Source: Chloroflexota bacterium
Lineage (GTDB): Bacteria; Chloroflexota; Limnocylindria; QHBO01
Direction: 5' to 3'
DNA length: 61,154 nt
NCBI GenBank assembly: GCA_013816405.1
Contig: JACDEL010000007.1
Location: forward strand, 1 to 61,154
Part shown: positions 1-61,154 of the stretch, piece by piece
Layout: the number at the start of each line of letters is the position of its first letter
How positions within the stretch are numbered: the first letter of the stretch is position 1
Program-made: the position numbers and the translations under genes
The notes under the pieces: model-generated
What the model was told of the DNA's origin: nothing
What the model saw: only the letters and a program-made list of their open reading frames with translations
Databases searched by the model: none

Positions 1-90
1 CCTCTGCGCGCGCTGACCGAGGCTGAAGGCGCCGCCCTTGACTCGGTGCTCGGCGAGCTCGAGCCCGCTGTGCCGCTCGACGCGGCCTAG
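1..90 (+). CDS. C-terminal end of a probable dihydrodipicolinate synthase-family aldolase (5' cut by window edge)
   Basis: Only the last 29 codons are inside the window, ending in TAG. The tail PLRALTEAEGAALDSVLGEL looks like the C-terminal helix of DapA/KDG-aldolase family proteins (a PLxPLxxxE..L pattern). No catalytic residue is visible, so the family call rests on this short resemblance. It converges on korC and overlaps its stop by 4 bp. Confidence 0.35.
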   Translation, partial: PLRALTEAEGAALDSVLGELEPAVPLDAA

Positions 91-713
91 CCCGACTCGC
101 CGGCGTCACCGGTGACGGAGACCGGAGTCCCGGTCGCGATCCCCGTCTCACGGTGGAGCGGCGCGGTCGCGGCGTCGTTCATCTCGAATCGGCTCGGTGG
201 GGCGGTGGCCGCCAATCGAGCGATCTCGCCGGGGGTGAGCAGGAAGCCGAAGCGGATCGCGGCCACGTTCTCATCCTGGTAGCGGCGCGGGAGCGATTCG
301 CGGATCGCCGCATCATCGAAGTCGATCTCCGCCAGTCGAAGGAGCCGGCCCAGCGCGATCATGTTGCCGAACAGCTCCTTGCCGAAGTGCTCCGAGCCGA
401 GGGATGCGAAGGGGATCTGCTCGTCGCCCGGTCGGCCCAGGCCCAGGTCGGTCACCACCTTGCGGCCGCTGATCCGCAGGTGCCCCTTGTCGGCCAGCTT
501 GAGCATGATGTCCGCCTCCTCGACCACCGGATTGGCGATCGGGGCGTCGTCGAAGATGACGAAGGCGTCGGACATGCTGCCACGCACGCTGGAGTCGTAG
601 TCGAACAGGACAGTGACCTGCTTCCCCATGCGGGCCAGCAGCGCGCCGAGCACGCCGGCGATGACTCGCACTCCCTGGCCACCGACGCCATCGAGGGCGA
701 TCCGCGTCGTCAT
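87..713 (-). CDS. korC: 2-oxoacid:ferredoxin oxidoreductase gamma subunit
   Basis: 208 aa, the usual size of a KorC/PorG subunit, which completes the thiamine-diphosphate enzyme that oxidatively decarboxylates a 2-oxoacid (2-oxoglutarate is the likely substrate for this gene order) and passes electrons to ferredoxin. The N-terminal GVGGQGVRVIAGVLG motif and the following RGSMSDAFVIFDD stretch are typical of the family. Its ATG overlaps the korB stop by 4 bp, so it is the last gene of a translationally coupled korDABC operon. The substrate is not proven by sequence. Confidence 0.9.
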   Translation of the reverse strand: MTTRIALDGVGGQGVRVIAGVLGALLARMGKQVTVLFDYDSSVRGSMSDAFVIFDDAPIANPVVEEADIMLKLADKGHLRISGRKVVTDLGLGRPGDEQIPFASLGSEHFGKELFGNMIALGRLLRLAEIDFDDAAIRESLPRRYQDENVAAIRFGFLLTPGEIARLAATAPPSRFEMNDAATAPLHRETGIATGTPVSVTGDAGESG

Positions 714-2158
714 GCGATCGACTCCGGGTCGATGCCGGCCTCCTGCAGCGCGCCGGCAAGGGTGATCTCTCCCTTGGCGACCCGCAGCTTCACCTCAGAG
801 GGGAGGCGCTGCATCAGAGCAAGCTTGCGCTGCGCCTCCGCCCGCTTGGCCGCGCGAGGATCGGCGCCGACCGCCGGGGGCGCCGCGTCGTGTGCCGTCC
901 GAGGCGCGGCCGGCTGGATGTCGGCCCCTGGCGTCCCGCCGATCAGGTTGCGCTCCTCGACCGCCGCCTCCGCCTTCTGGGCGTCCAGCTCGGTGGGCTG
1001 CTGCTCAGTGCGCGGATCCTGGCCGGTGGCGCTGATCTGAACGTCGCCTGCCGCCACGGGCGCACCGGAAGGGGCACTCGCGCCAGTTCGCAGCCACTCG
1101 GGGATCGGGATCCCCGCCTGCGTCAGCGCATCGGTCAGGGTCAGCTCCTTCTTCGCCACCGCCAGCTTGACCTCGGCGGACAGCTGAGCCATCACGGCCG
1201 CGCGCTCCTGGGACTCGGCCCTTCGTCGCGCCTTCACGTCGTCGCTCGTTGGCCGAGCGACCCCGGTGGACCCCGACGCGCCGGGTGACTCGGTGGCGGA
1301 CGCCATCGGTCCAGGCGGCTGCGAGGGCAGATTCGCCGGTCGTTCGGGCGAGCTGGTGGCTCCCGCGCCGTTCCCGTTGGTGCTGCCCGTATCAGCGGGC
1401 CGTGGCGCCAGGATCCCGATCTCAAACGGATCGAGGTGCTCGGCGTCCTTGGCCGCGCGCCTGTAGGTCTTGCGGTAGAAGTTGAGCATGTCGTTGGCGC
1501 TGGCGAAGCCGATGCGCCGCCCGTTGTTCTCGATGCACTGGCTGGTGATGTCGACGAAGCTGAAGCCGTCGTGCTCGATCGCCTCGCGGATCGCATTGCG
1601 CATGTGGAGCTGGTGGTACACCGTCGTCTTGGCGTACAGCGCATGCGCAGATGATCGGACCAGGCCCTGTAGGTTGATCGGGGTGTTGGGGTTGCCAGCG
1701 GGCGATGACAGCGTCTTGGTGCCGGTCGGGGTGGTGGGGCCGGTCTGGCCGCCGGTCAGCCCGTAGATCTCGTTGTTGTTGCACAGCACCGTCAGCGACG
1801 CATTGCGCCGAATGGCGTGGATCAGGTGGTTGCCGCCGATGCTGGCGGTGTCGCCGTCCCCCGCCACGACCACCACGTGCATCTCGGGGCGAACGGCCTT
1901 GATCGCCTCGGCCACCGGGAGGGTCCGGCCGTGGAGCGTGTAGACGCTCTCGAACTTCATGTAGCTGCCCATCCGGCCGGTACAGCCGATACCGGTGACC
2001 AGGATCGTGTTCGTCTCGTCCAGGCCCATCTCGTCGAGCACCATCGCCAGCTCGATCATGATCGTGCCGATCCCGCAGCCGGGGCACCAGATGGTCGGGA
2101 ACAGGTCGACCTTCAGGTGCCGCTTGAAGCCGAGCTCGGCGAAGGGCGCCTCGGGCAT
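710..2158 (-). CDS. korB: 2-oxoacid:ferredoxin oxidoreductase beta (TPP) subunit with a two-repeat C-terminal extension
   Basis: 482 aa. Residues 1-253 are the thiamine-diphosphate domain: WCPGCG at 24-29, a GDGD...NNN cofactor motif at about 100-129. Usual KorB proteins end near 280-300 aa. Here a low-complexity Ala/Pro/Gly/Thr linker follows, then two related segments at about 308-355 and 435-482, each a charged helix followed by S-EVKL-VAK-E-TL-AL-QAGI. The ATG at 2158 overlaps the korA stop (TGATG); a longer in-frame upstream extension lies inside korA in another frame and is not used. Beta subunit call is firm; the tail has no function I recognise. Confidence 0.92.
   Translation of the reverse strand: MPEAPFAELGFKRHLKVDLFPTIWCPGCGIGTIMIELAMVLDEMGLDETNTILVTGIGCTGRMGSYMKFESVYTLHGRTLPVAEAIKAVRPEMHVVVVAGDGDTASIGGNHLIHAIRRNASLTVLCNNNEIYGLTGGQTGPTTPTGTKTLSSPAGNPNTPINLQGLVRSSAHALYAKTTVYHQLHMRNAIREAIEHDGFSFVDITSQCIENNGRRIGFASANDMLNFYRKTYRRAAKDAEHLDPFEIGILAPRPADTGSTNGNGAGATSSPERPANLPSQPPGPMASATESPGASGSTGVARPTSDDVKARRRAESQERAAVMAQLSAEVKLAVAKKELTLTDALTQAGIPIPEWLRTGASAPSGAPVAAGDVQISATGQDPRTEQQPTELDAQKAEAAVEERNLIGGTPGADIQPAAPRTAHDAAPPAVGADPRAAKRAEAQRKLALMQRLPSEVKLRVAKGEITLAGALQEAGIDPESIA
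713..856 (-). repeat. KorB tail, repeat copy 2
   Basis: Encodes KorB residues about 435-482 (RAEAQRKLALMQRL, then SEVKLRVAKGEITL and ALQEAGI). It aligns without gaps to copy 1 over about 45 residues and forms the extreme C terminus. Confidence 0.75.
1094..1237 (-). repeat. KorB tail, repeat copy 1
   Basis: Encodes KorB residues about 308-355 (charged helix, then LSAEVKLAVAKKELTL and ALTQAGI). Pairs with copy 2 at the C terminus; the two are separated by about 80 residues of disordered-looking sequence. Confidence 0.75.
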
Positions 2159-3294
2159 CAGCCGATCCCCAGCGGCGAGCGCTCGACCGGCTCGGCGGGA
2201 GCGGGCGGGATCGGCGGCTCCGACGAACCGCCGCCCAGCACGCGGTCGAGCCCGTCGCGCACCGCCTCGAGGCTGATGCGCCCGCCGAGCAGCGGAATGC
2301 GCTTGACCTCGCGACGCAGCGTCAGCTCGACCATATCGGCGTACTGCCCGTCGTTCGCCTCGATGCACACGATCTGCTCGTAGCGGTCGGCGATCGCGCG
2401 CAGCTCCTCCGCCAGCATCGGGTGGATCCGGATCGGGCGGAAGAGGGCGTAATCGGTCGAGAGCGGCGAGGCGACCCGGCTGACGATGCCGTAGCAGACG
2501 ATCAGCACTTTCGCGTCGACGTTCCAGCCGTGCTCGTAGAGGGCGTACCGCTGGGCAACCTCCGTGTGCCGATGCTTGGCGTCGTAGTACTGGCGCAGGT
2601 ATTCATCGGCGTCGGCGGTGGCCGGCTCACCGGCATTCGGCCCCTGTTCGTACATGACCACGCCGGCAAAGAAGCGCGGCTTGCCCGGCTCGTGCTTGCC
2701 CAGCGGGACGAGGCCGCGCTCCGCGACATCGACGCTGGCCGCGACCTCGTCGAGGTCCACCACCTCGTTCAGATGCGCAACGAACGTATCCGAGAGGACC
2801 ACCACCGGCGAAAGCGACTCCTCTGCCGCGTTGAAGGCCTGGACGGTCACGCGGAACGCCTCCTCGACCCCGTTCGGATAGAAGGCGATCGGGGTGTAGT
2901 CGCCGGTGCTGCCGTATCGCACCTGCATGATGTCTCCCTGGCCGGGCATGGTCGGCATCCCGGTCGCCGGCCCGACCCGCTGCACATCCACGAACACGCA
3001 GGGCACGCCGACCTTCTGGGCGTAGCCGACCGCCTCCTGCATGAGGCTGAAGCCCGGTCCGCTGGTGGCGGTGAACGACTTCGCACCCGCAAGGCTGGCG
3101 CCGATGATGGCGTTGGCGCTGGCGATCTCGTCCTCCGCCTGCAGGAAGCGGAACTCCGGATGCTCGGCCGCCCAGCCGGAGGCGACGTTGAGGATCTCCG
3201 TCGACGGCGAGATCGGGTAGCCCGCGTAATAGGACGCCCCCGCCGCGATCGCTCCGCGGAAGACCGCCTCGTTGCCCTGGGTCAGCTTCCGCAT
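2158..3294 (-). CDS. korA: 2-oxoacid:ferredoxin oxidoreductase alpha subunit
   Basis: 377 aa, normal for KorA. It supplies the pyrimidine-binding and transketolase C-terminal domains of the TPP enzyme. MRKLTQGNEAVFRGAIAAG and YYAGYPISPSTEI near the N terminus and TSGPGFSLMQEAVGYA are family hallmarks. The ATG at 3294 lies 4 nt after the ferredoxin stop; an in-frame start 17 codons further up would overlap the ferredoxin gene by 47 bp and is less likely. Second gene of the korDABC operon. Confidence 0.93.
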   Translation of the reverse strand: MRKLTQGNEAVFRGAIAAGASYYAGYPISPSTEILNVASGWAAEHPEFRFLQAEDEIASANAIIGASLAGAKSFTATSGPGFSLMQEAVGYAQKVGVPCVFVDVQRVGPATGMPTMPGQGDIMQVRYGSTGDYTPIAFYPNGVEEAFRVTVQAFNAAEESLSPVVVLSDTFVAHLNEVVDLDEVAASVDVAERGLVPLGKHEPGKPRFFAGVVMYEQGPNAGEPATADADEYLRQYYDAKHRHTEVAQRYALYEHGWNVDAKVLIVCYGIVSRVASPLSTDYALFRPIRIHPMLAEELRAIADRYEQIVCIEANDGQYADMVELTLRREVKRIPLLGGRISLEAVRDGLDRVLGGGSSEPPIPPAPAEPVERSPLGIG

Positions 3295-3298
3295 CGGC

Positions 3299-3610
3299 CT
3301 AGGAAGGCTCAGTGGTTGAGCCGCCGCCTGCCGCGTGCGCGGCAACCGCCTCTGGCAGCATCTCGATCGCTAGGTCGGGGCAGTACCGCTCGCAGAGGCC
3401 GCAGAGGATGCAGTCCTGCTCCTCGATGATGGCGTCGTTGCGCAGGACGAGCGTGTTCTTGGGGCAGATCTCGACGCAGATGTCGCAGCGCTTGCAGAAG
3501 ACCGGGTTCCAGCTGATGTTCGAATAGTCGACCCAGCGGATCCCGTCCTTGTGGTCGTCGGAGATCCCCGAGCCGAAGCCGATCGGGTCCGATGCGCCTT
3601 CGCGAGTCAT
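3299..3610 (-). CDS. korD: Two-[4Fe-4S] ferredoxin subunit of the 2-oxoacid oxidoreductase
   Basis: 103 aa. Two cluster motifs are visible: CKRCDICVEICP and CILCGLCERYCP, each CxxCxxCxxxCP. It carries electrons from the TPP centre of KorAB to external ferredoxin. First gene of the operon. A TAGAAT box ends 9 nt before the ATG, so the operon mRNA probably has an almost absent 5' leader. Confidence 0.93.
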   Translation of the reverse strand: MTREGASDPIGFGSGISDDHKDGIRWVDYSNISWNPVFCKRCDICVEICPKNTLVLRNDAIIEEQDCILCGLCERYCPDLAIEMLPEAVAAHAAGGGSTTEPS

Positions 3611-3619
3611 GGGAGGGCG

Positions 3620-3625
3620 ATTCTA
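3620..3625 (-). promoter_or_regulatory. -10 box (TAGAAT) of korDABC
   Basis: TAGAAT with 9 nt to the korD ATG, the same spacing and box as in front of proS. No convincing -35 box. Confidence 0.6.
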
Positions 3626-3638
3626 CGCGGGTCGGGCG

Positions 3639-5237
3639 CTAATAATCGATCTCCGAAGTCTTCCAGACTCGCTCGAGGACGTAGTGGCCGTCGCCCTCCG
3701 GATCGGTGAGACTCGGGCGGGCGTTGAGGATCATGACGTATGGGCGGAGCCGCACGTTCACGAGGGTGGTGCCACGGAACGTCATGTCGAGGATGACGCC
3801 CTCCTGCGTCTGCTGCCACCACGGCTGCCCGTACATGTAGTTGCCCGGACCGGCATCGATCAGGCTGACGCCGTTCGCGTGCTGGCGGAGGAACATGCCG
3901 CCGGCGATGTGCAGACCGCCGCCGATGATCTGGTCGCAGCCGGCCTGGTCCATCCAGCCCACTGCCGCCTGCTGCGACGCCCACAGGTCGGGGTGATACT
4001 CGTCGCCGCCCCACCACTGCGGGTCGCAGACGACCAGGTCGGCGCCGGCGGCACGGGCTCGGGTCACGGCTGCGTCGACGTTCGCCTGCTCGAGCCATGC
4101 GACGCCCGGCGTGGTCGGGCCGGCATGGGCCGGGCCCGTCACCTCGTTCCAGGACACGAACGCGACCTTCAGCCCGGCAACCTCGACGTATGCGGGCTCG
4201 AGGGCCTCGTGGAGGTTCATCCCTAGGCCCGTGTGCGGGAGGCCGTGCCTGTCGAGGATCTCGAGCGTCGAGCGGATGCCGGTGACGCCACGATCGCTCT
4301 GGTGGTCGGCGGCGAGATATACCGCGTCGAGGCCGAGGAAGTCCTCCCACCTTGTCAGGACGGCCTCGGGCACGGCCAGGCTCGGCGGGCCAGTCTGGTT
4401 CGGCGCCCAGTTCTCGTTCGGGAGGATCGGGCACTTGTGGTCCGCGAGGGCGACGTCGGATCGTTTGCTGATGCTCGCAGCGACACCGTCGTTGCCAGCC
4501 TCGGCCGGCTTGACGATCGGGAATCGCGAGATCCCGGCTGGCGGATTCGGGTTGAGGAACGGCTCACCCGTGTACGTCGCCGTCCCGCCGTTGAAGGGCC
4601 AGTCCCAGCCCTTGCCCAACGTCACCGCCTGGTACGCGGCGACACGATCGGCACACAGGCTCCCGATTGCGGTCAGGGTCCAGGTCTGCAAGGCGTCGTA
4701 GGCGGTCCAGGCCGGGTCGAGCGCGCCAGGACCATCCGCTGGCGCGGAGGCGATGATCGGGTAGAGCAGCGCCCGGGATTCCGGGTCGCCGAACAGGTCA
4801 GGCCCGAAGAGCCCGAACGGTCCCTCGCCCGCGATCGATAGGACCTTGGTCGCTGGCTCGACCAGGCCTGGCGGCAGGAGTGCCACGAGCTCCTGGTCGG
4901 CCCGGATGTCCGCGGCGATCTGGTCTGCCGCAACACAGGGGGCGGTCGCCGTGAGGTTCGGCTGCTTGACCGTCACACCACAGGGCACCACGAGCTGGCC
5001 GCCGGTGCCGAGGGTCGCAAGCTCGTCGAGGGTGATCGTTGCCTTCAGGTTCGTGGTGCCGGTGACGACGGCGAGCGGGAAGCTGACAGGGGGGATTGGC
5101 GTGGCCGTCGGAGTCGGCTGGGGAGTGGGCGTGGGGCTGGGAGACGGCACGAGACTGGGGCTCGGACTCGCGCATCCGAAGAGCAGCGTCACGACCGCGA
5201 CGGCCGCGACTCCTCGGAGCGTTGCCAGGGGGCTCAC
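3639..5237 (-). CDS. CapA-family lipoprotein (poly-gamma-glutamate synthesis-type metallophosphatase fold)
   Basis: 532 aa from a GTG start. The N terminus is a lipoprotein signal (hydrophobic core, LLFGC lipobox) followed by a Ser/Pro/Thr spacer, so the protein should be anchored outside the membrane. The C-terminal half has CapA features: LDAVYLAADHQSD, HTGLGMN, VAFVSWNEV, ADLVVCDPQWWGG and IIGGGLHIAGG. The GTG is chosen because TACGAT sits exactly 6 nt upstream, as in other leaderless genes here; an ATG 11 codons upstream lies before that box. Substrate unknown; no capB/C partner is nearby. Confidence 0.75.
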   Translation of the reverse strand: MSPLATLRGVAAVAVVTLLFGCASPSPSLVPSPSPTPTPQPTPTATPIPPVSFPLAVVTGTTNLKATITLDELATLGTGGQLVVPCGVTVKQPNLTATAPCVAADQIAADIRADQELVALLPPGLVEPATKVLSIAGEGPFGLFGPDLFGDPESRALLYPIIASAPADGPGALDPAWTAYDALQTWTLTAIGSLCADRVAAYQAVTLGKGWDWPFNGGTATYTGEPFLNPNPPAGISRFPIVKPAEAGNDGVAASISKRSDVALADHKCPILPNENWAPNQTGPPSLAVPEAVLTRWEDFLGLDAVYLAADHQSDRGVTGIRSTLEILDRHGLPHTGLGMNLHEALEPAYVEVAGLKVAFVSWNEVTGPAHAGPTTPGVAWLEQANVDAAVTRARAAGADLVVCDPQWWGGDEYHPDLWASQQAAVGWMDQAGCDQIIGGGLHIAGGMFLRQHANGVSLIDAGPGNYMYGQPWWQQTQEGVILDMTFRGTTLVNVRLRPYVMILNARPSLTDPEGDGHYVLERVWKTSEIDY

Positions 5238-5243
5238 GGCGCT

Positions 5244-5249
5244 ATCGTA
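5244..5249 (-). promoter_or_regulatory. -10 box (TACGAT) of the CapA-like gene
   Basis: TACGAT, 6 nt before the GTG start; it decides the start choice. Confidence 0.6.
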
Positions 5250-5290
5250 GCCACCGGTCCTGCAGCGCATCTTCGAGCGGAGCAACCTGC

Positions 5291-6289
5291 CTACCGAGCC
5301 TTGCCCTCCGACTCGAGGGTCGTGGTCTCGGGTGTTGGCCCGCCCTCCTCGGCATCGCGAGGCCGTCCACTGACCATCGCCATCACCGCGCCGATGATCA
5401 GGGCGGCGGCAAGCAACGAGCGTGGAGTCAGCGTTTCGCCGCGAAAGGCGACGCCCAGCGCCACCGCCACAACCGGGTTGACGTAGGCGTAGGTCGCGAC
5501 CGTCGTCACCGCCACGTGGTTGAGCAGCCAGCCGTACGCCGTGAAGGCAAGCAGGGAGCCAAAGACGATCAGGAATGCCAGGCCGAGCAGCGACGAGGTC
5601 GTGACGGCCGCAGGATCGAATCGGCCGGTCTCGCCGATTGCCACGCCAGCCGCCAGCAGCAGGAGGCCACCCGCAAACTGCTGCATTCCGGTCCCGAGCA
5701 GCCCGTTTCGCGGCAATGGGCCGCGACGCGCGTAGAGCGAGCCGGACGCCCAGCACACGGCGGCCACCACCAGGATTCCGATCCCGACCGGGTCGAACGC
5801 GTCGAGCCCGCTTGACGGGAGCAGCAGGATCGCAACCCCTACCAGTCCGACCAGCAGCCCGCCGATCGCCAGCAGGCTCGGCATGCGGCGCGTCAGGACA
5901 GCGTCAAAGACGCTGAGCCAGATGGGTATGGTGGCGATGATCACCGCCGCGATGCCGGACGGGATGGTCTGCTCGGCGACCGAGACCATCCCGTTCCCGC
6001 CGAGCAGGAGCAGGGCTCCAACGATGAAGGCGGTCCGCCACTCGACTGCCTTGGGCCGTGCCAGAAGCTCCGCGGTGCCTCCACCGCGCCTTCGCCATCG
6101 GTCCTGGGCCACCAGGAAGGCGAGGAGGGTAAGTCCGGCGATCAGGAAGCGAATACCGGCGGCCAGCAGCGGCGGCATGCTGTCAACCACGAACGCGATC
6201 GCGAGGTAGGTCGAGCCCCAGACGACGTAGACAATGCCAAGCGCCGCTGCCACCGCGAGCGTCGATGGGCGGTCTGCGACACGAGTCAT
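5291..6289 (-). CDS. EamA/DMT-superfamily exporter (YedA/RhaT-like)
   Basis: 332 aa with about ten hydrophobic segments in two EamA repeats. GIVYVVWGSTYLAIAFVV near the N terminus and VAVALGVAFRGETLTPRSLLAA near the end are typical of YedA-like carriers for small metabolites or drugs. It is divergent from the DGPF gene and its promoter region holds a perfect inverted repeat, so repression by a dimeric regulator is likely. The exported compound cannot be read from sequence. Confidence 0.87.
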   Translation of the reverse strand: MTRVADRPSTLAVAAALGIVYVVWGSTYLAIAFVVDSMPPLLAAGIRFLIAGLTLLAFLVAQDRWRRRGGGTAELLARPKAVEWRTAFIVGALLLLGGNGMVSVAEQTIPSGIAAVIIATIPIWLSVFDAVLTRRMPSLLAIGGLLVGLVGVAILLLPSSGLDAFDPVGIGILVVAAVCWASGSLYARRGPLPRNGLLGTGMQQFAGGLLLLAAGVAIGETGRFDPAAVTTSSLLGLAFLIVFGSLLAFTAYGWLLNHVAVTTVATYAYVNPVVAVALGVAFRGETLTPRSLLAAALIIGAVMAMVSGRPRDAEEGGPTPETTTLESEGKAR

Positions 6290-6293
6290 CGGT

Positions 6294-6320
6294 GCATTGT
6301 GATGTAACCGGCCACAATGC
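6294..6320. promoter_or_regulatory. Operator-like inverted repeat GCATTGTG-N11-CACAATGC
   Basis: Perfect 8-bp arms at 6294-6301 and 6313-6320 in the divergent interval between the EamA carrier and the DGPF gene. On the minus strand the spacer holds TTACAT, a plausible -10 box for the carrier, so bound protein would block RNA polymerase. Confidence 0.6.
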
Positions 6321-6419
6321 GTATAACGGTGTCACGCGCCCGTTCGTGAGTCATGTCGTGGATGCGGCCCACCGTTCGTCGTCATCATGAACGGACGCAG
6401 CGGGGAGGATAAAGGACCA

Positions 6420-6764
6420 ATGAAGTACATGCTCATCATCGCCGGGGCCGATGACGCGTGGGGCCACCTCAGCGAGGCGGAGCAGGGCGCCCTGTACGGG
6501 AAGGTCCGCACCTGGTGGGACGAGCACGCCGAGACCGGGGAGATCCTCGACGGTCACGAGCTCCAGCCCGGATCGACCGCGACCACTATTCGCCGCGACC
6601 CGTCCGGGGAGGTGACGGTCACGGATGGGCCATTCGTGGAAGGCAAGGAGATGGTCGCCGGCTACGGCATCCTCGATGTGCCCGACCTCGATGCCGCCAT
6701 CCGGCTCGCATCGTCCTGGCCGGCGCCGGATACGCTCGAGATCCGTCCGATCGTCGAGCGGTAG
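6420..6764 (+). CDS. YCII/DGPF-domain protein
   Basis: 114 aa. MKYMLII at the start and VTDGPFVEGKEMVAGYGIL in the middle are diagnostic of the YCII-related DGPF family. A purine-rich GGGGAGGATAAAGGA precedes this ATG, favouring it over an in-frame ATG 11 codons upstream. DGPF genes are the known genomic companions of ECF42 sigma factors; such a sigma gene lies 2.5 kb downstream on the same strand. Biochemical function in the family is not established. Confidence 0.88.
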   Translation: MKYMLIIAGADDAWGHLSEAEQGALYGKVRTWWDEHAETGEILDGHELQPGSTATTIRRDPSGEVTVTDGPFVEGKEMVAGYGILDVPDLDAAIRLASSWPAPDTLEIRPIVER

Positions 6765-6774
6765 ACCAGCTCCG

Positions 6775-7950
6775 TCAGCGCATGTTGCCGTTCTGTCCGA
6801 TGCTCATGCGGCCTGGCTGCGGCCAATAGGTCAGCCCGTGTGGGCTGGCGCCGACGGGGATGGTGGCGAGGACCGCGCCTGTCTGCGTATCAATGACCGA
6901 TACGGAGCGGTGGTATCGATTCGACGCCCAGAGCTGGCTGCCATCTGGCGAGAGCACCATCTCATCGGGAGAACCGCCCACCGCCCAGGTGGCGACGACC
7001 TTCAGCGAGGCCAGGTCGATGACCGAGATGGTCGCCGCGGCGCGATTGGCGACAAACATCTGCGAGGTGTCGCGGCTGAACTCCAGCCCGTGTGCACCGT
7101 CTCCGGTCGGGATGAAGGTGGTCACCGCCATGGCCTCCGGATCCACGACCTGGACCCCGTCGAGCCCCTCATTGGCGACGAAGAACGCTCGACCATCCGG
7201 CGCAAGGCGGACGTCTCGAGGCAGGCTGCCGACCTCGATGTGGCCGGTCAACGCCATCTCATTCGTGTCCACCTTCGCCAGCTGCCCGCTGTACTCGCAG
7301 CTGATCATCAGGTAGCTGCCGTCCGCGGACAGGTCCAGGTCGTCGGCGCCCGGCCACGGGATCTGCACGAACTTCAGGAGCTCCCAGGTCTCGCGGTCGT
7401 AGAAGGTGACGCCGTTGTCCTTGACGAGCGAGGGCGAGATGTAGTCGGTGACCACCATCGCCTTTTCGCCATCGACGGTGAAGTAGACCGCGTACGGGAA
7501 GATCGCCAGGCCGATGGTGTCGACCTCCTGCGCCGTCCGGGGATCGACCACCGACAGCGTGCCACCGTTCATGTTGCTGACGAGCAGCCGCTGCAGATCC
7601 CAATCGGGGGTGACGTGCTCTGGGTACGCACCGGTGGGGAAGGTGCCAACCACGGTGAACGTGGCAGGATCGATGACGGTGACGTCACCCGACAGTTCGT
7701 TGGGCACGTACACCCCTTCCGGGACGTCGGCGAGCGAGGGATCGATCTCGCCATTCGTCGTGCCTGCGTACACGCCGCCGGTGGGGGTCGGAGTCGGCTC
7801 CGGGGGCACAGACGGCGCGCCACTCGCCAGGCTGGCTGACGGGCTGGACTGAGCGCTGCCCGATGCCCTCGACGACGGGCTGGGGGAGGAGGTGGAGCAG
7901 GCCGCCAGCAGCAGTCCTGCCGTGAGCGCCAGCACCCCCCTGCCCCTCAT
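6775..7950 (-). CDS. YVTN-type beta-propeller lipoprotein, copy A
   Basis: 391 aa. A lipoprotein signal (GVLALTAGLLLAACS, lipobox LAAC) is followed by a Ser/Pro-rich spacer and seven or so propeller blades with VYVPNELSGDVTVIDPAT, LLVSNMNGG, MFVANRAAATISVIDLASL and LWASNRYHRSVSVIDTQTG. Surface-anchored binding or sensing role is likely. It lies 16 bp after its paralogue, in one transcription unit. Both end in WPQPG...NGNMR. Confidence 0.85.
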   Translation of the reverse strand: MRGRGVLALTAGLLLAACSTSSPSPSSRASGSAQSSPSASLASGAPSVPPEPTPTPTGGVYAGTTNGEIDPSLADVPEGVYVPNELSGDVTVIDPATFTVVGTFPTGAYPEHVTPDWDLQRLLVSNMNGGTLSVVDPRTAQEVDTIGLAIFPYAVYFTVDGEKAMVVTDYISPSLVKDNGVTFYDRETWELLKFVQIPWPGADDLDLSADGSYLMISCEYSGQLAKVDTNEMALTGHIEVGSLPRDVRLAPDGRAFFVANEGLDGVQVVDPEAMAVTTFIPTGDGAHGLEFSRDTSQMFVANRAAATISVIDLASLKVVATWAVGGSPDEMVLSPDGSQLWASNRYHRSVSVIDTQTGAVLATIPVGASPHGLTYWPQPGRMSIGQNGNMR

Positions 7951-7966
7951 CGGGTCGAGGAGGGAC

Positions 7967-9151
7967 TCAACGCATGTTGCCGTTATGGCCCAGGCTGACT
8001 GTGCCGGGCTGCGGCCAGAAGGTGAGACCGTGCGGGTTCCCGCCGGTCGGGATGACCTTGATCACTTCCCCGGTCTCCGGATTGAGGACTATCACCGTGC
8101 CGTGGAAGCGATTGGAGACCCACAGCTGGGTGCCATCCGGGGAGACCGCGGCCATGTCCGGCGAGCCCCCGACCTCCCACGTGTCGACGATCTTGCGCGT
8201 TGCCACGTCGATCACCGAGATCGTGCCCGCAAGGCGGTTCGTGACGAAGAGCCGGGTGACGTCGCGGCTGAGCGCGAATCCATGCGCTCCCTGAGCGGTT
8301 GGAATGAAATCGACGCGCTGCATTCCCACGGCGTCCACGACGTCGACGCCGTTCGTGCCCTGGTTCGCGACGAAGAAGACGTCACCGGCAGGAGCGAGGC
8401 GGACGTCGAGTGGCGATCCGCCCAGCTGGATGGAGCCCTCGACTGTCATTGTCTGGGTGTTGATCTTGGCCACAACCCCCGCGCTCTCACAGCTGACGAT
8501 GAGGAAGCTTCCATCGGGGGAGAAGTCGAGGTGGTTGACGCCCGGCCAGGGGACCTGCACGAACTTCAGCAGCTTCCAGGTCTCGCGATCGTAGAAGTAG
8601 AGGCCGTTGTCGGCGATCATGCCCATGCCGAGGTAGTCGGCCACCACGATCGCCTTCGAGCCGTCCGGCGTGTAGTAGAGGTTGTACGGGAACGGAACCT
8701 GCCTGGTCTCGGACGGCTTCTCGGTGAGCGGATCGATCACCGTCAGCGAGGCGCCGTTCATGTTGTTGACGTACAGCTTGCTGAGGTCCCAATCGGGGGT
8801 GATGTGCTCGGGCGCGGCGCCAACGTCGAACCTGCCGATCACGGTGAGGGTCTGCGGATCGATGACCGCCACGTCGTTCGACAGCTCGTTCGGCACGTAG
8901 ACCCGCAGCGGCAGATCCGCGACCCGCGGATCGAGTTGGCCGCCGACGGTTCCGGAATAGACACCACCCGGCGGAGTCGCGGTTGGCGTCGGCTCGACGC
9001 TGGGAGTAGGCAAGGGAGTCGCACTCGCGGCGTCACTGGGGACAACTCCGCTGGACGCTCCGGGCGTGGCGCTCTGCCCGGTTGCGGAGCAGGCGGCCAA
9101 CATGAATCCCGTCACGAAGAGCGTGGTGATGCGTCGCGCGCTGGTCATCAT
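7967..9151 (-). CDS. YVTN-type beta-propeller lipoprotein, copy B
   Basis: 394 aa, a full-length paralogue of the downstream gene: same lipoprotein signal (TTLFVTGFMLAACS), same order of blades (VYVPNELSNDVAVIDPQT, LYVNNMNGAS, LFVTNRLAGTISVIDVAT) and same NGNMR ending. The start is uncertain: the double ATG at 9151 gives the best signal peptide, but ATG 9166 and TTG 9196 are in frame. The pair separates the DGPF gene from its sigma factor. Confidence 0.83.
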   Translation of the reverse strand: MMTSARRITTLFVTGFMLAACSATGQSATPGASSGVVPSDAASATPLPTPSVEPTPTATPPGGVYSGTVGGQLDPRVADLPLRVYVPNELSNDVAVIDPQTLTVIGRFDVGAAPEHITPDWDLSKLYVNNMNGASLTVIDPLTEKPSETRQVPFPYNLYYTPDGSKAIVVADYLGMGMIADNGLYFYDRETWKLLKFVQVPWPGVNHLDFSPDGSFLIVSCESAGVVAKINTQTMTVEGSIQLGGSPLDVRLAPAGDVFFVANQGTNGVDVVDAVGMQRVDFIPTAQGAHGFALSRDVTRLFVTNRLAGTISVIDVATRKIVDTWEVGGSPDMAAVSPDGTQLWVSNRFHGTVIVLNPETGEVIKVIPTGGNPHGLTFWPQPGTVSLGHNGNMR

Positions 9152-9319
9152 GAGCGCGTGCGGCATGCGGCGACGCAGCGGAGGAAGGCTGTGCAAGCGA
9201 TGGGCTCCCAGACTACCGTGGATGCCGGTTCAGGCAGGCGCCGCCCATCCTACCGGTTCTCTGGCCCCTGAGGCCGGCGCCCGATCGTCGCCTGCTGATC
9301 CACCTGCTCGGGAGTTCCC

Positions 9320-10570
9320 TTGACTGAACGCCGCACCGTCGACGTCTCCCTGGACCTGGTCCTGCGGGAGGAGCGAACGCGCCTGATCGCGTCCCTGGTC
9401 CGCATCCTGGGTGACTGGGACCTTGCCGAGGAGCTCGTGCAGGAGGCGTCCGTCGCGGCACTTGAGCATTGGCCAATCGACGGCCTGCCCCACAATCCGG
9501 GGGCATGGCTGATGACGACGGCCCGCCGCCGGGCCATCGACCGGCTGCGGCGCGACGCGCGATTTCGAGATCGGCTGCAGCGGCTCGGTGCCGAGGCAGA
9601 GGAGATGGAGCGACCGATCCAGACCGGCGGGCCGCTCGCCACTGATGACCGGTTGCGGCTGTTGTTCACCTGCTGCCACCCGGCCCTCTCACGTGAGGCC
9701 CAGGTAGCACTGACCCTCCGCACCGTCGGTGGGCTCGACTCGGCCCAGGTGGCCCGCGCGTTCCTTGTCCCGGAGTCGACTGTCGCCCAGCGCCTGGTGC
9801 GGGCAAAGCGCAAGATCCGTGACGCGGGAATCCCGTTCCGCATCCCCGAGGCAAGCGAGCTGCCCGGCAGGCTGGAAGGTGTGCTGGCCGTCCTGTATCT
9901 CGTATTCAACGAGGGATATCTCGCCTCCGACGGCGCGACCTCCGATCGCCGAGACCTGGCCCGCGACGCCGAATGGCTCACCTCGCTGCTCGTGCGACTG
10001 ATGCCAGAGGAGCCTGAGCCCCTCGGCCTGCTCGCGCTCATGCGGCTGCACCTGGCCAGGGTCGAGGCGCGCTTCGCACCGGACGGGTCCCTGATCCTGC
10101 TGCCGGACCAGGACCGCTCTCGTTGGGACGCGGCAGCGATCGCCGACGCCGGTGAGCTTGTCGAGCGCGGGCTGCGGATGGGCCGCCCGGGGCCGCACCT
10201 CCTCCAGGCGGCGATCGTTGCCGTGCATGCAACAGCGCCCTCTTACGCCGCGACCGACTGGGCCGAGATCGTTGCCCTGTACGACCGTCTGTTCACGCTG
10301 CAGCCGACGCCGGTGGTGGCCCTCAATCGAGCCCTGGCGCTGGCCGAAGTGGCGGGTCCCGAGGTCGCGCTGGCGGAGGTCGATCCTCTGGCCGCGCGCC
10401 TCGACGGATATCATCTCTTTCACGCGGCGCGAGGCGAGCTCCTCCGCAGGCTCGGGCGGCTGGACGAAGCCCGATCAGCTGATCGTCGTGCACTTTCCCT
10501 GACCGACAATCCGGCCGAACGACGGCTCCTGGAGGAGAGGCTCATGCCCCAACCGGCGGATGGCGCGTAA
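9320..10570 (+). CDS. ECF sigma factor, ECF42 type (long C-terminal SnoaL/TPR-like extension)
   Basis: 416 aa from a TTG start. Sigma-70 region 2 (ILGDWDLAEELVQEASVAALEHW and PGAWLMTTARRRAIDRLRR) and region 4 (VGGLDSAQVARAFLVPESTVAQRLVRAKRKI) occupy the first half. The remaining ~200 residues (LYLVFNEGY, LNRALALAEVAGPEVALAEV, FHAARGELLRRLGRLDEA) form the helical extension typical of ECF42, a group linked to DGPF-domain genes and lacking a classical anti-sigma. A DGPF gene lies upstream. Confidence 0.9.
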   Translation: MTERRTVDVSLDLVLREERTRLIASLVRILGDWDLAEELVQEASVAALEHWPIDGLPHNPGAWLMTTARRRAIDRLRRDARFRDRLQRLGAEAEEMERPIQTGGPLATDDRLRLLFTCCHPALSREAQVALTLRTVGGLDSAQVARAFLVPESTVAQRLVRAKRKIRDAGIPFRIPEASELPGRLEGVLAVLYLVFNEGYLASDGATSDRRDLARDAEWLTSLLVRLMPEEPEPLGLLALMRLHLARVEARFAPDGSLILLPDQDRSRWDAAAIADAGELVERGLRMGRPGPHLLQAAIVAVHATAPSYAATDWAEIVALYDRLFTLQPTPVVALNRALALAEVAGPEVALAEVDPLAARLDGYHLFHAARGELLRRLGRLDEARSADRRALSLTDNPAERRLLEERLMPQPADGA

Positions 10571-10646
10571 CGGATCGGCCATGGTGGGCGTCGGAGACAC
10601 GGCCGCTGCCACCAGGCGCCGAGCCACACGAATGGAGCAATGCACA

Positions 10647-11288
10647 ATGACTCGCATGCACCTCTCGCGCCCCACGCTTGGCGCGTTCGCCCTGATCGTC
10701 AGCGTGGCACTCGCCGGCTGCGCGTCCGGAAGCCCCTCGGTCGTGCCGAGCGACTCGGCGATCCCCTCCCCCAGCGCCGAGTCGTCCATCGCGGCGTCAG
10801 AGGCGGCCAGCATCGAACCGTCGGCCGTCGCAAGCGAGCCGACCGAGAGCCTGCCTCCGTTCGCCTGCACGCCATCGGTCACCATCGCATCCACGACAGA
10901 CCGCGCCCAGATCACCGATGTCAGGGTCGGCACGCACGAGGGGTACGACCGCGTCGTGTTCGAGTTCGCCTCGGGTCTCCCGGACGCCGTCATCGAGGGG
11001 GTGTTGCCTCCCCTGTACGCGGATCCAAGCGGAATCGAGATGGACGTTGCTGGGAGCGCGTTCCTGCGGGTCACGATGCACGGCGCGAGCAAGCTGTCCC
11101 CCGAGGGCGGCCTGACCTACAGCGGGTCCACGAACCTCGAGCCCGCCTTCGATCGGCTGGCGCAGCTCATCGAGGGCGGTGATTTCGAAGCGGTGAGCAC
11201 GTGGTACCTCGGCCTGAACGGCGCCGGCTGCTTCCGGGTCTTGACCCTCCCGGAGCCCAGCCGCCTGGTCATCGACATCGAGCACTGA
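10647..11288 (+). CDS. AMIN-like domain lipoprotein
   Basis: 213 aa. Lipoprotein signal (LGAFALIVSVALAGC) then a Ser/Pro linker. The C-terminal domain has ITDVRVGTHEGYDRVVFEF, FLRVTMHGAS and CFRVLTLPEPSRLVIDIEH, as in AMIN-like domains of actinobacterial and Chloroflexota lipoproteins that probably bind cell-envelope polymers. It follows the sigma gene by 76 bp on the same strand and may share its transcript. An ATG five codons upstream is an alternative start. Confidence 0.78.
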   Translation: MTRMHLSRPTLGAFALIVSVALAGCASGSPSVVPSDSAIPSPSAESSIAASEAASIEPSAVASEPTESLPPFACTPSVTIASTTDRAQITDVRVGTHEGYDRVVFEFASGLPDAVIEGVLPPLYADPSGIEMDVAGSAFLRVTMHGASKLSPEGGLTYSGSTNLEPAFDRLAQLIEGGDFEAVSTWYLGLNGAGCFRVLTLPEPSRLVIDIEH

Positions 11289-11498
11289 GCGTTGACGCCC
11301 GGCAGGATCATGGCTGGACCGATGGATTCGGCCGCAGGGTCGCGATCCGGCGGGAAAGGCCTGGCAGGCGTGGAATCTCTCGCGCGAGCGGGCACGAGTT
11401 ACGCGCTGCCATCGGCCTGCCTGCTGTCTGGCCGCTGAGCGCAGGGCGCCCTCCTCAGCTAGCATCGGTCCGTCCCATTCCGCACCCCCGGAGTACCT

Positions 11499-12005
<507 letters not shown>

Positions 12006-12018
12006 TCTCGAGGCTGTC

Positions 12019-14205
12019 ATGACGGCCATGGTGAGCCGGCGGCTCCTGACGCTCGACGACGTCGCCCGTCGTCCTGAGCCTGGCATGGATGCCCCCGGGG
12101 GCGCCGTCTTCGCCCCTGACGGTCGGTCGATCACCTACCTCCACGGTCCGAATGGCTCGCTCGTGCGCTCCCTGTGGCGCCACGACCTGACGAGCGGCGA
12201 GCGAGTTGAGATCGCGGCGCCGCTTGAAGAGACGACTCGCGAAGAGACGCTCTCCCGAGCCGATCATCTGCTGCGGGAGCGCACCGGGATGATCGAGCTG
12301 GGCGTGACGTCGTTCTCGTGGGCCGGCGACGCGCGGGAGCCAACCTTGCTGGTCCCGATGAGCGGCCGCCTCTTCGTCGGGTTCGGGCCCGAGACGGAGC
12401 GCGGCGTCCACGAGATCCCGGACGTGGGGGAGGCCAGCGGGGCCGCCCTCAGCCCCGACGGCGCGCTCGTCTCGTTCTCCACGGGCGGCGACCTCTACGT
12501 GGCGTCGGTACGAGGCGGGCCACTGCGGCGAATCACCCAGGAGGCCGAGGAGGGAGTTTTCAACGGACTCGCCGAATTCGCCGCGGCCGAGGAGCTCGGG
12601 CGGTTCGAGGGCGCGTGGTGGAGCGCCGACTCGGGCTCCCTGCTGTTTGCCCATGTCGACGAGCGCGCCATTCCGCCCCTGACCATCACGCACTCCGCGG
12701 GGCCGGGGCCGCGAGATGAGCTCCACCACTATCCGTTCGCCGGGGGTCCGAATGCGCTCGTAACCCTGCGAATCGCCTCGATGTCCGGTTCGGCGTGGCA
12801 GGAGGTCCCCCTCCCCATTGAGGCGGACGACTACCTGGCGAGGGTGGTCGCCCATCCGGCCGAGGGCTGGCTCGTCGCCGTGCTGCCGCGCGAGCAGCGC
12901 ACGCTCGAGTGGCATCGGGTCGGCGTGGATGGTTCCAGCGAGCTGCTCTGGACGGAAGAGAGCGAGCCCTGGATCAACCTGGACAACGACACCCGGATCC
13001 TGGCAGATGGCCGCATCCTGCGCTCGACGGAGCGCAGCGGCTTTCGGCACCTGGAGCTGCGCTCCCGCGGTGGCGATCTCGAGCGCGTGCTGACCGGGGG
13101 AGAATGGATCGTGACGGGGGTCGTGGCCGTCTGTGAGCGGCGGCGCGAGGTCCTCTTCACAGGGACGCGCGATGGAGTCCTCGAACGCCACCTGTACACC
13201 GTCCCGCTGGACGCGACCGAACCGAGTGCTGATCCGGAGCGCCTGAGCACGGAACCCGGCTGGCACACCGCAGTCGCCGATGCAGATGGCGAGCGCTGGA
13301 TCGACACCTGGTCGGACCTTGGGCATTCCCCGCGGGTCACGGTCGCGACCCGCGATGGTGACTCTCGGCTGATTCACGAGTCGTCAACTACCGCAGAGGA
13401 AGCGCAGCTGGATCCGCCGGAGCTGGTCAAGCTACTCGCCGCGGACGGGCAGACTCCCCTCGAGGCCGCCGTGTACCGCTCCGTCACCCATGTTCCGGGG
13501 GCCGGCCCTCCGCCCGCGGTGCTGTGGGTCTACGGCGGACCCCACTGGCAGTACGTGAGGAATGACTGGGAGCTGACCGTGTTCGGCCTGCGCCAGTACC
13601 TGGCCCAGCACGGGGCGACCGTGGTCGTGGTGGACAGTCGGGGGACCGAGGGCCGCGGGTTGGCCTTCGAATCAGCAGTCCACCGCCGGATGGGGTGGAA
13701 CGAGGTCGCCGATCAGGCGACTGCCCTGCGTCAGCTCGCCGCGCGTGGTGAGCTGGATCTGGGCAAGGTTGGCGTGGTCGGGGCGAGCTACGGGGGGTTC
13801 ATGGCGATCATGGCGATGGCCCGCGAGCCCGATCTCTTCGGAACGGCGGTTGCGGTTGCCCCTGTGAGCGAGTGGACCGGCTACGACACCGCCTATACAG
13901 AGCGATACCTTGGCCTGCCGACCGAGAACCCCGATGGCTACCGCGAGTCGTCCGCGCTCACGCACGTGAAGGCGGTGCGCGGCGACCTGCTGCTGATCCA
14001 CGGCACCGTCGATGAGAACGTGCACCTGCGCCACTCCAAGCGTCTCGTCGAGGCGTTCCGCGACGCGGGGACGGAGGTCGACCTCGTCACGCTACCGGAA
14101 CAACGCCACCGCACGCGCGGTCGCGCAATCCAAGTCCGCGAGCGGCGAACAATTGCGCATCTGCTGCGCGGGTTGGGGCTCCCGCTCCCCGAAAGGCTGG
14201 GCTAG
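12019..14205 (+). CDS. S9 family serine peptidase (DPP-IV/prolyl oligopeptidase type)
   Basis: 728 aa: an N-terminal beta-propeller (DPP-IV-like, residues ~10-480) and a C-terminal alpha/beta-hydrolase catalytic domain. The triad is visible as Ser590 in GASYGGFM, Asp665 in GTVDENVH and His697 in EQRHRT. VLWVYGGPHWQYV and DSRGTEGRG are conserved before the nucleophile. EFAAAEELGRFEGAWWS matches the Glu-Glu loop that binds the free N terminus in DPP-IV enzymes, so a dipeptidyl peptidase is likely. No signal peptide; probably cytoplasmic. Likely cotranscribed with the cyclophilin gene. Confidence 0.9.
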   Translation: MTAMVSRRLLTLDDVARRPEPGMDAPGGAVFAPDGRSITYLHGPNGSLVRSLWRHDLTSGERVEIAAPLEETTREETLSRADHLLRERTGMIELGVTSFSWAGDAREPTLLVPMSGRLFVGFGPETERGVHEIPDVGEASGAALSPDGALVSFSTGGDLYVASVRGGPLRRITQEAEEGVFNGLAEFAAAEELGRFEGAWWSADSGSLLFAHVDERAIPPLTITHSAGPGPRDELHHYPFAGGPNALVTLRIASMSGSAWQEVPLPIEADDYLARVVAHPAEGWLVAVLPREQRTLEWHRVGVDGSSELLWTEESEPWINLDNDTRILADGRILRSTERSGFRHLELRSRGGDLERVLTGGEWIVTGVVAVCERRREVLFTGTRDGVLERHLYTVPLDATEPSADPERLSTEPGWHTAVADADGERWIDTWSDLGHSPRVTVATRDGDSRLIHESSTTAEEAQLDPPELVKLLAADGQTPLEAAVYRSVTHVPGAGPPPAVLWVYGGPHWQYVRNDWELTVFGLRQYLAQHGATVVVVDSRGTEGRGLAFESAVHRRMGWNEVADQATALRQLAARGELDLGKVGVVGASYGGFMAIMAMAREPDLFGTAVAVAPVSEWTGYDTAYTERYLGLPTENPDGYRESSALTHVKAVRGDLLLIHGTVDENVHLRHSKRLVEAFRDAGTEVDLVTLPEQRHRTRGRAIQVRERRTIAHLLRGLGLPLPERLG

Positions 14206-14211
14206 GTCGGA

Positions 14212-14370
14212 TCAGGCGACCGAGGCGTACAGCAGCTCGTAGGTGACGCCGGGATCGGGAGCGAAGTCCATCCGCGTGGAGCAGTTGCTGCACACGAGCT
14301 CCTCATCGGCCTCGTCGATGGTGAAGGTGACCTCATCGGTGCACCAGGGGCAGGAAAGTTGAATGGTCAT
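14212..14370 (-). CDS. Small zinc-ribbon protein
   Basis: 52 aa with CPWC and CSNC knuckles 22 residues apart, a typical zinc ribbon. AGGA lies about 8 nt before the ATG. A longer reading to 14469 overlaps the remnant of a VOC gene and is rejected. Role unknown; it converges on the S9 gene. Confidence 0.7.
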   Translation of the reverse strand: MTIQLSCPWCTDEVTFTIDEADEELVCSNCSTRMDFAPDPGVTYELLYASVA

Positions 14371-14429
14371 GTCGGCATCCTGTGCTCCCCACGTGACACC
14401 TTGCCTGTCGCGGCAGGTAACCGCAGCAG

Positions 14430-14601
14430 TCGCTAGCCCGTCTCTGAGCGTCCGAGCGACGATGGTCAAGGTTGAGGTTCGGTCCCACGCCAGCGCGAGG
14501 GCTCAGCATCTGTGAGCTACATAATCGAGTGCAGCTGCCCAGAACTCCGCCTGGCGCCGTACATCCTCGACACGGAGGACGATCGAGCCGATGGTCACCA
14601 T
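14430..14601 (-). pseudogene. Remnant of a VOC (glyoxalase-fold) family gene with its promoter intact
   Basis: From an ATG at 14601 the frame reads MVTIGSIVLRVEDVRRQAEF then WAAALDYV, the exact N-terminal pattern of small VOC proteins. It stops after about 33 residues. In another frame just downstream GPNLNLD appears, which is the next conserved VOC block; about 25 codons between them are missing. No metal ligands survive. TATACT sits 6 nt before the ATG. Confidence 0.75.
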
Positions 14602-14607
14602 CGAACG

Positions 14608-14613
14608 AGTATA
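14608..14613 (-). promoter_or_regulatory. -10 box (TATACT) of the VOC remnant
   Basis: TATACT, 6 nt before the ATG of the decayed gene; the promoter survives although the gene does not. Confidence 0.5.
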
Positions 14614-14678
14614 GGTTTCGACGGGGGGGGAACCGCGGCCCGTGGCTCAGCTTGATGACTACCCCCTACGATCGAATA

Positions 14679-14708
14679 CTTGCGTCCTTGCGCAAGCAGT
14701 GAGACAAT
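14679..14708 (+). promoter_or_regulatory. Promoter and ArsR operator of the arsR-trx pair
   Basis: A perfect inverted repeat CTTGCG-N6-CGCAAG covers 14679-14696. A TTGCGT -35 (14680-14685), 17-nt spacer and GACAAT -10 (14703-14708) overlap it, 7 nt before the ATG. Binding would cover the -35, fitting autorepression by the ArsR product. Confidence 0.65.
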
Positions 14709-14715
14709 CCGCGCG

Positions 14716-15009
14716 ATGGAAGCCACGCTCAACGCCGACCTCCTCCGCGACCGCGCAGCGGCAATCGCCCGAGCCCTCTCGGACGCGAAGCGCCTGTGCG
14801 TGGTCGAGCGGCTGGCGGACGGAGAGCGATCGGTGAGCGATCTCTCGCGCGACGTCGGCTGCCAGGTGCCGAACATGAGCCAGCACCTGTCAGTCCTGCG
14901 TGCGGCGGGGATCGTCGTCTCTCGGCGCGAGGGGAGCACCGTCTTCTATCGGCTCGCGCACCCCCAGGTGCTCGAGGTTTACCGCATGCTTCGACAGGTC
15001 GCCGGCTGA
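14716..15009 (+). CDS. ArsR-family winged-helix repressor
   Basis: 97 aa: one winged helix-turn-helix domain with ALSDAKRLCVVERLADGERSV, the recognition region CQVPNMSQHLSVLRAAGIV and the wing SRREGSTVFYRL. There is one Cys in the recognition helix area (GCQV) but no CxC metal site, so thiol or redox sensing is as plausible as metal sensing. It precedes thioredoxin by 33 bp on the same strand, and the promoter carries a matching palindrome. Confidence 0.88.
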   Translation: MEATLNADLLRDRAAAIARALSDAKRLCVVERLADGERSVSDLSRDVGCQVPNMSQHLSVLRAAGIVVSRREGSTVFYRLAHPQVLEVYRMLRQVAG

Positions 15010-15042
15010 CAGCCGACCCGAGAAAGGACCAAGCGAACACCA

Positions 15043-15381
15043 ATGTCCAATATCCGAGAGGCGACCGACGCCAACTGGGAGCAGATGGTCATCCAGAGCG
15101 AGAAGCCGGTCATCGTCGACTTCTGGGCCGCGTGGTGCGGTCCATGTCGACTCGTCGCACCTGAGATCGAGAAGCTGGCGGAGAAGTACGCCGGCTCGGT
15201 CGAGGTGCTGAAGCTCGACGTGGACGCGAATCCACACACGGCGATGCACTACGGCGTGATGAGCATCCCCACCGTCGCCTTCTTTGCGCCCGGTGAGCCT
15301 CCCAAGGCCGCGGTCGGCTTCCGTCCGGCTGAGCAGCTGGAGACCGCGTTCGGGCTCGAGGCCTTCGCCAAGAGCGCCTGA
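15043..15381 (+). CDS. trxA: Thioredoxin
   Basis: 112 aa, one thioredoxin fold with the redox centre WCGPC (Cys32/Cys35), the buried Asp in VIVDFWAAW and the cis-proline in SIPTVAFF. Cytoplasmic disulfide reductant. GAAAGGACC precedes the ATG. Placement behind an ArsR gene suggests control by an oxidant- or metal-responsive repressor rather than constitutive expression. Confidence 0.95.
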   Translation: MSNIREATDANWEQMVIQSEKPVIVDFWAAWCGPCRLVAPEIEKLAEKYAGSVEVLKLDVDANPHTAMHYGVMSIPTVAFFAPGEPPKAAVGFRPAEQLETAFGLEAFAKSA

Positions 15382-15395
15382 CGTCGGTCTCCGCC

Positions 15396-15401
15396 TATCC
15401 T
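15396..15401 (+). promoter_or_regulatory. -10 box (TATCCT) of the M1-like peptidase gene
   Basis: TATCCT ends 9 nt before the ATG. Confidence 0.5.
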
Positions 15402-15410
15402 GCGGGGGTC

Positions 15411-17465
15411 ATGCGCCGAGCGACAAGCCGCATCGTCCCCCTTGCCGCAACCGCGGCATTGATCCTGCTGGGCCTCGGCCCCGCGGTGCTCCCCGGCCGC
15501 GTGACATTGGCCGCGGATCGTGGCCTGGTCGTGATCGCCCAGACGCACTACCGGGCGCTGCCCGAGGAGCGCCGCGTCCATGTCACGATCGACGCAGTGG
15601 CGACCTCCTATACACCGAATCCCGAGGACGGGCTCGCGTACTACCCCAGCGCCATCTTCGCCGTGCAGGCGGGCGCGACGAATGTGGCTGCTTCCTCGGG
15701 CGGGCAGCGGCTCGCGATCGCCGTTGACGGCTCTGACCCTGACTTCGTTGGCGTGACGGTCACATTCGCCGAGGGGGTCTATTTCGAGGAGAGCTATCCC
15801 TACCGCGTGACCTTCGACCTGCCTGACCCAGGCGGTGCGCCTGATCGCAACCTGCGGATCAGCTCGAGCATCGTGGCCTTCCCGATCTGGGCCTTCGGAA
15901 GCTCCGGCGAGCCAGGTGGAAGTGTGACCGTGGTCCTGCCCGGCGGGTTTCGCCCGACCGTGCAGGGCGAGGATCTGACCCCTTCGGTGGGGGCTGGGGG
16001 CGAGATCGTGCTGGCGACGACCTCGCTGCCCGATCCCTTCGACTTCTTCGCCTACCTCTCGGCCGATCGCGCGGGCGCGTTCAGCGACGCGCTGCTCACG
16101 GTCCAGGTTGGCGGTCAGTCCGCTGCTTTGAAGGTGCGCGCCTGGCGGGACGACCCCGACTGGGGCACGGCCATGACCGCCCTCATGACCGATGGATTGC
16201 CGGCGCTGCAGCGGCTCATCGGACTTCCCTATGAGGCTCCCGGGACGCTTGTCGTCGAGGAGGCCGCCACGAGCCGCCTGGGTGACTACGCCGGTATCTA
16301 CAACAAGCTGAGCGGCATCATTCGGGTCCGATACGACGCCGATGCATACGTTGGCCTGCACGAGGCTGCGCACATCTGGTTCAACGGCGATCGCTTCCGC
16401 GATCGATGGATTGGCGAGGCGTACGCTGAGTTCTATGGGGTGCAGGCCGCGAAGGCGATCGGCGCAACCGGTGATACCTTCGACCTGACCGATGAGCTCA
16501 TGGCGAACAAGATTCCGCTCAACGACTGGGGAGAGATCGGAGGCGTCGAGATCGGTGTGGAGGAGTACGCCTACGCCGCCAGCTACCACCTCGCCGTGCT
16601 CATCTTTGGCCGAACCGACGTGGCCGATCTGCAGGCCGTCTGGCGCGGGGCGGATGCCAGCGAGATGGCGTACCAGCCGGCGAACGGCGCTGGCGATCCG
16701 CAGATCGCGGGGGACGTCAATCTCGAGGGCTGGCAGCAGCTGCTGGACCTGCTCGATGAGCGGGTCGGGGCCAACTTCGACGACCTGTGGACCGACTGGG
16801 TGGTCAACGACGCGGAGCAGCGCCAGCTGGACGAGCGTGCTGTGGCACGCGATCAGTACGCCCTGGTTGCCGAGGAGGCGGGCTCATGGAACCTGCCAAA
16901 AGACCTGCGAACCTCCATGGGGTCATGGAGCTTCGACGAAGCCGGGGCGGCCATGACATTGGCCGGCGCGGTGCTCGACGCGCACGGCGAGATCGCGTCA
17001 GCCGCCAGCACCCTGCATCTGACTCCGCCGGCCGAGCTGGAACAACTCTTCGAGCGGGACGGTGGGCTCAAGGCCGCCGAGGCAGAGGCGGGGCTTCAGA
17101 TCGAGGTCCTCACGGACATCTCGGTCGCCACCGAACGGGTGGCCGAGAAGGAGACCATCCTGGAGTCGATCGGCCTGTTGGGCGCTCATCCAGCGGCCGA
17201 CCTCGAGGCGGCGCGCGACGCGTACGAGGCCGATGACCTTGACGTCGCGAGCGAAGACGCCGAGCGGGCGCTGGCCGGGCGCACCGGTGCCGCCGGGGCC
17301 GGCCAGACGCGTGTGCTCGTCGCGGGGGGCGGGGTCGTGCTGCTGACCGGCGCGACGATCGTCGGCGTTCGGTTCAGGCCGAGGCGTCGGGCGACGCCGC
17401 GCATTGACACGGCTCAGACTGAACCTGGTGAGCCGGCCGTCGAACGCCTGGAGCCGCCGGCGTGA
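15411..17465 (+). CDS. Secreted, membrane-anchored M1-like (gluzincin) metallopeptidase
   Basis: 684 aa. Signal peptide at the N terminus, a beta-rich region to about 250, then a zinc site HEAAH (His317, His321) followed 15 residues later by Glu336 in WIGEAYAEF. This matches the M1 pattern HExxH...NEGFAE, with a loop about four residues shorter than in standard aminopeptidases. A C-terminal transmembrane helix (LVAGGGVVLLTGATIVGV) and basic tail anchor it with the catalytic domain outside. The MFS gene start overlaps its stop by 4 bp. Peptidase activity is inferred from the motif. Confidence 0.75.
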   Translation: MRRATSRIVPLAATAALILLGLGPAVLPGRVTLAADRGLVVIAQTHYRALPEERRVHVTIDAVATSYTPNPEDGLAYYPSAIFAVQAGATNVAASSGGQRLAIAVDGSDPDFVGVTVTFAEGVYFEESYPYRVTFDLPDPGGAPDRNLRISSSIVAFPIWAFGSSGEPGGSVTVVLPGGFRPTVQGEDLTPSVGAGGEIVLATTSLPDPFDFFAYLSADRAGAFSDALLTVQVGGQSAALKVRAWRDDPDWGTAMTALMTDGLPALQRLIGLPYEAPGTLVVEEAATSRLGDYAGIYNKLSGIIRVRYDADAYVGLHEAAHIWFNGDRFRDRWIGEAYAEFYGVQAAKAIGATGDTFDLTDELMANKIPLNDWGEIGGVEIGVEEYAYAASYHLAVLIFGRTDVADLQAVWRGADASEMAYQPANGAGDPQIAGDVNLEGWQQLLDLLDERVGANFDDLWTDWVVNDAEQRQLDERAVARDQYALVAEEAGSWNLPKDLRTSMGSWSFDEAGAAMTLAGAVLDAHGEIASAASTLHLTPPAELEQLFERDGGLKAAEAEAGLQIEVLTDISVATERVAEKETILESIGLLGAHPAADLEAARDAYEADDLDVASEDAERALAGRTGAAGAGQTRVLVAGGGVVLLTGATIVGVRFRPRRRATPRIDTAQTEPGEPAVERLEPPA

Positions 17466-18811
17466 ATCCCGTCGCCAATCGTTCGATCCAGGCCGTCCTG
17501 TTCGGCACGTTCACGCTGCGCTTCAGCACGGGCCTCACCGGGGGGCTCTTCTCCTACTACGCAACCCAGCTCCCGGCGCATGGCGGCGTCGAGATGACCG
17601 CCTTCCTGCTCGGCCTGATGATGGCCACCTACTTCGTCGCCGAGCTGATCCTGTCCCCGGGGTTCGGGATCCTTTCAGATCACCTCGGGGCGCACCGGGT
17701 GATGCAGTGGGGCCCGGTCTTCGGCGCGATTGCGGTGGTCCTCACCTTCGCCACCACCGACCTCTTCCTGCTCGGCGTCACACGCTTCATCGAGGGTGCC
17801 GCTGCCGGCGCCAGCGTCCCGTCGATCCTGGGCTACATCGCCATTGCCACCAGTCGCGACGTGCCACTCCGCGGCCGGACGGTCGCGCGCTTCGAAGCGG
17901 CCACCATCGCGGGCCTGGGGATCGGGCTTGTCGCGGCAGGGCCGATGTGGGAGGTCTTCGCTCGCGTCGCGTTCCTGCTCAACGCGGGCCTGTACGGCCT
18001 CTCGTTCGCCATCTATCGCTGGGGAGTCGCCGACCTCGCGAGCCAGGGGCACCCGCCGGAGGTCGAGCCGGTGCACTCCTCCGAGCTGCGACCGGCCAGG
18101 TTCGATTTCGCGCGCTACCGACGGGTGATCAGCAGCCCGCGGGTGTGGCTCCTGGCACCCACCTGGATCGCCCTCAACGCCGTCATCGGGACCTGGACCT
18201 CACAGTCGATCTTCCAGCTCGTTCGCGAGCCATCGCCACGCTTTGCCGACCAGCTGCTGATGGGAGGATTCCGACCGATCGAGATCAGCATCGGCCTCGG
18301 CGGCGCGCTCCTGGTCTTCTTCGTGGGACTCCTCTTCTGGGGCGGGCGCTTCAAGGCCTATCGGCGCACCACCATCATCGTGATCGGGCTGGCTGGCGGT
18401 CTGCTGATGGTCGGCGCCGCATTCGGCCTCAATCATTCGGCGGGGTTCGGCCTCCTCCTCCAGGTGCCACTGGGACTCGTCGCCCTTGGCGGCCTCTTCG
18501 TGCTGGCTGGCGCGACGCCTGCCGCGCTGGGGCTGCTGGCGGATATCAGCGAGGCCCACCCAGCAGACCGCGGCGCGATCATGGGCCTCTATTCGGTCTT
18601 CCTGGCCCTCGGCCAGATCACGGGCGCACTGCTGGGCGGTGGCGCCGCGCAATGGCAGGGCATCGACGGCCTGCTGGCTGCCTCGCTCGGCCTCCTGCTC
18701 TTCGCCCTCCTGCCCGTCCGCGCCCTGCGCGACAGCGAGCACCTGGTCGGACTGGCCCACGACGACCACGGATCGGGCAATCCCGGCGGCACCTCCCAGG
18801 GGAAGACCTAG
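17462..18811 (+). CDS. MFS transporter
   Basis: 449 aa with about twelve hydrophobic helices. The loop after helix 2 (GFGILSDHLGAHRVMQWGP) fits the MFS GxxxDxxGxR motif. It starts at GTG, overlapping the peptidase stop (GTGA), so the two are translationally coupled. Substrate unknown; coupling to a cell-surface peptidase suggests peptide or amino-acid uptake, which is inference. Confidence 0.87.
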   Translation: MNPVANRSIQAVLFGTFTLRFSTGLTGGLFSYYATQLPAHGGVEMTAFLLGLMMATYFVAELILSPGFGILSDHLGAHRVMQWGPVFGAIAVVLTFATTDLFLLGVTRFIEGAAAGASVPSILGYIAIATSRDVPLRGRTVARFEAATIAGLGIGLVAAGPMWEVFARVAFLLNAGLYGLSFAIYRWGVADLASQGHPPEVEPVHSSELRPARFDFARYRRVISSPRVWLLAPTWIALNAVIGTWTSQSIFQLVREPSPRFADQLLMGGFRPIEISIGLGGALLVFFVGLLFWGGRFKAYRRTTIIVIGLAGGLLMVGAAFGLNHSAGFGLLLQVPLGLVALGGLFVLAGATPAALGLLADISEAHPADRGAIMGLYSVFLALGQITGALLGGGAAQWQGIDGLLAASLGLLLFALLPVRALRDSEHLVGLAHDDHGSGNPGGTSQGKT

Positions 18812-18861
18812 GCAAAGGCCGAGCCCGACCCCGACTGAGCCGACCCGCCTCGGCCAGCCAG

Positions 18862-18867
18862 TAGAAT
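18862..18867 (+). promoter_or_regulatory. -10 box (TAGAAT) of proS
   Basis: TAGAAT with 9 nt to the ATG, same box and spacing as korD. Confidence 0.6.
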
Positions 18868-18876
18868 CAGCCCTCC

Positions 18877-20576
<1,700 letters not shown>

Positions 20577-20580
<4 letters not shown>

Positions 20581-21449
20581 CGGAGCTGCGGCAGGACCTC
20601 CGACCCGATTCGCTCCAGCCTCGTGCTGTCGTTCACGCCACGAACACTAATCAGGATGTGCTGCGCGCCGGCCTCGCCCAGCGCCCCGAAGCGCTCGACC
20701 AGCTCGTCGTTTGACTGCGCCTCGACATCGACGCTCTGCAGCGTGCTGCGCTCGATCTCCTCGTAGGGACGTCCCAGCCGCTCGCAGTGCTCTCGCAGCA
20801 CGGCGTACTTGTGCGCGATGCGCGTCGCGTCGCCGAAGACGTTGCAAGCGTCCGCGTACTGCGCCACAAGGCGGAGCGTCTTTCGCTCCCCGCCACCACC
20901 GATCATGATCGGCACCCTCGGCCGCGAGATCGCCTGGGGTGAGTTCAGGAGCCGGGTCGCCGCGAAGTGCTTCCCGTGGAACGCCTCGCCAGTTCCGCTT
21001 CCACCCGACCACATGGCCTGGGCCATCTGCAGCGTCTCCTCGAGCATCTCAAAGCGTTCGCGCAAGGGCGGGAACGGGAAGCCGAGCGCGGTCGACTCCT
21101 CCTCGTTCCAGGCCGCTCCGATCCCGAACCAGGCGCGGCCGCCGGACAGCACGTCGAGCGTGGTGGCAGCCTTGATCCAGAGGCCGGGCTGGCGGTAATG
21201 AATCCCGCCCACCATCAGCCCCAGCCGCGCGCGCTGCGAGTTGGCGGCCATGAAGCCGAGCGCGGTCATCCCCTCGAGCATCGGCGCCTCCGGCGGGCCG
21301 AGGCCTCGGATCTGGAAGAAGTGGTCCATTACCCAGATCGAGTCGAAGCCCACGTCGTCAGCTGTCCGGGTGACGCGCGAGAGGGTTCCTGAGATCATTT
21401 CGGCCCCGCCAGGCCAAGTAAAGCTGTTGATCTGGAGGCCGAACTTCAT
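20577..21449 (-). CDS. LLM-class F420-dependent oxidoreductase
   Basis: 290 aa, luciferase-like monooxygenase fold: MKFGLQINSFTWPGG, DSIWVMDHFFQIR, GLMVGGIHYRQPGLWIKAATTLDVLSGGRAWFGIGAAWNEEE (family hallmark GRAxFGIGAAW) and VPIMIGGGGERKTLRLVAQYADACN. These enzymes usually use coenzyme F420 rather than FMN. The 3' end overlaps the proS end by 4 bp in convergent orientation. AAGGA lies upstream of the ATG. Substrate unknown. Confidence 0.88.
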
Positions 21450-21522
21450 GCAATAATCCTTGCTCTGATGGTTATGCTGGGAGTAATATCGTAACGTCCA
21501 GCTCCGTTAGTGGACCAAGGCG

Positions 21523-22425
21523 ATGGTCACTCGCGTCTCGGTCGGGACGCCACTTGAGGAGGCGACCGATCACTTCCTGCTCAACCTGGAGAATCGGCGG
21601 GATCGCTCACCGAACACAGTATCGACTTACCGCGGGGCGATCGCGCAGTTCGGGCGGTTTCTGGCAGACACCGGGATGCCGACCGAGGTCGAGTCAATCA
21701 AGCGCGAGCATGTCGAAGCATGGCTCGATGCCCTCAAAGCTCGCGGCTCGGCACCAGCCACGCGACAGGGGCGGCTGGCCGCGCTGAAGTCGCTCTTCGC
21801 CTTTCTCATCCGAGAGGACTACCTCGTCCGCTCCCCTGTCGAGAAGGTGCAGGGCATCCGGCAGCCCGAGCGGTTGACCCCCATCCTCACCGAGGCCGAT
21901 GTCGACGCCATGCGCCGCGTGATGCGAACCGACATTCGAGCTCGTGCCATCTTCGAGCTGCTGCTCGACACCGGGCTCCGGCGGGCAGAACTGGCAGCGC
22001 TCACCGTCGCCGACGTCGACCGCAGCGCGCGCGTGGTTCACGTCCGGCATGGCAAGGGCGACAAGGAGAGGTTGTCGCGCTTCACCCGTACCACAGCCGA
22101 AGTCCTGTTCAAGTACATCGCCTGGCGCAAGAAGCACGCCGCCGCCGCCACTCCGTGGCTGTGGCTCGGGCACCGCGGCCGGCTGACCGATGCTGGCATC
22201 GAAGAACTGCTCAAAGCGAAGGCCGAGGCCGCGGGGATCTCGAGTTTCCACATGCACCGGCTGCGGCACACGTGGGCCGACAAGGCGCAGCGCGCCGGTA
22301 TGAGCCTGTCCAGCCTGATGGCTATGGGTGGATGGTCGAGCTACACGGTCATGAGCCGGTACGGCAAGTCGGCGGCACAGATGCGAGCGCTGGAGGAGTA
22401 CGACAAGGTGTTCGATGGTGACTGA
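21523..22425 (+). CDS. Tyrosine recombinase (integrase, XerC/D fold)
   Basis: 300 aa: N-terminal SAM-like core-binding domain (ATDHFLLNLENRRDRSPNTVSTYRGA split over 10-35) and C-terminal catalytic domain with Arg in TGLRRAEL (~152), Lys in HGKGDKERL, HxxR in HMHRLRHTW, Trp in GGWSSYTV and the nucleophile Tyr in MSRYGKS. All catalytic residues are present. It sits at the edge of a gene-poor accessory segment that ends in a tRNA 3' half 3 kb further on, so it is more likely an element integrase than the chromosomal Xer protein. Confidence 0.9.
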   Translation: MVTRVSVGTPLEEATDHFLLNLENRRDRSPNTVSTYRGAIAQFGRFLADTGMPTEVESIKREHVEAWLDALKARGSAPATRQGRLAALKSLFAFLIREDYLVRSPVEKVQGIRQPERLTPILTEADVDAMRRVMRTDIRARAIFELLLDTGLRRAELAALTVADVDRSARVVHVRHGKGDKERLSRFTRTTAEVLFKYIAWRKKHAAAATPWLWLGHRGRLTDAGIEELLKAKAEAAGISSFHMHRLRHTWADKAQRAGMSLSSLMAMGGWSSYTVMSRYGKSAAQMRALEEYDKVFDGD

Positions 22426-22548
22426 GCATCCAGCCCGGTACCGGCGTGACGCCGCCGGCAAGCTGACGGCATCCTGCGGCTGCCGAATGGCTGGAGCGCA
22501 TTTGTATTAAGGACCGTCGCAGGCGTCGTGACCCAATCCCATCGCGGG

Positions 22549-23238
22549 TCACCCGGATCGCGGCCGGTTGGATGCCAACTCGCGCCGATAGACGACCACC
22601 TTCCACGAGCGCGTCCCGCCGCGGTGGGCCGCTCCGTACCCTGCCTCTCCCATCACCCGGTCGATCTGGGCGCGACGGGCGATGTACCAGTGGTCTGGCC
22701 TGCGTCGCAGAGCCCAGATCAGGTTGGACAGGTGCATCCGAACGCGCGACCACCACGCGTCGTGCGGGTAGATCAGGCCGACCAGCCGCGGGCCGGGCCT
22801 GACCGCCGCTCGCAGCAGGGCCGCATGATGGGGATAACAACAGATCACTGCGTCGAGCGTCACGATGTCGGCCGCCGGTAGCTCAGCTGCCAGCTCCACA
22901 ACATCGCCATACCGATAGTCGACCCGATCTGCCAGCCCTCGCCGCTCAGCCTCGCCGCGCGCCGCCGCCAGGTAATCCCGCGAGGCGTCGACGTCCACCG
23001 CCTTCGCTGCGCCGGCCTCCAATAACGAGAGATGGACGATCCCCACCCCGGCCCCGACGTCCAGCAGTGTGGCGCTCCCCACCCCCTCGGCGCGCAGGAC
23101 GTTGATCAGCTCCTGGGTCGCCGGAGGCACTCCGCAGCAGCGCCAGCGCTCGAGGTCCCCGGCCGCGCCGTGGCCGTCGTAGCCGATCTGTTCCAGTTCC
23201 TCGTCACTGCAGAATCGGCGGGCGTGGTCCGGCGGCAT
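22549..23238 (-). CDS. Class I SAM-dependent methyltransferase
   Basis: 229 aa. Rossmann motif I is ATLLDVGAGVGIVHLSLLEAG, motif II AVDVDASRDYL, and ADIVTLDAVICCYP the post-II acidic loop. The N-terminal CSDEELEQIGYDGHGAAGDLERWRCCG is outside the core. Target unknown. CAGCAT lies 6 nt before the ATG, a weak version of the leaderless box. Confidence 0.83.
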   Translation of the reverse strand: MPPDHARRFCSDEELEQIGYDGHGAAGDLERWRCCGVPPATQELINVLRAEGVGSATLLDVGAGVGIVHLSLLEAGAAKAVDVDASRDYLAAARGEAERRGLADRVDYRYGDVVELAAELPAADIVTLDAVICCYPHHAALLRAAVRPGPRLVGLIYPHDAWWSRVRMHLSNLIWALRRRPDHWYIARRAQIDRVMGEAGYGAAHRGGTRSWKVVVYRRELASNRPRSG

Positions 23239-23311
23239 GACACCATGCTGCGCGAGCAGTCAAGGCGCTTCTTGACATGCGTCTACTACCTCGCGTCTGC
23301 TGACCCGCCGG

Positions 23312-23374
23312 GCGCGAAGAGCCTGAGCGGCGACGGCCGCGGCGATCGGTAGCGCGCAGGGCGACCCCGGCCCT
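23312..23374 (+). repeat. Dispersed intergenic repeat, copy A
   Basis: 63 nt, almost identical in length and order to copy B at 26798. Core GCGGCGATCGGTAGC and a downstream CCCCGGCCCTA block; GGCCG...CGGCC ends can pair. It lies 65 bp upstream of the decayed membrane-protein gene. Confidence 0.7.
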
Positions 23375-23439
23375 ATCCTGCGTCCGCAGCAGATGAAGCG
23401 GTCGGCTAACCGACGGACCGGGGTACCACGGGTCAGACC

Positions 23440-23930
23440 ATGACGGTCATCAATCGGGACGGAGCCTTGATAGGACCGGGCTCAGAGTGGTTCTGGGCCA
23501 TGGCACAGTTCGTCGTCGTCACCATCACGCTCCTGGCTATCTACCGTCAGGTTCGGGCCGAAGGGTCGGCCAACGCCCTACAGCAGGTCGATTCTTTCAA
23601 GGCGCATTGGGAGAGCGATCAGATGCGCCGCATCCGACTGCAGATCGCGTTGCACCTCGTCAGGGAGCGGGATTCTCGGCGCTCTATCCGTTTCTCACAC
23701 CGTTCGTTCAGTTCTTTGAGGACTTAGCCGGCCTTCAGGAGAAAGGCGCCACGTCGGCACTAGGTACGTCTGGGAAAGCTGGGGGCGGACCGTCCAATTC
23801 TGGCGGGCGGTTTTGGCTCCAACGATCCAGCAGGGCCGGGTGGTTGAAGACCAGCCAGAGGGCAACATTGGTTTCGAGAAGCTGAACGACCACCGGGGCC
23901 GCGTCGCGGCGCATGCCGGCAGGATTTGGC
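23440..23930 (+). pseudogene. Frameshifted gene for a single-pass membrane protein of unknown function
   Basis: Homology-like reading needs three frames in turn. Frame 1 starts at 23440 with GSEWFWAMAQFVVVTITLL and a QVRAEGSANALQQVDSF region. After about codon 75 the frame shifts to one giving FSALYPFLTPFVQFFEDLAG, and then again to one giving YVWESWGRTVQFWRAVLAP. These pieces belong together in a recurrent hypothetical protein family with one N-terminal membrane helix. Two frameshifts make decay likelier than read error. Confidence 0.65.
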
Positions 23931-23947
23931 CCCTCAGCGCGCTTCCA

Positions 23948-25171
23948 TCATGCCGCCGGTGGCATCGCTGCCGCCGACGCTCCCACCGCCTGCAGCCGCA
24001 TCGTGTAGGTGATGATCCCGATCAGGATTGAGATCCCGAGCACCGGCGTGATGAACTTGAACGCATCCGGCACGTCGAACAGGATCGCGAGCGTGAAGGC
24101 CGCAACCGCGAGCGAGACCCCCCAGAAGATGACGTGGTCCGCCCACGCCCAGATCTCCCGGCGTGCTCGGGTGAGGTCGAAGAGCAGCCCGAAGAGGATG
24201 TTGGTGACCATCCCCACGAAAAGTGGATGCTCACTGGCGGGAATCAGGTTGGGTGGGACCTGGTTGATATCCTGGTTCCAGAGCGCCAGGAACCCGTAGA
24301 TCAGATAGATGAAAACCGCGAGGTAGACGAGCGCGAACGGGATCGCAATGGCGTAGTGGCGCGCCGAGTCCGCCCGCAACCATCCAGGGGATACCACCTT
24401 GCGCCAGGCGAGGGTCAGGAAGATGACGAACGCCGCGATATCAAGGGGGATGTACATCGTCACCAGCGGGTTCACGTTCGTCAGGATGCCGACGGCGATG
24501 AATGCGCCGCCGACGAAGAAGAGCCATACCATCCAGGTGCCGCGGCGAGTCCGGTCGTTGCCTCGAAGCCGCCAATACGCAAACGACATAGCCACCAGCA
24601 CCAGGTAGGCGCTCACCTGTGTTTCGGCGTGTGCGCCGATGGCCCCTCCCGGCAGGAAGTCACCCCCGCTGGCGAACTGGATCTGCAGCAGCACTCCCAG
24701 GGTCGAGCCGACGACGAGGGTGACCAGGCCGACCACCGCTCCGAGCTGCGGCGTGGTCAGGTTGCGATAGCCGATACGCGCCGCCTCGCGGACCAGCCAG
24801 CCCACGAAGAGGACGATGCCCAGCAACACGAACGCTCCGGCCACGGCGCGGAAGGGCCGATTCCCGGTCCACCATGCCAGGATGTAGACAGGCACCGATC
24901 CGATGAGCACCAGCGACACCCACCGCACCCATCGGTCGCCAACCTGGCGCACACCGCTGCCGTATAGCCACAGGGTGCTGGCCGCGATGCCGAGCGTGAT
25001 CCAGCCGATGGTCCCCGAGTGCAGATGGGTCAGCAGCTGGTCTCGGTCGGTGAAGTCGATGATGCCCAGCCCCCGCGCCATCCCCAGCCCGATGGTGACC
25101 AGGAACAGGATCAACGCGGTCTGGTAGAGCCAGTGAACCTCTCTCGAAAAACGAGACTCGGACGGATCCAA
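23948..25171 (-). CDS. Polytopic membrane protein resembling heme-copper oxidase subunit I-type proteins
   Basis: 407 aa with about twelve hydrophobic helices. Conserved-looking His residues fall near helix ends (LLTHLHSGTIGW, GAIGAHAETQV, ASEHPLFVGMVTN), as in heme-bearing cytochrome oxidase I-like or NnrS-like proteins, but the full Cu(B) ligand set is not recognisable. A strong GGAGGAGGG precedes the TTG at 25171, which is preferred over the TTG 13 codons upstream. No subunit II or cytochrome gene is adjacent. Function unknown. Confidence 0.6.
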   Translation of the reverse strand: MDPSESRFSREVHWLYQTALILFLVTIGLGMARGLGIIDFTDRDQLLTHLHSGTIGWITLGIAASTLWLYGSGVRQVGDRWVRWVSLVLIGSVPVYILAWWTGNRPFRAVAGAFVLLGIVLFVGWLVREAARIGYRNLTTPQLGAVVGLVTLVVGSTLGVLLQIQFASGGDFLPGGAIGAHAETQVSAYLVLVAMSFAYWRLRGNDRTRRGTWMVWLFFVGGAFIAVGILTNVNPLVTMYIPLDIAAFVIFLTLAWRKVVSPGWLRADSARHYAIAIPFALVYLAVFIYLIYGFLALWNQDINQVPPNLIPASEHPLFVGMVTNILFGLLFDLTRARREIWAWADHVIFWGVSLAVAAFTLAILFDVPDAFKFITPVLGISILIGIITYTMRLQAVGASAAAMPPAA

Positions 25172-25210
25172 TTGCCCTCCTCCTCTCGACCAGTCTCCGG
25201 CGCCCGTCAA

Positions 25211-25746
25211 GAGCCTCCCGGTCCGGCGTCATGGGGTCGGCGCCATCGGCGTGCACGCATCAGGGCGTTGGTTCTAACAGGGGCTGATCGAGAATTTGGA
25301 CGAAGGTGATCCAAGGGTCGTCCATTTCAAGCGCCTAGAAACTGACCCGCTACCTTTCGACGCCCCAGGTGACGCCCCCGAAGTTGGACGCCAGCGCTAC
25401 GTCATGGACGATTGGGCGGCCCGGAACGCCCGACAATGCACGCGGCGGACGCCAGCAGACAGTCCAGCACGTCACTGGTTTGATTTCGTAAACAGCAGGT
25501 CCTCGGTTCAAATCCGAGTGTCGGCTCCACTCTCCGGCCTCACCAGCATGTGAGAGTGACATTCGTCGGGCAGGAGAATTGCCGACCCGAGCAACGAGTC
25601 GAGCGTGTCACGGTGGCCTCGGTCGGTCGAAGGGATCGCCGGCAGATGGCTTGCGCTGATGGCGTGGGCGTGGCGCGCAGGCGAACCCCGTCCCTACCCC
25701 ATTAGCGAAGATTCGCCCCGGCTGAGTTGCCGATAACAGGACGTCG
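25211..25746. other. Non-coding interval carrying a tRNA-derived scar
   Basis: No convincing gene. A frame from a TTG at 25296 stays open through the tRNA fragment (85 codons) but shows no family signature. The minus strand gives the well-known artefact reading SRHSDLNRGP that antisense tRNA produces. The only clear content is the tRNA-Thr 3' half at 25485-25529. Confidence 0.6.
25485..25529 (+). other. 3' half of a tRNA-Thr(CGT) gene: probable attachment-site remnant
   Basis: From the anticodon loop onward the sequence is a perfect tRNA 3' half: TTCGTAA loop (anticodon CGT at 25487-25489), stem strand ACAGC, 5-nt variable loop AGGTC, T-arm CTCGG-TTCAAAT-CCGAG, acceptor strand TGTCGGC, discriminator T and encoded CCA. 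The 5' side does not fold: the needed GCTGT anticodon strand and GCCGACA acceptor strand are absent. Identity beginning exactly in the anticodon loop is the signature of an att site left by a tRNA-targeting tyrosine recombinase. Confidence 0.85.
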
Positions 25747-26652
25747 ATGCCCCGCGCATCCGCAAGGGGCGGCGGCGGCAAGCGTATCCTGTTCCCGATG
25801 ATCGCCGGCACGAGCGAGCGCGAGTTCCACGCCCCGGTGGCCGGTGGCGAGATCGTGGGCTGGGTGCGCGGCATCGGCCCGCCGGCCCTGCTGCTCCACG
25901 GCGGCCCTGGGATCTCCGAGTACCTGGCCGAGCTGGCCATTGAGCTCTCCGGGGTGATGACCGTGGCTCGCTATCAGCAGCGCGGTCTCCCGCCGTCCGT
26001 CACCGAAGGAGACCGCAGCGTGGACGGACACGTGGCGGACGCTGTGGCGGTGCTGGATGCGCTGGGCTGGCAGCGGGCGTGGATCATCGGCCACTCGTGG
26101 GGTGGCCACCTGGCGATGCACCTGGCGGTGGTCCGCCCGGAACGAGTGACCGTTCTGGCGGCGCTCGATGCGCTCGGAGCGCTCCCCGACGGCGGGGCGG
26201 CGGCGCTCGGTGAGAACGTGGCGCAAGGGCTCACCGACGCGCAGCGGGTCCGTCTGGACGAGTACTCCGCGCGGGAGGAAGCCGGCGAGGGGACAGCCGA
26301 GGAGTGGCTCGAGATCTTTCGCATGCTGTGGCCGTACTACTTCGCGGACCCCGCATCGGCGGCACCCATGCCGGATTTTCGGATGGATCTCGAGGGCCAC
26401 CTGGCCACGTGGTCGTCGATCGCGCAGCACTTCGAGGGCGGCACCCTCGAGCGCGGACTGCCTCGCCTGCAGATGCCCGCGCTAGTCCTGCATGGCGACG
26501 CATCGCCGATCCCCTACGCGGAGGCCGAGCGGGGCGCGGCGCTGATTCAGGGCGTGCGCTTGCGGATCCTGCCTGGAGTCGGCCATTTTGCCTGGCTGGA
26601 GCAGCCTGGCTCGGTCCGGCGGGAGATGGAAGCCCTGCTGGCCTCGGCCTAG
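25747..26652 (+). CDS. Alpha/beta hydrolase (proline iminopeptidase-like)
   Basis: 301 aa. Oxyanion loop LLLHGGPGISEY, nucleophile Ser in IIGHSWGGHLAM, acid in VLHGDASPIPYAEA and His in PGVGHFAWLEQP. HGGPG and YQQRG are typical of proline iminopeptidase/epoxide-hydrolase-like enzymes. ACAGGA stands 6-7 nt before this ATG; an ATG 17 codons in is an alternative. Starts 218 bp after the tRNA scar. Substrate unknown. Confidence 0.85.
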   Translation: MPRASARGGGGKRILFPMIAGTSEREFHAPVAGGEIVGWVRGIGPPALLLHGGPGISEYLAELAIELSGVMTVARYQQRGLPPSVTEGDRSVDGHVADAVAVLDALGWQRAWIIGHSWGGHLAMHLAVVRPERVTVLAALDALGALPDGGAAALGENVAQGLTDAQRVRLDEYSAREEAGEGTAEEWLEIFRMLWPYYFADPASAAPMPDFRMDLEGHLATWSSIAQHFEGGTLERGLPRLQMPALVLHGDASPIPYAEAERGAALIQGVRLRILPGVGHFAWLEQPGSVRREMEALLASA

Positions 26653-26797
26653 TGGGATGACTGCAACCGCGCAGAAGGCGGTTTTCGCGTGTAACCCTGC
26701 GGCCGGCCCGGGGTGCCACGTTAGGGTGCGCGTCCGAAAGTAAGCCCCCAGGAACCGCGAGCCACCAGGCTCGCCATCGGCCGGGGCGACGTTGACA

Positions 26798-26860
26798 GCG
26801 CGAACAGCTTGGGCGGCGACGGCCGCGGCGATCGGTTAGCGTGCAGTCGATCCCGGCCCT
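26798..26860 (+). repeat. Dispersed intergenic repeat, copy B
   Basis: 63 nt matching copy A at roughly five positions in six, including GGCGACGGCCGCGGCGATCG as an unbroken block. Same orientation as copy A relative to the downstream gene. Confidence 0.7.
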
Positions 26861-26978
26861 TACACCATATCGCGAGATTCGCCCATGCGACGCTCACCGT
26901 ATGGGGGCGCATCGGCCCGGTTTCGTCTGCTCGGCCAGGACTTCGACGACATGTCAAGGCTCGGCGTGCGCCCGCATG

Positions 26979-26984
26979 TACACT
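26979..26984 (+). promoter_or_regulatory. -10 box (TACACT) of the FAD oxidase gene
   Basis: TACACT, 6 nt before the ATG. Confidence 0.55.
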
Positions 26985-26990
26985 CCGCGG

Positions 26991-28352
26991 ATGCTGCAGC
27001 AAAGCCTGATCGAGGCGCTCGAGCGCGTGGCTGACGGGCAGGTCATAGCACCCGGCGCGGATGAGTATGACGAGGCGCGGCGGACGTTCAATGCGCTCGT
27101 TGATCGTCGTCCAGCCGTGATCGTCCAGCCGCGATCCGCCGCTGGCATCTCGGCAGTCGTGAAGCTTGCCGCAGAAGCCGATCTACCGATCGCCGTGCGC
27201 GGTGGTGGCCACAGCGCTGCCGGCCACAGCATGGGAGACGGCGCGCTCGTGGTCGACCTCCGCCTCATGCGCAATGTCGAAGTCGACGTTCAGCGCCGGA
27301 GCGTTCGCGCGGAAGGTGGCACGCTCTGGCTCGATGTCGATCCCGCCACGGTCGCCCACGGACTCGCCACGCCGGGCGGAACGTTCGCTGACACCGGCGT
27401 CGGAGGACTGGCACTCGGCGGCGGAATCGGTCACCTGGTGGGGACCTGCGGCCTGACATGCGACAACCTTCTCGCTGCCGAGCTCGTGACCGCCGACGGT
27501 CGGCCGATTCGTGTCGACGCAGAACATGAACCTGACCTCCTCTGGGGTCTCCGCGGTGGCGGAGGCAACTTCGGGATCGTGACCGCCTTCGAGTTTCAGC
27601 TCCACGACGTCAGCTCGCTCCTCGGTGGACACCTGGTCTACCCGCATGCGACCGCGGGCTCCGTCCTGCGACGCGCCCTCCAGGTGATGGAGGACGCTCC
27701 CCCCGAGCTCGTGCTGATGCCCCTGCTCAGCCGGCTCCAATCAGCCATCATCATCACAGTGTGCTATCGAGGCGACCCCGCCATTGGCGAGCGCCTGCTG
27801 AAGCCACTCAGGAACGAACTCCAGCCGACGGAGGACTCGGTTCGGCCTTGCTCGTACCTGGACATGCAGGCGACCAACGGACTCCTCCAATTTGGGCTGC
27901 GCAACTACTGGAAGGGTCACTTTGTGCGGGAGATTCCCGAGGCCGTGCTCGACGCGACGATCGACGACTACGTCGCCGGTCGGCTGCTCGGCAGTGTCCT
28001 GATCGAGCCGATCGCCGGCGTTGCGCGACGCGAGCCTCGAGGTGGTGCCGCCTTCGGCCAGCGCGACGCTCACTACAACGTCAGCGCACTTGCGATCTGG
28101 GAAGATCCAGGCGAGGACTCCAGCCGGATAGCGTGGGCGCGAAGCTACGCTTCGTCACTCGAACCGGTCTCCGTCAGCGGTGGCGGGTACCTCAACTACA
28201 GCACTGAGGAGACGGGCGAGCGGATCCTCGCAGCGTTCGGCGACGAGAAGTTCTCGCGCCTGGTCGGCCTGAAGTCGAAGTGGGATCCTGACAACCGGTT
28301 CCGCTTCAATCACAATATCCCACCGTCGCCGGCAGGTCGGGCTCAGGGGTAG
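26991..28352 (+). CDS. FAD-linked oxidase, berberine-bridge-enzyme type
   Basis: 453 aa: PCMH-type FAD-binding domain (IAVRGGGHSAAGHSMGDGAL; GGHS His is the usual 8-alpha FAD attachment) and a second attachment Cys in GTCGLTCDNLL, which predicts bicovalent flavin. The C-terminal BBE segment NYSTEETGERILAAFG and KSKWDPDNRFRFNHNI is complete. Oxidises sugars or alkaloid-like alcohols with O2 in known members; substrate here unknown. Start fixed by the leaderless promoter; a much longer in-frame reading upstream is rejected. Confidence 0.9.
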   Translation: MLQQSLIEALERVADGQVIAPGADEYDEARRTFNALVDRRPAVIVQPRSAAGISAVVKLAAEADLPIAVRGGGHSAAGHSMGDGALVVDLRLMRNVEVDVQRRSVRAEGGTLWLDVDPATVAHGLATPGGTFADTGVGGLALGGGIGHLVGTCGLTCDNLLAAELVTADGRPIRVDAEHEPDLLWGLRGGGGNFGIVTAFEFQLHDVSSLLGGHLVYPHATAGSVLRRALQVMEDAPPELVLMPLLSRLQSAIIITVCYRGDPAIGERLLKPLRNELQPTEDSVRPCSYLDMQATNGLLQFGLRNYWKGHFVREIPEAVLDATIDDYVAGRLLGSVLIEPIAGVARREPRGGAAFGQRDAHYNVSALAIWEDPGEDSSRIAWARSYASSLEPVSVSGGGYLNYSTEETGERILAAFGDEKFSRLVGLKSKWDPDNRFRFNHNIPPSPAGRAQG

Positions 28353-28354
28353 CT

Positions 28355-28378
28355 ACGGCCGTAGCGACGGCCGTAGCG
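28355..28378. repeat. Tandem 12-bp palindromic repeat, two copies
   Basis: ACGGCCGTAGCG occurs twice head to tail directly after the FAD oxidase stop; each unit contains the palindrome CTACGGCCGTAG when joined to its neighbour. Confidence 0.6.
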
Positions 28379-28401
28379 CTCGCCGAGGCCGATCAGCCTA
28401 C

Positions 28402-28692
28402 GCCAATGAGGCTCTCACCTACCTGTCCTTCGATAGCAGGGCTGGTCACCTTCGGGCGGACCGCGGCCTCATGGGCGAGCTCGAGGACCTCGATGTCGCC
28501 GACGAGACCTGGGGCCCCAAGGCGCTGGTCATGAAGGAGAACATCGAACACCACATCGAGGAGGAAGAGGGCGAGATGTTCCCCAAGGCGCGGCAGATCT
28601 TCGATCGTCAGGAGCTTGGGGATCTCGGCAGCCGGAGGGCTGCGCGTAAGGATGCCGCCCAGAGGGAGCTGGGGGTTCCCGCCAGCCGCTGA
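28402..28692 (+). pseudogene. 3' fragment of a hemerythrin HHE-domain gene
   Basis: The frame gives HLRADRGLMGELEDLDVAD then ALVMKENIEHHIEEEEGEMF and PKARQIFDRQEL, the second half of a hemerythrin-like helical bundle (HHxxEEEGEMFPKAR is diagnostic). The first two helices with their iron ligands are absent: upstream the frame is open to about 28402 but unrelated. An internal ATG at 28471 could still give a 73-aa product, which would be unable to bind a di-iron site. Confidence 0.7.
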
Positions 28693-28714
28693 GGAAAATC
28701 GCGGCGCGCCCGGC

Positions 28715-28720
28715 TACGAT
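28715..28720 (+). promoter_or_regulatory. -10 box (TACGAT) of the O-methyltransferase gene
   Basis: TACGAT, 6 nt before the ATG. Confidence 0.6.
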
Positions 28721-28726
28721 GCCACG

Positions 28727-29389
28727 ATGTCAAGAGGGTCGATCGGGCTGAGCGACGAGCTGAACGCATACCTCGTCGCGGTCGGGGCCCGCGAGCCGGA
28801 GGTGCTGGCTCGTCTGCGCGAGGAGACCGCGGTCATGCCAGAGGCCCGCATGCAGATCGCGGTGGAGCAGGGAGCCCTGCTCTCCATGCTGGTCAAGCTC
28901 CTCGGCGCCCGGCGCGTGCTCGAGGTCGGCACCTTCACCGGCTATTCATCGACCGCGATGGCGCTCGCCCTGCCGCCCGACGGCAGGATCGTGTGCTGCG
29001 ACGTATCCCAGGAGTTCACCGATGTCGCGCGACGCACCTGGGCCGCCGCGGGGGTCGAGGATCGGGTGGAGCTGCGGCTGGCGCCCGCGCTGGAGACGCT
29101 CGACGCGCTGCTGGCGGCGGATGGTGCCGGCAGCTTCGACCTGGCCTTCATCGATGCAGACAAGACCAATTACGGCGGCTACGTCGAGGGCGCGCTGCTC
29201 CTCGTGCGACCCGGTGGCCTGATCGCGATCGACAACGTGCTTTGGAGCGGCCGCGTCATCGATCCGGAAGAGACGGACGCGGACACGCAGGCCATCCGCG
29301 ATCTGAACGCGGACCTTGCGACCGATGAGCGGGTCGATATCGTGATGGTGCCCATCGCCGACGGACTGACGCTCCTGCGCGTTCGCTAG
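28727..29389 (+). CDS. Class I O-methyltransferase (caffeoyl-CoA OMT/COMT-like)
   Basis: 220 aa. AdoMet motif I is RVLEVGTFTGYSSTAMALAL; the metal-binding block is DLAFIDADKTNYGGY with LIAIDNVLWSGRV, as in cation-dependent catechol O-methyltransferases. MPEARMQIAVEQGALLSMLV is the usual substrate-helix segment. Its 3' end overlaps the DUF427 gene end by 4 bp (convergent). Leaderless promoter sets the start. Confidence 0.9.
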   Translation: MSRGSIGLSDELNAYLVAVGAREPEVLARLREETAVMPEARMQIAVEQGALLSMLVKLLGARRVLEVGTFTGYSSTAMALALPPDGRIVCCDVSQEFTDVARRTWAAAGVEDRVELRLAPALETLDALLAADGAGSFDLAFIDADKTNYGGYVEGALLLVRPGGLIAIDNVLWSGRVIDPEETDADTQAIRDLNADLATDERVDIVMVPIADGLTLLRVR

Positions 29390-29670
29390 CGCTCGACGGC
29401 GACGCCGCGCCAGAAGGCCACGTAGCCCTCGATCGGCTTCGCCTTCTCCGACGCGTCCGGATAGAACCAGGCGGCATCCGCGTTCTGTACCCCGTCGACC
29501 TCCAGGGAGTGATAGCTCGCCTCGCCCTTCCACCAGCAGGTAGTGTGGGTTTCGGACGGGCGCAGGAACTCGGACTTCACGCTCTCCGGCGGGAAGTAGA
29601 CATTCCCCTCGACGATCGCGACCTTGTCGCTCTCGGCGATGACGGCGCCGTTCCAGGTTGCGCGCGGCAT
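29386..29670 (-). CDS. DUF427 family protein
   Basis: 94 aa. RATWNGAVIAESDKVAIVEGN, YFPPESV, THTTCWWKGEASYHSLEVDG and AAWFYPDASEKAKPIEGYVAFWRG are the recurrent DUF427 blocks (small beta-barrel, function unknown). TACGAT lies exactly 6 nt before the ATG. Confidence 0.9.
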   Translation of the reverse strand: MPRATWNGAVIAESDKVAIVEGNVYFPPESVKSEFLRPSETHTTCWWKGEASYHSLEVDGVQNADAAWFYPDASEKAKPIEGYVAFWRGVAVER

Positions 29671-29676
29671 GGGCTG

Positions 29677-29682
29677 ATCGTA
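29677..29682 (-). promoter_or_regulatory. -10 box (TACGAT) of the DUF427 gene
   Basis: TACGAT, 6 nt before the ATG. Confidence 0.6.
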
Positions 29683-29703
29683 GCGCAGGGAGCGCTCAGG
29701 GTC

Positions 29704-30192
29704 TCAGAGGGTGATGTCGTATTTCGCCTGGAGCTCGTTCGACCAATCATCAAGGATCGCGAGGCCGAACTGCGCGGCCAGGTCGTTGTAGAGCCGCGTC
29801 CAGTCCGGTCCGTGCTCCATGAGCACCGGCGCGATCTGCTCGAAATAGCGCTCGATGCCGCCTGGGATGACCACCTCCAGGATGCGCGCCGGCTCACCGG
29901 AGACGTTCCACATGGCGTGGCGAATCGAGCGTGGCTTGACCAGCCAGCTGCCGGCCGGGATCTCCTCGACGGTGTCGTCACCGAGGCAGGCGCCCACCGT
30001 CCCGGCCAGGATGAGCGTGTACTCGTCCTCGAGCGTGTGCATGTGCGGCTTGATGAGCGTCTTCGGGGGAATCGTCACCTCGAGCATCGAGAGACCGCCA
30101 TCGGACTCGGCTGACCCGACGCCGTACCGAAAGGTCACGTCGTAGAGGGAGATGTGGTGCGCATCACCGGGACGGACGACCCTGGCTTCCAT
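29704..30192 (-). CDS. Cupin-domain protein
   Basis: 162 aa. Metal-binding cupin motif 1 is KPHMHTLEDEYTLILAGTVG and motif 2 AGSWLVKPRSIRHAMWNVSG. The C-terminal ILEVVIPGGIERYFEQIAPVL helix is shared with a decayed cupin gene at 53.6-53.8 kb. Catalytic or binding role unknown. No leaderless box is seen. Confidence 0.85.
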   Translation of the reverse strand: MEARVVRPGDAHHISLYDVTFRYGVGSAESDGGLSMLEVTIPPKTLIKPHMHTLEDEYTLILAGTVGACLGDDTVEEIPAGSWLVKPRSIRHAMWNVSGEPARILEVVIPGGIERYFEQIAPVLMEHGPDWTRLYNDLAAQFGLAILDDWSNELQAKYDITL

Positions 30193-30278
30193 GCGGAGAT
30201 CTTGCCACCAACCGGCCCTTCAGGAAGCGTGATGGCGCCGGAGGGTCACCCGGCGCCGCCACACAACCCGAAGGAGAG

Positions 30279-31625
30279 CTAGACCGCCACCGCTTCTCGC
30301 TGCGGCTCGTACTCGACGTCGACGAGCTCGCCAGCGAGGTACGCGTCGTAGGCGGCCATGTCGAAGTAGCCGTGGCCGGAGAGGTTGAACAGGATCACCC
30401 GCTCGCTGCCGGCCTCCTTGGCCTCGAGCGCCTCGTCGATCGCCGCCCGGATGGCGTGGCTCGACTCGGGCGCGGGGATGATCCCCTCGGTGCGCGCGAA
30501 TTGCAGAGCAGCCTCGAAGCACGTGTTCTGGGCATAGGCCCTGGCCTCGATGAAGCCCAGCTCGTACAGGTGGCTGACCATCGGGGCCATGCCGTGATAA
30601 CGCAGCCCACCGGCGTGGATCGGGGCCGGCTTGAAGCCGTTCCCGAGCGTGTGCATCTTGACCAGCGGGGTCATTCCCACCGCGTCCCCGAAGTCGTACC
30701 GATACTCCCCCTTGGTCAGGGAGGGGCACGACGCCGGCTCGACGGCCAGGAACCTCGTCTTCGAGTCACCAGTTAGCTTGTCGCGCAGGAACGGGAAGGC
30801 GATCCCCGAGAAGTTGGAGCCGCCCCCCGCGCAGCCGATCACGACATCAGGCTCTTCGCCTGCGAGCGCCATCTGCTGGATCGCCTCCTGCCCGATCACC
30901 GTCTGGTGCAGCAGGACGTGGTTCAGCACGCTTCCCAGTGAGTACTTGGTGTCCTCATTGGTTGCCGCCACCTCGACTGCCTCGCTGATCGCGATCCCCA
31001 GGCTGCCGGTCGAGTCCGGATCGGCCGCCAGGATGGTGCGTCCCGCGTTCGTCTCGGTCGACGGCGAGGGCGTCACTGTGCCGCCGAAGGTCTGGATGAA
31101 GGAGCGCCGGTACGGCTTCTGCTCGTAGCTGACCCTGACCATGAAGACCTTGATCTCGAGCCCGAACAGGCTGCCGGCGAAGGCGAGCGCGCTCCCCCAC
31201 TGCCCGGCCCCCGTCTCCGTCACGAGCCGATTGATCCCCTCGGCCTTGTTGTAGTAGGCCTGTGCAATCGCGGTGTTCGGCTTGTGGGAGCCGGCCGGGC
31301 TGACGCCCTCGTACTTGTAGTAGATGTGGGCCGGCGTGTCGAGCGCGCGCTCGAGGCCCAGCGCTCGGATGAGCGGCGATGGCCGATAGATCCGGTACGC
31401 CTCGCGCACCGGCTCCGGAATCTCGATGAAGCGCTCACTACTGACCTCCTGCTTGATGAGCTCCATCGGGAAGAGCGGTGCCAGGTCGGCGGGGCCGATC
31501 GGCTCGCGGGTGCCGGGGTGCAGGACCGGCGGTGCCGGCTCCGGCAGATCTGCCGCGATGTTGTAGAAGTGCGTTGGCAGCTCACTCTCCGGGAGCGTGA
31601 ACTTCCTCTGCTGTGGCTGGGACAT
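30279..31625 (-). CDS. trpB: TrpB2-type tryptophan synthase beta subunit
   Basis: 448 aa, longer than classical TrpB (~400) and with the N-terminal extension of TrpB2. PLP site: [20 protein letters not shown] (Lys of the Schiff base in HKPN), [15 protein letters not shown], and the phosphate loop [13 protein letters not shown]. Converts indole plus serine to tryptophan. A well-formed AGGAGGT precedes the ATG, and a Trp-specific T-box occupies the leader. No trpA or other trp gene is adjacent, so it may salvage indole or serve a remote trpA. Confidence 0.93.
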
Positions 31626-31639
31626 CGGTGACCTCCTGA

Positions 31640-31677
31640 GAACAACAAACCCCTTCGTCTCGAAAGGACGAGGGGGT
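31640..31677 (-). terminator. T-box-controlled terminator of trpB leader
   Basis: CCCCCTCGTCC pairs with GACGAAGGGG around a short loop and is followed by TTTGTTGTT. The 5' arm overlaps the region that would enter the antiterminator. Confidence 0.85.
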
Positions 31678-31944
31678 CTTCTCGTGGTGCCACCTTTGTT
31701 CCCCGGTGTTCTCACCCGGGCTCTTCGACCGCGGCCCGCCGTTTCCGGCTGGCGATGGTCTCGGCCTCGATAACGGTGCCTCTCCGCCGGTCGCTACTGG
31801 CGTTGGACCGCTGTCCGACGCGTTCTCGTCCGGAGCTCCCGGGTCCATTCCCTGGTCGCGCCGCCGCCGGGGTCCCACTGCTCCCGGCTCCCTGTGGGCT
31901 CGCCTGACCAGGTACTCGTCCCGATCGTCGCCGTATTCGGATGT
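31640..31944 (-). promoter_or_regulatory. T-box riboswitch, tRNA-Trp specific
   Basis: The leader of trpB holds the conserved antiterminator sequence AAGGTGGCACCACGAG (31681-31697), the early block GGGACGAGTA, a stem-I helix CCTGGTC/GACCAGG, and the specifier loop GAATGGACC whose codon is TGG (31845-31847), i.e. Trp. A Rho-independent terminator hairpin follows the T-box. Uncharged tRNA-Trp should pair with the specifier and T-box, prevent termination and switch trpB on. Stem I boundaries were drawn by eye. Confidence 0.92.
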
Positions 31945-31951
31945 GGCGGGG

Positions 31952-31980
31952 AACGTACCCGTCCCCCGCGCCGCTGTCAA
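31952..31980 (-). promoter_or_regulatory. Promoter of the trpB T-box transcript
   Basis: TTGACA (31975-31980), 17-nt spacer, TACGTT (31952-31957). Expected start of transcription near 31944. This is one of few genes here with a consensus -35 and a long leader. Confidence 0.8.
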
Positions 31981-31984
31981 GAAC

Positions 31985-32464
31985 TCAGAACGGCTTGAAC
32001 ATCATCAGCCAAAGGATGACGGCCACGCCGCCGAGCCCAAGCACGGACATGCCGATGGTGTGCCAGCTGCCCCGAGCGGCGTCATAGGCAGTCTGGGGAG
32101 CCGGGTTGGATGGGTCCTCCCTGCGCGCCGCGACGGCGACCTCCGCCGCCTCCTGCACCAGGCCGAAGTACCCGCCACCGAAGCGCCACATCGCGACGGC
32201 GATAACCGTGAGGAGAATCAGCGAGGCCCAGATCCAGCCTCTCCCCCACCACGATCCCATGAAGCCAGCGGTCGCGCCGCTGAGCACGACGACCAACAGG
32301 ATGACCCGCAGCCCCGTGGTCTTCGGAACGTCGTTGAATAAGGTCAGCATCCGCTCAGGATCAGGCTCTCGGCGCATCGCCCACATAACCGTCACATGGA
32401 TGCCGTGAGCCAGCATGAAGGCCAGCACGGACGCAACGTGAGCGAAAACGACCCATTGGTACAT
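31985..32464 (-). CDS. Four-helix integral membrane protein (DUF2269/CopD-like)
   Basis: 159 aa with four membrane helices; conserved-looking His at MYQWVVFAHVASVLAFMLAHGIH-type positions in helix 1. Resembles small DUF2269-like membrane proteins. Divergent from the Crp/Fnr gene: on its side TTGACA, a 17-nt spacer and GTACAC precede the ATG with only a few nt of leader. Function unknown. Confidence 0.65.
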   Translation of the reverse strand: MYQWVVFAHVASVLAFMLAHGIHVTVMWAMRREPDPERMLTLFNDVPKTTGLRVILLVVVLSGATAGFMGSWWGRGWIWASLILLTVIAVAMWRFGGGYFGLVQEAAEVAVAARREDPSNPAPQTAYDAARGSWHTIGMSVLGLGGVAVILWLMMFKPF

Positions 32465-32491
32465 CGGCCCGAGCGGTGTACGGCACCTGCA

Positions 32492-32533
32492 CTTGTAATG
32501 TCAAGAGGCTGAGTCCGGGGATATGATTCCCCG
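32492..32533. promoter_or_regulatory. Two palindromes in the Crp/Fnr-membrane protein divergent promoter
   Basis: CTTG-N6-CAAG at 32492-32505 covers the -35 of the leftward gene. CGGGGA-TATGAT-TCCCCG at 32516-32533 is a perfect palindrome whose 6-nt centre is a consensus-like -10 box for the rightward regulator gene. Both are plausible binding sites for the encoded regulator. Confidence 0.65.
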
Positions 32534-32550
32534 ACGCCAGAAGGTTCCTC

Positions 32551-33252
32551 ATGGGCGCGATCGTGTCCGTCGCTTACCATGTCGCACGGCTCTTGCCGGA
32601 AGCTGACCCCAGCACGCTCGATCGCCTCGCGCAGGCCGCCAGGCAACAGCCCTTCGGCCGTCGCGACCTGTTGCATGCCAGGGGGATCCAGCTGCCTCCC
32701 TTCGTCATGCTCGATGGCCACGTCATGACGCGCCGAGTCGCGGAGACGGGTCAGGTCCGCGCCGCCCTTATCGCAGGGCCTGGCTACTTCGGCGGGATCC
32801 GCTCCATCAGCGACCCCGATGCTGAGGCGCTCTACGAGCTGATCGCCCTGACGGACGGGACCTGGGCGACCTGGGATCCGCGGCTTGTGCGAGAGCTCGC
32901 ACTCGAGGATGCCGGACTGGCATTGGGCCTGTTGGACCACTCCGCCGATTTCTCGGTCGTTCTCACAATGCGGCTCGACGAACGATCCTTCGAGAACGCG
33001 CGACAGCGGCTGGCTACGATCCTCACCCGATATGGGAAGGCGATCTTCGACACGGCCCGCCCCGTTGCGCAGCGAGCCGACCTGGCGGCCATGATCGGGA
33101 CGAGCCGCGTGATGATGTACCGGGCCCTCGCCGAGCTTGAGGCAGATGGTCTCGTGGAACGGGAGAACAGCGGCGGCATCAAGATCCTGGACGCTGAGAA
33201 ATTGGCCGCGTTGGTCACCGTCTCAGCACCGGAGAACGCTCCGAATCTCTGA
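32551..33252 (+). CDS. Crp/Fnr-family transcriptional regulator
   Basis: 233 aa: degenerate N-terminal cNMP-type beta-roll, long dimer helix (SFENARQRLATILTRYGKAIF) and C-terminal HTH_Crp (RADLAAMIGTSRVMMYRALAELEADGLVERENSGGIKI). The GExxL...RxA cyclic-nucleotide pocket is not recognisable and there is no Cys cluster, so the ligand is unknown. A palindrome surrounds its own -10 box, suggesting tight autorepression. A weak terminator (CCTCG...CGAGG) follows. Confidence 0.85.
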   Translation: MGAIVSVAYHVARLLPEADPSTLDRLAQAARQQPFGRRDLLHARGIQLPPFVMLDGHVMTRRVAETGQVRAALIAGPGYFGGIRSISDPDAEALYELIALTDGTWATWDPRLVRELALEDAGLALGLLDHSADFSVVLTMRLDERSFENARQRLATILTRYGKAIFDTARPVAQRADLAAMIGTSRVMMYRALAELEADGLVERENSGGIKILDAEKLAALVTVSAPENAPNL

Positions 33253-33480
33253 CAGCTGCCTCGTCGCTTTCCCGGCGAGGTTGTAATCCCCACTGTTAAC
33301 TCTGGTACGGACGTACCATCGAGGACCCAGTACTGTCAGTGCACCGGCAAGACGTTTCGCCTCAACGCGCAGGCTCTGCGCGCTCCGTTCCGTCTGGATC
33401 TGCCCCCTCCTGCGTTCCGACGCAGGTCATCGCACGCGCCTCATGAGGTCGGCGCGAAGCCTCAGAGGATGTGTCCACTC
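33253..33480. other. Intergenic leader with several inverted repeats
   Basis: Holds the regulator's terminator-like hairpin, TGGTAC-GGAC-GTACCA (33303-33318) and CTGCGT-TCCG-ACGCAG (33410-33425). No coding pattern. It probably contains the promoter and a structured leader for the secreted protein. Confidence 0.5.
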
Positions 33481-34263
33481 ATGCGTACGTCAATTCTTCG
33501 TGCACCGCTGCTCGTGGCAGCCATAACTCTCCTGCTCGCCTCGACCGCCTTGGCGAGCCCAAGCGCGTCAGCTGGCGGTTCAGCCAAAGACGGCTACAAC
33601 GCGATCCCCAGCAAGGTATCTGGGAATGTGCCTAGCGTCGGTTTCGAGGCGACCCAGACGAACGAATTCGGCGACGAGGTCGGACTCGGTGGAACGGCGA
33701 GAACCCTTGCGTCCATGTCCGTGCTCCTGTCGAGTTGGGGCTGCGAAAGCGGGAACTGGTACAGCGGTAACTGCGTGACGACGCCAGGGGCCACGTTCAA
33801 CGTGCCGCTCACGTTCACGATCTATGCGGAGAGTAGCCCCGGCATTGCCGGTGCTGTGCTGGCTCAGCAGACGCAGACCTTCAACATTCTGTACCGGCCA
33901 TCGGCCAGCACCCTCTGCACTAGCGGCAAGTGGTACAACTCGAAGGACAAGACCTGCTACAACGGCTTCCCGCAGACCATCAAGATGACCTTCTCAGGCG
34001 TGGGCGTGACGTTGCCTTCCCAGGTCATTTGGTCGGTTGCCTACAACACCACCCATGCCGGCTTCATCCCCATCGGCGAGAGCGCCACGTGCTACGCATC
34101 CGCGGGTGGATGCGGCTACGACTCGCTGAACGTGGGGGCAAAGAGCTTCCCCAACGCGCCATATGTGGGGACCGACACCAATGAGGATCAGGCCTTCCGG
34201 AATGGCTTCATGGAGTCTGGTTGGACCGGTTACCGGCCGCTGGGCGCGATCGTGACAAAGTAA
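33481..34263 (+). CDS. Conserved secreted protein of unknown function
   Basis: 260 aa. Signal peptide (LLVAAITLLLASTALASP, probable cleavage after ALA). The mature part is Gly/Ser/Tyr-rich and beta-like with paired Cys: WGCESGNWYSGNCVT, STLCTSGKWYNSKDKTCYNG, TCYASAGGCGYD. Four similar blocks suggest disulfide-stabilised extracellular domains. I do not recognise an enzymatic motif. The gene has its own strong terminator. Confidence 0.75.
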   Translation: MRTSILRAPLLVAAITLLLASTALASPSASAGGSAKDGYNAIPSKVSGNVPSVGFEATQTNEFGDEVGLGGTARTLASMSVLLSSWGCESGNWYSGNCVTTPGATFNVPLTFTIYAESSPGIAGAVLAQQTQTFNILYRPSASTLCTSGKWYNSKDKTCYNGFPQTIKMTFSGVGVTLPSQVIWSVAYNTTHAGFIPIGESATCYASAGGCGYDSLNVGAKSFPNAPYVGTDTNEDQAFRNGFMESGWTGYRPLGAIVTK

Positions 34264-34293
34264 GGAACTAGCCCTCTGGCAGCAGAGGACAGC

Positions 34294-34331
34294 AAGGGGT
34301 CGGTGGGAAACCACCGACCCCTTGTTCATTA
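34294..34331 (+). terminator. Strong Rho-independent terminator after the secreted-protein gene
   Basis: A perfect 13-bp stem AAGGGGTCGGTGG / CCACCGACCCCTT with a GAAA tetraloop, followed by GTTCATTA. Confidence 0.85.
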
Positions 34332-34482
34332 CCCGGCCCGGAGAACATCCGCGGCGACAACATCGCCGTGCCCGCAATCTTCTGCTTGCAGCAGCCGTTC
34401 CCGAGAACCGAGCGGTACATCACGGAGCGAGCCCAGAACGCGGCCACCTCCGGAAGCTGGTGTTTCGGACCTCCCTCGCGCA

Positions 34483-35838
34483 TCACGGGTTCGATGCCGC
34501 GGCTCCCGCCCGTGCACTTTTCGGCATGGTCGTGGGTAGCGTGACGATGAAGCAGGTGTGGCCCGGCTCGCTCTCTAGGTCGATTCGGCCACCATGGCGA
34601 ACAACAGCCTGGTGGCTGATGTGCAGGCCAAGCCCACTCCCGATCCCCGGCGGCTTGGTGGTGAAGAACGGCTCGAAGATCTTCGAGGCGACATCGGGAG
34701 GGATGCCAGGGCCGGAGTCGCAGATCGTGACGGCAACCTCGTCGCCAGACGATTTGGCTCGAATGGAGAGCGCGCCGCGCCCATCCATGGCATCGGCGGC
34801 ATTGTCGATCAGGTTGGTCCAGACCTGGTTCAGCTCCGAGCCCCAGGCCTCGATCTCGGGCAGGTCCGGGTCGTAGTCGCGGGTCACCTCGATCTCTCCG
34901 ACCTTGAGCTTGTGGCGCAGGATCACGAGCGTGTCGTCGAGGCCCTTGCGCACGTCGATGCGCTGCACGGGAGCCTGGTCGAGGTAGGCGTACGACTTCA
35001 CAGCGCCCACGATCTCGCTGATCCGGTCCCCGGCCATGCGCACCTCCCCGATCAGCGTCTCGACCGTCGCAGACGCTGCCAGCCAGGCCGCCGCCTCCCG
35101 GGCAGCAACGGCATCCATGCCGGCGAAGGCGCCACGCAGCTCATCGGTCGTCCAGCCTGCATCCACCAGTGCTGCAGCCATCTGCGTGTCGCCGATCAAT
35201 CCCTCGATCTCGTCCACCGCATCGGCTCGGTCGAGGGCGTCGAGCGAGGCATGGCCCGCCGGCCGGAGCAACGTGAGCGCGTCGGCCGGATGGAGCGCGT
35301 TGCGTTCGGCAATCGCCCGGTCGAGGGAGTCCACCGAGCGCCGGATCGCCGCGGCCGGGTTGTTCAGCTCGTGTGCCAGGCCCGCCGCAAGGGTGCCAAG
35401 ACCCGCCAGCTTCTCGCGCTGCCGCAGGGTGGCCTCCATGCCGCGCAGCCGACCAATGACGGTGCGGATGATCCCCAGCGCCGCATCCGGTTCCCCGGTG
35501 AGCAAGTCCCGCACGGCCAGGTACGGGATGCGCAGCACCTCTGCGTCCGTGACGGCCCGGACCGACGCCATCCGCTTGCCCCGCTCGAGCGCGGCCAGCT
35601 CGCCCTGGATCGCGCCCGGCCCAACACGCGCAAGCGGGATCTCGCTCGTCCCGGAGCGCTTCGTCACGTCGAACTCGCCGGAGACAACGACGAACAGGTC
35701 ATCGGCCTGATCGCCCTCGGTGATGAGGAAGTCGCCCTCGCGCAGCGACATCGGGATGGCCTGCGCCGCGAGCCGCTGCAGGTGCTCGTCGGGCACCTCG
35801 GCGAAGATCGGCGTCGCCCGCAGGGCGTCCAGCGCCAT
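34483..35838 (-). CDS. Sensor histidine kinase with N-terminal cyclic-nucleotide-binding domain
   Basis: 451 aa, soluble. Residues 1-120 form a cNMP-binding domain with the pocket block GAIQGELAALERGKRMASV (Glu80, Arg89). Then a dimerisation helix with phospho-acceptor His156 in LAGLAHELNNPAAA, N box DNAADAMDG, G1 DSGPGIPP, F box IFEPFFTTKP and G2 GSGLGLHIS. It begins 4 bp after the upstream receiver-flavoprotein gene, its evident partner. A longer in-frame upstream extension lies within that gene and is rejected. Confidence 0.9.
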   Translation of the reverse strand: MALDALRATPIFAEVPDEHLQRLAAQAIPMSLREGDFLITEGDQADDLFVVVSGEFDVTKRSGTSEIPLARVGPGAIQGELAALERGKRMASVRAVTDAEVLRIPYLAVRDLLTGEPDAALGIIRTVIGRLRGMEATLRQREKLAGLGTLAAGLAHELNNPAAAIRRSVDSLDRAIAERNALHPADALTLLRPAGHASLDALDRADAVDEIEGLIGDTQMAAALVDAGWTTDELRGAFAGMDAVAAREAAAWLAASATVETLIGEVRMAGDRISEIVGAVKSYAYLDQAPVQRIDVRKGLDDTLVILRHKLKVGEIEVTRDYDPDLPEIEAWGSELNQVWTNLIDNAADAMDGRGALSIRAKSSGDEVAVTICDSGPGIPPDVASKIFEPFFTTKPPGIGSGLGLHISHQAVVRHGGRIDLESEPGHTCFIVTLPTTMPKSARAGAAASNP

Positions 35839-35842
35839 CGGC

Positions 35843-37507
35843 CTAGAGCCCGGACAGGTACTGGTGGACGAACTGCACCGCCATGGCGCCCTCGCCGACC
35901 GCGCTGGCGATCCGCTTGACGGACCGATGACGCACGTCGCCCGCCACGAAAACCCCGGGAAGGCTCGACTCAAGCAGGAATGGGTCGCGATCGAGGCCCC
36001 ATCCTGCGGGTCGCTTGCCGTCCTCGGTGAGCTGCGCGCCGGTCAGCACGAAACCACCCGGATCGCGACTCACGGTTCCCTCCAGCCAGTCGGTGCGCGG
36101 CTGCTGGCCGATGAAGACGAAGATGGCGGAGATCGGCAGCCCCTCGTCGCCGTTCGGTCCTGAGTTGGTTACGGAAGCCAGGTGCCCATCGCCGTGCGCG
36201 GCCTTGACCGATGTCTCGTACCGGACCTCGAGGTTCGGGACAGCCGCGATCTGATCGACCAGGTACTGGCTCATACCCGACAGCTCGGGTGTGCGGACCA
36301 TCAGCAGGACGCGCTTCGCGAAGCGGGAGAGGTACACGGCAGCCTGGCCGGCTGAGTTGCCTCCACCCACCACCCCGACCTCCTGGTCGCGGTAGAGGAC
36401 GGCCTCGGTGGTCGCTGCACCGTAGTAGACGCCCGCTCCGGCGAGGTCGGCCGCACCGGGCACGTCGAGCTGCCGATAGCTGACCCCCGTCGCAACCACC
36501 ACCGTCTGGCAGGACACGTCCCCTGCCGCGGCAAGCGTCACAACCCGGTACGGGTCTTCGCGCCGGATCCCGGTCACCTCATCCGGCGACAGGATCTCGG
36601 CGCCCAGACGACGCGCCTGCGCCAGGCCGCGGCGCGCGAGGTCGCCGCCGGAGAGTCCCGCCGGAAAGCCGAGGTAGTTCTCGATCCGGCTGGTCGTGCC
36701 GGCCTGCCCGCCCGGGGCTTCCTGCTCGACCAGGATCGTCTTCAGCCCCTCGCTGGAGGCGTAGACCGCCGCCGCCAGTCCAGCCGGCCCGCCTCCCACG
36801 ATCACCACGTCATAGAACGGCAGCGCGGCCTTCGTCTGGAGCCCCACCTTCTCGGCAATCTGCCGGGTCGAGGGGTCGCGCAGGGTGGAGCCGTCGGCGA
36901 ACAGGATCAGCGGGATGGCCGGGTCTATCGGCTCGTCGCCTCCCAGGGAAGCGGCGAGCTTTCGCCCCTCGGCGTCCTCGGTGGGATCGAGCCATGCATA
37001 CGGGACCTGGTTGCGCGTCAGGTAGTCCCGGATCGCGTGGCCGCCCGGCGCCCAGCGGCCGGCCAGCAGCCGCACGCCCTCGAAGGCGGGGCGGAAGGTG
37101 GCGCTCCAGTCCGAGAGCAGGTCATCGAGGATCGGATACAGCTTCTCTTCAGGCGGATCCCAGGGCTTGAGGATGTAGTGGTCGAGGCGGATGTCGTTGA
37201 TGGCCTTGATCGCGACATCGGTGTCCGCATACGCAGTCAGCAGCACGAGCCGTGCATCGGCCTGCAGCTCGACCGCCTGCGCCAGGAACTCGATCCCCGT
37301 CATCTTGGGCATCCGCTGGTCGACCATGAAGAGCGCAACCGCAGCGCCGCGCAGGGTCAGCTGGCGAACCGCCTCCAGGGCGTCGTGGCCTGAGTTGGCG
37401 GCCACGATCCGATACTGGTTCCCGTACCGCGCGCGGAGGTCGCGCTCGACGGCGCGCAGCACGGGCAGATCGTCGTCGACGGCAAGGATGACCGGCTTGG
37501 TGGCCAT
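35843..37507 (-). CDS. Fused response regulator-thioredoxin reductase-like flavoprotein
   Basis: 554 aa. Residues 1-130: receiver domain (acidic DDD 11-13, phospho-acceptor Asp63, Thr91, Lys114). 145-225: a thioredoxin/glutaredoxin-like domain without CxxC. 230-554: FAD/NAD(P)H domains with GGGPAG (238-243), a second GGGNSAG and the FAD-binding end GVFVAGDVR. The TrxR redox motif CATC is replaced by GAAT, so it cannot reduce thioredoxin in the usual way. TAGACT lies 9 nt before the ATG. Its kinase partner follows. Probably a signalling flavoprotein sensing NAD(P)H or redox state. Confidence 0.9.
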   Translation of the reverse strand: MATKPVILAVDDDLPVLRAVERDLRARYGNQYRIVAANSGHDALEAVRQLTLRGAAVALFMVDQRMPKMTGIEFLAQAVELQADARLVLLTAYADTDVAIKAINDIRLDHYILKPWDPPEEKLYPILDDLLSDWSATFRPAFEGVRLLAGRWAPGGHAIRDYLTRNQVPYAWLDPTEDAEGRKLAASLGGDEPIDPAIPLILFADGSTLRDPSTRQIAEKVGLQTKAALPFYDVVIVGGGPAGLAAAVYASSEGLKTILVEQEAPGGQAGTTSRIENYLGFPAGLSGGDLARRGLAQARRLGAEILSPDEVTGIRREDPYRVVTLAAAGDVSCQTVVVATGVSYRQLDVPGAADLAGAGVYYGAATTEAVLYRDQEVGVVGGGNSAGQAAVYLSRFAKRVLLMVRTPELSGMSQYLVDQIAAVPNLEVRYETSVKAAHGDGHLASVTNSGPNGDEGLPISAIFVFIGQQPRTDWLEGTVSRDPGGFVLTGAQLTEDGKRPAGWGLDRDPFLLESSLPGVFVAGDVRHRSVKRIASAVGEGAMAVQFVHQYLSGL

Positions 37508-37516
37508 GAAGCGTCG

Positions 37517-37522
37517 AGTCTA
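37517..37522 (-). promoter_or_regulatory. -10 box (TAGACT) of the receiver-flavoprotein/kinase operon
   Basis: TAGACT ends 9 nt before the ATG; 12 bp from the opposing -10 box of the divergent gene. Confidence 0.6.
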
Positions 37523-37534
37523 CGATGCAGGCGC

Positions 37535-37540
37535 TAGCAT
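37535..37540 (+). promoter_or_regulatory. -10 box (TAGCAT) of the FAD oxidoreductase gene
   Basis: TAGCAT, 6 nt before the GTG start. The whole divergent interval is only 39 bp. Confidence 0.6.
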
Positions 37541-37546
37541 CGGCGC

Positions 37547-38734
37547 GTGACCAGGCCCGACCATGCCGATGTCGTGATCGTCGGCGGCGCGATCGTGGGC
37601 AGTGCCGTGGCGACGTTCCTCAAGAGGCGACCCGACTGGAACGGCCGCGTCCTCGTTGTCGAGCGCGACCCGACCTTCCGCACCTCCTCGACCACCCTCT
37701 CCGCTGCCTCCATCCGCCTCCAGTTCAGCACCCCGTTGAACATCGAGATCAGCCGCTTCGGCGTCGAGCTGATCAAGCATCTCGAAACATGGCTCGGCGT
37801 CGACGGCCAGCCGCCGCCGGAGGTCGATTTTGTGGAGGGCGGCTACCTCTTCCTGGCCAGCGACGCCGGGCTGCCGATCCTCGAGAGCAACCACGCCGTG
37901 CAGCGCGAGCACGGAGTGGAGGTGGCGCTCCTGACGCCGATGGAGCTGCGCGCACGATTCCCGTGGCTCAACGTCGACGACCTGGCGGGTGGCTCGCTCG
38001 GACTGGCCGATGAGGGCTGGTTCGACGCCTATGCCCTGCTGCAGGCCTTCCGTCGCAAGGCGCGATCGCTGGGCGCCGAGGAGGTCACCGGCGAGGTCGT
38101 CGAGATCGAGCGCGATGGCGGACGTACAGCTGGCGTGCGACTTGCCGATGGACGCCGCATCACGGCGGACTGGGTCGTGAATGCGGCAGGCCCCCGCGCG
38201 GCGGGAATCGCCGCCATGGCCGGCCTCCAGCTGCCGGTCAGCTCGCGCAAGCGGATGGTCTTCCACTTCGACTGCCGCACCCGGGTCGCCAGTCCGCTGA
38301 CGATCGACACATCCGGGGTCTACTTCCGACCGGAGGGGCCGAACTACATCGCAGGCTCTTCCCCGCATGGCGAGGAGCCGGACCCCGACACCTTCGACCT
38401 CGAGGTCGATCGGTCCTGGTTCGAGAAGGTGATCTGGCCGGCGATTGCTCACCGGGTCCCGGCCTTCGAGGCCATCCGCCTGCTCGACGCCTGGGCCGGC
38501 CACTACGAGGTGAACACGCTGGACCACAACGCGGTGATCGGGCCGCACCCCGATCTTCCCAACTTCCTGTTCGCCAACGGCTTCTCGGGGCACGGCCTGC
38601 AACACGCCCCGGCCGCCGGTCGAGCACTGGCTGAATGGATCGCAACAGGCGACTACGAGACGATCGACATGCGGCCCCTGGGCTATGAGCGAATCGCCGC
38701 CAACCAGCCCTACCGGGAGCTGAACGTCATCTAG
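37547..38734 (+). CDS. FAD-dependent amine/amino-acid oxidoreductase (DadA/FOXRED1-like)
   Basis: 395 aa from GTG. N-terminal dinucleotide fold ADVVIVGGAIVGSAVATFL, then STTLSAASIRLQF, and the substrate region ending HYEVNTLDHNAVIGPHP...NFLFANGFSGHGLQHAPAAGRALAEWI, a hallmark of the DAO/sarcosine-oxidase/FOXRED1 group. Catalyses oxidation of an N-methyl or amino acid with FAD; exact substrate unknown. Start supported by the leaderless box. Confidence 0.87.
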   Translation: MTRPDHADVVIVGGAIVGSAVATFLKRRPDWNGRVLVVERDPTFRTSSTTLSAASIRLQFSTPLNIEISRFGVELIKHLETWLGVDGQPPPEVDFVEGGYLFLASDAGLPILESNHAVQREHGVEVALLTPMELRARFPWLNVDDLAGGSLGLADEGWFDAYALLQAFRRKARSLGAEEVTGEVVEIERDGGRTAGVRLADGRRITADWVVNAAGPRAAGIAAMAGLQLPVSSRKRMVFHFDCRTRVASPLTIDTSGVYFRPEGPNYIAGSSPHGEEPDPDTFDLEVDRSWFEKVIWPAIAHRVPAFEAIRLLDAWAGHYEVNTLDHNAVIGPHPDLPNFLFANGFSGHGLQHAPAAGRALAEWIATGDYETIDMRPLGYERIAANQPYRELNVI

Positions 38735-38755
38735 CGACGCGCGCGCGTCATCGGC

Positions 38756-39610
38756 CTACTTGCACTTGCGGTCGTACGGCGCTGCGTCAACGAACGTCAG
38801 GAACTTGACATCCTGGCGGTCGAGGGCGCCGAACGTGTACTGCGAGCTGTCGATGACGACCACCCCGTTGGCGTTGACCTGTACCGCGAAACGATCCATG
38901 CCGCGCTGGGCTGGGCCCTGCTTCAGCTTCTCCCCGAGGATGTTGTAGGTGCTGCCGTGGCAGCGGCACGTGAACCGCTTGAGCTCGTCGCACAGCCCCG
39001 GCACCTGGCAGCCGAGGTGCGGGCACTTGCGGTAGAGCGCGAGCATCTGGTCGGCGCTCGGGTTCGCGATCGAGGCCTCGCGGCCCAGGGCCAGCTCCCT
39101 GGCGGCCGGCACGTTGATCAGGAACGATCTCACCGGCGCCACTGAATACGGCCAGCCGTTGGCGAAGGAGGGCTGCTTGGCGATGATGTCCGCCAGGGTG
39201 CCGAGCGAGAACTTGGCGCCCAGGCCCGCGCGCAGCTGCGGCCAGAGGAATGCGATCGTTCCGCCGATGAACTCGAGCGCAAGGATCCCTGTTCCCACTG
39301 CGAGCATGCGGCCCATAAATGCGCGGCGGCTCATCTCGCCGATCGGCTGCTTGTCGACCACCCCATACGGCCGTGAAACAGGCGCCGCCATGACGACTTC
39401 CCTGCGCGCCATCGCCGCGACCAATTGCGTTGGTGGCCTCACCAGCCGATGCAGCCGCGCGTCGACGCCACCGCGAGCCAGGTCGAGCAGGTCTCGCCAG
39501 CTTGGCGCCCGCTCGGCCAGGAGCGCGGCCATCTCGACGCCGTATCGCTCGCGCCAACGGCGCGGGTACGCGCGGAGTACGAGGCCGACGGCCGGCGAGG
39601 GAGCTGCCAT
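38756..39610 (-). CDS. Rieske iron-sulfur protein with a PadR-associated N-terminal domain
   Basis: 284 aa as read from 39610. Residues 1-~65 (LRAYPRRWRERYGVEMAALL...ARLHRLVRP) match the N-terminal domain of membrane proteins that normally sit next to PadR genes. Residues ~74-284 are a complete Rieske protein: Tat-like SRRAFMGRMLAVGTGILAL anchor, cluster ligands CPHLGC and CRCHGS. There is no stop between the parts. A start at ATG 39391 would give a plain 211-aa Rieske protein. It carries electrons in a bc-type or similar membrane chain. Confidence 0.82.
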   Translation of the reverse strand: MAAPSPAVGLVLRAYPRRWRERYGVEMAALLAERAPSWRDLLDLARGGVDARLHRLVRPPTQLVAAMARREVVMAAPVSRPYGVVDKQPIGEMSRRAFMGRMLAVGTGILALEFIGGTIAFLWPQLRAGLGAKFSLGTLADIIAKQPSFANGWPYSVAPVRSFLINVPAARELALGREASIANPSADQMLALYRKCPHLGCQVPGLCDELKRFTCRCHGSTYNILGEKLKQGPAQRGMDRFAVQVNANGVVVIDSSQYTFGALDRQDVKFLTFVDAAPYDRKCK

Positions 39611-39613
39611 TCG

Positions 39614-39943
39614 TCAGCCGTTCGCTGCGCCCAGGCGCGCCCGGCCGACCTGGACCAGCCGCCGCATCTCGGCGAGATGGCCGCTCAGTGCGTCTGACCC
39701 GGCGGCCGTCAGGCGATATGGTCGGCGGCGGTCCTCGGGACCCATCGGCTCGATCAGCCCGCGGCGCTCCAGGCGCGCGAGGGCGGCGTACAGCGTGCCG
39801 GGGCCGATCGGGCTGGCCGCGAAGGCGTTGACGTCGGTCATGATCGCGTAGCCGTGCTTTGGGGCGTCGGCGAGGCTCACCAGGATGAGGAGCGCCGGCT
39901 CGGCGAACCGGCCGAGGTCGTTCGTGGATCGGTCGCTTCCCAG
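39614..39943 (-). CDS. PadR-family transcriptional repressor, probable non-canonical start
   Basis: PadR winged helix: RFAEPALLILVSLADAPKHG, GPGTLYAALARLERRGLIEP and RRPYRLTAAGSDALSGHLAEM. The first in-frame ATG/GTG/TTG (GTG 39880) would delete helix 1. GGGAGG lies 6 nt upstream of a CTG at 39943 (and 3 nt before an ATC), so translation probably begins there, giving 109 aa. Alternatively the gene has lost its start. Its own operator-like palindrome lies just upstream; the Rieske gene follows after 3 bp. Confidence 0.72.
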   Translation of the reverse strand: MGSDRSTNDLGRFAEPALLILVSLADAPKHGYAIMTDVNAFAASPIGPGTLYAALARLERRGLIEPMGPEDRRRPYRLTAAGSDALSGHLAEMRRLVQVGRARLGAANG

Positions 39944-39968
39944 GATGCGCCTCCCATCGGTCGTGAAC

Positions 39969-39993
39969 CGATATAGCGGTGACCGCTATATCG
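39969..39993. promoter_or_regulatory. PadR operator: perfect 25-bp palindrome
   Basis: Arms CGATATAGCGGT and ACCGCTATATCG around a single central base, no mismatch. It contains TATAGC/TATATC, candidate -10 boxes for the padR-Rieske operon, so binding should shut off transcription. Confidence 0.8.
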
Positions 39994-40046
39994 TCGCGCG
40001 TACTATGCGCGGCAGCCTGGCCGCCGTCAAGCGTCAAGGCCGGCGG

Positions 40047-40052
40047 TAGGAT
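40047..40052 (+). promoter_or_regulatory. -10 box (TAGGAT) of the C26 amidotransferase gene
   Basis: TAGGAT, 6 nt before the GTG start. Confidence 0.6.
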
Positions 40053-40058
40053 GACGAT

Positions 40059-40820
40059 GTGAGCCGGCCGCATATCGTCACCACCTTGGCCGATCCCGCG
40101 GCAACGAATGATCCATCGGTGGCTGAGCTCAAGAACCGCCGCTACCTCGAGGCCCTCGAGCGCGCAGGGGCAGTGCCGCTGCCGCTCGACGAGCACGCGT
40201 CCGCGGCTGACAGGGCGGCGGCCTTTGCCGTGATGGATGGGCTGCTCCTCTCCGGTGGCGCGGACATTGACCCGGCGCGCTACGGAGAGGCCCGAGCCGG
40301 CTCCCGGAACGCCGAGCCCGGACGCGATGCGCTGGAAGACGAGGCATTCAGCGCCGCCACCCAGGCTGGCGTGCCGGTCCTCGGCGTCTGCCGCGGCCTA
40401 CAGGCGATCAACGTCTTCGCCGGCGGCTCCCTTGTCCAGCACCTCGACGGCCATGAGAGCACCGCGTACCCGTCGCCAGAGGTGACGCGCCATCGGCTCG
40501 AGCTGGCTGATGGCTCGCGGCTAGCGGCAATCCTGGGCGAGGCCGGCGACCTCGAGGTCAACAGCTACCATCACCAGGCGATCACAGCCGATCGCCTGGC
40601 GCCCGGATTGCGGATCTCGGCCTTGGCCGAGCACGCGGACGCGGGGCAGCTGGTGGAGGGCGTGGAGTCGACGGATCCCGACCGCTGGTTGGTGGGAGTC
40701 CAGTGCCACCCGGAGCGAACCGAGTCCTCGCCCCCGGTATTCGAGCGCCTGTGGGAATCCTTCGTGGCGGCGTGCGCCGAGCGGCCCAGGCATACCGAGC
40801 GGGCGGCGTCCAAGGGCTAG
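40059..40820 (+). CDS. Peptidase C26 / gamma-glutamyl-gamma-aminobutyrate hydrolase-like class I amidotransferase
   Basis: 253 aa. Nucleophile Cys111 in VLGVCRGLQAINVF, catalytic His/Glu in VGVQCHPERTE, and the PuuD-family block VNSYHHQAI. LLLSGGADIDPARYGE is also typical. Hydrolyses gamma-glutamyl amides such as gamma-Glu-GABA in polyamine breakdown in known members; no other puu genes are nearby. Confidence 0.9.
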   Translation: MSRPHIVTTLADPAATNDPSVAELKNRRYLEALERAGAVPLPLDEHASAADRAAAFAVMDGLLLSGGADIDPARYGEARAGSRNAEPGRDALEDEAFSAATQAGVPVLGVCRGLQAINVFAGGSLVQHLDGHESTAYPSPEVTRHRLELADGSRLAAILGEAGDLEVNSYHHQAITADRLAPGLRISALAEHADAGQLVEGVESTDPDRWLVGVQCHPERTESSPPVFERLWESFVAACAERPRHTERAASKG

Positions 40821-40832
40821 ACCCCGAAGCGG

Positions 40833-42008
40833 CTATGGCTCGATCGAGGGCCCAAGCAGGAGGGGCATGCCAAGGCGGTTGCCATACAGCGGCCGGAATC
40901 GGTCCGTGCTGTACATGGACTCCACGTCCACGTGTCGGGGACCGAGCACGGGGTCGGGCAGGGGTGCGTGCGAGTACTTGCCGTCGCGAATCGCCACCAT
41001 CCGGCCCATGGTCCCGCTCGAGAGCAGGTCGACTGCCACGTTCGCAAAGGTGGTCGCCACCATCTGGTCGAGCGCGTCGGGGTCACCGCTGCGCAGGTCG
41101 TAGGTCAGGTCCGAGTGCACCGTCTCGACCCCCGTACGCTGGCGCAGCTCGTCCGCCAGCGCCGACCCCACGTCGACAGGGCGGCGATGGCCAAAGGCGT
41201 CCGGCTCGCCGTACTCCTGCAGCGTGCCACCCGCCCAGGCGGCGCCTTCTGACGCGATCACCAGTGAGTAGCGGCTCGGGTTCGCGTCCCGATCCTCCGT
41301 CAACAGGGTGGCCAACCGGTCGAGATCGAATGGTGCTTCGGGGATGACGCAGCGCGTGCTCGTGACATAGGCCGCGTACCAGGCCGAATGGCCGCTGTTG
41401 CGACCGAAGATGCGAAAGACGCCGATCCGCTCGTGGCTGCCGAGCGTGGTCCGTTGGCGGTTGATGAGCTCCTTCGCCCGGGTGACCGCGGTCGAGAAGC
41501 CGACGCAGTACTCGGTCCCCTGCACGTCGTTGTCCATCGTCTTGGGGATGGCGACCAGCGGGACCCCCTCGCGCGAGAGCCGATCGGCATACCCCAGGGT
41601 GTCGTCACCACCGATGGCGACCAGGTGCGTGATGCCGAGACGCTCGATGCTCTCGAGCACCACCGGCGTCAGGTCGTAGCGTTCATCGGCAGCCTCCAGG
41701 GCTGGCAGACGCGCCGGGTCAAGCCCCTCGGGAAGGTTGTCGCGCTTCATCCGCGCCGGGTTGGTGCGCGAGGTGTGCAGGATGGTCCCACCGCTCCGGT
41801 CGATCGCCCGCGTGTTCTCGCGGCTCAGCCGCGTCACGAACTCCGCATCCGATTCCCCCGCCGGGCCCAGGTGGGTCAGGCCCTTCCAGCCTCGCCGGAT
41901 GCCGATCGTCTCCCAGCCGATCTCCCAGCCGCGGTAGACGACGCTCTTGATGATGGAATTGAGCCCGGGCACGTCGCCGCCGCCGGTCAGGATGCCGATG
42001 CGCGTCAT
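40833..42008 (-). CDS. 6-phosphofructokinase, probably PPi-dependent
   Basis: 391 aa, PFK-A superfamily. TGGGDVPGLN binds phosphate. The phosphoryl-donor site reads GGDDT (133-137) where ATP enzymes have GGDG, and the catalytic loop reads PKTMDND (155-161) where ATP enzymes have PGT. Both residues are the known signature of pyrophosphate specificity. Catalyses reversible fructose-6-phosphate phosphorylation in glycolysis. CATGAT lies 6 nt before the ATG, a weak leaderless box; longer in-frame upstream sequence is not coding-like. Confidence 0.9.
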   Translation of the reverse strand: MTRIGILTGGGDVPGLNSIIKSVVYRGWEIGWETIGIRRGWKGLTHLGPAGESDAEFVTRLSRENTRAIDRSGGTILHTSRTNPARMKRDNLPEGLDPARLPALEAADERYDLTPVVLESIERLGITHLVAIGGDDTLGYADRLSREGVPLVAIPKTMDNDVQGTEYCVGFSTAVTRAKELINRQRTTLGSHERIGVFRIFGRNSGHSAWYAAYVTSTRCVIPEAPFDLDRLATLLTEDRDANPSRYSLVIASEGAAWAGGTLQEYGEPDAFGHRRPVDVGSALADELRQRTGVETVHSDLTYDLRSGDPDALDQMVATTFANVAVDLLSSGTMGRMVAIRDGKYSHAPLPDPVLGPRHVDVESMYSTDRFRPLYGNRLGMPLLLGPSIEP

Positions 42009-42077
42009 GCCAACATCATGGCGCGCCGCACGACGGCTCGTCATGACCTCCTGGCGCCTTGCCTCGCTTGTATTTAG

Positions 42078-42091
42078 GCCCGATTTCGGGC
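42078..42091. promoter_or_regulatory. Inverted repeat GCCCGA-TT-TCGGGC
   Basis: Perfect 6-bp arms just before CACAAT, upstream of the 65-aa gene; either an operator or a small hairpin. Confidence 0.4.
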
Positions 42092-42145
42092 ACAATGGAC
42101 GTTCCCCGCCGCGATTCCCGCGGTCCCCTGCGTCCAAGGATCGAG

Positions 42146-42343
42146 ATGACAACGACGACCACGACGAACGAACGACGCTACGTGACCTGGCGCCTTCCGG
42201 ACCGCCAGTTCTCCAAGGTGCATCTGCAGCGCGACCCTGAGCAGACCATCTGTGGACGAACGCTGCCCCGGGCCACCGGCTCGCCGCAGCCGCCGATCCC
42301 AGACGCGGCCATGTGCCAGGAGTGCGCGGCCTCCGAGGCCTAG
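42146..42343 (+). CDS. Small protein with CxxC end, unknown function
   Basis: 65 aa: ERRYVTWRLPDRQFSKVHL, TICGRTLP and MCQECAASEA. Cys in CG and CQEC could bind a metal. AAGGATCGAG directly precedes the ATG. Divergent from the phosphofructokinase gene and followed by the SRAP gene. Confidence 0.65.
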   Translation: MTTTTTTNERRYVTWRLPDRQFSKVHLQRDPEQTICGRTLPRATGSPQPPIPDAAMCQECAASEA

Positions 42344-42391
42344 CCTCGCAGCTCGCCTGAACCTCCCGGCGCGCCTGCTGGTTCACCGACG

Positions 42392-43099
42392 GTGTGCGGT
42401 CGATTCGCCCAGCCGCGCTCGGCCGACGCGCTGGCCCGTATCTTTCACGCGCGGCCGGCAGCCGATGTCCCCGGTGACCGATTCAATGTCGCCCCAACCG
42501 ACGAGGTGGCGGCCGTTGTGCAGCACCACGGGGAGCGAACGGTTGACGCCTTCCGCTGGGGCCTTGTCCCCTTCTTCGCCCAGAATCTCAAGGGCGGCGC
42601 CCGGCTGATCAACGCCCGGGCCGAGACGGTTGAGACATCACCGGCATTCCGGTCCTCCTATGCCCGCCACCGATGCATCATCCCCGCCGATGCCTTCTAC
42701 GAATGGCGACGCGAACGCGATCCCGCCACGGGCCGTGTCGTCCGTTCCGAGCCGTTCGCAATACGACGATCCGACGGCGAACCGCTGGCCATCGCCGGCA
42801 TATGGTCGATCTGGCGCGACCCGGACACGGCGGTCCGCCTCTACACCTGTTCCATCCTGACCACCGATCCCAACGAGCTGGTGGCTCGTCTCCACGACCG
42901 GATGCCCGTCGTGCTCGATCCAGGTGCCTGGGACGCATGGTTGAATGAGTCGACCTCACCCATCGAGCTGCGGTCGCTCCTGCGCCCCGCGCCTGCCGAG
43001 TCACTGGATGCCTACGCCGTCTCCCCCGCCGTCAACAACGTGCGGAACGAGGGACACGAGCTCCTGGCTCCCCTCTCACGCTGGAGCGACGGCGTGTGA
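42392..43099 (+). CDS. SRAP-domain protein (HMCES/YedK family)
   Basis: 235 aa from GTG, so that after Met removal the catalytic Cys2 of MCGRF is exposed. Further active-site blocks are FNVAPTDEV, LINARAETVETSPAFR, CIIPADAFYEW and the C-terminal HDRMPVVLDP His. SRAP proteins trap abasic sites in single-stranded DNA as a thiazolidine crosslink. The next gene, a polynucleotide-kinase-like protein, overlaps its stop by 4 bp, so the two are coupled. Confidence 0.93.
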   Translation: MCGRFAQPRSADALARIFHARPAADVPGDRFNVAPTDEVAAVVQHHGERTVDAFRWGLVPFFAQNLKGGARLINARAETVETSPAFRSSYARHRCIIPADAFYEWRRERDPATGRVVRSEPFAIRRSDGEPLAIAGIWSIWRDPDTAVRLYTCSILTTDPNELVARLHDRMPVVLDPGAWDAWLNESTSPIELRSLLRPAPAESLDAYAVSPAVNNVRNEGHELLAPLSRWSDGV

Positions 43100-43611
43100 T
43101 CGTTCGCCTTCCCAGCGACGCCATGGTCGTCCTGATCGGACCGAGTGGATCAGGCAAGAGCACGTTCGCAGCGCGCCACTTCCTGCCCACCCAGGCGCTC
43201 TCGTCCGATGCGCTGCGCGCCCTCGTGGCCGACGATGCCAACGACCAGACGGCGACCAACGCGGCCTTCGAGCTGCTGCACACGGCTCTGGCGATGCGCC
43301 TCGCCAGACGAAGGCTGACCGTGGTCGACGCGACCAGCGTCGAGGGTTGGGCCCGCCAGCAGCTCCTGGCGGTGGCCAGGAGGCTCGGACGCCCGGCCGC
43401 CGCGATCGTTCTCAACCTGCCGCTCGCGACCTGTCTGGAGCGGAACGGGGCGCGAACTGACCGGCGCCTGCCACCCGCTGCCATCCGCCGCCAGCACGCG
43501 CGCATGAGCGCGTCGCTCGGTGGCCTGGCGGCGGAGGGCTTCAACCCGCTTGTTGTGCTCTCGACTGCGGACGAGATCGAGGCGGCGGTGGTGGAGCAGG
43601 TCCCGGCCTAA
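43096..43611 (+). CDS. P-loop kinase resembling the polynucleotide kinase (Pnkp) domain
   Basis: 171 aa. Walker A is GPSGSGKST; SSDALRALVADD and VVDATSVEGWARQQLLAVARR match the Pnkp kinase domain; the lid has LERNGARTDRRLP with candidate phosphate-binding Arg. There is no phosphatase or ligase domain, so it is the kinase alone. Starts at GTG, overlapping the SRAP stop (GTGA). Likely phosphorylates a 5'-OH nucleic-acid end; specificity not provable here. Confidence 0.8.
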   Translation: MIVRLPSDAMVVLIGPSGSGKSTFAARHFLPTQALSSDALRALVADDANDQTATNAAFELLHTALAMRLARRRLTVVDATSVEGWARQQLLAVARRLGRPAAAIVLNLPLATCLERNGARTDRRLPPAAIRRQHARMSASLGGLAAEGFNPLVVLSTADEIEAAVVEQVPA

Positions 43612-43637
43612 CCTGGATCGCAAGCGGGCAACGAAAT

Positions 43638-43739
43638 GTCCCGAAGGAACCGCGCCCGGCGCCGCAGTGCGAGACTGCCACACCGGTACCAGAACGCTTG
43701 ATGCAATCTCGTGATCTGGTATCGCTGCCCCTTCGGGAC
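43638..43739. ncRNA. Structured ~102-nt element, three-way-junction fold, no known family
   Basis: Outer stem GTCCCGAAGG (43638-43647) / CCTTCGGGAC (43730-43739), 10 perfect pairs. Inside, GCAGT-GCGAG-ACTGC forms a hairpin at 43664-43678, and CGGTACCAGA (43684-43693) pairs with TCTGGTATCG (43715-43724) through 10 pairs including one G-U, with a further small hairpin inside. It lies between two converging genes. It may be an RNA, a two-way terminator or a mobile-element end; there is no U-run. Confidence 0.5.
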
Positions 43740-43781
43740 GACCGAAGGATAGCTCGCGGTCGCGGGGACCAGCAAGCCCAG

Positions 43782-44681
43782 TTATCCCCGACTTTTCGAG
43801 GCCGATTCGTCCTTGTCCACAGGGCTTCCCCAACGTGATGGCCCGTCGCTGGCGAGGAACTCGGCGATCAGGTCAGCGACCAGGCCCGGCATCTCGGCGG
43901 CGACCGAATGGCCGGCACCGGCGAGTGGCACGTACCGTGAGCCGGGGATGCGCGCCGCCACCGATCGGGTCACCTCCGGCAGGACGACCCGGTCCTCGAG
44001 CGGCCCGATGACCAGCGTCGGCGAGGCGATGCGCGCGAGGTCGAGGTGTGACGAGGTGGCATGCTCGGCGATGAAGCGATCGAGGAAGGCACCCGTCCCA
44101 CGAAGTCGCAGCGGGTCCACGTACGCACGCACCAGCTCGCGCGGACGAACCCCCGCCGCCCGGGCAGCTGAGCGCTGGCCACGAGCCACGGCGATCCGCG
44201 CCAGGAAAGGAAAGCGGATCCCCAGCCGCAGCCCCGCCGTCCCGAGCCAGAGGGAGCGGCTGGGATCGACCGTCGCCACCAAGACCAGGCGGTCAACCCG
44301 ATCCGGGTGTGCAGCCGCCAGGCGCTGCGCGAGCCCACCGCCCCACGACTGGCCGACGACATGGGCGCGCATCCAGCCGAGCGCATCGAGGATGCCGACC
44401 AGTCGCTCCGCGTAGGCGTCCCCGGTGAGCGGGCCCGTCGGATAGCGCGTGCTCCAGCCGAAGCCGGGCATGTCAACCGCGACCATCTGGAATCGTCCGT
44501 CCAGGCGCTCCATGACCGGACGCCAGGTCTGGGCATTCGAGGCATAGCCGTGGAGGAGCAGCAAGCGAGGTCCGTGGGTTCCCCGCTCGATCAGGTGGAT
44601 GCGCTCGCTGTCCACCTCGAGGAAGCGGTTCGCGGCCCACGACACGCGAGGCAGCGCTGGGTGGCGCTCGCCGGCAGTCAC
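43782..44681 (-). CDS. Alpha/beta hydrolase
   Basis: 299 aa. Oxyanion motif LLLHGYASNAQTW, nucleophile Ser in VVGQSWGGGLAQRLA, acid in VIGPLEDRVVLPEV and His in AGAGHSVAAEMPG. The GTG at 44681 is chosen because TACCCT sits exactly 6 nt upstream; a much longer in-frame reading would run into the divergent gene. Substrate unknown. Confidence 0.85.
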   Translation of the reverse strand: MTAGERHPALPRVSWAANRFLEVDSERIHLIERGTHGPRLLLLHGYASNAQTWRPVMERLDGRFQMVAVDMPGFGWSTRYPTGPLTGDAYAERLVGILDALGWMRAHVVGQSWGGGLAQRLAAAHPDRVDRLVLVATVDPSRSLWLGTAGLRLGIRFPFLARIAVARGQRSAARAAGVRPRELVRAYVDPLRLRGTGAFLDRFIAEHATSSHLDLARIASPTLVIGPLEDRVVLPEVTRSVAARIPGSRYVPLAGAGHSVAAEMPGLVADLIAEFLASDGPSRWGSPVDKDESASKSRG

Positions 44682-44687
44682 ACCCAA

Positions 44688-44693
44688 AGGGTA
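44688..44693 (-). promoter_or_regulatory. -10 box (TACCCT) of the hydrolase gene
   Basis: TACCCT, 6 nt before the GTG start. Confidence 0.55.
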
Positions 44694-44725
44694 GCGCCCG
44701 CGCAGGGGGCTGCCGTCGCCGAGCG

Positions 44726-44731
44726 TAGAAT
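44726..44731 (+). promoter_or_regulatory. -10 box (TAGAAT) of the 139-aa gene
   Basis: TAGAAT 29 nt before the ATG; this gene has a short leader with GGAG, unlike its divergent neighbour. Confidence 0.5.
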
Positions 44732-44760
44732 CGCCATCCCACCCGCTGGAGATCGTTTCG

Positions 44761-45180
44761 ATGAGCCCTAACCGAGCGACGGGATCGGGCACCAAGGCCG
44801 ATCCATGGAAGCTGCGGACCCCGACAGGGACGTCCGAATACGAGATGCATCGCGACGAGACGCTCGATCCGCCCGCAATCGTGTGCCAGGTCGGCACGAC
44901 TCAGCTGCGCTACGACCTCCGCGCGATCGACGACCTGCACGCGATGCTGAAGTCTCGCGGCGACTGGATGCCGCTCGGCAGCGCGGATGAGCAGAAGGAG
45001 GCGGCCGAGGGAACGGTCGAGGCGTGGGCCCGATCCACCGACAATCCGGTCGGAGGCTGGTATGGGCTAAAGAAGGGCCTGCGCGGTCGATTCGGGATGT
45101 ACATGCCACCGCTGCTCGAAGCCCTGGGACTCGCCGAGGTCGAGCACAACCCAAAGAACAACCGGATGCGGGCGCTCTAG
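44761..45180 (+). CDS. Conserved protein of unknown function (DUF6855-like)
   Basis: 139 aa. TKADPWKLRTPTGTSEYEM, HAMLKSRGDWMPLGSADEQK, EGTVEAWARS and NPVGGWYGLKKGLRGRFGMYMPP recur in a family common in Actinobacteria and Chloroflexota. No enzymatic motif. GGAG lies 8 nt before the ATG. The MBL gene follows after 11 bp. Confidence 0.75.
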   Translation: MSPNRATGSGTKADPWKLRTPTGTSEYEMHRDETLDPPAIVCQVGTTQLRYDLRAIDDLHAMLKSRGDWMPLGSADEQKEAAEGTVEAWARSTDNPVGGWYGLKKGLRGRFGMYMPPLLEALGLAEVEHNPKNNRMRAL

Positions 45181-45191
45181 GCCCGCACCGC

Positions 45192-45758
45192 ATGGCCGCC
45201 GCGCATCACCTGCTCCATGCCGGCTATGCCCGGGACGATGGGGTCGCGAGCAGCATCAGCCTCGTGCTCGACGGTGCGGCGGTTATCGTGGTCGACCCCG
45301 GGATGGTGGCCGATACCGAGCTGATCCTCGCCCCACTCCGGAGTCTGGGCGTCGGAGCCGATGACGTCACCCACGTGGTCATCACACACCACCATCCCGA
45401 CCACACGATCAACATCGGTCTCTTCGCGAAGGCGGAGGTGGTCGACTTCTGGGCGCGCTACCGCGGCGACCAGTGGCTCGACCATGAGGGTGACGGACAT
45501 CGGATCAGTCCACACACCCGGTTGATCCTGACCCCCGGTCACACCAACGAGGATGCGACCCTCCTGGTCGAGACCGATGCGGGCGTGGTGGCGTGCACGC
45601 ACGCCTGGTGGCGGGCCGACGGGACGCCAGCGGTCGATCCACTGGCCGATGACCAGCACGCGCTGGAAGCGAGCCGGAAGCGGATCCTGGCCGAGGCCGA
45701 CATCATCGTCCCGGGACATGGCCACCCCTTCGTGAGCGGACGCCCGCCCGAGAGCTGA
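45192..45758 (+). CDS. MBL-fold metallohydrolase
   Basis: 188 aa. Zinc ligands THHHPDH, downstream His in ILTPGHTNEDATLL and the C-terminal VPGHGHPF. MBLAC1/glyoxalase II-like small hydrolase. Probably cotranscribed with the preceding DUF gene. Converges on the GGDEF-EAL gene, 6 bp apart. Confidence 0.87.
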   Translation: MAAAHHLLHAGYARDDGVASSISLVLDGAAVIVVDPGMVADTELILAPLRSLGVGADDVTHVVITHHHPDHTINIGLFAKAEVVDFWARYRGDQWLDHEGDGHRISPHTRLILTPGHTNEDATLLVETDAGVVACTHAWWRADGTPAVDPLADDQHALEASRKRILAEADIIVPGHGHPFVSGRPPES

Positions 45759-45764
45759 CGGCCC

Positions 45765-48203
45765 TCAAGCCTCGGCGGCGGTTGGGGACCAGGCCCGTTC
45801 GCGCAGGTAGGTGGCGAGCTCTTCGGCGCTGAGCGGGGGCGCGAAGTGGAATCCCTGACCGTAATCCGCCCCGAGGGTGCGGAGTCTGCCCGCCTGCTCA
45901 GGCCGTTCGATCCCTTCGGCAATGGTGTGCAGGCCAAGCGTGCCGGCGAGGCGGATGATGGAGCGAACCACGGCGGGTGCCTCGCGCCCAGCGTCGAGCG
46001 CGGCCACGAACGAGATGTCGATCTTCAGGATGTCGATCGGGAGGTCGTGCAGGTAGCTGAGGGACGAGTAGCCGGTCCCAAAGTCGTCGATGGCCAGCCG
46101 GATGCCGAGTTCGTGCAGCCTGGTCAGCGACGTCATCGGCGCTCCCTCGCGGTCCAGCAGGACCGATTCGGTCAGCTCGATGATGAGACGTGACGGATCC
46201 AGGCCGGTCGCCTTCAGCACCGCGGCGACCTCGTCCGGGAACTCGTGCCGAGCGAGCTGCACCGCCGACACGTTGACGCTGACATCCAGCCCGCGACCAG
46301 CCGGCGTTGCCTCCAGCGCAACGGCATGCCGGCAGGCCTCTTCGAGCACCCAGCGACCCAGCGGAATGATCATCCCGGTCTCCTCCGCAAAGGGGACGAA
46401 CTCGGAGGGCCCGATCATCCAGGAGGGGTGGTTCCAGCGAAGAAGCGCCTCGAGCCCAACCGGACCGCCACTCGCCAGGTCGATGATCGGCTGGTAGAGC
46501 AGGTGGAACTGTCCTGCCTCGAGTCCGTGCTCCAGGTCAGCCTTCAGCCGTAGGCGGCGAACTGCGGCGTCGTGCATGCTCGCCTCGAAGACGACGAAGC
46601 GGTCCTTGCCGCGCGCCTTCGCCATGTACATCGCGACATCGGCACTTCGGAGCAGCTCGTCGGCGGTCGCCTGCCGGCCGTCCACATAGACGATTCCCAT
46701 CGAAGCGGCCACCGTCAGGTGGTGATCCCCGAGGTCGATCGGCTCGCGAATAGAGCCCAGGATTCGTTCGGCGATCGCCTCGACCTCGGCACGCTCCCCG
46801 GTGCGGACCAGGATCCCGAATTCGTCGCCGCCGATGCGTGCCGCCGTGTCGCGGCCACGGAGCGCGGCGCGGACTCGGTCGGCGACGGCGGCCAGGAGCT
46901 CGTCCCCCGCGGTGTGCCCAAGGCTGTCGTTGACCGTCTTGAAGTCGTCGAGATCCAGCAGCAGCACCGCGGTCGTGGCGGGCGACTCCATCGGTCGGCC
47001 TTCGAGCTCGTGCTCGATGCGGTCGATGAGCAGCGGACGATTGGCCAGGTTGGTGAGCGGGTCGTGGAACGCCTGGTGGCGAAGCTGCTCTTCAAGCGTG
47101 CGGCGATCGGTCACGTCGCGGCAGTTCAGGACGATGCCCCGCACGTCGGGGTCGCTCATCAGGTTGGTGCCGACCACCTCGATCCAGCGCCAGCGTCCAT
47201 CCGCATGCTGCATGCGGACCTCGCCGCGAGATACCGAGCCGGGCGTGGCGGCCAGGCGCTCGAGCAGCGCGGTGATCCATTCGGCGTCCTCTGGGTGGAC
47301 CAGCTCGGTCACTGGCTGATCGCTGCGTGTCGCCGCCGGCTCACCAAGAATCCGCTCGATGGCTGGGCTGACGAAGACCATCCGCGCCTCACGATCGAGG
47401 AGGACGACGAGGTCCGAGGAGTTCTGGACGAGGGAGCGGAATCGCGTCTCGCTGCGCCGGAGGCGCCCACTCAGCTCCGCCACGAGGCGGCCGGCGCCAT
47501 GGAAGGCCAGGTACAGGGTGACAAGGAGCACCAGGCCGATGCCACCCACGATCAGGAAGATTTGCTGTCGCGTCGTTGCCAGGAGTGCTTCGAGCTCGGT
47601 CGCATCCTGGTAGATCTCGTACGCGCCGACCGGTTCCTCGCCCTCGGCCCCGATTGGCAGGTAGATCTCCAGCAGCTTCGTGGTGAAGGCCAGTTCGAAC
47701 ACGTTCTCATCGGCGACCGCATCACCGATGTCTGCCTCGACGTGACCCTCGAGCGCCTCGGCCAGGTCGGCGTCAATGTCGAATGTGCGGCCGCGGAGCG
47801 CCGGCAGATCAGAGAAGACGACCGTCCCTGTGGGCGACCAGACCTTGATGCGCAGGATGCTGCCACTCCCCGTCAGCAGCTCGAGCTGATGGTTGATCGA
47901 GGCCGCCGTAACGGCATCCGGTGAGCCGAGCAGGTCCGTCGAAAGGAGGGGGTCGACATAGGCGTGGACGACGGCCTTGACGGCGGAGACGGCCTCCGCC
48001 GTGGCGCCCTCTTCGAGATTGCTGCTGGCGTTGGCGGACACGGCCAGCGCGGTGGCGAGCACAAGGCCGCCTGCGACCACCAGCACGGTGACCTCGATGG
48101 AGGGGATCAGCCAGCGTAGCGGGGGTCGTGGCGTTCGCGGCGGTGCGCCCGCCGCGTCGACGTAGTCAGCCGGATGCACGGTCATCAAATCAGGGTGTTC
48201 CAT
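45765..48203 (-). CDS. Membrane c-di-GMP enzyme: sensor-PAS-GGDEF-EAL
   Basis: 812 aa. Two membrane helices (about 37-57 and 213-235) flank a ~155-aa extracytoplasmic sensor. A PAS domain at ~250-375 (LVVLLDREARMVFVSPAIERIL) precedes GGDEF with intact RIGGDEF signature (diguanylate cyclase) and an EAL domain with EALLRW, ELTESVL and DDFGTGYSS (phosphodiesterase residues kept). Both activities are possible. ATG 48185 is an alternative start. Confidence 0.93.
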   Translation of the reverse strand: MEHPDLMTVHPADYVDAAGAPPRTPRPPLRWLIPSIEVTVLVVAGGLVLATALAVSANASSNLEEGATAEAVSAVKAVVHAYVDPLLSTDLLGSPDAVTAASINHQLELLTGSGSILRIKVWSPTGTVVFSDLPALRGRTFDIDADLAEALEGHVEADIGDAVADENVFELAFTTKLLEIYLPIGAEGEEPVGAYEIYQDATELEALLATTRQQIFLIVGGIGLVLLVTLYLAFHGAGRLVAELSGRLRRSETRFRSLVQNSSDLVVLLDREARMVFVSPAIERILGEPAATRSDQPVTELVHPEDAEWITALLERLAATPGSVSRGEVRMQHADGRWRWIEVVGTNLMSDPDVRGIVLNCRDVTDRRTLEEQLRHQAFHDPLTNLANRPLLIDRIEHELEGRPMESPATTAVLLLDLDDFKTVNDSLGHTAGDELLAAVADRVRAALRGRDTAARIGGDEFGILVRTGERAEVEAIAERILGSIREPIDLGDHHLTVAASMGIVYVDGRQATADELLRSADVAMYMAKARGKDRFVVFEASMHDAAVRRLRLKADLEHGLEAGQFHLLYQPIIDLASGGPVGLEALLRWNHPSWMIGPSEFVPFAEETGMIIPLGRWVLEEACRHAVALEATPAGRGLDVSVNVSAVQLARHEFPDEVAAVLKATGLDPSRLIIELTESVLLDREGAPMTSLTRLHELGIRLAIDDFGTGYSSLSYLHDLPIDILKIDISFVAALDAGREAPAVVRSIIRLAGTLGLHTIAEGIERPEQAGRLRTLGADYGQGFHFAPPLSAEELATYLRERAWSPTAAEA

Positions 48204-48319
48204 GAATTCTTACGGAACGCGAACCTACCTGAACGTGAAACGGTCCCCGATAGGCCTATGGTCCTGCCAAGGTCACGCAACCTTCATCGTGCCTTCACCC
48301 GGCCCTGCCACCGCTCCCG

Positions 48320-48325
48320 TAGACT
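48320..48325 (+). promoter_or_regulatory. -10 box (TAGACT) of msrA
   Basis: TAGACT, 6 nt before the ATG. Confidence 0.6.
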
Positions 48326-48331
48326 TGAGCC

Positions 48332-48985
48332 ATGTTCAGCTTTGGTCACAAGTCCCGCATGCCCGATCCAGCCGATGCGCTTTCCGGCCGCACCGAGCTC
48401 CTCCCCACCGCCGAGCGCCATTTCGTCAACGGAGAGCCATTGAAGGGCCCGTACCCCGATGGAGCCCGGGTCATCGACTTCGCCCTTGGCTGCTTCTGGG
48501 GCGCTGAGAAGGACTTCTGGCAGGTGCCTGGCGTGATCGTCACCGCCGTCGGCTACCAGGGTGGCTTCACCCCCAACGCCAACTACGGCGAGGTCTGCTC
48601 AGGACGCACCGGCCATGCCGAGAGCGTTCGCGTGGTCTACGACCCCGAGCGGGTGAGCGTCGACGAGCTGCTGCGGGTCTTCTGGGAGCACCACGATCCG
48701 ACCCAGGGCTATCGACAGGGGAACGACATGGGGACCCAGTATCGGTCAGCCATCTTCACCCACACCGATGCACAACGGGCCGCCGCCGAAGAGTCGCGGG
48801 AGATGTACCAGGCGGAGCTGACCAAGGCCGGCTACGGCGCCATCACCACGGAGATCGTGGATGCGCCGGAGTTCTACTTCGCCGAGGACTCCCACCAGCA
48901 GTACCTGGCCAAGAACCCGGGCGGGTACTATTGTGCAAACGGGACGAGGGTTGTGCTGCCGATCGAGCGCATGGAGCCGGTCTAG
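48332..48985 (+). CDS. msrA: Peptide-methionine (S)-S-oxide reductase
   Basis: 217 aa. Catalytic Cys in [64 protein letters not shown] and [21 protein letters not shown] complete the MsrA fold. Reduces methionine-S-sulfoxide in proteins using thioredoxin. Leaderless promoter. Confidence 0.96.
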
Positions 48986-49046
48986 GGGCCGGGGTCTCCA
49001 TCGGGTCCAGCGTGACCGCTGCAACGCGAGCCGACGGCCGCTGCGG

Positions 49047-49052
49047 TAGGGT
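49047..49052 (+). promoter_or_regulatory. -10 box (TAGGGT) of the DHFR-like gene
   Basis: TAGGGT, 6 nt before the ATG. Confidence 0.6.
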
Positions 49053-49058
49053 CGTCCG

Positions 49059-49625
49059 ATGCGACGCCTTGAGTTCTACATCATCCTCACCGCCGACGGG
49101 ATATACGCCGATCCGGACGGCGGTCTCGACCACTACGACCCGGCCGAGGATGAGCATCGGTATGCCAACGGCCTCACCGGGGCGGCCGGCGACATCGTCA
49201 TGGGCCGGGTCATGTACGAGATCATGGACTACTGGGACACGCTCGACCTGGACGACCCGGCCGTGCCCGACGTCGAACGCGAGTACGCGGAGGCGTGGCG
49301 GGCGACCCCCAAGCACGTCGTCTCGCGTGGCCGGCCGGCGCTGCGCGACAACGCGGAAGTGATCGAGGGTGATGTCGTCGAGGCCGTCCGCCGACTCAAG
49401 GATGGGGATGGCCCGCCGATCGGGCTGGGTGGCGGCGCCGAGCTGCTCGCGACGTTCGCGAAGGCGGGCCTGATCGACGCGTACCGGTTCCTCGTGATCC
49501 CGACCGCGCTCGGCGATGGCAAGGCGATGTTCCGGGCGCTCGATGCCCCGCTCCACCTGCGATTGACGGGGACGCGGACGTTCTCACCGGGCAGCGTCCT
49601 GCTCGAGTACGAACCGGCCGAGTAA
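49059..49625 (+). CDS. Dihydrofolate reductase family protein (RibD C-terminal domain-like)
   Basis: 188 aa. LEFYIILTADGIYADPDGG, DIVMGRVMYEIM, KHVVSRGRP, IGLGGGAELLATFAKAGLIDAYRFLVIPTALGDG are the RibD_C/YwjB pattern: an NADPH-binding DHFR fold. It lacks the deaminase half of RibD. Substrate unknown. Confidence 0.88.
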   Translation: MRRLEFYIILTADGIYADPDGGLDHYDPAEDEHRYANGLTGAAGDIVMGRVMYEIMDYWDTLDLDDPAVPDVEREYAEAWRATPKHVVSRGRPALRDNAEVIEGDVVEAVRRLKDGDGPPIGLGGGAELLATFAKAGLIDAYRFLVIPTALGDGKAMFRALDAPLHLRLTGTRTFSPGSVLLEYEPAE

Positions 49626-49666
49626 CCACGACCTATGGCCTGTTGACGACAACGGGGGCGCCGACG

Positions 49667-49730
49667 GAAGAGCTGACAGGCGGCCGAGCGAAGTTCTACC
49701 GGGTAGCGTTCAGGCGGGACCGGCCGGGTA
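49667..49730 (+). repeat. Dispersed intergenic repeat, diverged copy F
   Basis: Begins GAAGAGCTGA like copy A and ends with GGTAGCG...CAGGCG...ACCGGCCGGGTA; more diverged in the middle. It occupies most of the otherwise empty interval 49626-49803. Confidence 0.4.
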
Positions 49731-49803
49731 GATCGCCGAGGGTGGAGCTCCGCGGGATCACTCCTGCGTGCTGAACGATCGGCCGACCCGACGGGGTTGA
49801 CCG

Positions 49804-50289
49804 TCAGTACACGGGGATGCTGAGCAGGAAGACTGCCAGGTAGAGCACCACCACCACGCCGGTCGTGATCAGCTTCTGTCGCTTACGCCACACCTTGGAA
49901 ATCCACAGGAGCACCAGTCCCACAACCCCGAAACCGAGCCACCAACCGAGCCACAGGAAGAAGCCGAACGGCAGGAACAGGGCTACCCACGCGAGGGCCA
50001 GCAGCAGCATCGCGGCAATCTCAACCCGACCCAACCTGGAACGACTGTCGGCGGCTCCTGCCGCACCGCCGGGCTGGCCCGCCTCGCCAGCAACGATCTC
50101 CTCGGGCGAGCCCAGCTGCTCGAGGATGTTTCGCACGGTCACTTCGTCCCTGCGCCCAGCTTCGGTCAGCGCCGCGTCGATGTGGTCGCGAACCTCGCCT
50201 GTGAGCTCCGCGCGGCGGTGGACCGGGAGCGACGATGCCGCCGCCTCGAGCCGGCTGAGGTAGTCGCGAATGAGTCTGTCAGTGTCCAC
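49804..50289 (-). CDS. HAAS-domain membrane protein
   Basis: 161 aa. N-terminal ~75 residues (IRDYLSRLEAAASSLPVHRR, ELTGEVRDHIDAALTEAG, ILEQLGSPEEIVAGEAG) are the HAAS/DUF1700 helical signalling domain, followed by three membrane helices. Such proteins usually pair with PadR regulators; none is adjacent here. GGGAGG 7 nt before GTG 50289 favours that start over ATG 50304. Confidence 0.75.
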   Translation of the reverse strand: MDTDRLIRDYLSRLEAAASSLPVHRRAELTGEVRDHIDAALTEAGRRDEVTVRNILEQLGSPEEIVAGEAGQPGGAAGAADSRSRLGRVEIAAMLLLALAWVALFLPFGFFLWLGWWLGFGVVGLVLLWISKVWRKRQKLITTGVVVVLYLAVFLLSIPVY

Positions 50290-50339
50290 CTGAATGCCTC
50301 CCATCCTTCCTGTCCGCGAACAGGGCGTCGAGGCTCGTA

Positions 50340-50382
50340 AGGCCGGGGCGCCTGCACGCTACCGATCGCCGCGGGCTCTTTA
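50340..50382 (-). repeat. Dispersed intergenic repeat, copy C (shortened)
   Basis: Minus-strand copy: AAAGAGCC, core GCGGCGATCGGTAGC, then GTGCAGGC and CCCCGGCCTTA. It lacks about 12 bp present in copies A and B. Upstream of the HAAS gene. Confidence 0.55.
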
Positions 50383-50408
50383 AGACTGTCGCGCATACTC
50401 ACACGATC

Positions 50409-50891
50409 GTGGTGCGGCAACGGTCGGCTCCGGCGTCCCGATGGCTGATGATGACCGGCGGTCTGTTATTGGCGGCCTGCTCTTCGGCAGATTCCGATAC
50501 ATTTCAGTTCACGCTGCAGTCACCCGTTCCGTCGCCTCGCAATGGATGCGAACAAGCGTACATGGCGTGGCTCGGCGCCCCGTATCCGGATCTGGGAGAG
50601 AGGGCGACTAAGAATCTGCCGCATTTCGAGACTGAGGCAATCAGCCCGCTCTACGACGCCTGCACGGTCGCCGAGTTGACAGAGGCCAATGCCCGATACC
50701 TGAGGAGGGCGTGTTATAGCAACTGCGACGAGGGTGAGACCTTTTATGAGCCTCTGTTTCGCCGGGGCTTTCCCAGCTATCCACTGCCAGCGACGCAGGA
50801 CTTCATCGCGAACGAGTTCGCTGGTGCTTGCCCAGTTCTGCCGGAAAGCACTCTGTGTCGTGACATCAGGAGCAAGGCCCGGATCACCTAG
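50409..50891 (+). CDS. Small lipoprotein of unknown function
   Basis: 160 aa from GTG. Lipoprotein signal (WLMMTGGLLLAACS) and a mature part with six Cys (NGCEQAYM, DACTVAE, RACYSNCDEG, GACPVLPESTLC). No recognisable domain. It is AT-richer than its neighbours and flanked by repeat copies C and D, consistent with acquisition. Confidence 0.6.
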   Translation: MVRQRSAPASRWLMMTGGLLLAACSSADSDTFQFTLQSPVPSPRNGCEQAYMAWLGAPYPDLGERATKNLPHFETEAISPLYDACTVAELTEANARYLRRACYSNCDEGETFYEPLFRRGFPSYPLPATQDFIANEFAGACPVLPESTLCRDIRSKARIT

Positions 50892-50940
50892 CCGGGGTGA
50901 GTTCTGCACCGCTCCGGTGGACGCATGATGGGCCGCCGAC

Positions 50941-50981
50941 TACGGCCGTCCCTCACGGTGCTACCGATCGCCGCGGCCAAA
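50941..50981 (-). repeat. Dispersed intergenic repeat, diverged copy D
   Basis: Minus-strand reading: TTTGGCCGCGGCGATCGGTAGC then GACGGCCGTAG. Shares the core with A-C but little beyond it. Confidence 0.45.
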
Positions 50982-51065
50982 AGGGCAATCAGCGCCTTCA
51001 CCTGTAACCGATCACCGTCAACAGATAGGCTGACGTCACGGCAAGGCCCGCGACCCGCGGCACAC

Positions 51066-51472
51066 ATGCGGAGGCTCAAGGTGACCGACGACGACACCCT
51101 CGTGGCAGAGCTGACGGACCTCGAGAACGCGTGGTGGCTTGCCTTGCGGGATGGCAACTGGGAGGCGGCTCGCGCCTCATGCGCGACGACTTCAGCATCA
51201 CGACGGCCGGATGGATCGACGCTCCACTCGGAGCCGATGCCTGGCTCGAAAGCCTGGCCGGTCGCTACCGTCTCGAGCATGTCGACTACGACGAGGTCTC
51301 GGCCCGTCGCTACGGCGATGTGGCGGTCGTCCAAAGCCGCTCCCACCAGCACGGGACCATGGCCGACGGCGGCGAACCGTGGTCGGGGACCTTTCGGTAT
51401 ACGGACATCTGGGTTTGGGACGCCGTGGCCGGCTGGCAGATCGCCGTCCGTCACGCCGGGATGCGTCCCTAG
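51066..51472 (+). pseudogene. SnoaL/NTF2-like gene with a single frameshift
   Basis: Frame 3 gives LVAELTDLENAWWLALRDGN and WEAARA, then after GCGCC the homologous reading continues one base earlier as LMRDDFSITTAGWIDAPLG and RYTDIWVWDAVAGWQIAVRH. One missing C in the GCGCC(C)TC tract explains it. The two halves together make a normal ~135-aa NTF2-like protein. A sequencing error cannot be excluded. Confidence 0.75.
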
Positions 51473-51511
51473 GGGCCGGGGTCGCCTGTGCGCTACCGAT
51501 CGCCGCGACCA
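51470..51511 (-). repeat. Dispersed intergenic repeat, copy E
   Basis: Minus-strand reading: GGTCGCGGCGATCGGTAGCG, ACAGGCGA, CCCCGGCCCCTA. GGTCGC and GCGACC at its ends can pair as a stem. It begins at the stop codon of the NTF2-like pseudogene. Confidence 0.55.
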
Positions 51512-51659
51512 TCGCCACTCGAGCTCCTCGCGCCGTCAACGTCGCCCCGGGGACCCGATCCCCAGCCTAGGCGGCGGGGCTTACCACCGGCTTATCTGCG
51601 GGCGCTGAGGGGTCCCCCTGGAGCGGCCCGGGGGAATGACCCGCCCCAGGGTTGATGGC

Positions 51660-51758
51660 CTACGGGATCAGTCCGGTGATCAACTGGAAGATGCCCGAGG
51701 CAACGTAGGGGTCGGCGTTGAAGCCAATCTCCTCCTCTCCGCGGAAGTAGCAGTCCAC
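51660..51758 (-). pseudogene. Short fragment, possibly the C terminus of a phage capsid protein
   Basis: 32 codons from GTG: YFRGEEEIGFNADPYVASG then IFQLITGLIP and TAG. The ADPxAF..LTG-like end resembles HK97 major capsid C termini, and this is where a capsid gene should lie relative to the protease. Too short for a firm call. Confidence 0.35.
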
Positions 51759-51769
51759 TAACCGACGGC

Positions 51770-52177
51770 CTACCGGCCGCTTATCGGCTGGGTTGGGGGC
51801 GGACCCTGCCGCACACCGAGCCGCCCCGTATCGGGGTCGACGGATCGCCCGTCGACGAGCAACTCGTACTGCCAGGGCGTGAGGGCGTTCACTGCTTCGC
51901 GCGCTGCGGAGTTACGGCCGCGCAGCCGCGCTCCAAGCGCAACCTTGACCCGGATCCATAGCGGCGGTGGAGCGGCATGGCTCATCACCAGCACGGCAGG
52001 ATGCGAGCCAACGGAGAACGGGAACTCGAAGCGACGACCGAGCCTGAACGCGCTGTGGATCTTGTACTCGCGGCCATCACACGTAAATGCATTGGACCAG
52101 CCCTTCCACCAGCTATTGGGCCTGACAGTGACGACATGGTCGGTGCCGTCAAGTGCGAAGGTCCATCTACGTGCCAT
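51770..52177 (-). CDS. Hypothetical protein, beta-rich
   Basis: 135 aa: RRWTFALDGTDHVVTVRPN, SNAFTCDGREYKIHSAFRLG, PPLWIRVKVALGARLRGRNS and WQYELLVDGRSVDPDTG. Alternating DG turns suggest a small beta-barrel (a FAIM-like fold is possible). Not phage-like although inside the remnant. No Shine-Dalgarno evidence stands out. Confidence 0.5.
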   Translation of the reverse strand: MARRWTFALDGTDHVVTVRPNSWWKGWSNAFTCDGREYKIHSAFRLGRRFEFPFSVGSHPAVLVMSHAAPPPLWIRVKVALGARLRGRNSAAREAVNALTPWQYELLVDGRSVDPDTGRLGVRQGPPPTQPISGR

Positions 52178-52364
52178 CTGACCTCACCTCATGACGCCGC
52201 GAGGACGGGCATGGAAATGAAAGAGCCGCCAGTACCGGCGAGGTCATCCTACGCCTGCCGTGGTGGGAGAGGCGACCCTGACCGGGGGTAGGCCCGGGCC
52301 GCCCCATGGACCTAGCCCTGGGGCCGGCGCGGCGGAGAATGACCGCGTCGCCCCAGGGATGACA

Positions 52365-52874
52365 TCACAGGCGGTAGACCGCTGCCCGCGCGTTGGCCGG
52401 TTGGCGCGTCAGGCTGATCTCCTGGATAGGCCAGGACGCCTTGCGCTCACTGTCCGCCCCTGCCACGGCGGCGAGCCTGGAGGTGGCGGACGAGAACGAC
52501 AGCCTCCCCTCGCGCAGCATGCGCTTGATTCGCTCAATGTAGTCGTGACGCTTGGCCAGCTCGCCTTGGATCCAGATTCCCTCCTCCAGCTTCGCCCAGT
52601 CGGTTATCTCGCCGATGGCCTTGATGGCCGGATCGTGGCCGTGTTCAAACAGCAATGGCAGCCCGAGCAGCTCACCAACATCAGTCTGGGCGTCGAAGAC
52701 ACGGCCGATGTAGTCGCCGACGCCGAACGGGATCGCGAGCCCGGCCACCACATCAGGGCCGGCCGACTTGACGGCCCACCGAAGGACGGCCGGACCGCCG
52801 CCGGCCGCCAGGACCCCGGCGCTGCTCATTCCGTCGAAGGGCCGCACCAACTGGGGAGGGGGAAGCAGTGTCAT
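52365..52874 (-). CDS. HK97-family prohead serine protease
   Basis: 169 aa. GDYIGRVFDAQTDVGELLGL, catalytic His in LPLLFEHGHDP, WAKLEEGIWIQGELAKRHDYIERIKRML and catalytic Ser in GRLSFSSATS, ending WPIQEISLTRQPANARA: the U35 prohead protease pattern with both catalytic residues. Matures phage capsids. ATG overlaps the stop of the preceding truncated gene (ATGA). Confidence 0.85.
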   Translation of the reverse strand: MTLLPPPQLVRPFDGMSSAGVLAAGGGPAVLRWAVKSAGPDVVAGLAIPFGVGDYIGRVFDAQTDVGELLGLPLLFEHGHDPAIKAIGEITDWAKLEEGIWIQGELAKRHDYIERIKRMLREGRLSFSSATSRLAAVAGADSERKASWPIQEISLTRQPANARAAVYRL

Positions 52875-53033
52875 GGCTTGGCCTCCGCGGCGGCGGCGAT
52901 GGATCGCCGCGCTTGGGCTGCGGAGATCTCCTGCCTCCGAATGTTGTTGGCGACCCTGACGGCGACCTCAAGGTCCATCAGCCGAAGGCGCTCGGCGGCC
53001 AGGAGGGTGTATTCCTGCTCGTGAGCAACTGTG
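52871..53033 (-). pseudogene. 5'-truncated small phage gene preceding the protease
   Basis: Reads HEQEYTLLAAERLRLMDLEV, AVRVANNIRRQEIS and AAQARRSIAAAAEAKP, then TGA overlapping the protease ATG. No start codon exists before an upstream TAG near 53.04 kb except an internal ATG, so the 5' part is lost at the element junction. Confidence 0.6.
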
Positions 53034-53324
53034 TTGCGGCCCTACACCTGCCAGAACCCGGGCGGCAACGTTGCCCCCGGCCAGAAGGGCGTGCCGGTCA
53101 CCAGTGAGGGCAGCCAGCAGCTCTCGACCACCAAGAATGGCCGAGCCACGCTGAATGTCACCGCCGGACCACTGGTCCCCGATGAGACGGTTGGCGGCAA
53201 GACTGCCGGCTGCCCGAACGGGAAGTGGACGGGAATCAATCCGGTCCTGAACGGTCCGATCAGCGCAACCCTCACCATCGTGCAGGGTGGCCATGTGATC
53301 TATACCGAGACGATCTCGCTGTAG
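53031..53324 (+). pseudogene. 3' fragment of a secreted-protein gene
   Basis: 97 codons: YTCQNPGGNVAPGQ, TTKNGRATLNVTAG, CPNGKWTGINPVLNGPIS and TLTIVQGGHVIYTETISL, the C-terminal part of a recurrent secreted beta-protein with paired Cys. Signal peptide and N terminus are missing; the frame meets a stop right at the phage-remnant junction. Confidence 0.6.
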
Positions 53325-53406
53325 ACCCGAGTCTCGCAGAGACCTAACGGAGAGCCCGTCCAGACAAGCGTCTGGGCGGGCTCTCACCTATTCCGACGGC
53401 GGTTAC

Positions 53407-53493
53407 CTACCGTCCGAAGCGCCCGCGGCCGAAGTATCCAAGCAGCGCGAGCACGACCAGGACGACGATGATGATCCAGAGGAGGCTAGGCAC
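53407..53493 (-). CDS. 28-aa single-pass membrane protein
   Basis: GTG start, one hydrophobic helix LLWIIIVVLVVLALLGYF and a basic GRGRFGR tail, then TAG. AAGGA stands 8 nt upstream. Tiny proteins of exactly this layout occur in many bacteria; role unknown. Confidence 0.6.
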   Translation of the reverse strand: MPSLLWIIIVVLVVLALLGYFGRGRFGR

Positions 53494-53559
53494 GGCACGA
53501 TCCTTCCCGATGTCGGGCGGCTATCGAATGCCGCCCGCTCCGCCGAGTGTACGCGCGTC

Positions 53560-53812
53560 GCGTCGCTTATCCGAGACGCAGCCCCCTGCCTTTCGAACAG
53601 AACAGGAACCGTGCTGGGATCGATGTCGAGCTGGTACAGGGCGTAGATGTCGCCGATCGCCGCTTCGTCCCGCTCCGCGGCCGCGAGCAGAGGTGCCAGT
53701 TCCCGAAAGTAGTCCTCGAACCCGGCCGGTGAGATGATCTCGAGGAGCCGAACCGGCTCGTCGCCGGGCGTTCCAAAAGGTATCCGCAATCCCGTTGTTT
53801 CTCGGCATGTTT
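53560..53812 (-). pseudogene. 3' remnant of a cupin gene, frameshifted
   Basis: IADTFWNA in one frame continues as GDEPVRLLEIISPAGFEDYF and RELAPLLAAAERDEA in another: the second half of a cupin (ARILEVVIPGGIERYF in the intact gene at 29.7 kb). The metal-binding first motif is missing. Confidence 0.65.
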
Positions 53813-53913
53813 TTCACTCCTAGTGGGCTGGCTATTGCCCCGTTCACGCCACGGGCGTGAGGCTCAAGGCACCCGTAGAGCAGTTGGAGCAGGTATAGCT
53901 CTCGCAGCCACCG

Positions 53914-54864
53914 TCAGGCCAGGAAGTGGTGCGAGAGTTCCTCGCTGGGCCGCAACCCGTCCAGCGTGCGCAGGAACGCCGCTGCCGCCGGGCCGATCTC
54001 GACTGCATCACGCCGGCGAGCCACCACGATCTGGCGCTTCAACGGCGCCATGTCGGTGATCACCACCGGGAACAGACGACCGGTCCCGATTTCCGCCAGG
54101 ACAGACGTCCGGGGCAGGAGGGCGATCCCCAGGCGCTGCTCGACCATCCGTTTGGCGGCGTCGATGTTGTCGACCTCCAGGTAGCCGCGCGGCGCGATGC
54201 CGGCCTGCCGGAACACGGAGCTCGTCAGCTCGTGGTACGAGCTTGTGCGATCGAACAGGATCAGGTGCTCGGTCGCCATCCGCTCCATCAGGATCTCGCC
54301 GCTCGACGCGAACGGATGGCCACGGTGGACGACGAGCACGAGCTCATCCTCGTAAAGCAGCGATGAGATGACCTCGGCGTGCTGGATCGGTCGCATGAGG
54401 CCGAGGTCGACCTCCTCGCGCAGTACCATCTCGAGCACGTCCTCGGAATGCCCGCTGCGCACGGACAGGTGCACGTCTGGATGGTCCGCCTGGAACCGAT
54501 GCAGCATTGTCGGCAACACGTAGGTGCTCACTGCTGGCGCCGCACCGATGGTGAGCCGCCCGCCACTCCCGCTCACGACCTCGGCAACGGCCGCCCGCCC
54601 GCGCTCCACGGCGGTGAGTGCCCGCTCGGCGTGCGGCAGGAAGGCCCGCCCGGCTTCCGTCAGGCGACTGCCGTGTCGGCCGCGAATGAAGAGTGGGCTG
54701 CCGATCGTGCGCTCCAAGCCCTGGATGCGCGCCGTTAGAGCCGGCTGGCTCACGAAGAGGGCCTCCGCCGCGCGACTGATGGTGCCGAGACGAGCCACCT
54801 CCCGGAAGGCCTGGAGCTGACCGAACTGGGGAGCTTCGGTATCAGTCACATTGATACTATACAT
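53914..54864 (-). CDS. LysR-family transcriptional regulator
   Basis: 316 aa. N-terminal HTH QLQAFREVARLGTISRAAEA, LFVSQPALTARIQGLER; C-terminal periplasmic-binding-like effector domain starting LTIGAAPAVSTYVLP. Divergent from the isocitrate lyase unit, its likely target. An ATTGAT-N7-ATCAAT site overlaps its own ATG, which fits the usual LysR autoregulation. GTG 54849 is an alternative start. Confidence 0.9.
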   Translation of the reverse strand: MYSINVTDTEAPQFGQLQAFREVARLGTISRAAEALFVSQPALTARIQGLERTIGSPLFIRGRHGSRLTEAGRAFLPHAERALTAVERGRAAVAEVVSGSGGRLTIGAAPAVSTYVLPTMLHRFQADHPDVHLSVRSGHSEDVLEMVLREEVDLGLMRPIQHAEVISSLLYEDELVLVVHRGHPFASSGEILMERMATEHLILFDRTSSYHELTSSVFRQAGIAPRGYLEVDNIDAAKRMVEQRLGIALLPRTSVLAEIGTGRLFPVVITDMAPLKRQIVVARRRDAVEIGPAAAAFLRTLDGLRPSEELSHHFLA

Positions 54865-54868
54865 CAAT
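54850..54868. promoter_or_regulatory. LysR-type binding site ATTGAT-N7-ATCAAT
   Basis: Perfect 6-bp arms, contains T-N11-A, and lies over the lysR start, 45 bp from the first codon of the divergent aceA unit. Confidence 0.65.
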
Positions 54869-54912
54869 AGAATCGCCTTGACTGATAATACTTCACCCGC
54901 CAGGGTAGGGCG

Positions 54913-55089
54913 ATGATGACTACGACACTCCCCCAGATACGCCCCGCGGCCCACCAAGCCGACCGGGCGAAGGCGTGGTTGCAGTGGCGCCCCGAACTCC
55001 CCGATGCGGAGCCGCAGCGACTGTCCGTGGCCGAGCTGGCAGAATGCCTGTGCCCGGACCTCTGTGACCGCGACCACCAGAACGAATAG
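54913..55089 (+). CDS. 58-aa small protein upstream of isocitrate lyase
   Basis: ATGATG start; [35 protein letters not shown] then [12 protein letters not shown]. Strong codon-like composition, a Trp-rich helix and a Cys triplet at the end. It ends 13 bp before aceA, so they share a transcript. I do not recognise the family; a leader peptide or an enzyme-binding partner are both possible. Confidence 0.6.
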
Positions 55090-55102
55090 CGGAGACGCCC
55101 TC

Positions 55103-57397
55103 ATGGTGATCTCCCCCTCGGCAGCGCCCGCCCGGGACTCGACCGCCTCTGTCGAGGTCGAGCTGGAGGCAACCCGCCGCTGGATGGACGGCCACCGCTT
55201 CGCCCGCACCACCCGCCTCTACGCACCGCACCAGGTCGTCGAGCAGCGCGGGACGATCGAGACCGGCTATCCGATAGCACGCAACGCCGCGGATCGGTTT
55301 TACGCCCGGCTGCGGGAGCTCTTCGACAAGGGGCTATCGATCACTACCTACGGCCCCTACTCGCCGGGGCAGGCGGTCGCAATGAAGCGAGCCGGGGTCG
55401 AGGCGATCTACCTCGGCGGCTGGGCCACATCGGCCAAGGGATCGAGGGACGAGGACCCGGGCCCCGACCTTGCCAGCTACCCGTTGGGCCAGGTGCCCGA
55501 CGAAGCCGCCGGCTTGGTGCGAGCCCTCCTCACCGCCGACCGCAACCAGCGCTTCGCCCGTTCCCGAATGACCGATGCGCAGCGCGACACAACGCCTGAG
55601 ATCGACTTCGAGCCGTGGATCATCGCCGACGCTGATACCGGCCACGGCGGCGACGCTCACGTCCGTAACCTGATCCGCCGCTTCGTGGAGGCCGGTGTGC
55701 CCGGCTATCACATCGAAGATCAGAAGCCGGGGGCTAAGAAGTGCGGCCACCAGGGCGGCAAGGTGCTCGTCCCCAGCGACGAACAGATCAAGCGCCTCAA
55801 CGCCGCGCGCTTCCAGCTGGACACGATGGGTGTGGCGGGGATCATCGTTGCCCGGACCGACGCCGAGGCCGCAAACCTGCTCGACGGCTCGGCCGACGAG
55901 CGCGACCAGCCCTTCATCCTGGGTGTGACGAACACGGACGTGCCGGCCTACCGGCTGGGCTACCTCGCGGTGATGCGCCGGCTCAACCGGGCTGGATTGA
56001 GCGATATCAACGGTCAGCTGCTCTACGCGATCCCAGAGGCCGAGTACGCGGCGGCCGATGCGTGGCTTGAGGAGGTCGGGCTGACCACCGTCATCGATCG
56101 GGCGGCAGCGGTTCACCTCTCCGATGCGAGCTCCACGCCCGAGGAGACGCTTGACGCCTTGGCGGACCGCTTTCTGGAGGCATGGCAATCCCGCGCCGAA
56201 CTCAAGACCCTGGGCCAGGCCGTCGCCGACCTGATCACCTTCCGATCCGAAGAGGGCTTCGACCCGGAGACAAACGTCGAGGAATGGCTGGCGTTCGCTG
56301 GAACGGCCTCATGGAGCGCGACCCGCGCGAAGGCAGCCGAGTTGGGCCTCCAGGTCTCCTGGGACGCGGAGCGGGCCCGGACCCCCGAGGGCTACTACCA
56401 GGTCCTGGGCGGCATCCCGTATGCGATCGCGAAGTCACTGGCGGCAGCCCCATACGCTGACGTGCTGTGGATGGAAACGAAGACCGCCGATCTGACCGAT
56501 GCTCGCCAATTCGCCGAGGCCATCCATGCGGTTCACCCGGACCAGCTGCTGGCTTACAACCTGTCGCCTTCGTTTAATTGGGACACCACCGGCATGACCG
56601 ATGAAGAGATGCGCCGATTCCCTTCCGAGCTCGGGAAGCTGGGCTACGTCTTCAACTTCATCACCTACGGGGGGCACCAGATCGACGGGCTTGCGGCCGA
56701 GGAATTCGCCACCGCGCTGCGCGAGGACGGAATGGTGGCTCTGGCGCGGCTCCAGCGCAGGCTTCGACTGCTGGAGTCCCCATATCGGACGCCCCAGACG
56801 CTGGTCGGGGGCCCTAGGGCCGACGCCGCGCTGCTGGCCGCCTCGGGGCAAACAGCAACCACCAAGGCTATGGGACCCGGCTCCACCCAGACCCAGCACC
56901 TGGTCCAGACTGAGGTGCCGGCCAAGTTGCTGGCCGGCTGGCTCGTGCGCTGGGCCACGCACCAGGGCCTGGACACCACACTGAGCGTCTCATTGCGGCC
57001 TCACACGGCAGGTTCGGAGGTGCTGGAGCTGAGCGTCCTAGAACCGTCGGGAGAGAAGGTCGCCAACATCGTGTTCGCCACCATCGCGGATCGACGTGGC
57101 CGCTCGATGCTGTCCGTTCGCGACCAGAACACGTTCGACACGGCCCTGCGACGCAAGCGCCTGATGACGCTGCTGCACCTGTTCCTGATCCACCGCTACC
57201 GGGCGTCCGCAGTCCACTATCTGACTCCGACCGATGACAATCGCCGCCAGGGTCAACGCATGCTCGAGCTCGGCATCTTCAAGTCGGTCAACGACGAGGT
57301 GGGCGAGATCATCGTGGCCGACGTAAACGCCGGGGTGGTGCGTGCCTTTGTCGACCCGGCCGGCTCCGAGCTCGAGCGCCTGATCAACGGGGCCTGA
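55103..57397 (+). CDS. aceA: Isocitrate lyase, long form
   Basis: 764 aa, about 330 residues longer than classical AceA and close to mycobacterial ICL2-type enzymes. The catalytic loop is KKCGH (Cys214); [33 protein letters not shown] (split) and NLSPSFNW are conserved. The extra C-terminal part ([15 protein letters not shown] to [31 protein letters not shown]) is the ICL2 regulatory domain. Cleaves isocitrate to glyoxylate and succinate. GGAG precedes the ATG; a 58-aa ORF lies upstream and LysR is divergent. No malate synthase gene is in the window. Confidence 0.95.
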
Positions 57398-57593
57398 GCC
57401 GAAGCGGTCTCCGTCCTGGAGCGCGGCTGGTTACCGCCCCGACCACTCGACCGGAGTCGCAGGCCCGTCGCGCTCGGCTTAACCTCGGATCGGCCGAGCC
57501 GATGGTGCAGGTAAGGTGTCCCTCACCGCGGGCACAATGTGAAGCGGCGCCCCTTTCCTGCTGTCGTTGGCAGCGGGGCGATCCGGCAGTCGA

Positions 57594-57743
57594 CTACTTC
57601 TTCTTCGGCGCCGACTTCTTGGCGGCCGGCTTGGCCGCAGCCTTCCTGGCGGCCGGCTTGGCCGCAGCCTTCCTGGCGGCCGGCTTGGCGGCTGGACTCT
57701 TGGCAGCTGGCTTCTTGGCGGCTGGCTTCTCGTGGTGGCTCAC
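57594..57743 (-). CDS. 49-aa Lys/Ala/Pro-repeat basic protein (histone H1-like)
   Basis: GTG start, SHHEKPAAKK, then PAAK / PAARKAAAK repeats ending SAPKKK and TAG. AGGGAG lies 8 nt upstream and TAGAAT further up. The repeat matches the C-terminal tails of H1/HU-like DNA-binding proteins but here stands alone. Plus-strand frames across it give leucine/alanine repeats and are artefacts. Likely nucleoid or RNA binding by charge. Confidence 0.7.
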   Translation of the reverse strand: MSHHEKPAAKKPAAKSPAAKPAARKAAAKPAARKAAAKPAAKKSAPKKK

Positions 57744-57858
57744 GGCTCGGCTCCCTGTGGGCTTGAGATCGACGGACCGATTCTAGGCAGACGCCAAGGC
57801 GGCTGTCCCGTTGTTCGCGCAGAACTTCGCACCGGCGCCGAGGTCGTTCGCAACGCTC

Positions 57859-58015
57859 CTACGGCTTGGACCGCTCTCGGTGGAGACCGATGTGGGCCGT
57901 CGACTCGAAGGGCAGGGCATAGCGCAGCTCGACGAATTCCACGCCGCCGAACGCGCGATGGCGAACCGTCCCGTCGACGCGCCAGCCAGCAATCTCGTAG
58001 ATGCGTCTGGTCGAG
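57859..58015 (-). pseudogene. 3' fragment of a GNAT acetyltransferase gene
   Basis: RRIYEIAGWRVDGTVRHRAF and GGVEFVELRYALP are the terminal GNAT block (FYE.AGW.PDG..R...GGV...ELRY). The acetyl-CoA loop and N-terminal half are absent; sequence upstream is unrelated. Confidence 0.6.
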
Positions 58016-58122
58016 ATGGCGCTGGCTGAGGCCGGCGGGCTTGTCCTGTTCCTGCCCATCATCCCGCCTGCTCGGAGCTCGAGCTGGGACAACTGAATCC
58101 AAAACGTATGGGAGAAGGTCCA

Positions 58123-58212
58123 ATGGACGTCCTCGCGTTCGCCCTGCTGATCCCGCTCGCCGGGTTCCTGGCCGCCGCATTGATCGTGGTCCTGCAGCGT
58201 CGCGGGCGCTGA
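58123..58212 (+). CDS. 29-aa single-pass membrane protein
   Basis: ATG with GGAGAAGG 5 nt upstream; one hydrophobic helix LAFALLIPLAGFLAAALIVV and a basic QRRGR end. Real by its Shine-Dalgarno and composition, but no family recognised. Confidence 0.5.
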   Translation: MDVLAFALLIPLAGFLAAALIVVLQRRGR

Positions 58213-58219
58213 TGCTGCC

Positions 58220-58486
58220 TCAGAGGGGGCGGATCTCCAGGTAGGCGGCGCCACTCACGTCGATGAGCGTGCGCGATGCAGTGCGCACGATCCGCACCAC
58301 CACGTCGCGACACACGCAGCATCGCAGCGTGATGCCCGGGCCCTGCGTCCAGGCCAGGAGCGTGCCCATGGCGCCGACATTGCCGCAATGAGCGCAGCGG
58401 TGCTCGGCCGCTGTCACCTCGAAGCCGAACAGCTCGGCCAGGTCACCGGCGACCGCATTTGCGTCCAGGACCAGCGCGTCGTGCAT
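58220..58486 (-). CDS. DUF6510-family zinc-binding protein
   Basis: 88 aa. Two Cys pairs, CAHC and CCVC, about 30 residues apart, plus LDANAVAGDLAELFGFEVT and TRTLIDVSGAAYLEI-like end. GAGGAGG precedes the ATG. It is the last gene of the operon with the flavin reductase and the SUOX-like protein, the usual neighbours of this family. Confidence 0.85.
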   Translation of the reverse strand: MHDALVLDANAVAGDLAELFGFEVTAAEHRCAHCGNVGAMGTLLAWTQGPGITLRCCVCRDVVVRIVRTASRTLIDVSGAAYLEIRPL

Positions 58487-58501
58487 GGGGAAGGCCTCCT
58501 C

Positions 58502-59239
58502 TCAGCTCGTGGGTCCGAAGCGCTCGGTGCGCACCTGGGCGGCCGGCACCCCGAGCTCCACCAGTCCGTTGGCGGCGGCCTCGACCAGCAGGGTCGGCCC
58601 GCAGATGTAGACCAGCGGCTGGGAACCGGCGGCGGCGATCGCCTCTGTGAGCATCGGACGATCGATGCGGCGGTCGTAGCCAGTCCAGCCGGCGGGCTGC
58701 GAGCGCGTTAGCGTCTGGATGAGGCGCAACCCGCTGTCGTTGGTGGCCAATGAGGCGAGTTCGTCGCGGTAGATGACGTCGTCAACGGTGCGCGACGAAT
58801 ACAGCAGGACCGCCGACGGCCTGGAATCGGCCGTCGCGCGCTCCCGGAGCATTGCCATCAACGGGACGACGCCGGAGCCGCCGGCGACCAGGAGCAGCGG
58901 CCCGCCGAGGGCAGGCTCCCACACGAAGTAGCCGCCGATGGGGCCGCGCACCTCGACCTGGTGTCCCAGTTCCAGGATGTCGTGGAAGTAGGGGGACACC
59001 TCCCCGCCGGCGATTCGCTCGATGGTGAGGTCCACCTCCCCCGTCCGGGACGGCGGCGAGGCGATGGAGTACGAGCGCTGGGCCTGGTAGCCATCGGCCG
59101 CGGTCAGGCGCACGTCGTAGTGCTGTCCGGCCCGATGGGTCCGCCAATTCGGCAGCCTGAGCGTGAACGAACTGACCTCGGAGGTCTCGGCTCGGATGGC
59201 GGTGACCGTGGAGATCTGCCAGAGGAGGGGGTCGGCCAT
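58502..59239 (-). CDS. Ferredoxin-NADP reductase-like flavoprotein
   Basis: 245 aa. FAD site RSYSIASPP (RxYS), NAD(P)H site LLLVAGGSGVVPLMAMLR, and C-terminal VYICGPTLLVEAAANGL. No 2Fe-2S domain. Probably passes electrons between NAD(P)H and the neighbouring molybdopterin protein. Confidence 0.88.
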   Translation of the reverse strand: MADPLLWQISTVTAIRAETSEVSSFTLRLPNWRTHRAGQHYDVRLTAADGYQAQRSYSIASPPSRTGEVDLTIERIAGGEVSPYFHDILELGHQVEVRGPIGGYFVWEPALGGPLLLVAGGSGVVPLMAMLRERATADSRPSAVLLYSSRTVDDVIYRDELASLATNDSGLRLIQTLTRSQPAGWTGYDRRIDRPMLTEAIAAAGSQPLVYICGPTLLVEAAANGLVELGVPAAQVRTERFGPTS

Positions 59240-59256
59240 CGGTCTAACGAATGTCT

Positions 59257-59877
<621 letters not shown>

Positions 59878-59968
59878 GACCTTTCCCTGCGAGGAACGAG
59901 TTGTGGCTTCGGCCAGCATATCCGGGTAGCATCGCGGCGGATCGGCGTGCTCCGCACAGGGAGAATCC

Positions 59969-60247
59969 ATGAAGGGCGATCGAGTCGAGGCCGTGGTGGA
60001 CACCGGACAGGGAACGCAGACCTTCGAGATCGAGGCGGCGCGCGCCGGTCGCCGAATCGAGGTGACGACCAGTCGGGGAGTGGTCGAGGTCAGCGAGGTG
60101 ACTCGGGGCGGGACGCCGGTGCGAACCGGACGCTTCATGTCGAGCAGGCTGATCGCCCTGGTCGAGCATCCCGCCCACGAGGGACGTGAGTCCAAGGTCG
60201 ACGTGCAGACCCGACGGCGAATCACGAAGGCAGGCGACGGGCTCTAG
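59969..60247 (+). CDS. Hypothetical 92-aa protein
   Basis: GDRVEAVVDTGQGTQTFEIE, GRRIEVTTSRGVVEVSEVTR and GRFMSSRLIALVEHPAHEG: short alternating beta strands, charged, no known motif. CAGGGAG precedes the ATG and TAGCAT lies 37 nt further up (59927-59932). Divergent from the SUOX-like operon. Confidence 0.55.
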   Translation: MKGDRVEAVVDTGQGTQTFEIEAARAGRRIEVTTSRGVVEVSEVTRGGTPVRTGRFMSSRLIALVEHPAHEGRESKVDVQTRRRITKAGDGL

Positions 60248-60406
60248 CGAAGCGGGTCCTGTTTGCTTATTCGGCATGATGTGGTACGGTGCTTGGACAT
60301 CGCCCCGAACGCGGGGCACATAACACCGCGGCATCGACGTTCACTCCTCCTCACGGCTTTACGGCGAGACAGGATCGCTGAGGCCGCACGAGAAGGAGTT
60401 TTCTCT
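60248..60406 (+). promoter_or_regulatory. Promoter and long leader of the zinc-ribbon gene
   Basis: TTGCTT, 16-nt spacer and TACGGT suggest transcription from about 60297, leaving a leader of roughly 110 nt with GC-rich pairing segments (CCCCG...CGGGG at 60303-60317). Unusual in a window dominated by leaderless genes. Confidence 0.45.
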
Positions 60407-60763
60407 TTGTATACCCCGTCCACCTATTCAGACAAGATCCTGAGCTGCGTCGATTGCAACCAGGAATTCGTCTTCGCAGCGACTGATCAGCAGTTCTACG
60501 CGGAGAAGGAATTCAGCGAGCCGCGCCGCTGCCCCTCATGCCGAGCAGCCCGCAAGGCCGCACGCGGCGAGAGCGGTGGCTACAGCGCCGGCTCCGGCTA
60601 CGGCGGTGGCTCCGGCTACGGCGGTGGCTCCGGCTACGGTGGTGGTCAGCGGGAGATGTTCACCGCCACCTGTGACGGCTGCGGCGGCGAGGCGCGCGTT
60701 CCGTTCCGTCCGACCGGCTCCAAGCCCGTCTACTGCAGCAACTGCTTCAGCACGCGGCGCTAA
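60407..60763 (+). CDS. Zinc-ribbon protein with two CxxC modules and a Gly-rich linker
   Basis: 118 aa from TTG, with AAGGAG 9 nt upstream. Module 1: LSCVDCNQEFVFAATDQQFY...RRCPSCRAARK. Linker: three GSGYGG repeats. Module 2: FTATCDGCGGEARVPFRPTG...VYCSNCF. Both modules are four-Cys zinc ribbons (zinc-ribbon and CxxC-CxxC families), abundant in Chloroflexota and related phyla. Probably nucleic-acid or protein binding. Strong own terminator. Confidence 0.85.
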   Translation: MYTPSTYSDKILSCVDCNQEFVFAATDQQFYAEKEFSEPRRCPSCRAARKAARGESGGYSAGSGYGGGSGYGGGSGYGGGQREMFTATCDGCGGEARVPFRPTGSKPVYCSNCFSTRR

Positions 60764-60778
60764 CCCGTTCAGCGACAG

Positions 60779-60814
60779 GAGGCCCGGCGAGAGATCGCCG
60801 GGCCTCTTCCTTTT
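60779..60814 (+). terminator. Rho-independent terminator after the zinc-ribbon gene
   Basis: 12-bp stem GAGGCCCGGCGA / TCGCCGGGCCTC with GAGA tetraloop, then TTCCTTTT. Confidence 0.9.
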
Positions 60815-60856
60815 CCGGCACGATGATGGAACCGACGCACGATTGGCGGTGTACGA

Positions 60857-61154
60857 GTGGCAGAGGTGGAGGGCCGTCCACTGCTCGAACGCGAATGGAT
60901 CGAATCGGCCCGACGCGGTGACGCGTCGGCCTTCGAGGAGCTCGTGCGCCACTACCAGGAGATCGCCTTCCGGACCGCCTACCTGGTCGTCGGCGATGCC
61001 GATGAGGCGCGGGATGCGGCGCAGGATGGATTCCTCCGCGCCCATGCCGCGCTTGGCCGCTTCCGACCGGGTGCCGAGTTTCGCCCATGGCTGCTGCGGA
61101 TCGTGGCCAACGCCGCCCGCAACCGCCGGCGGAGCGCTTCGCGCCGTGCCGACC
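60857..61154 (+). CDS. ECF sigma factor, 5' part (cut by window end)
   Basis: From GTG: EWIESARRGDASAFEELVRH, YQEIAFRTAYLVVGDADEAR, DAAQDGFLRAHAALGRF and FRPWLLRIVANAARNRRR, i.e. sigma-70 region 2 of an ECF sigma (RpoE/SigW-like). Region 4 and any anti-sigma gene lie beyond the window. Confidence 0.88.
   Translation, partial: MAEVEGRPLLEREWIESARRGDASAFEELVRHYQEIAFRTAYLVVGDADEARDAAQDGFLRAHAALGRFRPGAEFRPWLLRIVANAARNRRRSASRRAD

Follow-up and report, generated by a model that had tools for sequence, protein, structure and literature searches.

The window, i.e. the whole stretch of 61,154 nucleotides from a Chloroflexota bacterium analysed here, encodes a two-gene signalling system, in which a sensor histidine kinase adjoins a response regulator whose receiver is fused to a glutaredoxin-like and a thioredoxin reductase-like domain, both devoid of their redox dithiol (here written Grx* and TrxR*). 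Judged from sequence comparison, this loss is a conserved design and not decay. Chance is no explanation for it, since the fusion has relatives at no fewer than 585 loci, the cysteines are lost in all 104 complete fusions compared, and dN/dS lies between 0.075 and 0.089 in each of the three domains.

Organization of the locus

The regulator gene (P0001; 35843-37507, minus strand, 554 amino acids, stop codon included in the coordinates) runs from an ATG at 37507 to a TAG ending at 35843. It is followed by the kinase gene (P0003; 34483-35838, minus strand, 451 amino acids), which encodes a soluble protein with a CRP-type domain, a DHp region with a helical insertion and an HATPase domain. The ATG of the kinase at 35838 lies 4 nt past the TAG of the regulator and is likely the true start, rather than a TTG at 35973. 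The AF2 model of the regulator has a mean pLDDT of 86.8, that of the kinase model being 84.7. Two open reading frames had been proposed for 34483-37507 by the first-pass annotation; both are real and correctly placed, and only small corrections were needed.

The gene upstream of the regulator is divergent and the likely next gene downstream also lies on the opposite strand, so that the operon probably consists of these two genes only. The upstream gene encodes a DAO-family FAD oxidoreductase (37547-38734, plus strand), and only 39 nt (37508-37546) lie between its start codon and that of the regulator, which implies that the two genes share a very short promoter region. The regulator-kinase locus gave no matches in scans for promoters, terminators and Rfam families. 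The source genome contains one intact copy of the pair, plus a truncated one: the C-terminal 167 amino acids of a second kinase are found at G000:C13:4911-5348 (L216:4872-5372, minus strand), on a contig which also bears transposase-like sequence.

Domain structure of the regulator and loss of both dithiols

Pfam analysis of the regulator detected Response_reg at residues 7-119 and Pyr_redox_2 at residues 232-540. The receiver domain (residues 1-125; 37133-37507, minus strand; PF00072, 5.4e-14, above cut-off) has an intact phosphorylation site with D12/D13, the phospho-acceptor D63, T91 and K114. A glutaredoxin-like domain without cysteines follows at residues ~142-225 (36833-37084, minus strand). 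It was recognized by a match of residues 149-221 to the mycoredoxin model TIGR02200 (E=7e-8) and by the structure model, where it folds as beta-alpha-beta-alpha-beta-beta-alpha; the position of its CxxC reads W152-A-P-G-G156. The remaining part is a TrxR-like FAD/NAD(P)H domain (residues 230-554; 35846-36820, minus strand; PF07992, 4.8e-34, 118.5 bits with a cut-off of 26.1), whose top sequence matches in the PDB are thioredoxin reductases. By alignment, the site of the lost TrxR dithiol is Y362-G-A-A-T-T-E368 (36404-36424, minus strand). Here the C-A-T-C-D-G of thioredoxin reductases has become A-A-T-T-E-A (A364-A-T-T367-E368), after an inserted G363. The first-pass annotation was right that CATC is replaced; its replacement "GAAT" is one residue off, as CATC aligns with A364-A-T-T367. 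Its claim that CxxC is missing from both the TrxR and the thioredoxin-like domain holds as well, and the 554 residues contain a single cysteine, C333.

Low-Mr thioredoxin reductases and AhpF have the FAD/NAD(P)H fold in common with the regulator, which differs from them in the absent dithiol, in an additional "GWxLxRxP" insertion and in the NADPH motif HRRxxxR, which reads VRTPELS. The core FAD/NAD residues are kept. Another dithiol-free flavoprotein, the TrxR-type ferredoxin-NADP reductase, was considered as a relative and rejected: the PDB matches give 7e-45 for thioredoxin reductase versus 9e-17 for ferredoxin-NADP reductase, and the model ends with a helix at residues 533-553 and has no C-terminal extension over the flavin. 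All three domains are under purifying selection, as a simple Nei-Gojobori count against the nearest relative of the same genus gave dN/dS values of 0.075 for the receiver, 0.078 for Grx* and 0.089 for TrxR*.

Conservation across the family

The conservation analysis comprised 104 full REC-Grx*-TrxR* proteins, taken from relatives, plasmid records and 80 named loci of a genome scan that yielded at least 585 relatives. They stem from about nine phyla, including Chloroflexota, Cyanobacteriota, Acidobacteriota, Actinomycetota, Deinococcota, Pseudomonadota, Bacteroidota, Gemmatimonadota and Thermodesulfobacteriota. Wherever aligned (103-104 homologues), D12, D63, T91 and K114 of the receiver are invariant, and position 13 is D or E. 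A survey of fused homologues for the missing cysteine pair, as suggested by the first-pass annotation, found CxxC absent from the TrxR site in 104/104 and from the Grx site in 104/104. The former TrxR site has instead become Y-G-[ASG]-[ASG]-x-x-E, with Y362, G363 and E368 invariant in all 104, and serine stands in place of the first Grx cysteine in 90 proteins and of the second in 58.

A conserved cysteine pair elsewhere in the fold would speak for ordinary thioredoxin reductase activity, and no such pair exists among the 104 fusions. The candidate substitute, C333 (69/104) with a cysteine at position 372 (67/104), was rejected, as the two are not kept as a pair and the window protein does not have the second. 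That ordinary activity persists by way of cysteines elsewhere is hardly credible. The overall fold and the similarity to TIGR01292 agree with it, but the regulator scores 230.9 bits with this equivalog model, below the curated cut-off of 343.45, it has only the one cysteine, no cysteine column across the family is conserved above 69/104 and CxxC occurs anywhere in only 5/104. The sequence thus already contradicts this reading.

Origin of the dithiol-free class

A phylum-wide search and three sequence fetches delivered the set on which two classes were distinguished. Class A (48 sequences) consists of Grx-TrxR proteins of about 400 amino acids with the same domain order as the window protein. 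Unlike the latter, they keep both dithiols, WCxDC in the Grx and CATCDG in the TrxR part, have no sensor domain and no adjacent kinase of the family; none was found near the fetched class A genes. PF00462 (glutaredoxin) matches the class A protein L189 at 6.9e-11, whereas it gave no match at E<=1 with the window regulator. The FAD/NAD core is common to both classes, and the full HRRxxxR motif is missing in class A, too. In class B the TrxR dithiol is absent, and most members carry a receiver or CRP-type domain; L044, L159 and L160 are members without a sensor. Class-B-specific invariants are Y362, E368, Q388, Y415, W503, R507 and R532.

In a quick maximum-likelihood tree rooted with canonical thioredoxin reductases, in which many inner branches are weak, class B forms one clade (SH-aLRT 100) and class A forms another (89) as its sister. 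Since the cNMP and the sensor-less forms of class B nest among the REC forms, the sequence-based tree is best read as a single loss of the dithiol at the base of class B and a later exchange of sensors. With essentially one event, the association of dithiol loss with sensors has no independent replicates.

A further reading of the family-wide loss is that TrxR* is a non-catalytic pseudoenzyme, serving as a scaffold or docking platform that depends on NAD(P)H or FAD. Two findings speak for it: both cysteine pairs are gone throughout the family, and Grx* evolves faster than the receiver among genomes of the same family. However, the residues for FAD and NAD(P)H and the new class-specific invariants are kept, and dN/dS of the TrxR* domain is low, so that we regard this reading as improbable.

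A further sequence, L190, has no CxxC in its TrxR part and groups with neither class. L156 (1153-2400) combines a Grx part with CxxC, sharing up to 81% identity with class A, and a TrxR part without CxxC, sharing up to 68% identity with class B. As the two parts affiliate with different classes, L156 was rejected as an evolutionary intermediate; it is either a mosaic protein or, lying at the end of a contig, a chimera of the assembly. In L215 (1331-2986, minus strand), a single frame continues from a receiver and Grx-like domain directly to a CRP-type domain and a kinase, with the TrxR part missing, which is either a natural hybrid or an assembly artefact.

The sensor kinase and its pairing with the regulator

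Pfam identified cNMP_binding (residues 30-113) and HATPase_c (residues 335-436) in the kinase; HisKA gave no match. The kinase boxes are conserved, with H156, N346 (N), D374-x-G-x-G (G1), F391 (F) and G400-x-G-L-G (G2). In the model, the CRP-type barrel is followed by a long helix bearing H156 (117-180), small helices (184-237), a second long helix (243-288) and the ATPase domain. The small helices form an insertion (residues ~181-236; 35132-35298, minus strand) that separates the long helices of the DHp region. The codon of the phospho-acceptor H156 is located at 35371-35373 (minus strand), within the motif G-L-A-H-E-L-N-N-P. Phosphotransfer from His156 to Asp63 had been proposed by the first-pass annotation; both residues are where it placed them, and they are conserved in 81/81 and 103/103 homologues, respectively. 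From the operon structure and these conserved residues we infer that the kinase and the receiver-flavoprotein very likely form a phosphotransfer pair, and the earlier proposal of a cognate kinase with a dithiol-free receiver-flavoprotein is supported.

The pairing recurs across the family. A kinase-family HMM was run on 105 fusion loci flanked on each side by 1.2 kb or more, some of them close relatives. In 79 loci the kinase it detected is less than 400 nt away (in 71 of these downstream on the same strand), and in nine more it lies farther off within the flank. In the available flanks of the other 17 no kinase of the family was found; these fusions may be served by a kinase encoded far away, or by none. 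Some regulator loci (L040, L050, L053, L061, L064, L077, L083 and L110) have two or three kinases of the family each, which suggests several inputs to one output.

Regarding the input, the kinase was proposed to sense through a cyclic-nucleotide-type pocket. The phosphate-binding cassette GE...R-x-[AS] is indeed present in the window kinase as GELAALERGKRMAS, and the Chloroflexota relatives have it too. As a family-wide trait, cNMP sensing was rejected, because the signature occurs in only 19 of the 102 aligned CRP-type domains of the wider set. The source genome (G000, 2.5 Mb) gave 33 matches to class III nucleotidyl cyclases (PF00211), mostly in frames of ~1000-1400 amino acids. Together with the canonical cassette, these make sensing of cAMP plausible in this lineage only. 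For c-di-GMP, the other ligand suggested, there is no support here.

Proposed mechanism and output

By binding to the CRP-type domain, a ligand, which in this lineage may be cAMP, would control autophosphorylation of H156, from which the phosphate would pass to D63. The phosphorylated receiver would then change the movement or docking of the TrxR* dimer and in this way control the reaction of NAD(P)H with FAD. Electrons would go to an external acceptor and not through the protein's own disulfide; candidates are oxygen, a quinone, a small electron carrier or a partner thioredoxin. The flavoprotein would thus be the output and not the sensor, with stress tolerance as the likely setting. That phosphorylation gates such a dithiol-independent NAD(P)H-flavin reaction, i.e. 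active chemistry without a disulfide, seems reasonably likely, and oxygen is a possible, if rather doubtful, acceptor. A more specific proposal, to which we give a low probability, is that the kinase and receiver or a fused CRP-type domain control a TrxR-derived, dithiol-free flavin oxidase with oxygen or a diffusible compound as electron acceptor; if true, a redox molecule such as H2O2 would be a two-component output in many bacterial phyla.

The regulator model is far closer to a thioredoxin reductase in its flavin-reducing state (5mh4; TMt 0.93, rmsd 2.4) than to the flavin-oxidising form of that enzyme (5mjk; TMt 0.64, rmsd 7.3). This would fit a direct hydride transfer with no dithiol stage and is suggestive only, as the conformation that AF2 gives to a model is weak evidence.

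Two directions had been left open by the first-pass annotation. In the opposite one, NAD(P)H/NAD(P)+ or oxygen would set the flavin state of TrxR*, and this in turn the phosphorylation of the receiver or the phosphatase activity of the kinase. Kept nucleotide and flavin sites with a lost catalytic dithiol are what a redox sensor without turnover would show, and the canonical cNMP pocket is missing in many kinases of the family. However, in the cNMP-Grx*-TrxR* relatives a CRP-type domain sits directly on the same reductase, and there is neither receiver nor kinase to be informed. Moreover, sensor-less class B proteins exist, and the neighbour survey revealed no recurring DNA-binding regulator beside the pair. 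We consider a sensing flavoprotein unlikely. Since only the reductase can receive the signal in the cNMP-TrxR* fusions, the direction from sensor to flavoprotein is favoured and TrxR* is probably the effector. The sensor-less members also indicate that class B proteins can do without a fused regulatory domain.

Relation to known systems

According to published classifications (PMC9739842, PMC9953108, PMC5847659), a receiver joined to a pyridine nucleotide-disulphide oxidoreductase is a named class of response regulators, "TrxB" in the P2CS/Galperin classification, exemplified by SCO7298 of S. coelicolor with its kinase SCO7297. The window protein has the N-terminal receiver, the C-terminal oxidoreductase domain and the partner kinase of this class; we found no difference in kind. 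Streptomyces members (L042, L099, L112, L119) are also without CxxC. In the accessible parts of the literature on the class, the original censuses aside, neither missing dithiols nor a function is mentioned, and our literature search found no paper joining a fused response regulator, a cyclic-nucleotide-binding domain and a thioredoxin-disulfide reductase. The combination of receiver and TrxR is thus already named, and the class-level loss of the dithiol seems to be undescribed. The NCBI product "cNMP-binding-domain thioredoxin-disulfide reductase" has the same dithiol-free body, on which its own CRP-type domain replaces the kinase and receiver of the window system. Genome annotation lists these proteins as "thioredoxin reductases" or "TrxB" regulators, yet the redox dithiol is absent in every member examined. 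With the shared loss, the exchange of receiver plus kinase for a CRP-type domain and the heat-shock operons described below, the role of a switchable, disulfide-free TrxR fold in stressed cells has become testable.

Stress operons and further gene neighbourhoods

Genes for cNMP-TrxR* proteins are located on actinobacterial plasmids (L229, L230, L231, L232). In Nocardia, Streptomyces and Rhodococcus these plasmid genes overlap or adjoin clpB, a zinc-ribbon trxA and a zf-UBP gene. In Nocardia farcinica, dnaK, grpE, cbpM and a gene for a J-domain protein belong to the run as well, and DUF1931 follows the reductase. These heat-shock operons point to stress protection for the cNMP-TrxR* branch, not for the kinase-paired form of the window.

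Small UBP-type zinc-finger proteins adjoin class B genes (L042, L043, L044, L160, L233, L234, L241) in Actinomycetota and Rhizobiales. A Pfam survey of 142 neighbour proteins revealed no recurrent third partner beyond zf-UBP (4), SDRs and MotA being scattered. Among 301 Chloroflexota genomes, zf-UBP is present in 25 of the 38 class B carriers vs 45 of the 263 others (Fisher p=1.7e-9, uncorrected for kinship), with no excess in class A carriers. It was rejected as an obligatory partner: zf-UBP genes occur alone too, and of eight lower-ranked plasmid zf-UBP loci one, perhaps two, have a class B-like neighbour. On cyanobacterial plasmids (L041, L227, L228), the regulator sits after glgX and an AGE-family epimerase gene, and in L228 a transposase gene follows it.
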